DNA of 47,621 nucleotides. Source: Nitrospirae bacterium JdFR-81 (lineage in GTDB: Bacteria > Nitrospirota > Thermodesulfovibrionia > UBA6902). Below, one piece after another: positions 1 to 47,621 of the stretch. The DNA lies in the NCBI GenBank assembly GCA_002011735.1, contig MTOQ01000039.1, positions 1-47,621 on the forward strand, given 5' to 3'. Position 1 is the first letter of the stretch. Each line of letters begins with the position of its first letter. Made by a program: the position numbers and the translations under genes. A model generated the notes under the pieces. That model searched no databases and had not been told where the DNA came from. It saw only the letters and a program-made list of their open reading frames with translations.

Positions 1-915
<915 letters not shown>

Positions 916-986
916 CTTTATTCCCTTGCCCTGCAGAAGGGGAGGGGACTTCTACAGTTGTCAGAGAGATAAACAGTGAAGGGACA

Positions 987-1017
987 AAAAGCCCACTTGT
1001 CTGTGGGCGTTTTTTGT
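987..1017 (+). terminator. Rho-independent terminator after the rRNA gene
   Basis: GCCCAC-TTGTCT-GTGGGC hairpin (991-1008) followed by GTTTTTT. Confidence 0.8.
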
Positions 1018-1050
1018 GGTATAAGTGTAAGAGAGGGGTGTTAGTGGAAG

Positions 1051-2475
1051 ATGAAGGAGAAGGATGTCTTTGACGAGCTATTAGAGGTCGGGAAGAAGAG
1101 GGGCATCATCACCTACGATGAGATAAACGATGCCCTGCCTGCCGAGTTCTTCTCTCCTGATGAGATAGAGGATCTGATGGATCTTCTCCAGGACATGGGT
1201 GTGCGCGTGGTTGATATGGAGGAGGCTGTTCCACCTGTTGAGCCCGAGGAGGTTCAGGAGTATGAGAAGACAGAGGATCTTGTCCAGGCATACTTCCAGT
1301 CCATGGGTGATATATCGATCCTTACAAAGGAGGAGGAGGTAGAGCTTGCTAAGAAGCTCGTTGAGGGCAAGGAGCTTATCAGGGAGATAATAAAGCCACT
1401 GTCCCTTACCAAGAAGATAGAGAAGAGCCTTGTGGCAGAGGAGGACATGGAAGAGGATGAAAGGGCAGTGATTGTTACGGAGAGGGTGTTGGAGAGGCTT
1501 GAGGAATACGTAAAGGAACTGAGGGCTGTAAACAAGGAGCTTGAGAGATATGGCGGCAGTCTCAAGGGTCTCAGGGCACAGATAAGGAGTGAGAAGGCAA
1601 AGAAGAGGGTCAATGCCTCCAAGCTACAGGAGATGCAGGACCTGCTTGCCCGCGCTCAGAAGACCTTTAAGAAGATCGAGTCCGAGGTCGGTGTGAAGGC
1701 CGGCGAACTCCTGCCCCTGTGGGACAGGATATACAAGGCACAGCAGTATGTGAGAGAGGCAAAGAACGAACTCATAACAAGGAACCTGAGGCTCGTGGTA
1801 AATATAGCAAAGAACTATGTAGGTAGAGGACTGCCCCTGCTTGACCTCATACAGGAGGGTAATATCGGCCTGATGAAGGCAGTTGATAAATTCAAACATG
1901 AGAAGGGCTTTAAGTTCAGCACCTATGCGACCTGGTGGATAAGACAGGCCATAACCAGGGCACTCATTGACCAGACGAAGACCATAAGGGTGCCCGTTCA
2001 TATGATGGAATTCTACAACAGGGTGACAAAGGTCTCCAGGGAGCTGACACAGACCCTTGGCAGAGAACCGACCGATGACGAGATAGCAAAGAAGCTGAAG
2101 GTCCCGACAAGGAAGGTGGAGGAGGTCTTCAGGGCGATACAGGACCCAATAGCACTCCAGACACCTGTTGGTGATGAAGACACAGAGCTTGAAGACTTTA
2201 TCGGGGATCAGAACAGCCCATCTCCTTACAATGACGCCGAGAACAAGGAGATATCCAACTACATCAAGAAGGTCCTCGGCACCCTAACGCCAAAGGAGGA
2301 GCGGGTTATAAGGATGAGGTTCGGGATCGGTGTTGACAGGGACCATACCCTTGAGGAGGTTGGAAGACACCTGACCATCACAAGGGAGAGGGTAAGGCAG
2401 ATAGAGGCAAAGGCCCTGAGGAAGTTAAAGCATCCAAGCAGGCTCAAGGCCCTTAAGGCATTGATCAGTTCGTAG
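1051..2475 (+). CDS. rpoD: RNA polymerase primary sigma factor RpoD (sigma70)
   Basis: 474 aa; region 1.1-like N-terminus, 'NLRLVVNIAKNYVGRGLPLLDLIQEGNIGLMKAVDKF', 'FSTYATWWIRQAITRALIDQ', C-terminal region 4 'TLEEVGRHLTITRERVRQIEAKALRKL'. Confidence 0.97.
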   Translation: MKEKDVFDELLEVGKKRGIITYDEINDALPAEFFSPDEIEDLMDLLQDMGVRVVDMEEAVPPVEPEEVQEYEKTEDLVQAYFQSMGDISILTKEEEVELAKKLVEGKELIREIIKPLSLTKKIEKSLVAEEDMEEDERAVIVTERVLERLEEYVKELRAVNKELERYGGSLKGLRAQIRSEKAKKRVNASKLQEMQDLLARAQKTFKKIESEVGVKAGELLPLWDRIYKAQQYVREAKNELITRNLRLVVNIAKNYVGRGLPLLDLIQEGNIGLMKAVDKFKHEKGFKFSTYATWWIRQAITRALIDQTKTIRVPVHMMEFYNRVTKVSRELTQTLGREPTDDEIAKKLKVPTRKVEEVFRAIQDPIALQTPVGDEDTELEDFIGDQNSPSPYNDAENKEISNYIKKVLGTLTPKEERVIRMRFGIGVDRDHTLEEVGRHLTITRERVRQIEAKALRKLKHPSRLKALKALISS

Positions 2476-3466
2476 CATTCCCCCACCTGTCTCCAATTGC
2501 TATCTCCCTCCTGCTCTTTAGTACGATAGCTGTGGAGGTGGAGGGCTTAAGGGATATAACCTGTATTGATCCAATGGTTGTTTTTATTGGTGTAGAGGAG
2601 AGGACATCAAAGACATCCCCTACCTCCAGCCCATCCTCTTCTCCTTTATCAAGGTAGATTATATCACCAGCACTTATCGCCCTGTTATTTATTCGGGACT
2701 CAACGATATACCCATCGATGTCAGGCCTTCTCAGATCCTCCGGCATAAGTGGTGGCTCCATATCATCATAGGGCATCAGGCCGTCTCCAATCTGGACCTC
2801 TTCAAATATGTCTACTATCTCAGCAACAGGGGTGTCGTCCTTAATCCCTGTAACCTCCAGTATGCCTGCCACCCTTATTTGATGGCCCAGTGTCCTGCCG
2901 GTTCTGGGATGGCTCACCTTCTTTATATCCCTGATGATCAGGAATCTCTCGCCCTTGGTGACCTTCCTGTTGAGCCTCAGATATACAATCTCATTATTAC
3001 CAAAGACCATCCTCTCTGAGGGTGAGGCCACGATCTGGCCTATGGATGGGAAATCCTCTGATATCCAGCCACTTGCAATATAGAGGTTTTTATCCAGCAG
3101 ATATCTTACCGGTCTTTCTTCAACCACCTCTGCCTTTGTCGTGGTCTCAGGTGCAGGCGGTGCCTTCTCAACCACGGGCTTTGCCTTCTTGACAGGCAGT
3201 TCAAGCCGTCTCAGTTCCTCTTTCGTGGGGATGATTATCCGCTCACCAGGGTATATGAGGTCAGGGTTCTTTATCTGTGGGTTGGCCTTCCATATCTTTG
3301 GCCAGAGGAAGTTGTCGTTGAGTATGTCCCCTGAGATATCCCACAGGGTATCACCCTTCTTTATGATATACTCTTCTGATGCGGAGGCTTGTATAATGGT
3401 GAATGGGATTATTAATAAAAGGCCTGCAAAAAGGATGAGGATCTTTTTCATATCTCCACCTCGCAA
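2465..3466 (-). CDS. LysM peptidoglycan-binding domain protein, exported
   Basis: Signal peptide 'MKKILILFAGLLLIIPFTIIQASA' then LysM 'EYIIKKGDTLWDISGDILNDNFLWPKIWKANPQIKNPDLIYPGERIIIP'. Confidence 0.88.
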   Translation of the reverse strand: MRGGDMKKILILFAGLLLIIPFTIIQASASEEYIIKKGDTLWDISGDILNDNFLWPKIWKANPQIKNPDLIYPGERIIIPTKEELRRLELPVKKAKPVVEKAPPAPETTTKAEVVEERPVRYLLDKNLYIASGWISEDFPSIGQIVASPSERMVFGNNEIVYLRLNRKVTKGERFLIIRDIKKVSHPRTGRTLGHQIRVAGILEVTGIKDDTPVAEIVDIFEEVQIGDGLMPYDDMEPPLMPEDLRRPDIDGYIVESRINNRAISAGDIIYLDKGEEDGLEVGDVFDVLSSTPIKTTIGSIQVISLKPSTSTAIVLKSRREIAIGDRWGNATN

Positions 3467-3511
3467 GTTTTATTATTAAAAAAATTCTACAGTGTAGAGG
3501 TTATTTTTGCA

Positions 3512-3538
3512 AGCAAAAACCGCACTTTTAAGTGCAGG
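3512..3538 (-). terminator. Candidate rho-independent terminator downstream of argJ
   Basis: On the minus strand CCTGCACTT..AAGTGCGG hairpin followed by TTTTTG. Confidence 0.65.
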
Positions 3539-3554
3539 CTTTTGATGGGACTTA

Positions 3555-4745
3555 TCAGGATGTATATTCTGAGTTTATTCGAATGTATCCCTCTGTTAGA
3601 TCACAGGTGAGCACACTTGCTGATCTGTTTCCGAGTCCCAGATCCACCGTAATGTTTATCTCTCTCTTGGCAAGCGCCCTGTCTCTCCTCTTTTTATTAT
3701 CTGATCCCCTTCCGCCTGCCACATATTTGCGGCCATTAATGTATATATCGATCCTATCTTCCAGCACATCAACCCCTGAATATCCAATTGCTGCCATGAT
3801 CCTTCCCCAGTTTGGGTCTTCCCCGTAAATAGCGGTCTTTACAAGCATGGACTGTGCTATTGCCCTTGCGACCCTTTCGGCATCAGACTCTGTCCTTGCG
3901 CCTTTTACGATCACATTGATAAGCTTTGTTGCCCCCTCCCCATCAATGGCTATCATCCTTGCAAGTTCATATGTAACCTCGGACAGTGCCTCTTCAAACC
4001 TCCTGTAGAAGGGAGAGTCCTTTGTTAGGGGTTTATTGCCGAGCCTTCCGTTGGCCATTATTATGACGGTGTCGTTCGTGCTCATGTCGTTGTCAATAAT
4101 CAATCTATTAAATGATCTCCTGACAGCCCCCCTGATCGCCCTGTCAAGGGCGTCATGTCTGATCGCTATATCGGTGAGGATAAAACAGAGCATCGTCGCC
4201 ATATTCGGGCATATCATGCCGGCACCCTTTGCTATTCCCACAATGGTCCCTGTCGTGCGTGAGAGCTTGAGCTTTCTGAGCGAGACCTTCGGGAATGTAT
4301 CGGTGGTCATTATTGCGGTCGCAGTATCCATTATTGAGGAAGGGGATAGCCTCTTTACGAGGGATGGGATGGCCTTCCTTATCCTTGCCATCGGGAGGGG
4401 TCTGCCTATTATGCCTGTTGATGATACATACACATGTTCAGGCCCTATATTCAGCTCCCTTGCAACACACTCGGCCATTTCTGAGGCATCCCTCAGGCCC
4501 TCATCGCCTGTGCAGGCATTGGCGTTGCCACTGTTAATGATTATGGCCTGCCCCTTTCCTGATCTGATCCTCTTGATATCGAGCCTCACAGGGGCGGCCT
4601 TTATCCTGTTTGTCGTGAAGACGCCCGCAACCGTTGCCAAGGTCTCAGAGAATATCAGGGCAATGTCCTTCTTCCCCTGTTGTTTTATACCTGCTGATAT
4701 GCCTGCAAACCTGAAGCCCTGGATGGTTATATCTTCTTTTTTCAT
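3555..4745 (-). CDS. argJ: Bifunctional glutamate N-acetyltransferase / ornithine acetyltransferase ArgJ
   Basis: 396 aa; 'VAKGAGMICPNMATML' autocleavage region 'GAGMI.PNMATML', C-terminus 'LTEGYIRINSEYTS'. Confidence 0.96.
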   Translation of the reverse strand: MKKEDITIQGFRFAGISAGIKQQGKKDIALIFSETLATVAGVFTTNRIKAAPVRLDIKRIRSGKGQAIIINSGNANACTGDEGLRDASEMAECVARELNIGPEHVYVSSTGIIGRPLPMARIRKAIPSLVKRLSPSSIMDTATAIMTTDTFPKVSLRKLKLSRTTGTIVGIAKGAGMICPNMATMLCFILTDIAIRHDALDRAIRGAVRRSFNRLIIDNDMSTNDTVIIMANGRLGNKPLTKDSPFYRRFEEALSEVTYELARMIAIDGEGATKLINVIVKGARTESDAERVARAIAQSMLVKTAIYGEDPNWGRIMAAIGYSGVDVLEDRIDIYINGRKYVAGGRGSDNKKRRDRALAKREINITVDLGLGNRSASVLTCDLTEGYIRINSEYTS

Positions 4746-5788
4746 CAGGGAAAGGGTGGATTATCCATGAGGCCCTCTGTCTCGTCAAAACTGTACATAA
4801 TGTTCATATTCTGTACAGCCTGGCCAGAGGCACCCTTCATGAGGTTATCGATAGCGTTGACTATGATCAATGTATGGTGATCTCCTCTTTTATCAATGAA
4901 TACAGAGATGTCACAGTAGTTACTGTCCCTTACACCCTTTGTTGAGGGATACTGCCCATCTTCAAGAATCCGCACAAATGGTTCATCATGATAGTGTTTC
5001 ATAAAGAGCTTTCGTATCTCGGAGTATGTGATCTTTCTCCTCAGTCTTACATATATCGTTGTCAGTATCCCCCTGTCCATCGGGATGAGGTGGGGGGTGA
5101 AGATCACCTTTATTTTCTTGCCCGAGATGAGACTGAGTTCCTGTTCAATCTCTGGGATATGGCGATGGGTTGTGATGGCATATGCCCTGACAGACTCATT
5201 CACCTCTGAGAACATGAAAGGCAGCGCCGGACTCCTCCCTGCACCTGATACACCTGACTTTGAGTCAATTATGATGCTATCGGTGTCTATTATATCCCTG
5301 TCAATTATCGGTGCAAGTCCAAGGATGGCACCTGTGGGGTAACATCCAGGGTTTGCAACTATCGAGGCGTTCCTGATCCTCTCCCTGTTGACCTCAGGCA
5401 GTCCATAGACTGCTTTTTTTAATAAATCAGGGAACCTGTGTCCTGTGTTATACCATCTTCTATACACCCCGGCGCTTTTGAGCCTGTAGTCAGCAGAGAG
5501 GTCGATCACCCTCTTGCCTGCTTTATTGAGCCCTGCCACTATCTCTTGGGAGGTCTTATGCGGGAGGCAGAGAAAGAATAGCTCTGCCCTGTGTATCAGG
5601 GCCTCGAGCCTGAGTGGTTCAAATCTGAGGGTCTTGTCCCTGATGTTGAGGAAGACATCCGATACCCTCTGTCCTGAGAACCTCTCCGAGGTGATGACAG
5701 TGACCTCTACCTCTCTGTGCTGCTGGAGGAGCCTGAACAGTTCAGCACCTGTATAGCCACTCCCCCCTAAGATGGCAACCTTTAACAT
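4745..5788 (-). CDS. argC: N-acetyl-gamma-glutamyl-phosphate reductase
   Basis: 347 aa; 'VAILGGSGYTGAELFRLL', catalytic 'VANPGCYPTGAILGLAP'; overlaps argJ start. Confidence 0.97.
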   Translation of the reverse strand: MLKVAILGGSGYTGAELFRLLQQHREVEVTVITSERFSGQRVSDVFLNIRDKTLRFEPLRLEALIHRAELFFLCLPHKTSQEIVAGLNKAGKRVIDLSADYRLKSAGVYRRWYNTGHRFPDLLKKAVYGLPEVNRERIRNASIVANPGCYPTGAILGLAPIIDRDIIDTDSIIIDSKSGVSGAGRSPALPFMFSEVNESVRAYAITTHRHIPEIEQELSLISGKKIKVIFTPHLIPMDRGILTTIYVRLRRKITYSEIRKLFMKHYHDEPFVRILEDGQYPSTKGVRDSNYCDISVFIDKRGDHHTLIIVNAIDNLMKGASGQAVQNMNIMYSFDETEGLMDNPPFP

Positions 5789-5789
5789 A

Positions 5790-5821
5790 GTGACAGGTGA
5801 CGAGTGACAAGTGATGGGTGA
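5790..5821 (+). repeat. Heptad tandem repeat array (GTGACNN x4 + GTGA)
   Basis: GTGACAG|GTGACGA|GTGACAA|GTGATGG|GTGA, exact 7-nt period, ending 1 bp from the argC start codon (CAT 5786-5788). Confidence 0.8.
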
Positions 5822-5880
5822 ATTATCATTTTATCTCCTGAGTTGTCAGGTTTGTTAAATATCGCTCGTTACTCTGGTTA

Positions 5881-6273
5881 TTATCTCTTGGAGAACTGGA
5901 AACGCTTCCTGGCCTTCTTCTGACCGTATTTCTTTCTTTCCACGACCCTTGGATCCCTGGTCAAGAGTCCCTCTTTCTTCAGTTTGCTCCTGAAGTCAGG
6001 ATTGGCCTTTACGAGTGCCCGTGCGATACCGTGTCTGATGGCCTGGGCCTGACCACTTATCCCTCCACCCCTCACCCTTACCATTATGTCATATTTGCCA
6101 TTTACTCCAACCACATTGAGGGGTTGCTGGACGATCATCTTCATGGTTTCGTATGGGAAGTATCTGTCAAAGGGGAGTTTATTAATTGTGATGTTGCCCT
6201 TCCCAGGCCTCAGGAATACCTGGGCAACGGATGTCTTTCTTCTGCCTGTAGCGTTATATTCTATCTCTGCCAT
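5881..6273 (-). CDS. rpsI: 30S ribosomal protein S9
   Basis: 130 aa; '[26 protein letters not shown]', C-terminus '[18 protein letters not shown]'. Confidence 0.98.
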
Positions 6274-6279
6274 ATCCCT

Positions 6280-6720
6280 TTACGCTCCTTTGCTGAGATT
6301 AAGGATCTCTGGTTTCTGGGCCTGATGGGGATGCTCTGGACCCCTGTAGACCTTCAGCTTCTTCAGCTGTCTTCTCCCAAGTTTATTCTTTGGTAACATG
6401 CCCCTTACGGCTGATATGATTATCCTCTCAGGGGCTTCCTTCATCAGGTCTTTTGCGGATTCCTTCTTGATACCACCAGGATAACCCGAATGGTGGTAAT
6501 ACACCTTTGTATCAAGCTTATTACCTGTGAACCTTATCTTCTTAGCATTTATTACAATCACATAGTCACCTGTATCCACATGGGGTGTATAGATGGGCTT
6601 TGTCTTGCCCCTGAGGATCGAGGCGATCCTGGAGGCAAGCCTGCCAACAACCATATCGGTGGCATCCACGACATACCATTTCTTCTTTACTTCTGATGAC
6701 TTAGCAAAGCTCGTCTTCAT
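6280..6720 (-). CDS. rplM: 50S ribosomal protein L13
   Basis: 146 aa; '[25 protein letters not shown]', '[32 protein letters not shown]'. Confidence 0.98.
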
Positions 6721-6820
6721 CCTTCTCTCTCCATGGAATATCTGCTCTTACCCCTCCTTCAGGTCTCCTCATCCCAAAGGAAGGGTTTTTTATAGGATGA
6801 TCATTTAAATATGAAAGAAC

Positions 6821-6850
6821 ATAATAATTTAAAACCATCATATTTGTCAA
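6821..6850 (-). promoter_or_regulatory. Candidate sigma70 promoter for rplM-rpsI
   Basis: Minus strand TTGACA (6850-6845) - 18 nt - TATTAT (6826-6821), between the candidate selenoprotein stop and rplM. Confidence 0.6.
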
Positions 6851-6856
6851 TGTCCA

Positions 6857-7024
6857 TTATGCCCTGTCACATGATATGTAGGATAATTTCTCCCATGTCC
6901 TTTCATCGATCTCCTCTATATATTCTTGGATCGTATAGGCCCTGCCGCACACCGTGCAGCTGAGACTCACACTCCTTCAGCCAACAGAGAGCCTTAGCCC
7001 TCCGCCACACACTTTACATTTCAT
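6857..7024 (-). CDS. Candidate selenoprotein: small dual-CxxC protein with in-frame UGA (missed by ORF track)
   Basis: Manual translation: MKCKVCGGGLRLSVG[UGA]RSVSLSCTVCGRAYTIQEYIEEIDERTWEKLSYISCDRA*, two CxxC motifs either side of the TGA at 6977-6979, continuous frame to TAA at 6857-6859. Confidence 0.75.
6940..6964 (-). promoter_or_regulatory. Candidate bacterial SECIS hairpin
   Basis: GCUGCAC-GGU-GUGCGGC: 7-bp stem (one U-G wobble) with GGU loop; outer CUC/GGG pairs across an A-A mismatch; loop begins 23 nt after the UGA. Confidence 0.65.
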
Positions 7025-7109
7025 GTTGCAATCTCTCTTGACCATATTCTATAATCGTTACAAATCTCTGTTCCTATTATACAAAAATAAATCCAATAGG
7101 TCGAAATAG

Positions 7110-8090
7110 GTGAAATCAACGGTAAAGAAGAGTAAAGAACAACTCCTCCAGGAACTTGCAGATTTGCGTGAGGAGGTTAATAACCTGCGCAGGGAGCTCC
7201 GCAGGCTGAAGCGAGCTGAGAAGAGGCTCAGGGAGAGTGAGGAGACATTTCGTTCACTTATTGAGTCAGCCGACGATTCTATATATTTAGTAGACAGGCA
7301 CTACCGATATTTATTTATAAATAAAAAGCACCTATCCCGTCTCGGTCTGTCAGAGGCAGATTATAAGGGCCGTTCATATAAGGACTTCCACGCCCCTGTT
7401 GAGGTGAGGGAGTTTGTCAGGAAGGTGGATTATGTATTCAGGACCGGTGAGCCCATCAGCTATGAGTACAAGAGCATCAGGGAGAATAAGTATTTCCTCC
7501 AGACCTTCAGCCCTGTCAAGGATTCAGAGGGCAGGATAGTGGCAGTTGGAATAATCTCTAAGGATATATCTGATCGTAAGGAGATGGAGGAGGAGCTCCG
7601 TCAGCTTTCACTCACTGATGAACTTACAGGCCTCCTGAACAGGCGTGGGTTCTTCACGCATGTCGAGCAGTATCTAAAGATGGTCAAGCGTCAGGGGATC
7701 GGAGTGTTTATGCTCTATGCAGACCTTGACAACCTTAAATATATTAATGATAAATTTGGCCACAAAGAAGGCGATTATGCTATTATGCAGGTAGCAAGGA
7801 TCCTTAAGGAGAACTACCGTGAGTCAGATATCATCGCCCGCATAGGTGGTGACGAGTTTGTGGTTATCCCGGTAGGCTGGGTAGGAAATTGTATAGATAT
7901 AATCACATCCCGCCTCCAGAAGGCTATAAAAAACTACAACAAGGAAGTTCACAGGGGTTATAAATTATCGGTAAGCACAGGTGTGGCATTTTACGATCCA
8001 TCAAGGCCCTGCTCTATCGATGAACTCCTCGCCATGGCAGACAAAAAGATGTACGAGGACAAGAGTCGTAAAAAGAGGCTTTCACCTTAA
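7110..8090 (+). CDS. PAS domain-containing diguanylate cyclase (GGDEF)
   Basis: Coiled-coil N-term, PAS 'ETFRSLIESADDSIYLVDRHYRYLFIN', GGDEF 'ARIGGDEFVVIP' with RxxD I-site 'RESD' five residues upstream. GTG start. Confidence 0.93.
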   Translation: MKSTVKKSKEQLLQELADLREEVNNLRRELRRLKRAEKRLRESEETFRSLIESADDSIYLVDRHYRYLFINKKHLSRLGLSEADYKGRSYKDFHAPVEVREFVRKVDYVFRTGEPISYEYKSIRENKYFLQTFSPVKDSEGRIVAVGIISKDISDRKEMEEELRQLSLTDELTGLLNRRGFFTHVEQYLKMVKRQGIGVFMLYADLDNLKYINDKFGHKEGDYAIMQVARILKENYRESDIIARIGGDEFVVIPVGWVGNCIDIITSRLQKAIKNYNKEVHRGYKLSVSTGVAFYDPSRPCSIDELLAMADKKMYEDKSRKKRLSP

Positions 8091-8099
8091 GAGGCACAT

Positions 8100-8825
8100 A
8101 TGATTGTAATACCCGCAATTGACCTCAAGGATGGTAAGTGCGTTCGTCTCCTCCAGGGCAAGAGAGATGCAGTCACAGTTTATTCAGATGACCCAGTCTC
8201 CATGGCAAAACACTGGCAGGATGCAGGGGCGGAACTTCTGCATATAGTGGATCTGGACGGGGCATTCTCAGGTGAACAAAAAAATCTTGAGATAATAAAG
8301 GCCATACGTAAGGCCTTGGAGATCCCCATTCAGGTTGGTGGTGGTATAAGGAGTTTGGGATGCATAGAATCCCTGCTGGGACTTAATATAGACAGGGTGA
8401 TTATAGGAACCTCAGCAGTGCAGAATCCACAGATGCTGAGGGAGGCATGTAAGAGATTCCCTGGCAGGATACTCGTCGGGGTGGATGCCAGAGGCGGAAT
8501 GGTTGCTGTGAAAGGATGGGAGGAGATGACATCACTAAGTGCCATTGAATTTGCCAGAAATGCACAGGCCCTCGGTGTAGCAGGCATAATCTATACAGAT
8601 ATATCCAGGGACGGAATGCTCACAGGTCCCAATATAGAGGCAATGAGACAGATGGTCAGCGCAGTGGATATACCCGTTATTGCCTCAGGAGGAGTATCAG
8701 GTATTGACGATATCAGGGCCTTAATGAAGATAGAGGGCCTGTGGGGTGTTATCACAGGTAAGGCATTATATACAGGGGCACTGGACTTGAAAGAGGCGGT
8801 GAAGATCGTGAGACGTAATGCGTGA
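8100..8825 (+). CDS. hisA: Phosphoribosylformimino-5-aminoimidazole carboxamide ribotide isomerase
   Basis: 'MIVIPAIDLKDGKCVRLLQGKRDAVTVYSDDPVSMAKHWQDAGAELLHIVDLDGAFSG'. Confidence 0.97.
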   Translation: MIVIPAIDLKDGKCVRLLQGKRDAVTVYSDDPVSMAKHWQDAGAELLHIVDLDGAFSGEQKNLEIIKAIRKALEIPIQVGGGIRSLGCIESLLGLNIDRVIIGTSAVQNPQMLREACKRFPGRILVGVDARGGMVAVKGWEEMTSLSAIEFARNAQALGVAGIIYTDISRDGMLTGPNIEAMRQMVSAVDIPVIASGGVSGIDDIRALMKIEGLWGVITGKALYTGALDLKEAVKIVRRNA

Positions 8826-8839
8826 TGTGTGATGAGTAG
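8815..8839 (+). repeat. Heptad repeat array, left arm
   Basis: GTAATGC|GTGATGT|GTGATGA|GTAG; overlaps the hisA stop codon. Confidence 0.75.
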
Positions 8840-8846
8840 AAAATGT

Positions 8847-9172
8847 AAAACCCATAAGGATCTGGATGTATGAGATAAATCTATAGAATTTGCCGAAAAA
8901 TATACAGACTCACAGCCAGTTAAGAATGAGGAGTATGGAATAATCAGATGAGATCAATATCGAGTAATATAGCAGAAGGAGCAGCGAGAAGCTCTAAAAA
9001 GGAATTTATCCAGTTTCTTTATATGGCTATTGGTTCTCTTGCTGAATTAGAGACACAACCAATTATTTCCAAAAAGTTAAAATTCCTGAATGATGAAACG
9101 GTATTCTCCGAGGTGGAGTCGATTAGGAGAATGTTATCAGGTCTTATCAAATTTTTAAAGGGCAAAAACTGA
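8847..9172 (+). pseudogene. Degenerate four-helix-bundle protein (23S rRNA intervening-sequence/S23 family)
   Basis: N-terminal remnant 'KTHKDLDV*DKSIEFAEK' (TGA where the family has W), internal deletions, then open C-terminal part 'MRSISSNIAEGAARSSKKEFIQFLYMAIGSLAELETQPIISKKLKFL...'. Confidence 0.8.
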
Positions 9173-9173
9173 T

Positions 9174-9200
9174 TGCTCATTACACATTACGCATAACGAA
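9174..9200 (-). repeat. Heptad repeat array, right arm (inverted)
   Basis: Minus strand GTTATGC|GTAATGT|GTAATGA|GCAAT, inverted relative to 8815-8839. Confidence 0.75.
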
Positions 9201-9205
9201 TCAAG

Positions 9206-10063
9206 ATGCTTGCAAAACGTATCATCCCATGTCTTGATGTTAAGGATGGAAGGGTTGTGAAGGGGGTCAACTTTCAGAACCTCAGGGACGCGGGTGACCC
9301 TGTGGAGAATGCCAAATACTATGACGAAGAAGGAGCCGATGAACTCGTCTTCCTTGACATAACCGCCTCACATGAAAAGAGAAAAATCATTCTGGACGTT
9401 GTCGAGAGGACCGCAAATGATGTCTTCATGCCCCTTACGGTTGGGGGTGGGATAAAAATACTTGATGATATAAGGGATCTCTTGAATGCAGGATGTGATA
9501 AGGTCTCTATAAATACCACAGCTGTCAGGGATCCATATTTTATAAGGAACGCCTCGGAGAGATTCGGCAGTCAGTGTATCGTTATTGCTATCGATGCTAA
9601 GAGGATAGTAAATGGCCTTTTATCAGACGTGAGAGAAGAACCCTGGTTTGATGATCCATATCTTGGTGATGTACGCGTGGATGAGAAAAGCCTATGGGCC
9701 ATATCCACACACGGTGGGAGGACGATGAGGCTTATCGATGCTGTAAAGTGGGCAAGGAAGATGGAAGAGCTTGGCGCAGGAGAGATCCTCCTTACAAGTA
9801 TGGACAGAGATGGGACAAAGGATGGATATGATATAGAGCTTACCAGGACTATCGCAGAGGCAGTCTCAATACCAGTTATAGCCTCTGGTGGAGTGGGTAC
9901 ACTTGAACACCTCAGGGAAGGGCTTGTGGAAGGCAAGGCAGACGCTGCCCTTGCAGCCTCGATATTCCATTACAGGGAGTACTCTATCAGAGAGGCAAAG
10001 GAGTATCTCAGGACGAAAGGGGTTCCTGTAAGGCTTTACGGCTATATGAATACAGCCAAATAA
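9206..10063 (+). CDS. hisF: Imidazole glycerol phosphate synthase cyclase subunit
   Basis: '[55 protein letters not shown]'. Confidence 0.98.
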
Positions 10064-10126
10064 GTGGCATCTCTTATTACTGCTTATAACAGGAAGAAGT
10101 TTTCTTAATGAAAAGGCATCAGCAGT

Positions 10127-11185
10127 TTATACGGCCATTGCCTCGGGGTGTTTTTTCTCTATCCTGTAACGTTCGATTACTGGATCACTTGCTGGGTGGG
10201 CTTTCATTGTAAAGCGCTTGTCTCCCACAAAGACTGTCACGTCCACAGATGGCAGGTATCGGGCATCAGAGTATCTGGCACATAATGAAGCGGCAAGGTT
10301 TATCGTCTCATGTGTCACCTTTCCCCTGATAAGAGTTATCGGACTGCCAAAACCCTCGACCTTAAGCCTTATGTCATTCCTGTCTGCGAGTGACAGTATC
10401 TGCAGGTTTTCCTCTCTGTTTCTGCCCACGATGATCTTACACTCATGAGATGGCCTGAAGTGTCTTCCAAGTCTCAGCAGTTCAATATCATTAAAACCGG
10501 GATCTGGATTGTGGGTTAGGAGATCCTTCAGTCTATAGGAGTAGTTTGGATCTGTGAGCAGACATCCACCTGCAGGTGAGGCATAATCTGTTAGGCCAAA
10601 CTCCCTTGCAAGGGCCATCTGTGGTTTTCTTGATCTGCCCCTGAAGTCATAGAGCAGGTCACGATTGACGATCCCCTTCTCCTCAGGTATGGTCTTCTTC
10701 AGTAGCTTGGCACTCAAGGGCCTTAGCACATAGCCCTCAACACCTGCCTCTCTGTCTATCACAGGGAAGGTATCCCTCCTCTGGCTCATCGGCCTCTGGC
10801 CGAGGACCTCACCTGTTATGAGGAAGTCTGCGCCTATCATATCCATCATCTCCTTTGCCTCTTTTAACATGAGGATCCTGCAGTCAATACAGGGGTTCAT
10901 ATTCTTGCCATGGCCGAATTTTGGGTTTTTTACTATCTCGAGGAATTTATCGGACAGGTGGCATAGTTTTACCTTGAATCCGAACTTCTCCGCCGTGGGG
11001 AAGGGATTGGCTGAACAGGATGACCTGTCCCCGATATTGCATCCGAAATGGTTCAGGAAGGTTACGGCGGTCACCTCTATCCCCTGCCTCATCACGATCA
11101 GGATGGCAAGCGAACTATCAAGACCACCTGAAAACAGGGCAACGGCCTTTCGCCTCAAAGAGCCTTCTCCTGCCATAGAACCCAT
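10127..11185 (-). CDS. ThiI/MnmA-like tRNA thiolation ATP-pyrophosphatase family protein
   Basis: PP-loop 'KAVALFSGGLDSSLAILIV', 'NPCIDCRILMLKEAKEMMDMIGADFLITGEVLGQRPMSQ', 'SPAGGCLLTDPNYSYRLKDLL'. Confidence 0.8.
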   Translation of the reverse strand: MGSMAGEGSLRRKAVALFSGGLDSSLAILIVMRQGIEVTAVTFLNHFGCNIGDRSSCSANPFPTAEKFGFKVKLCHLSDKFLEIVKNPKFGHGKNMNPCIDCRILMLKEAKEMMDMIGADFLITGEVLGQRPMSQRRDTFPVIDREAGVEGYVLRPLSAKLLKKTIPEEKGIVNRDLLYDFRGRSRKPQMALAREFGLTDYASPAGGCLLTDPNYSYRLKDLLTHNPDPGFNDIELLRLGRHFRPSHECKIIVGRNREENLQILSLADRNDIRLKVEGFGSPITLIRGKVTHETINLAASLCARYSDARYLPSVDVTVFVGDKRFTMKAHPASDPVIERYRIEKKHPEAMAV

Positions 11186-11275
11186 CCCTCCTTAATAGGT
11201 ATATGTAGTGTATAACAATTTATTTTACCAGAAATTTCCCCTTGAAGTAAAAATCTAACTGTTGTAGAGTAGTAT

Positions 11276-15317
<4,042 letters not shown>

Positions 15318-15318
15318 T

Positions 15319-15693
15319 ATGTATGAGCTTTCTGTAGAGGCACAGTTTTCTGCTGCTCATCAATTAAGGGGCTATAAAGGGAAGTGCGAGAAGCTCCACG
15401 GACATAACTGGAGGGTTCAGGTGACGGTCTCTTCAGACAGGCTCAATGAGATAGATATAGTTATGGATTTCCATGACTTAAAGAGGATCGTTAATGAGGT
15501 TATATCAAGCCTTGACCATTCCTTCTTGAATGATGTGTTCCCCTTTACAGAGATCAACCCGTCATCAGAGAATATCGCAAAGTGGATTTATGATTCTGTA
15601 AAGAAGAGGTTAAGGAAGGGCTACAGGAATGTGAATCTTACCTCTGTTACGGTATGGGAGTCAGAGTCAGCATCAGCAACCTATTATGAATAA
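15319..15693 (+). CDS. queD: 6-carboxy-5,6,7,8-tetrahydropterin synthase (QueD family)
   Basis: 'YELSVEAQFSAAHQLRGYKGKCEKLHGHNWRVQVTV', 'LDHSFLND', 'SVTVWESESASATYYE'. Confidence 0.92.
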   Translation: MYELSVEAQFSAAHQLRGYKGKCEKLHGHNWRVQVTVSSDRLNEIDIVMDFHDLKRIVNEVISSLDHSFLNDVFPFTEINPSSENIAKWIYDSVKKRLRKGYRNVNLTSVTVWESESASATYYE

Positions 15694-15699
15694 AAAGTG

Positions 15700-16140
15700 C
15701 TACGGACAGCTCTCGGTATAACTCTGTCTGTTGTTACAGTCTATCCTGAAGACATCACACTTCACGCTGGTGTTTGAGTTCCCGAAGGCAGAGACCCTGA
15801 AGCAGGGGATTTGTGTATTACCATTAACATCTATATTTGCCTGTATACAGTAAGAATAATTCAATGTTTCAGGATCACCCGGCCTGAAGTCGGGGAGAGC
15901 CTCTTGTATCTCGGCGATGTTGTCTATATCATGACCACACGTTCCAAGGGAGATGTACTCTCCGTTATCGTCAAAGTATTTATTCTCAAGTAGATAGAGG
16001 GCCTCTATGTTTGTGGTTGCCTCCATGCGTGCTCCTCTTTTAATTGTGCCAATGTAGGTGACTGCTGCAACACCTGCAAGGATACCGATGATGGCCAAAG
16101 TGATGAGGAGCTCTACCAGTGTGAAGCCTTTCCGATCCAT
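15700..16140 (-). CDS. Type IV pilin / type II secretion pseudopilin-like protein
   Basis: Prepilin motif 'MDRKG|FTLVELLITLAIIGILAGVAAVTYIG'. Confidence 0.85.
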   Translation of the reverse strand: MDRKGFTLVELLITLAIIGILAGVAAVTYIGTIKRGARMEATTNIEALYLLENKYFDDNGEYISLGTCGHDIDNIAEIQEALPDFRPGDPETLNYSYCIQANIDVNGNTQIPCFRVSAFGNSNTSVKCDVFRIDCNNRQSYTESCP

Positions 16141-16309
16141 GACGCCATTATATCAAATCAATACCATTTTGGCAATGATCGTTATCACCTCTTACACTGC
16201 CACGGTGGTGTGTAATATGATTCATACAAATTATGTAATCACTTACACAGGGTGGACTGTCCTGTGATATAATTCACTGGAAAATAAGGATTTCCTGGAA
16301 GATTTGTGC

Positions 16310-16325
16310 TGGCATTTTTCTTGCA
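16310..16325 (+). promoter_or_regulatory. Candidate sigma54 (-24/-12) promoter for minor pilin operon
   Basis: TGGCATTTTTCTTGCA; GG-N10-GC spacing and TTGCA -12 element. Confidence 0.7.
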
Positions 16326-16347
16326 TAACACGAAAATGGTGAGGAAG

Positions 16348-16755
16348 ATGTGCAGGCAGAGAGAAGATGGGTTGACACTGGTTGAGCTCCTGGTGGCCAT
16401 GACCCTTCTGATGTTTGTCATGCTTGCCACCATTCCATTTATAGTTACAACCATGTCGGTCAATCGTTCTGCATATCTCAAATCAAGGGCACAGATGTTC
16501 TCTGCAGACAGATTGAGTCAGCTGCAGTTTCTCCCTGAGAATGTCATCCCGCCTGAGTGTGACAGTGCAAATGAGAGTTATTGTGTGGACGAGATACAAA
16601 CCCTAAAGGGTGTGACAATGACAAGGTATTACAAATTTGTGCCTATCAATACAAACGGAGGAAAGCCTTCTTCATATATTATCATTATGTATACCTATAA
16701 TGAAGAAGGGCAGGTCCCTGGCCGTTTCTATATAGCACCATGGATAAGAAAATGA
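16348..16755 (+). CDS. Minor prepilin, PilV-like
   Basis: 'MCRQREDG|LTLVELLVAMTLLMFVMLATIPFIVTT'; ORF-track GTG start at 16306 lies upstream of/inside the sigma54 promoter. Confidence 0.8.
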   Translation: MCRQREDGLTLVELLVAMTLLMFVMLATIPFIVTTMSVNRSAYLKSRAQMFSADRLSQLQFLPENVIPPECDSANESYCVDEIQTLKGVTMTRYYKFVPINTNGGKPSSYIIIMYTYNEEGQVPGRFYIAPWIRK

Positions 16756-17807
16756 GGACGAAGGAAGGATTTACATTAACAGAACTGCTTGTGACAATGG
16801 CGGTATTCGGAATACTCATTGCCCTTATATACCCGACCTTCAGCTTTATAGACCAGCAATCAACAAGTATAACAAATCAACAATCCCTCCAGGAGAGGGC
16901 GCAGAGGATACTTAACTACATCCTGAGTGATCTTGCCACAGCAGGTTTCATCGTTGGCTCAACACAGGATGTCCCGTTCTGTTCTCAGACAGGTGTAAAG
17001 GTGATCCAGCATGAGGATGGTGAGCCATACGATACGCTTACATTTATTACCTCAAAGCCAGTGGAGATAAAGATCAACGAGAATTGCATAAACCCGAATT
17101 CTTCTAATCCATACTGTGATAATAACGATTATTATCTCCATATATGCAGTAGTGTTACTGGCGATCCTATCGTGAACGAGGGTTCTACACAATTTATTGT
17201 AGACGCCCCCTTTTCATGTGTAAAGGGCATTTCAGCTGCGTCAACCATTACCAGTAATGGTCGTGCCCTCATTGCATTTGAGAAGGCAACCCAGATAAAC
17301 CATACATATACCATATCTGAATTTTCATCACATACGATATCGCTATACTCCCCGCTTAACCTCAATATCCGTGAAGGGAGCATTGTGTATACAGTGAGGC
17401 AATACAGATACACGGTGGACGACCCTCAGGATCCTAACGCCACCTCTCCAAGGACTCTTAAAAGGATTGGATGGACACATGACTGTAAGATAGACCCTGT
17501 AAATATAGACGAGGCCTTTGGCGAGAATAATAACAATGGAGGTGTCGATGCCCTCCAGTTCCAGTATATCTATAATAATCCTTTTACCGGATCGCTCGAT
17601 ACAGATGATACACCTCCACAGGAGATAAAGGATCTGAGAGCAATAAAGGTGATCATACTCGTAAGGGCAGACAAGGTCGAAAGGGACTACACGGATAATA
17701 ATCAGTATGATCTTGAAGGCACAATAAATCCTCCTCTTGAATTTAATGACCATTACAGGCGCATCGAGCTATCAAAGACAGTGGAGGTGAAGAGTGTTGC
17801 TTTTTAA
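16740..17807 (+). CDS. Minor prepilin, PilW-like
   Basis: 'TKEG|FTLTELLVTMAVFGILIALIYPTFSFIDQQSTSITNQQSLQERAQRILNYILSDLATAGF'. Confidence 0.85.
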   Translation: MDKKMRTKEGFTLTELLVTMAVFGILIALIYPTFSFIDQQSTSITNQQSLQERAQRILNYILSDLATAGFIVGSTQDVPFCSQTGVKVIQHEDGEPYDTLTFITSKPVEIKINENCINPNSSNPYCDNNDYYLHICSSVTGDPIVNEGSTQFIVDAPFSCVKGISAASTITSNGRALIAFEKATQINHTYTISEFSSHTISLYSPLNLNIREGSIVYTVRQYRYTVDDPQDPNATSPRTLKRIGWTHDCKIDPVNIDEAFGENNNNGGVDALQFQYIYNNPFTGSLDTDDTPPQEIKDLRAIKVIILVRADKVERDYTDNNQYDLEGTINPPLEFNDHYRRIELSKTVEVKSVAF

Positions 17808-18516
17808 TTGTATAAAATCGGATAAAGGGATCGCCCTTGTTGCGGTCCTTGGAATAAGCCTCATATTGATGGGTGCGGCAATGGCGCTTGGGCTCAGTGC
17901 TGGCTTCTTCGGAACCACCACAAAGATTACGCGCGAGATAGACCAGATGCGGTTCGTTGCTGATTTTGGCCTCGAAAACTATAGATATTATCTCTGGAAT
18001 CAGGGATGTCCTCCACCAGGATGGTGTTCCGCAGAGACAGACGAAAATGGCACAAAACAGGAGATACCCCAGGATCGATATGCATCGGTGATGTGGAACC
18101 TGAAGAATTCTAATCTATTTCCTGCACAGAATTTCAGTATAGACGATCACTTCTCATTCCAGCATCATATTGCTAAAAATTACATCAGTGCATATGGAGC
18201 ATATATCATTAAAGGTCATGTCCATTTTCGGAAGGATGGAAGCTGGGTGGACGACAGAAATTATGACTATACCGTATATGCAAAGAGAGGACCAAATCCG
18301 AAGATACTGTATGTGGTCTCGACATCGATGAAGAGAAGGAAGATAGGGGATGCCAGTTTACCTGTTGAGAGGTACCCTAAAAGGAGCTCTGTTGAGGTGG
18401 CCCTGCATTTCTCCCTGCCATGTCCTGAGGAATACAAACAATTTGGGCAGTGTCCTTCCAAGACGGGTGAGTCAGGAGAGATAGGGGTTCAAACACAACT
18501 ATTTGGAGGTTACTGA
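17794..18516 (+). CDS. PilX-like pilus assembly protein
   Basis: 'SDKGIALVAVLGISLILMGAAMALGLSAGFFGTTTKITREIDQM', located between pilW-like and pilY1-like genes. Confidence 0.72.
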   Translation: MLLFNCIKSDKGIALVAVLGISLILMGAAMALGLSAGFFGTTTKITREIDQMRFVADFGLENYRYYLWNQGCPPPGWCSAETDENGTKQEIPQDRYASVMWNLKNSNLFPAQNFSIDDHFSFQHHIAKNYISAYGAYIIKGHVHFRKDGSWVDDRNYDYTVYAKRGPNPKILYVVSTSMKRRKIGDASLPVERYPKRSSVEVALHFSLPCPEEYKQFGQCPSKTGESGEIGVQTQLFGGY

Positions 18517-21500
18517 TGTTAAGGAGATATAGACATATATTGATTTTATTAACAATACTCATTTCTCTCAATCCCTCAGCAGTGGGGGCACTTGAGAACC
18601 TCCACACCTTTGCCAGGGACTCCATCATACTGCCTGCTGATTCGTGCTGGCAGCCCAACAACGATCCTGCTATTGTGTCGAGCCCGCTGAACTCGGTCTG
18701 TGATACAGATGTGGACGACCGTTCGCTCTTCCAGCTTTATGGCCTCCTTTATGCACTGCTTGATGTAGGCGATGACCCACAGAACTGCCGTAACGATGAT
18801 GGCACGATTCCGCAACAGCCCGAGATATTCGGATACTGCAAGCAGATCCCTGTCTACTGGGTGATAGACAGGTCAAAGACTGACCCACAGCAGCCAGACC
18901 TTGTGATCCAGGGCAGTTCTGCACCGCTTGTGACGGTCTTCAATAGTGATGCCCTCACCTCTGTTGGTGATGCAAACAACCCCATTTATTATACAGGGGG
19001 TCCATTTATTATAGATGCAAACAAACTCACTGATGCAGAGATCCAGAAGATAAAGGATGCTGTGCTTACAAAATTTCCTGCTGTAAAGATGCATATAGCA
19101 CAGGTAGAATTCGCTGCGAATGTCGATAAGGTGCTTATAGGGAAGCCGCCAAAGGTCGCTGTCCTTAACGAGGGCGCGAGCGAGGTGCTTGAGGATTACA
19201 TAAGGGCATCAGGACTCTTCTCATGGCAGGGAAATGTCTTCCAGTATGTGAGCGCACTTGACGTCATAGACGGATGTCTCCAGGACCCTGTTTCAGCCAA
19301 TTGTAGTGTTACCTCAAGGCCGTTCCAGCTCATATGGGCGCCCCACTGGGAGATAGAGAAGAACTGGGGTGCTGGGTATACGCCCAGTCCTTCTGACCAG
19401 ACCACCGTGGTGAGCGAGATAAGAGACTTCCTTGAAAGGGGTAATGCGGGGTTCTTTGAGTGTGCATCCATCGAGAGCCTTGAGGGCTCATCAGACACAG
19501 GTCAGGATGTTGATTCGAGTGTGGCAGGCTATCTGATCGGCAGTGATAGGCAGTGGTACAGGATAGACAAGAATCAGGGTTGTTCAGACCAGGGCAACTG
19601 CCAGGCTGACTACCTCGTTTATGAGGAGCCACCATTCTGGCTCATGCAGTGTGGTGGATGGAGGTATGAGGCGACAGGTGGACATGTCCACAATATGAGG
19701 CCAAGGTTTGATACAAGTTATACATGGCTTACCACAAAGACCGAGGATGATCCAAGCACATCCTATGACGACAGGTATCTGGGACCAACGGGCGGTAGCT
19801 CAGGAAGATTATTGACAAGGTTTATACACGATAATCCTGCAAAACTCAATAACACATATGATCCTGGTGCCACGGATTATTATGTATATGATTATCTCGT
19901 GGGTGGTAGGATAAATGCAAGTCCGACACAGGGTTATGTGGTTTACTTCCCCGGCCATAAATATATTAAGTGTCAGAACGACACCATATATGAGGGTCTG
20001 CCTGCAAGGACGATAGATATCCATTTTGACAGTGATCCACCTGCTGACAGCACCATATGGGTGGAGGTTGTGCATCAATACTGCACACAGGGCGTTGACT
20101 GCCCTAAGGTGTCATTCGATATAGCCAGCCAGCACGGCACCATAATACAGGATAACTGGATCGAGCTCAGTTCTGAGCTTGCTGAGTATGATTCTTCAGA
20201 CCATGCGCTTGAGGGGGTGTATTTCGTTACCAAGTTCAGTGAGGATGTTGCGACAGACCTTTTGATAAATGACATCATTATCACATTTGATAACAACCTT
20301 GGCACAGTAAGCCTTACCAATGTTGTTGATGTTACGGAGAAGCTCAGCCTCTGTGCACCCTATTCATCAGCAAGCCCTGTAAGCTGCGCAAACCCATCCT
20401 ATCATCCCGAAGAGGCGATCTCGCTCCACTTCTCCGGTGATATAATGGCTGGCACCAATCCAGCTAATCCGGCAGATCCGATAAACATCGTTACGGTCCA
20501 GATAAATAACGGCCCCTCTGCACAATACAATCTGATTACAGGTGTGGGAACCGTGGGAGACGATGGAAATGTCAGGATCGATATGACATCTGCAGTCTAT
20601 GATCAGGCATCCTATGCCCTTAGAAACATAAAGCTTACGAATCTCCAGTGTCAGGAGTATGATATAAACGATATCTATGTCACATTTCCGGATAACGGAG
20701 ATACTATAAATCTTGACCTTATATATAATGATACAGTAAGTGAGGGGATATGCGACCCTGGTGTTCCATCTGTTGCAAGCTGTTCGTCCGAGTCAGGCCC
20801 GCCACCTGCACCATCAGAGGTATCTATCAATGCGAAGCTGGAATTTAAGAGTGAATACAGAAATAACGATGCTGATATCAGACTTGAAATTACCTATGAT
20901 TGCGGTCAGGGTTGTTCAGGTACTCTCTCCGCGACATATGATGTGAGCGAAAATTCTGGCACGACTTCAGAAGATACAAACTTCCGTATCGATATGTCCT
21001 CTGCAAACTGGGATCGTGATCATAAGAAATTACAGAATATAGTCCTTACCAATAAGGATGGATCAAAACAGCTTATAATCACCCATGTAAAGGTATGGTT
21101 TGAAAGGAGAAGGAAACTTAAGAAACTAAAGGATACCACAAATAATCGTGATATAGCCTCGTGGGGTGGGGGTACAGATCATAGTCCTGCGGACAAGGAT
21201 ACTCATTATATAATCGAGGAGGAACAGCAACAGGGGGGTGGAGGTCAGCAGACTCTCACCGTGTATGAGACACTTAAACCAGGCATATGCGACTATCATA
21301 TGAGTCCCTATCTTTCAACCTGTGATATTGACTGGAACTCCTCTAACACCTGCGGTATCAAGTATGTCCTTAACACACTCCTTGCCCTGAAGTTCCAGAT
21401 TACGTCCTCTGAGTTTACAAAGACACAGCCAATTGTCAAGAAACTCAGCGAGACCGATTACACCTATCTCTACAAGGCAAGTTATGACTATCCGATTTAC

Positions 21501-23540
21501 AGGGGACATCTTAAGAAGATAAGGATGCCCGAGGCAGAGGGTGAACTTCCTGAGGAGGTGTGGGATGCCCAGGATGTGATACCACCTGCAGGCACCACAG
21601 GAAATCCCACAATCCCTTCAAAGAATAATTCAACCCGTTATATCTTTACCTATTTTGATACCAACGGAGATGATATACCCGACAAGGTTGATTTTGATAC
21701 TGACAACACAAGCCTGCTTATGGGACCACTCGGTGCATCTGATGAGACCTCTGCACAGGTGATAATAAACAGCGTGAGGGGCAGGAAGGATGCGGCAGTG
21801 GCTGATCCTCCAGGTCCATTTGGCACGGGAGAGGCAACACACAGGCTCTGGGCTATAGAGCATTCAACACCTGTGCTTATGACAGACTCAAGACTTGTAG
21901 ACCCTGTGGACGAAGGTTCTGTGGCGACAGGTGGTTACAGGGATATAGTGGTCTTTGTTGGTGCTGATGATGGGATGCTCCATGCCTTCCATGCTGGTTC
22001 GTATGATACAAATTCAGGTGAGTATGATGTGGGGACGGGCAAGGAGATATGGGCATACATACCTTCAAACCTCCTTGGCTCTCTTGGTGAGCAACCGTTC
22101 AATGTGAAGTATAATCCTGACAATCCCACAGACTACTCGATATTTGAGCCAAAGGTGAGTGTTGACGGTTCACCTGCCATTGGGGACTTCCTTGTAAATA
22201 TAGGGACAGAGGCCTCACCTGCCTATGAGTGGCACACACTGCTTATTGGCACAGCAGAAATAAGGAACACTGCAAATGAAGACCATAGCAAGGGTATTCT
22301 CTTTACAATGGATGTTTCAAACCCCTATGCTCCAGAATTGCTGTGGGAGAACAAGTATTATGATACAGATTCTTCAAAGAAGTGTCTTGGGGACGAGAAG
22401 AACTGTAACATGGGACATTCAAAGGGCGCTGCTATAGGGAGCGTCTTCTTTGGTGGTGAACTCAAGAGTGTCGCGTTTGTGACAGCCATATGGGCGAACA
22501 AACAGAAGGCGACTATTAACCTCAGCAATGAGGAATACAACCATGACTATTGCTATGTGGATGCAGAGACAGAGGGCACATGCTCTGATCCACAATATAC
22601 AAACAGGACTGACTGTCTGGCAAACGGGGGCACATGGACACCTGATACCCCTCCTGCTGATTGTGTCTTTGGTATCGGTGTATATGCTATAGACCTTATG
22701 ACCGGTCAGGTGATATGGGATACCAAACTTCCTTATACAGGAGATGCGATAAATATAGCAGAGACAGCCGCAATCCCTGCACTTATGGATATTGATGATA
22801 ACGGCACAGCGGATTATGTTGTATTCGGAGATGTCCAGGGGAGGCTGTGGGCATTGAATACAGTTAATGGAAAGAGCATAAGAGGTGAGGACGAGACCAC
22901 CCATAACCCACTGCCTGTATTTGAGGTTCCGTCAGGCTATAGTTGTGATCAAGATACGAGCAGATGCCAGATCACTGACTGGACACCTGCTGGGCCTATG
23001 GAGCCCATAGGTGCGGCTGTGAGTGTGAAGGGGAATACAGTCGTATTCGGGACAGGAGGTTCTGACTCTGACTTTGCACCCAATGATAAGAGGTACCACA
23101 TCTTCGTGCTCAGGATACTCACATCACCTTATAATGGTAAATACTATAAGGTGATGTATGTATATCAGACCGAAGTGGGTGAAAAGATATGGGCAAAGCC
23201 ACTCATAACCGCTGATATGAATGTCTTCGTTGCATCAGCAAGGAACTACTATACAAGGGAGGAGAATCCTGATGTCTCACAGCTTCAGAGTGAAGGGAGA
23301 ATTGGTGTCATTGAGCTCAGTACAGGTAATATTACCATTATTAAGGGCCAAAGTGATGAGGAGTGGCTTGAGGGTGGTGTAGTTGGTGGCTTTGATGCAG
23401 AGGCGAAACACGCGTATGTTGTTACCCTTAAATCACCATCGGCCAACACAGAGGGGATATACCAGATAGGTGGAGAGGAGTTTACGCTCACGCTATCCAC
23501 AGATAATCCCTACAATATCCTCTGGTGGAGAAAGCTCTGA
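18516..23540 (+). CDS. PilY1-like type IV pilus tip/biogenesis protein (1674 aa)
   Basis: C-terminal PilY1 beta-propeller 'YRDIVVFVGADDGMLHAFHAG', 'GKEIWAYIPSNLLGSLG', Ca-binding-like loop 'MDIDDNGTADYVVFGDVQGRLWALN'. Confidence 0.92.
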   Translation: MLRRYRHILILLTILISLNPSAVGALENLHTFARDSIILPADSCWQPNNDPAIVSSPLNSVCDTDVDDRSLFQLYGLLYALLDVGDDPQNCRNDDGTIPQQPEIFGYCKQIPVYWVIDRSKTDPQQPDLVIQGSSAPLVTVFNSDALTSVGDANNPIYYTGGPFIIDANKLTDAEIQKIKDAVLTKFPAVKMHIAQVEFAANVDKVLIGKPPKVAVLNEGASEVLEDYIRASGLFSWQGNVFQYVSALDVIDGCLQDPVSANCSVTSRPFQLIWAPHWEIEKNWGAGYTPSPSDQTTVVSEIRDFLERGNAGFFECASIESLEGSSDTGQDVDSSVAGYLIGSDRQWYRIDKNQGCSDQGNCQADYLVYEEPPFWLMQCGGWRYEATGGHVHNMRPRFDTSYTWLTTKTEDDPSTSYDDRYLGPTGGSSGRLLTRFIHDNPAKLNNTYDPGATDYYVYDYLVGGRINASPTQGYVVYFPGHKYIKCQNDTIYEGLPARTIDIHFDSDPPADSTIWVEVVHQYCTQGVDCPKVSFDIASQHGTIIQDNWIELSSELAEYDSSDHALEGVYFVTKFSEDVATDLLINDIIITFDNNLGTVSLTNVVDVTEKLSLCAPYSSASPVSCANPSYHPEEAISLHFSGDIMAGTNPANPADPINIVTVQINNGPSAQYNLITGVGTVGDDGNVRIDMTSAVYDQASYALRNIKLTNLQCQEYDINDIYVTFPDNGDTINLDLIYNDTVSEGICDPGVPSVASCSSESGPPPAPSEVSINAKLEFKSEYRNNDADIRLEITYDCGQGCSGTLSATYDVSENSGTTSEDTNFRIDMSSANWDRDHKKLQNIVLTNKDGSKQLIITHVKVWFERRRKLKKLKDTTNNRDIASWGGGTDHSPADKDTHYIIEEEQQQGGGGQQTLTVYETLKPGICDYHMSPYLSTCDIDWNSSNTCGIKYVLNTLLALKFQITSSEFTKTQPIVKKLSETDYTYLYKASYDYPIYRGHLKKIRMPEAEGELPEEVWDAQDVIPPAGTTGNPTIPSKNNSTRYIFTYFDTNGDDIPDKVDFDTDNTSLLMGPLGASDETSAQVIINSVRGRKDAAVADPPGPFGTGEATHRLWAIEHSTPVLMTDSRLVDPVDEGSVATGGYRDIVVFVGADDGMLHAFHAGSYDTNSGEYDVGTGKEIWAYIPSNLLGSLGEQPFNVKYNPDNPTDYSIFEPKVSVDGSPAIGDFLVNIGTEASPAYEWHTLLIGTAEIRNTANEDHSKGILFTMDVSNPYAPELLWENKYYDTDSSKKCLGDEKNCNMGHSKGAAIGSVFFGGELKSVAFVTAIWANKQKATINLSNEEYNHDYCYVDAETEGTCSDPQYTNRTDCLANGGTWTPDTPPADCVFGIGVYAIDLMTGQVIWDTKLPYTGDAINIAETAAIPALMDIDDNGTADYVVFGDVQGRLWALNTVNGKSIRGEDETTHNPLPVFEVPSGYSCDQDTSRCQITDWTPAGPMEPIGAAVSVKGNTVVFGTGGSDSDFAPNDKRYHIFVLRILTSPYNGKYYKVMYVYQTEVGEKIWAKPLITADMNVFVASARNYYTREENPDVSQLQSEGRIGVIELSTGNITIIKGQSDEEWLEGGVVGGFDAEAKHAYVVTLKSPSANTEGIYQIGGEEFTLTLSTDNPYNILWWRKL

Positions 23541-24274
23541 TGAGGTGCAGAGGATTTACATTGACCGAGCTCCTTGTGGTGCTGGCAGTGGTGATCATCG
23601 TCGCCTTCCTTGCCTCCCCCCCTTTATTTACCTGGATGACGAGGCAGAGGGTTGAGCAGGTGGCCATACAATTCTTTTCTGACTTAAAGTATGCACGAAG
23701 GACAGCGGAGGTGCAGGGGGCGGTTGGTATAAAACCCCAGAACACAAACCCGACAGAGGTCAATACCCCTCTGCGGAGGATATATGTTGCACTCAATGTT
23801 GATAACAATGAATACAGGATATACAGGTGGCAGGATGAAAACATGAATGGTGTTCCTGAGGCAGATGAGTTCTCCCCTGACTTTAATAATCCAGGAGATG
23901 ATGGGGTATTAAGGGAAGGAGAGCTGGCAGGCGTAGAATTTTCAAGGCCGGGCGACATTGATAAGACTCCCTGTACAAATGGTGATTCAAGCTCACAAAG
24001 CCCTATAGTAAATGTGTCTTCCTGTCCCACAGTGGATGGTGTCTTTAATGAAGGTGAATACTGTATAAGATTCAACTCACAGGGTTTCTATGAAGGCCTG
24101 GATAATGCTAAAATATTTCTTTATAGAAAGGCATCCCGTCTGGGGCAGGAGATGTATGAGGCCTACGGGATAGCCCTCAATCTCACAGGGGCCATGCAGA
24201 TGTGCAGGTGGGACTGTCATGAGTGGAATGATACAGGTCAGTGCCTTGATGGTGAGTGGATAAGAATAAGATGA
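23525..24274 (+). CDS. GspH/FimU-like prepilin
   Basis: 'MRCRG|FTLTELLVVLAVVIIVAFLASPPLFTWMTRQRVEQVAIQFFSDLKYARRTAEVQ'. Confidence 0.85.
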   Translation: MEKALMRCRGFTLTELLVVLAVVIIVAFLASPPLFTWMTRQRVEQVAIQFFSDLKYARRTAEVQGAVGIKPQNTNPTEVNTPLRRIYVALNVDNNEYRIYRWQDENMNGVPEADEFSPDFNNPGDDGVLREGELAGVEFSRPGDIDKTPCTNGDSSSQSPIVNVSSCPTVDGVFNEGEYCIRFNSQGFYEGLDNAKIFLYRKASRLGQEMYEAYGIALNLTGAMQMCRWDCHEWNDTGQCLDGEWIRIR

Positions 24275-25251
24275 GGAGATCAACCATATTCCTTTTAACA
24301 GTCGCTCTATTATTCACCATCCCCTTTTATCTCTCTGGCTGTAGTGGAAAGGAGTCTGCAGAGAGGTTAAAAGAGGCCGGAAAGCCTGCTGGTGGAGGGA
24401 GGGGGACGGTTGATACGACAGGAACCACTCCTGAAGTATCGGGTCCAGAGGGTGTAGTGGAAGCTACGAGGGCAACAAAACTCCATATCGAGCCTGAAAA
24501 CCCCAAGAGGGGCGATCAGCTTATGGCGATGATGATGGAGTCAAAGGGTAAGGCCTATTACCAGTGGTATGTTAATGGAGAACTCCTAAAGGAGGGGAAT
24601 GAATCCACACTGAGCACAGAGGGTCTTGAGCGTGGTGATTCTGTTATGGTGAAGGTGAAGACCAGAGAGGGAGAATTTGTCTCAGAACCTGTCACCATAG
24701 TAAATGCTCCGCCTGTGATAAGGAAGGCCCTTCTCCTGCCTGTTTCCCCAAAGAGAGGGGATATATTGAGGGTGGAGGTGGAGGCTGAGGATCCTGACGG
24801 TGATGACTTCTCCTTAAGATATGAATGGAGTATAAACGGTGTGCCAGCAGGGACAGATTCAGAGACCTTACAGGCAGACATAAAGAGGGGAGACAATGTG
24901 ATTGTCAGGATTACTCCGGTTGATGCTGAATATGCAGAGGGCAGGACGGTGGAGCGGTCTGTTACGATCGGGAATGCCCCACCCGTGGTCGAAGGCGGGA
25001 TAAAGGGACTGAGGGTAGAGAATGGCAGGCTGACAGGCAGGATAGTTGTGACCGATCCTGATGGTGATGATGTAATGTTCAGTATAGTCAATGCACCAGA
25101 GGGCCTGGAGATTGATGACAGCGGTAATATCAGCTGGACATTGCCACCCTCGGCCGTAGGCACCCATACCATATCCGTAAAGGTCAGTGATGGATATGGG
25201 GGTGAGAGCCTCTTTAATTTTGAGCTCTCTCTGACACCTCGAAAGGGATAA
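24271..25251 (+). CDS. Lipoprotein with Ig/cadherin-like repeats
   Basis: Lipobox 'FYLSGC'; repeated 'DPDGDDFSLRYEWSINGVPAG' / 'DPDGDDVMFSIVNAPEGLEIDDSGNISWTLP'. Confidence 0.75.
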   Translation: MRRSTIFLLTVALLFTIPFYLSGCSGKESAERLKEAGKPAGGGRGTVDTTGTTPEVSGPEGVVEATRATKLHIEPENPKRGDQLMAMMMESKGKAYYQWYVNGELLKEGNESTLSTEGLERGDSVMVKVKTREGEFVSEPVTIVNAPPVIRKALLLPVSPKRGDILRVEVEAEDPDGDDFSLRYEWSINGVPAGTDSETLQADIKRGDNVIVRITPVDAEYAEGRTVERSVTIGNAPPVVEGGIKGLRVENGRLTGRIVVTDPDGDDVMFSIVNAPEGLEIDDSGNISWTLPPSAVGTHTISVKVSDGYGGESLFNFELSLTPRKG

Positions 25252-25339
25252 TCAGTAGTCTAATCTCTTCGGGCAGTAATTAATTGTACCTTGTTAAGCA
25301 GGAAAGGCTTTTGTTATACTTCAGTATAGCGGAGGTTCT

Positions 25340-25783
25340 ATGAATAGAGATAGAGAAAGTAAGAGGGAATCGGAGAGGCAGAAGGGTTTTACATTGATTG
25401 AGCTGATAGTGGTGATGATCATCCTTGGACTGCTTGCTGCACTTGTTGCCCCAAGGATGTTTGGAAGGGTGGGTGAGGCAAAGCAGAAGGCAGCCAAGGC
25501 CCAGATAGAGCTGTTTGGGACAGCCCTTGACTCCTTCCGTCTTGATGTTGGACGTTATCCGACAACCTCTGAGGGCCTTGAGGCCCTTATCAAACCTCCC
25601 CCAGGTGCCGAGGGCTGGAATGGCCCGTATTTGAAGAAGGAGGAGATACCCCTTGATCCCTGGAAGCATCCCTACCAGTATAGGTCACCTGGTGAACACG
25701 GGGATTATGACCTCTTCTCGTATGGTGCGGATAATGCAGAGGGTGGCGAGGGGGAGGATGCTGATATCGTAAGCTGGAAGTGA
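25340..25783 (+). CDS. gspG: Type II secretion major pseudopilin GspG
   Basis: 'RQKG|FTLIELIVVMIILGLLAALVAPRMFGRVGEAKQKAAKAQIELFGTALDSFRLDVGRYPTTSEGLEALI', 'YRSPGEHGDYDLFSYGADN'. Confidence 0.95.
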   Translation: MNRDRESKRESERQKGFTLIELIVVMIILGLLAALVAPRMFGRVGEAKQKAAKAQIELFGTALDSFRLDVGRYPTTSEGLEALIKPPPGAEGWNGPYLKKEEIPLDPWKHPYQYRSPGEHGDYDLFSYGADNAEGGEGEDADIVSWK

Positions 25784-25784
25784 A

Positions 25785-27122
25785 TCAGGGTATCTTTATG
25801 CCAAGGGCCTTTATCTTCCTGTGAAGGTTGCTCCTTTCAATCTCCATCTCCTCGGCCGTCTTTGAGACATTCCAGTTATGCTCCTTCAATTTCCTTATTA
25901 TAAAGTTCCTTTCAAACTGCTCCCTGGCCTCCCTGAGAGTCTTGGATTTATAGATATCCAGTGATTCTTCCTCCACGACAAAGGGCATCTCTTTAAAGTC
26001 GATGATCTCTGCAGGGTTCATGATGACAAACCTCTCTATGATGTTCTTGAGCTCCCTCACATTCCCTGGCCAGTCATAGCCCATAAGTGCCTGCATGGCA
26101 CGCTTGCTCAGTTTTTTTGGCTTCTGTCCATACTGCTGGGCAAACCCCTTAAGAAAATAGTCTGCAAGGAGCGGGATGTCCTCCTTCCTTTCTCTCAGTG
26201 GTGGTATGTGAATGGGTATGACATTGAGTCTGAAGTAAAGGTCTTCTCTGAAATTGTTCTTCTTGATCTCTTCCTGTAGGTTCTTGTTCGTGGCTGCTAT
26301 TATCCTTACGTCGACCTTTATCTTCTTGTTCCCACCAACCCTCTGAAACTCCTGTGTCTCTATGACCCTGAGGACCTTTGCCTGTGTCGCCTGTGACATA
26401 TCCCCTATCTCATCAAGGAAGAGGGTGCCTTCATGGGCCAGTTCAAACTTCCCCTTCTTTCTCTCAAACGCACCCGTGAATGAGCCCTTTTCATGGCCGA
26501 ACAGTTCACTCTCTATTAATTCATGAGGTATGGCTGCACAGTTGACCTCTATAAAGTTAGCGTTCCTGCGCGGGCTTTCATTATGTATCGCCCTTGCAAC
26601 GAGCTCCTTTCCTGTTCCACTCTCCCCATATATCAATATCCTGCTATGGGAGGATGCAGCCTTTTTTATCGTCTCCTTGAGGGCCATTATCTGGGGGCTC
26701 TGCCCTACTATCTCCCACCTCTCCTCCCCGATCCTTCTTTCCAGTCTCTGCATATCGAGGGCGTTCTTTATCAGGATCAGGACCTTCTCAAGTGAGAGGG
26801 GCTTTTCGAGGAAATCATAGGCACCTAATTTTATGGCATTAACAGCGGTATCTATGTTGCTATGCCCTGAGATCATGATTACGGATGTGAAGTTGTTCCC
26901 CTCCTTTATCCTTTTGAGCACCTCTATGCCATCCATTCCGGGTAGCCATACATCAAGGAGGACGATCTCTGGCGAGAATGCCTTAAACCGTTCCAATGCA
27001 TCCTCACCGGAGGAGGCGGTTATTACCTCATAACCTTCATCCTCAAGTATGCCTGAGAGCGTATCGAGTATGCCCTCTTCGTCATCAACTATGAGGATCG
27101 TTGCCTTGGTCGCTTTAGCCAT
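25785..27122 (-). CDS. Sigma54-dependent response regulator (NtrX-like)
   Basis: Receiver '[25 protein letters not shown]', AAA+ '[18 protein letters not shown]' and '[17 protein letters not shown]', C-terminal Fis-type HTH. Confidence 0.93.
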
Positions 27123-27128
27123 AGCACG

Positions 27129-27160
27129 GTTATGCGTAATGCGTGATGATTAATGGGTCA
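27129..27160 (+). repeat. Heptad repeat array 6 bp upstream of the ntrX-like start codon
   Basis: GTTATGC|GTAATGC|GTGATGA|TTAATGG|GTCA. Confidence 0.75.
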
Positions 27161-27237
27161 TATTTTAAGGGTATTCTTATCCACTGACTTCACATAATAT
27201 ATCATAAAAGTATGTGGTTCGTCTTGCAACTAAGATA

Positions 27238-27338
27238 GGATTCAAGGGCTCAGGTGAAGGAGGAAACATAAAGGCACAGAGGCCCTTGTTTGCTTTATCC
27301 CCTCATTGCCTGTTGCTATTACTCGAATCCTTGAACCT
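27238..27338. repeat. Imperfect inverted repeat pair in the ntrY-ntrX gap
   Basis: GGATTCAAGGGCTCAGG (27238-27254) versus inverted ACTCGAATCCTTGAACCT (27321-27338). Confidence 0.5.
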
Positions 27339-27361
27339 TTACCAACCAAATCATAATGTGT

Positions 27362-29401
27362 TTATTTATGTCCTACAGGCAATTCTATTATAAATTGTGT
27401 ACCCTTTGGCTTGTTATCCTGAACCCTTATATAGCCCCTGTGTTTTGCAATAATATTACTGACTATGGCGAGTCCCAGGCCCATACCTCCCTTCTTGGTT
27501 GAGAAGTATGGAAAGAATAATTTTTCCTTGTCCTCTTCATTGATACCTATACCCTCATCCTTGACCTCTATCCTCACGATATCCAGTTCTGGATCGTAAT
27601 ATGAATTGATCCATATGGTCTCGGTCTTTGCCTGGATCGCATTGTCAATGAGGTTTATTAAGGCCCTTTTTATCTGTTCCCTATCAACCTCGATCTCCAT
27701 GTCCTCTACAGAGGTATAGATCTTGACGTCTCTTATGTCGCTGTATAATTCAACCACCTCATCCACTATCTGTTTGATACTCGACGGTGCAAGGTTGATC
27801 CTTGGCATCTTGCCGAACCTTGAGAACTCATCCACAAGGGACTTAAGGCTGTTTGCCTCCTTCACGATCGTGTTTACAGATCTTCGGAGGGTCATGTCAA
27901 AGTCTTCGGCCTTCTCATTCCATTTCTTGAGCAGTCTCTCCGCGGAGAGTTTTATCGGGGTCAAGGGGTTTTTGATCTCGTGTGCCATTCTCTTTGCGAC
28001 CTCCTGCCACGCAAGGGCCCTCTGTGCAGCGATGATCTCGGTAAGGTTATCGAAGATGACGAGCGTGCCGATGAAGTTGTTTGAAGAGTCATTCAGTGTT
28101 GTGATATACACCCTCAGATCCATTGGCCTGCCATTGATATAGATATGTATATCCCTCTCTATCGATCCCTTACCCTTTTCAGCGAGCCTCTTGACCATTG
28201 AGCTGAGTTCCTCAGACTTCAGACTCTCAATGAGTTCTTTGTGGCCCTTGCCTATGAGGTCATCGCGTCGTATATCGAGCATCGAACATGCGGCATTGTT
28301 GGTGGTTACTATCTTGCCTGTCCTGTCCAGAAAGATGACGCCGGAGTTGATGCTCTCGAGGATGGCCTCCATGGTGAGCCTCCTTCGGTCTGACTCCTTA
28401 TATGCCCTTTCAAGAGACCTCTTGCTCTCATTAAGGTCGTTCACCATCTTGTTAAAGGAATTAATAAGGAGTCCTATTTCGTCATCCCTCGTATAATCTA
28501 TTTTGAAGTTGAGGTTTCCATGGGCGACGGCGTTTGTTGCCTCCACAAGGGATCGGATGGGTACCGTTATGCCCTTTGCTATCCTCAGGGATATCCACAG
28601 GGCAAGGAAGATGATCAAGAGCGTTGCAATGGTCAGCATTAAAAAGTATATGAACCTTATGGGCCTCTGCTGGATCCTGATCTGATTGTATTCATTATAT
28701 GATCTCCTGACGGATTCCATCTGTTCAACCACGTCTTTTGGTATGGTCTTTTGGACAAGGATGACACCCTCTATTCTCCCTGCATCAATTACAGGGGCGG
28801 CTGCCCTTATGATATCCCCTTCCTCGGTGGTCAGTATCTCCGAGGAGGTCTTACCACTGAAGGCCTCCTTTACTATCTCCATGCCGTTGTCCCTCTTGAG
28901 CATGGAGATCTTGAAGGTCTTGTCCGTGTGCCTAAAAGATGGTTTCTTAATATTTGAGGCGACAAACTCTGCTAAGTGTTCGGCATCGGTCCTCTCTGAG
29001 GCATAAAAGTATCTTGCCACATCCATTGAGTCGTATATTGGTTCTCGTATCTCAATGGAGAACCATGTATCAATGGAGTTCTTTATTAGCTGGATCGAGA
29101 GGATGAACAGGAGGGTGGATGGAATGAGCGTGAGGCTGACGAATGATACCACAAGCCTCGTCCTGAACCTCGAGCCGATGGTCTTTTTTCTCTTTTCAAG
29201 GTAGAGGTGGATGAGGTTTTTTGTAACAAAGAATATCAACAGGAGGAGATAGAGGATTATATTGACGATGATAAAGATGGCACCGATCCTTATGAGCAGG
29301 GGACCATGCTCTATACCAAGGTAGTTGAGGACTATGCCTGTTATAACTATTGCGATTACGCTGATGAGGAATAATGTGAGAAGTATCCTGAGGTTCTTCA
29401 T
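27362..29401 (-). CDS. NtrY-like membrane histidine kinase (HAMP, PAS, HisKA, HATPase)
   Basis: 679 aa; HAMP 'KGITVPIRSLVEATNAVAHGNLNF', H-box 'VAKRMAHEIKNPLTPIKLSAERLLKKW', 'GGMGLGLAIVSNIIAKHRG'. Confidence 0.93.
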   Translation of the reverse strand: MKNLRILLTLFLISVIAIVITGIVLNYLGIEHGPLLIRIGAIFIIVNIILYLLLLIFFVTKNLIHLYLEKRKKTIGSRFRTRLVVSFVSLTLIPSTLLFILSIQLIKNSIDTWFSIEIREPIYDSMDVARYFYASERTDAEHLAEFVASNIKKPSFRHTDKTFKISMLKRDNGMEIVKEAFSGKTSSEILTTEEGDIIRAAAPVIDAGRIEGVILVQKTIPKDVVEQMESVRRSYNEYNQIRIQQRPIRFIYFLMLTIATLLIIFLALWISLRIAKGITVPIRSLVEATNAVAHGNLNFKIDYTRDDEIGLLINSFNKMVNDLNESKRSLERAYKESDRRRLTMEAILESINSGVIFLDRTGKIVTTNNAACSMLDIRRDDLIGKGHKELIESLKSEELSSMVKRLAEKGKGSIERDIHIYINGRPMDLRVYITTLNDSSNNFIGTLVIFDNLTEIIAAQRALAWQEVAKRMAHEIKNPLTPIKLSAERLLKKWNEKAEDFDMTLRRSVNTIVKEANSLKSLVDEFSRFGKMPRINLAPSSIKQIVDEVVELYSDIRDVKIYTSVEDMEIEVDREQIKRALINLIDNAIQAKTETIWINSYYDPELDIVRIEVKDEGIGINEEDKEKLFFPYFSTKKGGMGLGLAIVSNIIAKHRGYIRVQDNKPKGTQFIIELPVGHK

Positions 29402-29964
29402 TTACCAATCCTGAAGGGAGGGGATTCCTTTATAAGGCTCATCTCCACCTCGGGCATCAGATACATGAGGAGGCCCATCAATCGTATGCGTTGCCTGCTC
29501 TTTGATTCCACAATGACCCTCACATAGTATGTTCCACTCTCAAGGGCCTTTATATTCATGAGGTCAACCCCTCTGACCGTGAATATCAAGGGCTTCATCT
29601 CCTCGAAGTCATCAAAATATCTTGTTGTATACTCTCCTCCCATTTTCCACGATAAATAGTACTGATCCCTGAGGGCATCATAACCAATATACCTTCTTAT
29701 CTTCCTTGCCACGACAAACTCATCCGGCCATAGCCTGCGCGTCCTTATCAGCTCCACCCTGAATACCAGCTCCTTCTCAATCCCTGAATCAATGAGCTCC
29801 TTCAGGCCTTTGACATAATCAATCGATGTATTTACAATTATTTCGTTGTTGATGATCCTGACCTCCGGACCTTTGATTACCGGTTTTGGTGGTGTGGCTG
29901 TGGATGTAGAGGTGAGCATGAGGGAGAGGATGATGAGGGTGGTGGAGAAGACTGTCTTCATCAT
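29398..29964 (-). CDS. DUF4390-like exported protein upstream of the NtrY-like kinase
   Basis: 188 aa with signal peptide; 'FRVELIRTRRLWPDEFVVARKIRRYIGYDALRDQYYLS'; overlaps kinase start. Confidence 0.65.
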   Translation of the reverse strand: MMKTVFSTTLIILSLMLTSTSTATPPKPVIKGPEVRIINNEIIVNTSIDYVKGLKELIDSGIEKELVFRVELIRTRRLWPDEFVVARKIRRYIGYDALRDQYYLSWKMGGEYTTRYFDDFEEMKPLIFTVRGVDLMNIKALESGTYYVRVIVESKSRQRIRLMGLLMYLMPEVEMSLIKESPPFRIGK

Positions 29965-30046
29965 TTTCTGGTAAATTTCGTTAAAAATCTATATGATTAT
30001 AACATACAGATTTACAAAGTAGATATGTCAGGGAGGAGGGATAGTT

Positions 30047-30529
30047 ATGCAACTGAAGGGTGTCAGGATCGAGATACCAGAGGGCTGTAATATCATCCTT
30101 GGGCAGACCCATTTTATCAAGACGGCCGAGGATCTATACGAGATTATCGCCACCACCGTCCCGCAGGCAAGGTTTGGTATCGCCTTTACCGAGGCATCAG
30201 GCCCGTGTCTTATAAGGAAAGAGGGGAACGATGAGGGCCTGATAGAGGTGTGTGTCAGGAATCTTATGAATATCGGAGCAGGTCATGTCTTCTGTATACT
30301 CCTCAGGGATGCATTCCCCATAAATGTCCTTAATGCTATAAAGGGCTGTCCTGAGGTCTGCAACATATACTGCGCAACAGCCAACCCACTTGAGGTGGTG
30401 ATTGCTGAGACAGAGCAGGGCAGGGGGATAGTGGGTGTGATAGATGGGTCTTCGCCAAAGGGTGTCGAGGCTGATCAGGACAGGGCTAAGAGGAAGGAGT
30501 TTCTGAGGAAGATAGGATACAAGCTTTGA
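30047..30529 (+). CDS. Adenosine-specific kinase family protein (DUF355)
   Basis: 'EIPEGCNIILGQTHFIKTAEDLYEIIATTVPQARFGIAFTEASGPCLIRKEGND', 'IYCATANPLEVVIAETEQGRGIVGVIDGSSPKGVE'. Confidence 0.85.
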   Translation: MQLKGVRIEIPEGCNIILGQTHFIKTAEDLYEIIATTVPQARFGIAFTEASGPCLIRKEGNDEGLIEVCVRNLMNIGAGHVFCILLRDAFPINVLNAIKGCPEVCNIYCATANPLEVVIAETEQGRGIVGVIDGSSPKGVEADQDRAKRKEFLRKIGYKL

Positions 30530-30532
30530 TCT

Positions 30533-31684
30533 TTAAAGCCTGTTCACATGATTTGTTATTGAAAAGCCCCGTAGGCGTGGTCTTTCAACACCCTTGGACT
30601 GGATCATTACCCTGTGTGTTTCTCCCATGCCCTGTGGCAGTATAAGCCCCTTGAGCCCTGTCACGATGAATGGATAGTCAGGCGAATCACCATAAAGCTC
30701 TATGATTATCTCATCGATGCCTGATGCGACAAGGAATATGCCCTGTGGGCAGTAGCCTATCGTCCTGAAACCGAGCTCACGTCCCCATAGATGGAGGGAT
30801 GAGAAGTTCACATGTGCTGTGATATCCTGCTCACCGATATGCTCATAAGGGTCTTTACTGATGCGATGTCTGTAATAGCATAGCAGGGTTCCCCTTGATC
30901 GTTCCTCGTCGTAATATTCATCTGATGTATACCCATAGTCAATAGTGAACAGGAAGCCCCTTTTAAGGATCATTGCCATCTCTTCCAGCCAGCCCCTTAT
31001 CTCCAGGTTTATCTCTGTCCTGTAGTCAGGAGGCAGTTGGATGGAGAACTGCCTAAAGTATTTCATGAGATTGTCCTCATTAACCTCTTGTTTTATCTCC
31101 AAAAATCTGTCATTTTTGACATCAATGTATATCTCTCTCAGTCTATCCTCCATCACCACTATGTGCACAGGGAAAGAGTCGAGCAGTTCATTGCTGAATA
31201 TGCATCCTTCGATCCCTGGTGTGATTTCATTTATATGTTTAACCCATCTTATCCTGTCCCTGTATCCCTCAAGTAGTGCCTTCTGCCTCTCAGCGATGTA
31301 GGGGTTGAGCTCCACGATCACATATCTCAGTGTTGAGAGGAAGGCGTCCTTTTGCTCTATGCCCTTACCAGTGTTTTGAGTGGACAGGTAATCGAATATG
31401 TCCCTGCACAGATGACCAGCCCCTCCACCCATCTCGACCACATAAAACTCCTCGGGCCTCTCCATGTTCGACCACATCTCCATCAGCACCCTTGCAATCA
31501 TGGCGCCAAAGGCAGGATGGAGGTGGGGTGATGTGTAAAAGTCGCCTTCTCTCCCAAGGGGTAGTCTCTGTGAGGCATAATACCCGAGCCCTGGATAGTA
31601 GAGTGCCATCTCCATAAAATCCCTGAATGTAATGGGACCTTCTCTCCTGATGCGTTCAATAATTATGTCCCTTAGTGATGGCAT
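30533..31684 (-). CDS. SAM-dependent methyltransferase, MidA/NDUFAF7 family
   Basis: 'GPITFRDFMEMALYYPGLGYYASQRLPLGREGDFYTSPHLHPAFGAMIARVLMEMW', 'VVEMGGGAGHLCRDI'. Confidence 0.92.
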   Translation of the reverse strand: MPSLRDIIIERIRREGPITFRDFMEMALYYPGLGYYASQRLPLGREGDFYTSPHLHPAFGAMIARVLMEMWSNMERPEEFYVVEMGGGAGHLCRDIFDYLSTQNTGKGIEQKDAFLSTLRYVIVELNPYIAERQKALLEGYRDRIRWVKHINEITPGIEGCIFSNELLDSFPVHIVVMEDRLREIYIDVKNDRFLEIKQEVNEDNLMKYFRQFSIQLPPDYRTEINLEIRGWLEEMAMILKRGFLFTIDYGYTSDEYYDEERSRGTLLCYYRHRISKDPYEHIGEQDITAHVNFSSLHLWGRELGFRTIGYCPQGIFLVASGIDEIIIELYGDSPDYPFIVTGLKGLILPQGMGETHRVMIQSKGVERPRLRGFSITNHVNRL

Positions 31685-31722
31685 CTCAATAGTATATCAG
31701 ATAGTGTCGCTCACGATTGGAT

Positions 31723-31751
31723 TTGACAGGCCGTCTCATTAGTGTTACAAT
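31723..31751 (+). promoter_or_regulatory. Sigma70 promoter of nikR
   Basis: TTGACA (31723-31728) - 17 nt - TACAAT (31746-31751). Confidence 0.8.
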
Positions 31752-31768
31752 CTTAATAAAAGTAACAC
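31742..31768 (+). promoter_or_regulatory. Candidate NikR operator
   Basis: Perfect dyad GTGTTAC-N13-GTAACAC, overlapping the -10 element and ending 1 nt before the nikR ATG. Confidence 0.85.
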
Positions 31769-31769
31769 C

Positions 31770-32186
31770 ATGGCGCTGAAGAGGTTTGGCATATCCCTGG
31801 ATGAGGCACTCCTGGAGAGGTTCGATGCCCTTATATCGAGAAAGGGCTATGCAAACAGGAGTGAGGCAATAAGGGATCTTATAAGGGATAGCCTTGTAAG
31901 GGAGGAGTGGGAGGATGGCAGAAAGGAGACCGTTGGAACGATAACCATTGTCTACTCTCACGACAAGAGGGAACTTGCAGATGCACTGATAGACTTTCAA
32001 CATGACTTCTATACATCTGTGCTCTCATCACTACACATACACCTTGATGAACATAACTGTCTTGAGGTGATCGTTGTTAAAGGGAAGGCAAGAGACATAA
32101 GGAGGATAGCGGACAGGTTGATAGGGACAAAGGGTGTGAAGCATGGAAGGCTTACATTGACGACAACGGGTAAGTATCTTAGATAA
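31770..32186 (+). CDS. nikR: Nickel-responsive regulator NikR
   Basis: RHH N-terminus '[41 protein letters not shown]', ACT-like domain with '[28 protein letters not shown]'. Confidence 0.95.
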
Positions 32187-32245
32187 TTTTTTCCATCTCT
32201 GGTAGCACGAATATAAATTTCGTAGTATCAGGGAGGGGGCTTATC

Positions 32246-33268
32246 ATGCATATGTCAGATGCATTACTTTCTCCTGCTGTTGGAGGGAGTTTCTGGGCAG
32301 GTTCATTTGGCCTTATAACATACTGTGCGAACAGACTGAAGGATCGCGTTGATGACAGGATCGTGCCACTGATGGGTGTCCTCGGGGCATTTGTGTTTTC
32401 AGCCCAGATGATAAACTTTACGATACCTGGGACGGGCTCAAGCGGGCACATCAGTGGTGCCATGCTACTTGCCATCCTGCTCGGTCCATATGCAGGGTTT
32501 ATAGTCATCTCATCGGTGCTTATAATCCAGTGCCTATTCTTCGGAGATGGGGGCCTGCTTGCGCTTGGCTGTAATATCTGGAATCTGGGCCTCTATCCAT
32601 GCTTCGTGGCCTATCCACTTGTCTATAGGCCAATTGCAGGGACGGGTGCATCCAGCAGGAGGATCATGATCGCATCGGTGCTTGGTGTTGTTGTTGGGCT
32701 TGAGCTTGGGGCCTTCAGTGTGGTGGTTCAGACCGTGCTATCAGGCAGGAGTGAGCTTCCATTTAAGGCATTTGTAGCCGCCATGTTGCCTATACACCTT
32801 GCAATAGGGCTCGTAGAGGGCCTTGTTACCGCAGGCATAATAAACTATGTGAGGAAGGCCATGCCAGGGTTTTTGGAGGGGCGATCGTTATCAGATATGA
32901 GAGGCACCATGAAGGGGGTTGTGATTGCGTTTGCCGTGATGGCGCTGCTTACAGGTGGTGTGCTCTCATGGTTCGCCTCTACCCATCCTGATGGGCTTGA
33001 GTGGTCTGTCGAGAGGGTGTATGGTGAAAGGGAATTGCCCGTGGATGGAGGTGTTATAACACGGTGGTTCAGAGATATCCAGGAGGCATTGACCATACTG
33101 CCTGATTATGATATCCCGGCAGACAGTGGGGGGCAGGCCGATACCGTAGAGGGGTATCCATCTCCTGATGTGGGGACGTCGCTGTCAGGTGTTGTGGGTG
33201 CACTGATGGTAGGGATCGTGATATTATTCATTGGTATGGGTATAAGACACAGGAGGTTGAAAGGTTAG
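32246..33268 (+). CDS. Nickel/cobalt ECF transporter S-component CbiM/NikM fused to PDGLE domain
   Basis: 'MHMSDALLSPAVGGSFWAGS' with His near N-terminus; C-terminal 'WFASTHPDGLEWSVERV'. Confidence 0.93.
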   Translation: MHMSDALLSPAVGGSFWAGSFGLITYCANRLKDRVDDRIVPLMGVLGAFVFSAQMINFTIPGTGSSGHISGAMLLAILLGPYAGFIVISSVLIIQCLFFGDGGLLALGCNIWNLGLYPCFVAYPLVYRPIAGTGASSRRIMIASVLGVVVGLELGAFSVVVQTVLSGRSELPFKAFVAAMLPIHLAIGLVEGLVTAGIINYVRKAMPGFLEGRSLSDMRGTMKGVVIAFAVMALLTGGVLSWFASTHPDGLEWSVERVYGERELPVDGGVITRWFRDIQEALTILPDYDIPADSGGQADTVEGYPSPDVGTSLSGVVGALMVGIVILFIGMGIRHRRLKG

Positions 33269-33279
33269 GATTAAGGGTC

Positions 33280-34080
33280 ATGACATCTTTTGATAAGGCC
33301 TATTTTAATCTCGGATACATCGATACCCTGTCATACGGGGATAGCTTTGTCCACAGGCTCGACCCAAGGGTAAAACTGATAGTAACCATTGTCTTTATAG
33401 TCTCTGTTGTCTCATTCCCGAAGTATGAGATCCTGAGGCTCATCCCTTTCTTTCTCTTCCCTGTGTTCATGATGACAGCAGGCAACATCCCCTCTGGCTT
33501 TGTCCTGAAGAGGATGCTATTTGTCTCACCGTTTGTCATCATGACAGGCATATTCAATCCCATCCTTGACAGCAAGACCTTTCATCTCGTCAGTGGGCTG
33601 ACCATCTCTGCTGGCTGGGTCTCCTTTTTCTCCATCATGTTGAGGTTCCTCCTTACGGTCAGTTCAGCTCTCCTGCTCATTGCAACCACATCCTTTTATG
33701 GTGTCTGCCATGCCCTTAATTCCCTGGGTCTTCCAAGGGCGTTTGTCATCCAGATGGTGTTCCTGTACCGATATACCTTTGTTCTTGCAGGAGAGGCGAT
33801 GAGGATGGTCAGGGGCGTTACCATCAGGTCATCTAACAGGGGCATGGGTATGGGCACATTTGTCAACCTCCTTGGTGTGTTGTTTCTGAGGACGATGAAG
33901 CGCTCTGAGGCGATATATCAGGCAATGTGTTCAAGGGGATTTGATGGTGAGGTCAGGTTGTTGAGGAGCCTCAGGATCAGATTGAATGACCTGGCTTTTG
34001 CTATTATATCTATAACACTCTTTATTATATTCAGGTGGTTTGATATCCCAGGTTATATAGGTGGTCTGGTGATAAGATGA
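33280..34080 (+). CDS. ECF transporter T-component CbiQ/NikQ
   Basis: 'HRLDPRVKLIVTIVFIVSVVSFPK', 'GVTIRSSNRGMGM', 'RSEAIYQAMCSRGFDGEVR'. Confidence 0.93.
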   Translation: MTSFDKAYFNLGYIDTLSYGDSFVHRLDPRVKLIVTIVFIVSVVSFPKYEILRLIPFFLFPVFMMTAGNIPSGFVLKRMLFVSPFVIMTGIFNPILDSKTFHLVSGLTISAGWVSFFSIMLRFLLTVSSALLLIATTSFYGVCHALNSLGLPRAFVIQMVFLYRYTFVLAGEAMRMVRGVTIRSSNRGMGMGTFVNLLGVLFLRTMKRSEAIYQAMCSRGFDGEVRLLRSLRIRLNDLAFAIISITLFIIFRWFDIPGYIGGLVIR

Positions 34081-34841
34081 GTCATCACATCGTCGAGTTT
34101 AAGGATGTCTGTTTTAGTTATCCTGATGGCACAGAGGCATTGAGGGGTGTCAGTTTCAGGATCACACATGGAGAGGCGGTTGGGATAATCGGTGCAAATG
34201 GTGCAGGAAAATCAACGCTCTTGTTTCATATGAATGGATGTCTCATGCCCTCAAGCGGTACGGTGTTGATAGGTGAGTTTGAGCTGAATAAGAAGACACG
34301 GGCGGATATAAGGAAGAGGGTCGGCCTTGTGTTTCAGAACCCCGACGATCAGCTCTTTATGCCCACCGTCTATGAGGATGTTGCCTTTGGCCCCTTAAAT
34401 CTTGGTCTGAGCGAGGATGTGGTGAGGGCAAGGGTTGAGGAGGCACTGGCCACCGTTGGCTGTTACAGGCTTAAAGACAGACCACCACACCACCTCTCCA
34501 TGGGTCAAAGACGGGCAGTATCGATAGCAGCGGTTATAGCGATGCAGCCAGATATACTGGTGATGGATGAACCCTCGGCAGACCTCGATCCAAGATCACG
34601 CAGACAGCTTATCAGCCTACTCAAGGGATTCACTCATACAAAGATTATAGCATCCCATGACCTTGATCTTATAATGGATACCTGCACAAGGTGCATCGTT
34701 CTCTCTGATGGGAGGATAACGGCTGATGGCAGTGCTGAGGAGATACTGATGGATGAGGGGTTGCTGGTTGAGAATGGTCTTGAACTTCCCCTTTCTTTGA
34801 AATACAGGTGTATGCAGCAGGAGGGCGCCTTCCATGACTGA
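34077..34841 (+). CDS. ECF transporter ATPase CbiO/NikO
   Basis: Walker A 'GANGAGKSTLLFH', signature 'HHLSMGQRRAVSIA', Walker B 'PDILVMDEPSADLDP'. Confidence 0.95.
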   Translation: MSHHIVEFKDVCFSYPDGTEALRGVSFRITHGEAVGIIGANGAGKSTLLFHMNGCLMPSSGTVLIGEFELNKKTRADIRKRVGLVFQNPDDQLFMPTVYEDVAFGPLNLGLSEDVVRARVEEALATVGCYRLKDRPPHHLSMGQRRAVSIAAVIAMQPDILVMDEPSADLDPRSRRQLISLLKGFTHTKIIASHDLDLIMDTCTRCIVLSDGRITADGSAEEILMDEGLLVENGLELPLSLKYRCMQQEGAFHD

Positions 34842-35040
34842 TATTGAGAAATTAAAACACCTCCTTGAGCACTGGATAGAGCATAACAAAGAGCATGTAA
34901 GGGTATATAGAGAGTGGGCAGACAGGGCTGAGGCAGTGGGGAGGAAGGAGCTGGCAGGGATACTCAGGGATATCGCAATGGAGAATGAGAGGATGGAGGG
35001 ATTGTTCAAAAAGGCACTGGAGGATATCAAGAAGGGATGA
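34834..35040 (+). CDS. Small His-containing helical protein in the nickel transport operon
   Basis: 68 aa; 'IEKLKHLLEHWIEHNKEHVRVYREWADRAEAVGRKELAGILRDIAMENERMEGLF'; overlaps ends of neighbouring genes. Confidence 0.8.
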   Translation: MTDIEKLKHLLEHWIEHNKEHVRVYREWADRAEAVGRKELAGILRDIAMENERMEGLFKKALEDIKKG

Positions 35041-36383
35041 TGGAAGATATGAAGGCATTCTCTCAGGACATCATTAAAAAGGCCACATCGAAGGGGTGTG
35101 ACCTTGTAGAGGTTTACATAAAGGAGTCGAGGGGGATTACTGTCGAGGTGAAGGATCAGAAGGTCGATACCTTAAAAGGGTCGAGGGACTTCGCTGTTGC
35201 CCTGAGGGTCATAAAGGGCAGGAGGCTCGGATTTTCTTTTACAACAGATATAAGGGACATTGATAGGATAATAGACGAGGCGGTTGAATCCGCTGGATGG
35301 ACAGCAGATGACCCATACAATGACATCCCAGAGCCTGGCAGGCCCTGTGCGGTCGAGATATTTGATGATACGATAAGGGCGCTGAATGAGGAGGATGTGA
35401 TCAGAGATGCCCTGTTACTTGAAGAGTCGGCCCTCTCCTGTGATGAGAGGATCAGGAAGGTTAGAAAGGCCATGGTGGGCGTCGGATATGGCAGAACTGT
35501 GATTGCAAATTCAAAAGGTGTTGATGTCTCATATGAGAGCAGTTATATCTCTGCCCACACAATAGCCCTTGCAGAGGATGGCAGTGATAGCCAGACAGGG
35601 TGGGCGTTTGCATCCAGCAGGAGGAGGAGGGATATCGCGCTTGAGAGGGTTGGAAGGCATGCCTCAGAGAGGGCGCTGGAGCTTCTTGGTGCAAGGAGGA
35701 TCAATCCTGTGAAGGTTCCGGTTATCCTTGACTCTTCGGTGGCTGTGGAGTTTCTCAACATCCTCTCACACTCACTCTCCGCAGAGGCTGTCCAGAAGAA
35801 GAAGTCGATGCTTGCAGGCAAGATTGGTAAGGCCATAGTCAGCCCCCTTGTGGAGATCGTGGATGATGGCACCCTGCCATGGGCAGCAGGGACAAGGCCT
35901 GTTGATGATGAAGGCACACCGGTGTCACGAAAGATACTGATTTCAGGAGGCATCCTTCATGGTTATATTCACAATACATACACGGCAAAAAAGGACGGCG
36001 TTTATTCAACAGGCAATGCTATAAGGCCATCCCTGCAATCCATGCCAGGGGTGAATACCCTGAATCTCTATATAAGGCCATCAGGAGATGTGATCAATGG
36101 GTGCAGGGACATGGAGCTTTTGAGATCATTAAACAGGGGGATCCTGATCACCGATACGATGGGCCTGCATACGGCAGACCCTGTATCGGGTGATTTCTCC
36201 ATAGGTATCTCGGGTATCTGGATTGAAGATGGTGAACCTGCCCATCCTGTGAAAGAGGCGGTCATCTCGGGCAATATACTCGACCTCTTCAAGAAGGTGG
36301 AGGCCGTTGGCAGGGATCTGTGCTTTTACGGAGACACAGGCTCTCCCACCCTGCTGATTGGCAAGATGGACATAAGCGGTTAG
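35037..36383 (+). CDS. TldD/PmbA (TldE) family metalloprotease-like protein
   Basis: 448 aa; 'GYIHNTYTAKKDGVYSTGNAIRPSLQSMPGVNTLNLYI', 'GDFSIGISGIWIEDGEPAHPVKEAVISGN'. Confidence 0.92.
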   Translation: MMEDMKAFSQDIIKKATSKGCDLVEVYIKESRGITVEVKDQKVDTLKGSRDFAVALRVIKGRRLGFSFTTDIRDIDRIIDEAVESAGWTADDPYNDIPEPGRPCAVEIFDDTIRALNEEDVIRDALLLEESALSCDERIRKVRKAMVGVGYGRTVIANSKGVDVSYESSYISAHTIALAEDGSDSQTGWAFASSRRRRDIALERVGRHASERALELLGARRINPVKVPVILDSSVAVEFLNILSHSLSAEAVQKKKSMLAGKIGKAIVSPLVEIVDDGTLPWAAGTRPVDDEGTPVSRKILISGGILHGYIHNTYTAKKDGVYSTGNAIRPSLQSMPGVNTLNLYIRPSGDVINGCRDMELLRSLNRGILITDTMGLHTADPVSGDFSIGISGIWIEDGEPAHPVKEAVISGNILDLFKKVEAVGRDLCFYGDTGSPTLLIGKMDISG

Positions 36384-36634
36384 CCTTTTTTATTACCCTC
36401 CATTAATGAATCCTTTATATCCCGTGCACCTTTTTCAAATCGTCTGTACAGCTTCTGTGCCCATACAAATTCTGTTGCGAGTATAGCAAGCCCCAATACG
36501 ATCGTGACTATCCCGGGTCCTGGAAGGACGAGCAGTACTATCCCCAGCAACAAAACGGTGAGGCCTATCACCAGGGTAATCAGCCGTTTTGCCTGTCTGA
36601 GGGTTGTGACTATAGGTGCATGCCTCTTGTTCAA
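36380..36634 (-). CDS. PGPGW-type transmembrane protein
   Basis: 'VIGLTVLLLGIVLLVLPGPGIVTIVLGLAILATEFVWAQKLYRR'. Confidence 0.8.
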   Translation of the reverse strand: MNKRHAPIVTTLRQAKRLITLVIGLTVLLLGIVLLVLPGPGIVTIVLGLAILATEFVWAQKLYRRFEKGARDIKDSLMEGNKKG

Positions 36635-36655
36635 CCCATACAGTCCTTAAACCGT

Positions 36656-37426
36656 TTACTCTGCCTCTTTCCTCAGCCTCTTCAGGAATGGCTCCAGCAG
36701 GTCCATGGGTATCGGGAATATGGTGGTCGAGCTCTTTTCGGTGGCTATCTCTACCAGGGTCTGGAGGTATCTGAGCTGGAGTGTGGCAGGCTGGGTGGCG
36801 ATGATCTTTGCAGCATCTGCGAGCTTCTGGGCCGCCTGGAACTCACCCTCGGCATTGATGATCTTTGCCCTTCTCATCCTCTCCGCCTCTGCCTGCTTTG
36901 CGATGGCACGGAGCATCTCCTGGGGAAGATCCACATTCTTCACCTCCACTGCCGTAACCTTTATGCCCCATGGCTCTGTCTGGAGGTCTATGATACGCTG
37001 CAGTTCTGCGTTTATCTCATCACGCTTTGAAAGGAGGTCATCCAGCTGGCTCTGTCCCACAACACTCCTCAGGGTTGTCTGGGCAATCTGGCTTGTGGCA
37101 AAGTAGAAGTCCTCCACCTCGGTTATGGCCTTTGCAGGTTCCATTACACGGAAATAAACGACGGCATTCACCTTTACAGAGACATTATCCCTTGTAATCA
37201 CATCCTGTGCCGGAACATCCATGGTTACAGTCCGCAGGCTTACCCTGACGAGTTTATCGATTATAGGCCAGATGATCACCAGTCCAGGACCCTTGACAGG
37301 GATGAGTCTTCCAAGCCTGAACACCACACCTCGTTCGTATTCCTTGAGTATCTTGATAGCGCTTGTGAGAAAATAGACGACAAGGAGTATGGCAAATAGC
37401 AATCCTGTGAATGTCATCTGTGGCAT
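36656..37426 (-). CDS. Slipin / stomatin-prohibitin family (SPFH) protein
   Basis: '[71 protein letters not shown]'. Confidence 0.95.
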
Positions 37427-37446
37427 CTCTTACCTCCTTATAATAT

Positions 37447-38784
37447 TTATTTTGGCCTGACCTTTAATCTCAATCTATCAACACCGTCAACGATAACCTT
37501 CTGGCCCTTTTTTATTGGCTCATCACTCCATGCACGCCATATCTCACCGTGGACAAAGACCATACCTTCCTTGTCTATGTCACTCCTTGCCTCTCCCTCC
37601 AGCCCTATGAGCCCCTCTGAACCAGTGGCAGGCCTGCGGCGATATGCCCTGACAGCGAGCGTGATCGTGAGCGTGAAGAAGACGGCCGTCAGTATGACGG
37701 CAGGAAGGATCACCTTCAGGGAGACCTTGAAGAACGGCATGGGAGATTCGAACAGCATGAGAGAGCCGATGATCATGGAGATTATCCCCCCTATTGTGAG
37801 GAGTCCGAAGGATGTCACCTTTATCTCAAGGATGAAGAGGATTATACCAAAGAGTATGAGTAAAAGGCCAGCATAATTTACGGGCAGGGTCTGGAACGAG
37901 TAGAGGGCGAGGATGAGGGCTATCGCACCAAAGACACCCGGGAAGATCGCACCAGGGTTTGTGAGCTCGAAGAATATCCCGTAGAATCCAAGGAGCATAA
38001 GGAGATAGGCCACATTTGGATCGCTTATCAGGTTGAGTATTTTATATCTGAGCCCCATCTCCTTGTAGGTTATCCTTGCCTCCTTTGTATGGAGTGTAAT
38101 CCTTCCTGTAGATGTCTCTACCGTCCTTCCATCTGTCTCCTTTAGTAATGCCTTTATGTCAGGTGCCACGATGTCTATAACATTGAGTTTTAGCGCCTCG
38201 GTCTCGGTTATCGAGACACTCTTTCTCACTGCCTCCTCTGCCCATTTGGCATTCCTGCCCCTCCTCTCTGCAAGGGACTTGATATAGGCTGCTGCATCAT
38301 TCACCGCCTTTTCTGCCATGGTCTTGTCCATCTTACCACCAACACCAACAGGGTGTGCAGCACCGATATTTGTCCCAGGTGCCATTGCTGCAATATGTGC
38401 AGAGATGGTTATAAAGACACCGGCAGATGCAGCCCTTGCACCTGTTGGTGAGACATACACTGCTACAGGGACACTGCTTCCTGTTATCTTCTGGACAATG
38501 CTCCGCATGGAAGTATCAAGCCCACCAGGTGTATCGAGCTCTATCACAAGTAGCTCGTCTCCCTCATCAATGGCATGATCAATGCTCTTTGTTATAAATT
38601 CTGACATCACAGGATTTACGATCCCTGCTGCCTTGATGACCATTACATCACCATGGGAGGATATCGGGATGGCAATCACTATAAGGATCAGAAGGAGATG
38701 GAGGATGGGGAGATATCTATCGGTTTTATTACTCATGCCCTGGTCGCCCTTTTTGAATGGGCTGATGACATACCTACAATACAC
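37447..38784 (-). CDS. NfeD family membrane serine protease (ClpP class)
   Basis: 'LLVIELDTPGGLDTSMRSIVQKI', 'GARAASAGVFITISAHIAAMAPGTNIGAAHPV', C-terminal OB fold; adjacent to slipin. Confidence 0.94.
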   Translation of the reverse strand: MYCRYVISPFKKGDQGMSNKTDRYLPILHLLLILIVIAIPISSHGDVMVIKAAGIVNPVMSEFITKSIDHAIDEGDELLVIELDTPGGLDTSMRSIVQKITGSSVPVAVYVSPTGARAASAGVFITISAHIAAMAPGTNIGAAHPVGVGGKMDKTMAEKAVNDAAAYIKSLAERRGRNAKWAEEAVRKSVSITETEALKLNVIDIVAPDIKALLKETDGRTVETSTGRITLHTKEARITYKEMGLRYKILNLISDPNVAYLLMLLGFYGIFFELTNPGAIFPGVFGAIALILALYSFQTLPVNYAGLLLILFGIILFILEIKVTSFGLLTIGGIISMIIGSLMLFESPMPFFKVSLKVILPAVILTAVFFTLTITLAVRAYRRRPATGSEGLIGLEGEARSDIDKEGMVFVHGEIWRAWSDEPIKKGQKVIVDGVDRLRLKVRPK

Positions 38785-38818
38785 ATGATATTATATTATA
38801 ACACCAAAACCTTAAAGC

Positions 38819-39466
38819 ATGTTAAAGGTAAACGAGATATTCAAGAGTATCCAGGGCGAGTCAACATATGCAGGTCTTCCATGCACCTTCGTGAGGCTTG
38901 CAGGCTGCAACCTGAGATGCACCTACTGTGATACCAATTATGCCTATTACCATGGAGAGGAGCTGTCCGACGAGGAGATAATATCCAAGATAGAAGAGTA
39001 TGGGGCGAGGCTGATTGAATTCACAGGTGGTGAACCGCTGCTTCAGGAGGAGACACCTGCACTTATAACCCGCCTCCTGGATAGAGGATACAGGGTGCTC
39101 ATAGAGACCAATGGCTCGATATGCATAGGCTGTCTTGATAAGCGTCTCACTATTATAATGGATTACAAAACCCCTGGCAGTGGCATGAGCGGGCGGATGA
39201 ATGAAAAGAATTTTCAGTTTTTGAAGGAGACGGATCAGATAAAGTTCGTCCTCATGAACAGGGATGACTATGAGTGGGCAAAGGCCCTCATCATTAAAAA
39301 CGACCTCATTGAGAAGTTTGGCGATAACATCCTGCTGTCTCCTGCCTATGGTGAACTATCACCAAGAGACCTTGTAACATGGATATTGCGTGACAACCTC
39401 CAGGTAAGGGTTCAACTCCAGATCCATAAATACATATGGGCCCCTGATGAGAGGGAAGGGATCTGA
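38819..39466 (+). CDS. queE: 7-carboxy-7-deazaguanine synthase (radical SAM)
   Basis: 'NEIFKSIQGESTYAGLPCTFVRLAGCNLRCTYCDTNYAY', 'EFTGGEPLLQ'. Confidence 0.95.
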   Translation: MLKVNEIFKSIQGESTYAGLPCTFVRLAGCNLRCTYCDTNYAYYHGEELSDEEIISKIEEYGARLIEFTGGEPLLQEETPALITRLLDRGYRVLIETNGSICIGCLDKRLTIIMDYKTPGSGMSGRMNEKNFQFLKETDQIKFVLMNRDDYEWAKALIIKNDLIEKFGDNILLSPAYGELSPRDLVTWILRDNLQVRVQLQIHKYIWAPDEREGI

Positions 39467-39484
39467 TGGTAGGCCTGATCGAGT

Positions 39485-40669
39485 GTGGAGTGGATTAAAG
39501 AGGAGATCAAGAGACTCGAAGAGGAAGGACTCCTTAGGAAGCCTGTCTGTGTTGAATCATCCCATGGTGGCAGGATAATCATCAATGGTTCAGAGTTCAT
39601 AAATTTCTCTTCAAACGACTATCTGGGTCTATCCAGACATCCAGAGATAGTGCACTCAGCAGTAGAGGCACTGAACAGGTATGGGCTCGGCTCAGGGGCA
39701 TCAAGGCTCCTGAGCGGGACATATGAAGCACACAGGAGGCTTGAGGAACGGATTGCCGAATTCAAGGGCACAGAGACCTCCCTTGTCTTTAATACGGGCT
39801 ATGCAGCAAATACAGGTATAATTCCTGCAATAGCAGGAGATGATACCCTGATCTTCAGTGATGAACTCAATCATGCAAGTATTATTGATGGGATAAGACT
39901 CTCAAGGGCAGGAAAACGGATTTACAGGCATAGAGACATGGATCACCTTGAGACACTACTCAGGGAGAGCATGAATGCCCATATCAAAAAACGGCTGATC
40001 GTTACTGACACCGTCTTCAGCATGGATGGAGATATTGCCCCTTTAAAAGACCTTGTCTTTTTAAGTGAAAAATACAATGCCCTGTTGATGATAGATGATG
40101 CACATGCAACAGGTGTGCTGGGAGAGACAGGAAGGGGAGGGCTCGAACACTTTGGGATCACATCAGATCGGATTATTCAGATGGGCACGATGAGTAAGGC
40201 CCTTGGATGTTATGGGGCCTTTATAGCATGTTCAAAGGATTTAATAAATCTTCTTATCAATAAGGCAAGGAGTTTTATTTACTCGACCTCCCTGCCTCCT
40301 GTAGTGGTAGAGGCATGTATAAAGGCATTTGATATAATCGAGTTTCAATCTCATGGCTTGAGAAAAAGACTATGGGACAATAGAAATCGACTCTATCAGG
40401 GGGTCAGAGATCTTGGTTATGATACCCTTGGTTCAGAGACCCCCATCATTCCGATCCTTGCTGGAGATGTGAAGGCTGCATTGAATATTGCGCAATACCT
40501 TTATAAGAATAAAATATTTGCACCCGCAATCCGCCCACCCACGGTTCCTCAAGGAAGATGCAGGATAAGATTCTCTGTATCAGCATTACACAGTGAGGAG
40601 GAGGTAGACACGGTATTGAGATGTCTGAGGGATGGCATTGTAAACACAAGCGGTGTAGAAGATTGTTGA
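39485..40669 (+). CDS. bioF: 8-amino-7-oxononanoate synthase
   Basis: 'NFSSNDYLGLSRHPEIVHSAVEALNRYGLGSGASRLLSGTYEAHRRLEERIAEFKGTE', 'DDAHATGVLGETGRGGLEHF'. Confidence 0.95.
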   Translation: MEWIKEEIKRLEEEGLLRKPVCVESSHGGRIIINGSEFINFSSNDYLGLSRHPEIVHSAVEALNRYGLGSGASRLLSGTYEAHRRLEERIAEFKGTETSLVFNTGYAANTGIIPAIAGDDTLIFSDELNHASIIDGIRLSRAGKRIYRHRDMDHLETLLRESMNAHIKKRLIVTDTVFSMDGDIAPLKDLVFLSEKYNALLMIDDAHATGVLGETGRGGLEHFGITSDRIIQMGTMSKALGCYGAFIACSKDLINLLINKARSFIYSTSLPPVVVEACIKAFDIIEFQSHGLRKRLWDNRNRLYQGVRDLGYDTLGSETPIIPILAGDVKAALNIAQYLYKNKIFAPAIRPPTVPQGRCRIRFSVSALHSEEEVDTVLRCLRDGIVNTSGVEDC

Positions 40670-40683
40670 GATAACGATATGGG

Positions 40684-41010
40684 TTGTCAATGAGAGGCCT
40701 TATCTGGCTCTTGCCTGTGATTAGTGCCGGAATTGTAGCAGGATGTCTGGTATATTGCCGTTTCTTGTGGACACCCCATCCCATGGGGCTTGGGGATCCT
40801 GATTGCAGTATTATATGCTGGCTCTTCTGCAGGACAATGGATCTTCTGTGGTTTTATATGGGGATATTATTTTCTTCAATATCCATACTTGCGGGCATAA
40901 TGCTACGATACAATAATAAGTATGCGAGATTGATAACCCTGATAGCAGGGATATTACTCATCCCAACAGGATTGTTAAACTTTATTGCGTATTTTTATGT
41001 AAGACAATAG
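40684..41010 (+). CDS. Small multi-TM membrane protein of unknown function within biotin cluster
   Basis: 108 aa, three hydrophobic spans; 14 nt after bioF, 6 nt before SDR gene. Confidence 0.65.
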   Translation: MSMRGLIWLLPVISAGIVAGCLVYCRFLWTPHPMGLGDPDCSIICWLFCRTMDLLWFYMGILFSSISILAGIMLRYNNKYARLITLIAGILLIPTGLLNFIAYFYVRQ

Positions 41011-41016
41011 ATAAAA

Positions 41017-42401
<1,385 letters not shown>

Positions 42402-42403
42402 TT

Positions 42404-42709
42404 TTATTTATTACGAAGCATGTTGAGAAGGGCTATCGAGAATTGATAATCTGCCCCCTCCTCTTCCTTGACCTTCTGATAAAAATCACACAACTGGCAG
42501 TTCTCATACTTCTGGGCGAATGAGCCCTGTATCTTCCCGCCACACATACTGCCTGCCACTACCCAGCATGCCCTGCCCGCGTTTTTCCCTCCGTGAACCC
42601 CATCAAGCCTCTTTTCTGTTACAGTGGGGCATACCCCGAACTCATCGACCTTTGCGCCACCCTCTTCCCTGCCGCATTTTTTGAATTCCCAGCAATTCAG
42701 TTTTCCCAT
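42404..42709 (-). CDS. Two-CW-type cysteine-rich small protein
   Basis: 'NCWEFKKCGRE...CPTV...GRACWVVAGSMCGGKIQGSFAQKYENCQLCDFYQKV'. Confidence 0.75.
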   Translation of the reverse strand: MGKLNCWEFKKCGREEGGAKVDEFGVCPTVTEKRLDGVHGGKNAGRACWVVAGSMCGGKIQGSFAQKYENCQLCDFYQKVKEEEGADYQFSIALLNMLRNK

Positions 42710-42816
42710 TCGTCCTCCTTTCTATCAGAAAGAGTGAAAAGTAGCATCTATTATAAAAAAACAATCCATTTTTTTCTATTTGACTAAGGCCTTTTAAATC
42801 GGTTATTTTTATCACT

Positions 42817-43662
42817 ATGTACCACCCTGAATGGATCAAGTCAAGCCTTAAAGGGACACATGATACAAAGAAGATACTGAGAGATCACGGGCTTTCAACC
42901 GTTTGCGAGGAGGCCAGGTGTCCCAATCAGGGCCACTGTTTCTCCAGGGGAACGGCAACATTTATGATACTCGGTGACATCTGCACAAGGGCTTGTTCCT
43001 TCTGTGCCGTTAGGTCAGGTGTGCCATCGCCCCCTGAGGATGATGAGCCTGACAGGATTGTGGATGCCGTTTTATCCCTTGGCCTGAAGTTTGTGGTTAT
43101 TACCTCTGTCACACGGGATGATCTGCCTGATGGTGGGGCAGGCCATTTTGCAAGGACGATAAAGGCGTTAAAGAGGAGGGTCAGGGATATAAAGATTGAG
43201 GTGCTTACGCCTGACTTCAGGGGTGATCGTAAGGCCCTAATGACCGTGCTCGATGCATCACCAGATGTCTTCAATCATAACATGGAGACGGTGCCAAGGT
43301 TGTATCCTGTTGTGAGACCCCAGGCGAGTTACACGGTCTCACTGGACATGCTTGAGACGGCAAAGAGGCTCTATCCATGGATAAAGACAAAATCAGGCCT
43401 GATGGTTGGCCTTGGAGAGACAGAGGATGAACTTTATGGGGTGATGCGCGACCTGAGAAGGGCAGGGTGTGATTTTCTGACCATCGGACAGTATCTCCAA
43501 CCACGGAGGAGCAATCTTAAGGTGGTGGAGTATATAAGGCCCGAGGTCTTTGAGAGGTTCAGGATCAGGGCACTTGAGATGGGTTTCAGGGCCGTGGTCT
43601 CTGCTCCCCTTGCCCGTAGCTCAATGAATGCAGAGGCGCTGTATGATAATGCCCGGAATTGA
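42817..43662 (+). CDS. lipA: Lipoyl synthase
   Basis: 'CEEARCPNQGHCFSRGTATFMILGDICTRACSFCAV', 'VITSVTRDDLPDGGAGHF'. Confidence 0.96.
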   Translation: MYHPEWIKSSLKGTHDTKKILRDHGLSTVCEEARCPNQGHCFSRGTATFMILGDICTRACSFCAVRSGVPSPPEDDEPDRIVDAVLSLGLKFVVITSVTRDDLPDGGAGHFARTIKALKRRVRDIKIEVLTPDFRGDRKALMTVLDASPDVFNHNMETVPRLYPVVRPQASYTVSLDMLETAKRLYPWIKTKSGLMVGLGETEDELYGVMRDLRRAGCDFLTIGQYLQPRRSNLKVVEYIRPEVFERFRIRALEMGFRAVVSAPLARSSMNAEALYDNARN

Positions 43663-43680
43663 GAAGGGAGTAGTGGGTGT

Positions 43681-44859
43681 ATGCACGAATTTAAGAGGAT
43701 AAAGAGGCTGCCACCATATGTCTTTGCCATCGTTAATCAGCTAAAGATGGAGGCGCGGAGGAGGGGTGAGGACATTATTGATTTGGGGATGGGGAACCCG
43801 GACCTCCCCACTCCGAGACATATAGTGGATAAGCTCATCGAGGCTGCACAGAATCCAAAGAATCACAGGTATTCTGCATCAAGGGGTATTACTCAGTTGA
43901 GGCTCGCTATATGTGAATGGTATAAGAGGCGGTTCGATGTTGACCTTGATCATGATACAGAGGCCGTGGTGACGATAGGGTCCAAGGAAGGGTTATCTCA
44001 TCTCGCATACGCCATGGTTGAACCAGGCGACCTGATCCTCACGCCAGCCCCTGCATACCCTATCCACCCCTATAGCTTCATCCTTGCAGGTGGTGATGTC
44101 AGGAGCATTCCCATACAGAAGGATGTCGATTTCTTCAAGGGGGTTGAGGATGCCTTCAGGTCAGCATGGCCAAAGCCAAAGGTGCTTTTGATAAACTTCC
44201 CCCATAACCCCACCACTACATGCACCGAGCTCTCCTTCTTCCAGCAGGTGGTTGACTTTGCAAAGGAGAACAATATAATCGTGATACATGACTTTGCCTA
44301 TGCAGACCTCACATTTGATGGTTATAAGGCGCCGAGTTTTCTGCAGGCAAAGGGGGCAAAGGATGTGGGTGTGGAGTTCTTCTCCCTCACAAAGAGCTAT
44401 TCCATGGCAGGCTGGAGGGTCGGATTCTGTGTGGGTAACAGGGAGCTTGTTGGTGCACTCACCAATATAAAGAGCTATCTTGACTACGGGATGTTTCAGC
44501 CCATTCAGATCGCCAGTATCATAGCACTGAGGGGGCCACAGGATTGTGTTGAGGAGATAAGGAGGGTGTATGAGAGCAGGAGGAATGTGCTTATAAAGGG
44601 CCTGAAGAACGCTGGATGGCATATTGAGCCTCCAAAGGCAACCATGTTTGTATGGGCCGAGATCCCTGAGCCGTTCAAGAAGATGGGCTCCATAGAGTTT
44701 GCAAAGTTCCTGCTCAAGGAGGCAAAGGTTGCAGTGTCTCCCGGCATTGGTTTTGGTGATGCAGGTGAGGGTTTTGTCCGCTTTGCACTTGTTGAGAATG
44801 AACACCGTATAAGGCAGGCAACGAGGGGGATAAAGAGGGCGCTGAACCTGGGGGCATGA
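43681..44859 (+). CDS. PLP-dependent aminotransferase class I (alanine/LL-DAP aminotransferase-like)
   Basis: '[39 protein letters not shown]', '[10 protein letters not shown]', '[19 protein letters not shown]'. Confidence 0.92.
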
Positions 44860-44866
44860 TGTTGGT

Positions 44867-46164
44867 TTATTCTATATCTGTCTCCCTTATGGCCTCTTTA
44901 AACGCATTCACCACCTCTGGATCGAACTGAGAGCCTGAGTTTGCCTCTATCTCTGCAATCGCCATCTCAAAGCTGAGGGTATCCTTATATGAGTGTTTAC
45001 TTGTGAGGACGTCGAACACCTCTGCCACAAATAGTATGCGGGCGCCAAGGGGTATCTCTTTACCCCTCTTGCCCGATGGATAGCCCTTTCCGTCGTATCG
45101 CTCGTGGTGGTTTAAGACTATCGTGGCTGCATCATGCCACCTGGATATCGGCTTGATCATCTCATATCCCAGTTGAGGATGCTGTATGAATCTCTCCTTC
45201 TCCCAGGGCTCCTTCTTCTCCTCATGCACATTAATACTCAAGAACCCAACATCATGGAGGAGCGAGGCATGGTACAGCGTCTTCAACTCTTTCTCGGTGA
45301 GGCCCATCTTCTTCCCTATCAGATTTGCATACTTTGCCACCCTTCTTACATGCCCCTTTTTATCAGGTATATGAGAGTCCTGGGCATTAACCAGTATCTC
45401 GGTTATATGGATCATGTCCCTCTTCTGTTCCTCGTACAGGTTGTTTTGCGCAATTGCTATGGCTGCCTGGTCAGCGAGGCTTACGAGGATCCTTTCGTCA
45501 TCATCTGTAAAACCATCTCCCTTCTTGTTTAACAGTTCTATAACACCGATAACCCTCTGCTCATGCACAAGGGGGACACAGAGGACAGACCTGGTCGCCC
45601 TGTCCCTTATCCTGTCCATCTCAGGGCTGTATCTGCTGTCACCTCTGACATCGTTTATCCTGAGGGGCTGTCCTGTATCAAGGACCCATCCTGAAAAACC
45701 CTCACCCCGCTTTACGAATCTGTCTTCCAGTATGGTGGTTCCCTCTCCACCTGCCACCTTATATCTCAGATTACCATCTTCATCACACAGCAGGAGGAAT
45801 CCGCTCTCGGCAGAATTGAGATTGATGGCAGACTCAACGATATCTTTAAGCAGGATATCAGGATATGTGGTTGCCCTGAGGTGCTTTGTGATGTTCACAA
45901 GGCCATTGAGTTTTTCATAGACCTCCTGGAGTGTCGCGATGGAGGAGTTTGTTGTCCTTGTCAGGAGAAAGAGGCCAAGGACGGAGATTATACCGCCAAT
46001 AATAGCAATGTAAAGATATATGGGGGCATTTCAAGATATGGATAGACATATTTAAGGGTTATATATACAAGCAGGAAGAGGGGTATTATAGAGGAGACAA
46101 AAAAGGATATCTTTACATAGCGTTTTATCTCTTCAAAGGATGCACGTGTCTTTAATATTTTCAT
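44867..46164 (-). pseudogene. GAF + HD-GYP domain protein, frameshifted: ORF track shows only 44867..45898
   Basis: Intact GAF/HD-GYP part; N-terminal TM part 'MKILKTRASFEEIKRYVKISFFVSSIIPLFLLVYITLKYVYPYLEMPP' is in another frame; adding one G at 46022-46026 restores the frame to match the paralog. Confidence 0.8.
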
Positions 46165-46165
46165 T

Positions 46166-47458
46166 TTATTCGGTCATTATATCTGTCTCACTTATTGATG
46201 ATTTAAACGCATTCACCACCTCTGGATCGAACTGAGAGCCTGAGTTTGCCTCTATCTCTGCAATCGCCATCTCAAAGCTGAGGGTATCCTTATATGACCT
46301 CTTACTCGTGAGTACGTCAAAGGTGTCTGCAACAAATATGATCCTTGATCCAAGGGGTATCTCCTCCCCCTTTTTACCTGATGGATAGCCCCTTCCATCG
46401 TATCTTTCATGATGATACAGTATCCATTCTGCCACGTCACTCCACAGCGATATAGGCTTGATCATTTCATAGCCAAGCCTTGGATGTTGGAAGATTCTCT
46501 CCCTCTGGCCCTGTTCCTCCACGGGTATCCTCAGGAATCCGATGTCATGAAACAGGCATGCATAGTACAGGGTCTTCATGAAGTCCTCACCGAGCCCCAT
46601 CTTCCTTGCTATGAGGTTCGCATACCTTGCAACCCTCCTGGCATGGCCTTTCTTGATCTTGCTGTAACCATCCTGGGCACTTATGAGTATCTCGGTGATG
46701 TGGATCAGATCGCTCTGTCGCGTCTCGAGCTCCCTGCTCTGGGAGATGGATATGGCTGCCTGATCGGCAAGGCTGTGGAGGAGCCTTTCATCCTCTCTTG
46801 TAAAGACATCCCCCTTTTTGTTTAAGAGCTCTATCACACCTATAACCTTCTTGCTGTATATAAGTGGCACACACAGGGCCGAATTAATTACAATGCCCAT
46901 CTCCCTGCCACTGTTCTCATCCACCTTATTTATTAATAATGGTCTCGCGGTCTTTGCAACCTGACCTGCAAAACCAGAGCCAACCTTTATCGTCCTGTCC
47001 TTCAGTATCTCTGCATCCTTGCCTGTTACCACCTTGTATACAAGGTGTTCTTCATCCTTAAAGAGTAACAGTGAGCCTGTCTCTGCGTATATTAGATCGG
47101 TTGCAGATCTGATGATGTTCTCAAGGAGCAGGTCAAGGTACGGGGTCTCCCTGAACTGTTTCGTTATCTCCAGAAGACTGTTCAATTTTCTGTGGAGCGT
47201 CTGCAGGGCAAATATGGATTTGTTCGTGGTCTGCACAGAGAGTGATAGGCCGAGCACTGATAATACCACAGCAAGAAAGAGGAGTATACCTATATGTAAC
47301 GGGAGCGCTGATAGATCGCCACCGGTGACAAGAGGTAGGATGTATTTTACAGATAGATAAACAAGGAGTCCAAGTGGTATGATCGAGGCAACGAAGTATG
47401 AGACCTTGATATTACGCCGTATACTTTCAAAAAAAGGACTACCTACAGTATCATCCAT
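46166..47458 (-). CDS. Membrane GAF + HD-GYP domain protein (putative c-di-GMP phosphodiesterase)
   Basis: Two TM segments, GAF 'GSGFAGQVAKTARPLLINKV', HD 'YYACLFHDIGF', 'HHERYDGRGYPSGKKGEEIPLGSRIIFVADTFDVLTS'. Confidence 0.92.
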   Translation of the reverse strand: MDDTVGSPFFESIRRNIKVSYFVASIIPLGLLVYLSVKYILPLVTGGDLSALPLHIGILLFLAVVLSVLGLSLSVQTTNKSIFALQTLHRKLNSLLEITKQFRETPYLDLLLENIIRSATDLIYAETGSLLLFKDEEHLVYKVVTGKDAEILKDRTIKVGSGFAGQVAKTARPLLINKVDENSGREMGIVINSALCVPLIYSKKVIGVIELLNKKGDVFTREDERLLHSLADQAAISISQSRELETRQSDLIHITEILISAQDGYSKIKKGHARRVARYANLIARKMGLGEDFMKTLYYACLFHDIGFLRIPVEEQGQRERIFQHPRLGYEMIKPISLWSDVAEWILYHHERYDGRGYPSGKKGEEIPLGSRIIFVADTFDVLTSKRSYKDTLSFEMAIAEIEANSGSQFDPEVVNAFKSSISETDIMTE

Positions 47459-47524
47459 TGATTAATTCTACAAATCCATAACTGTTTCGTCAACCAGAAT
47501 CTCTTCCCCAAATTACTCCTCCGG

Positions 47525-47621
47525 TAGCGTAAAATATTTTGTGTAAAAATCTTGAGAAATATAAAAATAGGGTGTATCCTCCATTGATTAAAAAACAAAA
47601 TTTAAAGAAAGGAGGTACACC
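47525..47621 (+). mobile_element. Possible left end of an IS256/mutator-type insertion sequence, cut by the window edge
   Basis: 'GTAGCGTAAAATATTTTGTGTAAAAATC' with TGTGTAAA motif, then AAAGGAGGTACACC Shine-Dalgarno at the window end with no ORF yet visible. Confidence 0.4.

Follow-up and report, generated by a model that had tools for sequence, protein, structure and literature searches.

The minus-strand open reading frame at positions 7024-6857 of the window (the whole 47,621-nucleotide stretch of Nitrospirae bacterium JdFR-81 DNA that was analysed) is predicted, almost with certainty, to encode a genuine selenoprotein of family NF041197 (OS_HP3). The family itself is already known and the ORF is a further member of it. 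Read on the minus strand, 7024-6857 gives MKCKVCGGGLRLSVG-U-RSVSLSCTVCGRAYTIQEYIEEIDERTWEKLSYISCDRA-TAA, with a single in-frame UGA at 6979-6977. The original prediction, namely a frame in which a TGA is flanked by two CxxC motifs and which ends in TAA, matched the window sequence exactly, and its placement between rplM and a GGDEF gene was borne out by the gene layout: a GGDEF/PAS-type gene (7110-8090, plus strand, label assigned by eye) lies on one side and rplM-rpsI (6720-5881, minus strand) on the other. It was also right that ORF callers split the gene, as the 15-aa product preceding the UGA falls under gene-caller limits; standard gene finders would miss this ORF in the JdFR-81 genome. 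The features considered here are as follows.

6857..7024, minus strand: predicted selenoprotein ORF, 55 aa, ATG 7024-7022, stop TAA 6859-6857; NF041197 match
6977..6979, minus strand: in-frame UGA, residue 16, predicted to be read as Sec; 123 UGA, 8 Cys codons and no others in 131 distinct homologues
7007..7018, minus strand: first CxxC (C3-C6); both Cys invariant, 131/131
6947..6958, minus strand: second CxxC (C23-C26), coded within the putative SECIS stem; invariant, 131/131
6940..6964, minus strand: putative bacterial SECIS hairpin; upper stem of 7 bp (6960-6954/6950-6944), loop GGU (6953-6951), 3-bp lower stem beneath
7076..7104, minus strand: promoter-like TCGACC-17-TATAAT on the upstream side of the ORF; consensus match alone
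6821..6850, minus strand: promoter-like TTGACA-18-TATTAT between the ORF and rplM; consensus match alone
6280-6720 (rplM) and 5881-6273 (rpsI), minus strand: conserved downstream neighbours in this lineage, from neighbourhood comparison

A second in-frame ATG occurs at 7045, seven codons 5' of the ATG at 7024. The latter, directly preceded by AAGAGAGA, is the likelier start.

Family membership was assessed with the NCBIfam model NF041197, "dual CXXC motif small (seleno)protein". With C written for U, the ORF scored 63.7 bits (cut-off 40) and aligned to profile positions 1-52 of 53, a full-length match. The score remained above the cut-off when the UGA position was masked as X (54.7 bits), and also when the 38 residues 3' of the UGA were scored by themselves (43.9 bits). 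A six-frame profile search across all 2.05 Mb of the genome, with stops read through, returned this ORF as its only match (E=7.3e-14, 53.2 bits), indicating that the ORF did not arise by chance. The family of small dual-CxxC (seleno)proteins invoked in the original prediction exists, and the ORF displays its characteristic residues C3, C6, U16, C23 and C26, with Sec/Cys placed between the two CxxC motifs. The window protein resembles the NF041197 members in length, in the position of Sec and in scoring above the equivalog cut-off, with no difference of substance, and is divergent in sequence (40-62% identity to the homologues aligned).

NF041197 is listed as OS_HP3 in a 2026 review, where it is attributed to Zhang and Gladyshev 2007 (PMC13188914), and OS_HP3 already figures among the catalogued selenoprotein families (PMC13188914, PMC9312934). 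Its source is the Delta 1 symbiont of Olavius algarvensis, a deltaproteobacterium, and a second entry of the same review, hypothetical protein DW, shares accession NF041197 (PMC13188914). OS_HP3 and the window protein have this accession in common, as well as a single Sec per protein. The first report of OS_HP3 concerned a deltaproteobacterium, whereas Nitrospirota was the source of the named members traced in this analysis: family genes with a named source came almost all from Nitrospirota/Nitrospirae, many of them from Thermodesulfovibrionales. Since the alignment used for the phylum search was built from Nitrospirota members, this phylum range is a lower bound. A recent predictor, deep-Sep, overlooked an OS_HP3 gene in one genome (PMC12013277), suggesting that small members of the family are still under-called. 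The present case illustrates that reading a sequence without tools can uncover a true selenoprotein whose frame is broken in two by gene callers.

Comparison of homologues provided the main evidence for selenocysteine. In a search of the nearest genomes, the gene was found in 47 of 60, each copy having exactly one TGA in the same alignment column. Among 131 distinct family genes, 123 had UGA at this position and the remaining 8 a Cys codon (TGT or TGC); Sec or Cys therefore occupies the position in all 131 homologues, a conservation on which the original prediction depended. It depended equally on conservation past the TGA, and this was also observed: over 144 related pairs, pN/pS was 0.219 before the UGA and 0.202 after it (0.22 and 0.20), corresponding to purifying selection of equal strength on both sides. 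In a tree built without the UGA column, at least three Sec/Cys exchanges were required by well supported branches, and five were obtained by parsimony. All four CxxC cysteines were invariant (131/131). Residues Y35, E38, D40, W44, R50 and R54 were kept in more than 90% of the family genes and Cys52 in 87%; the window protein has I at position 50, where the family has the conserved R50. A search for homologues on plasmids, phages and viral contigs found none, and there is thus no sign of a mobile or phage gene.

The putative SECIS hairpin, GCUGCAC-GGU-GUGCGGC, has its stem 16 nt and its loop 23 nt from the UGA, with an MFE of -14.1 kcal/mol in the window fold. A published model of the bacterial element specifies a loop of 3-9 nt, a stem of 4-16 bp, a spacing of 16-37 nt, an MFE of -7.5 or less and a G among the first two nucleotides of the loop (PMC13188914). 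The window hairpin fits this model (3-nt loop opening with G, 7-bp stem, 23-nt spacing). Taken by itself, the window sequence was not more stable than its dinucleotide shuffles (z -0.25), and the case for a SECIS is consequently one of comparison. Across 79 UGA genes, 508 of 553 stem pairs (92%) were formed in a fixed register, versus 416.4 +/- 6.8 (75%) in synonymous recodings. At the two Cys codons of the second CxxC, both of them part of the stem, TGC was used in 151 of 158 cases in these genes, versus 123 of 231 at the other three Cys (p=4e-22). In the six Cys genes examined, 35 of 42 pairs were formed versus 32.3 +/- 2.0 after recoding, that is, little or no excess, and TGC and TGT were equally used in the second CxxC. 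On this codon evidence, the predicted hairpin, which overlaps the second CxxC, is maintained in the UGA genes by their choice among synonymous codons. The comparative set, with its 123 Sec and 8 Cys forms and its putative SECIS in the second-CxxC codons, indicates a family widespread in Nitrospirota, magnetotactic lineages included, and offers clean material for studies of function.

The selenocysteine machinery, whose presence in the same genome had been proposed as a check, was found there in full (selA, selB, selC and selD). Genes selA (619 bits) and selB (364 bits) adjoin, and the tRNA-Sec gene (selC) is nearby on the same contig. The host selD (L008:1501-2415) has itself one in-frame UGA at the position of the active-site Cys (KAAG-U-AAK), so that SelD is probably also a selenoprotein here. 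Between selB and selC, on the same strand, lies a 353-aa ORF with Pfam DUF6866 N and C domains (L001:3387-4448).

Among 396 genomes of the phylum, the family was found in 152 and selA in 177; both were present in 142, the family only in 10, selA only in 35 and neither in 209. Fisher's test for this co-occurrence gave p=5e-60, a value which overstates independence because the genomes are related. The family-only genomes included two with Cys forms (G235 and G284) and three with a full-length selB (G029, G254 and G337). The UGA form occurred without selA or full-length selB in G002, G095, G195, G260 and G413 from the phylum draw, and in G003 from the near relatives. As the assemblies are fragmented, these six absences are likely due to contig gaps, yet G195 is rated 99% complete.

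The UGA may be read in other ways. An ordinary stop, with a 15-residue peptide as the product and an unrelated or degenerate frame (a pseudogene) beyond it, would agree with the standard code tables, which end the frame there, and with a product too short for gene callers. It is opposed by purifying selection that is as strong past the UGA as before it, by the maintenance of the UGA in 123 distinct genes with replacement by Cys only, in 8, and by the match of the post-UGA half alone to the family model. Its probability is negligible, and the pseudogene was rejected on the pN/pS after the UGA and on the conservation of the downstream half in homologues. A frame that stays open once the UGA is read through could also reflect a genome-wide reassignment of UGA (Trp or Gly code), the ORF being then a normal gene under another code. 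However, UGA terminates 21 of the window's 39 open frames that are 200 codons or longer, and TGA is the true terminal stop of 50 of the 123 UGA genes, which thus have UGA both as sense codon and as terminator; the alternative residue is invariably Cys, and tRNA-Sec and selA/B/D are present in the host. Reassignment, which hardly deserves any credence, was rejected because UGA ends long frames of the window as well as the homologues' own frames. Purifying selection past the UGA, together with the terminal UGA codons, excludes a pseudogene as well as an altered genetic code.

Two further readings arise from the genomic neighbourhood. In most genomes of the host's GTDB family whose contig reaches that far, the gene is followed on the same strand by rplM-rpsI-argC-argJ (in a few of them, an overlapping frame was picked at the rplM position, with argC still at the expected distance); the arrangement 5' of rplM-rpsI is rare beyond this family. 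The UGA and its SECIS might accordingly serve chiefly as a leader sensing selenium for the rplM-rpsI operon, the protein being secondary: in most of the host's family, the ORF lies about 100-150 nt 5' of rplM, and outside it the gene stands 5' of rpsT, asnS or gltX. In many lineages, however, the gene downstream is an unrelated one or lies on the opposite strand; purifying selection acts on the protein, which persists as a Cys form, and a separate promoter-like site (6821-6850) precedes rplM, which may thus be under its own promoter. A leader function is very improbable. The protein could also be a redox or metal-responsive factor associated with translation or the ribosome, instead of a free oxidoreductase, which would refine its role and is compatible with a selenoprotein. 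Its gene adjoins rplM-rpsI, rpsT, asnS, gltX, aspS (upstream) or a YacP-type NYN nuclease gene in several lineages, and its profile bears a weak similarity to eS27, aIF2-beta and RpoP-type zinc ribbons. This neighbour pattern is nonetheless a post hoc lead only, other lineages show cytochromes, UbiD, PurH or no co-directional neighbour, and weak matches of this kind arise for any short zinc ribbon. We consider such a factor unlikely. At a slightly lower probability still, the gene's repeated placement beside rplM-rpsI, rpsT, asnS, gltX, aspS and yacP-like genes in different lineages suggests a Sec-bearing zinc ribbon acting alongside the translation machinery, which might for instance sense redox state or metals on ribosomal proteins or aminoacyl-tRNA synthetases. 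Assigning function by operon context was rejected, the neighbourhood being conserved only within lineages; names of neighbours beyond those tested with Pfam were read from the sequences by eye.

Another context met in other lineages is a CxxCxxCC-domain gene with a YacP-type NYN nuclease gene. At many non-rplM loci (e.g. L110, L155 and L162), the CxxCxxCC-domain gene is located downstream, often beside the YacP-type gene, and a second Cys-rich protein is encoded divergently upstream. A functional link of these Cys-rich neighbours to metal handling is possible.

Returning to the selenoprotein, SelB and Sec-tRNA-Sec, drawn by the SECIS hairpin just 3' of the UGA, would, to judge by conservation and codon choice, insert Sec at residue 16. 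The AlphaFold2 model (mean pLDDT 75.3) comprises strands at 9-14 and 19-23 followed by a helix carrying W44, with Sec16 in the turn between the strands and one CxxC pair on either side of them. Together with the invariant residues, it points to a C4 zinc ribbon as the probable fold. The four invariant Cys would hold a structural zinc, and in this medium-confidence model Sec16 would occupy the tip of a beta-hairpin lying between the two metal knuckles. As a fold search against the PDB gave no match at E<=0.001, we infer the zinc ribbon and the position of Sec; the best matches, zinc ribbons of Pol III subunits (E about 0.16), were not significant. A sequence search of the PDB produced only weak zinc-finger matches over short stretches, and all Pfam matches of the window protein were below cut-off. 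As in the proposed fold, two CxxC knuckles round a beta-hairpin are found in the C4 zinc ribbons of Trm112, HypA, RPC10/Rpb9 type and aIF2-beta, a sub-threshold and non-significant similarity. Unlike these ribbons, the selenoprotein family has a conserved C-terminal W/R/C region, and selenocysteine is not known in any of them. For Sec, redox chemistry or metal ligation is a somewhat favoured role, Sec16 being most likely an exposed redox-active nucleophile or an auxiliary ligand of a metal or metalloid.

Sec16 might possibly be paired with the mostly conserved C-terminal Cys52. The latter was present in 110 of the 123 UGA genes versus 4 of the 8 Cys genes (p=0.01), an association which is not independent of phylogeny, because a single clade holds all four losses among the Cys forms. 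In the magnetotactic Magnetobacterium clade (L095, L097, L098 and L208), Cys replaces Sec and the C-terminal Cys52 is also absent; selA and selB are still present in two genomes of this clade with the Cys form (G369 and G279).

Elsewhere in the window, an Rfam search retrieved 23S rRNA only: the 3' part of a 23S rRNA gene occupies the contig end (1-916, plus strand), and an rpoD-like sigma factor gene (1051-2475) is close behind. At 10127-11185, on the minus strand, a 352-aa protein combines ThiI-like and NFACT-R_2 (RNA-binding) domains and resembles an unusual tRNA-thiolation-like enzyme.
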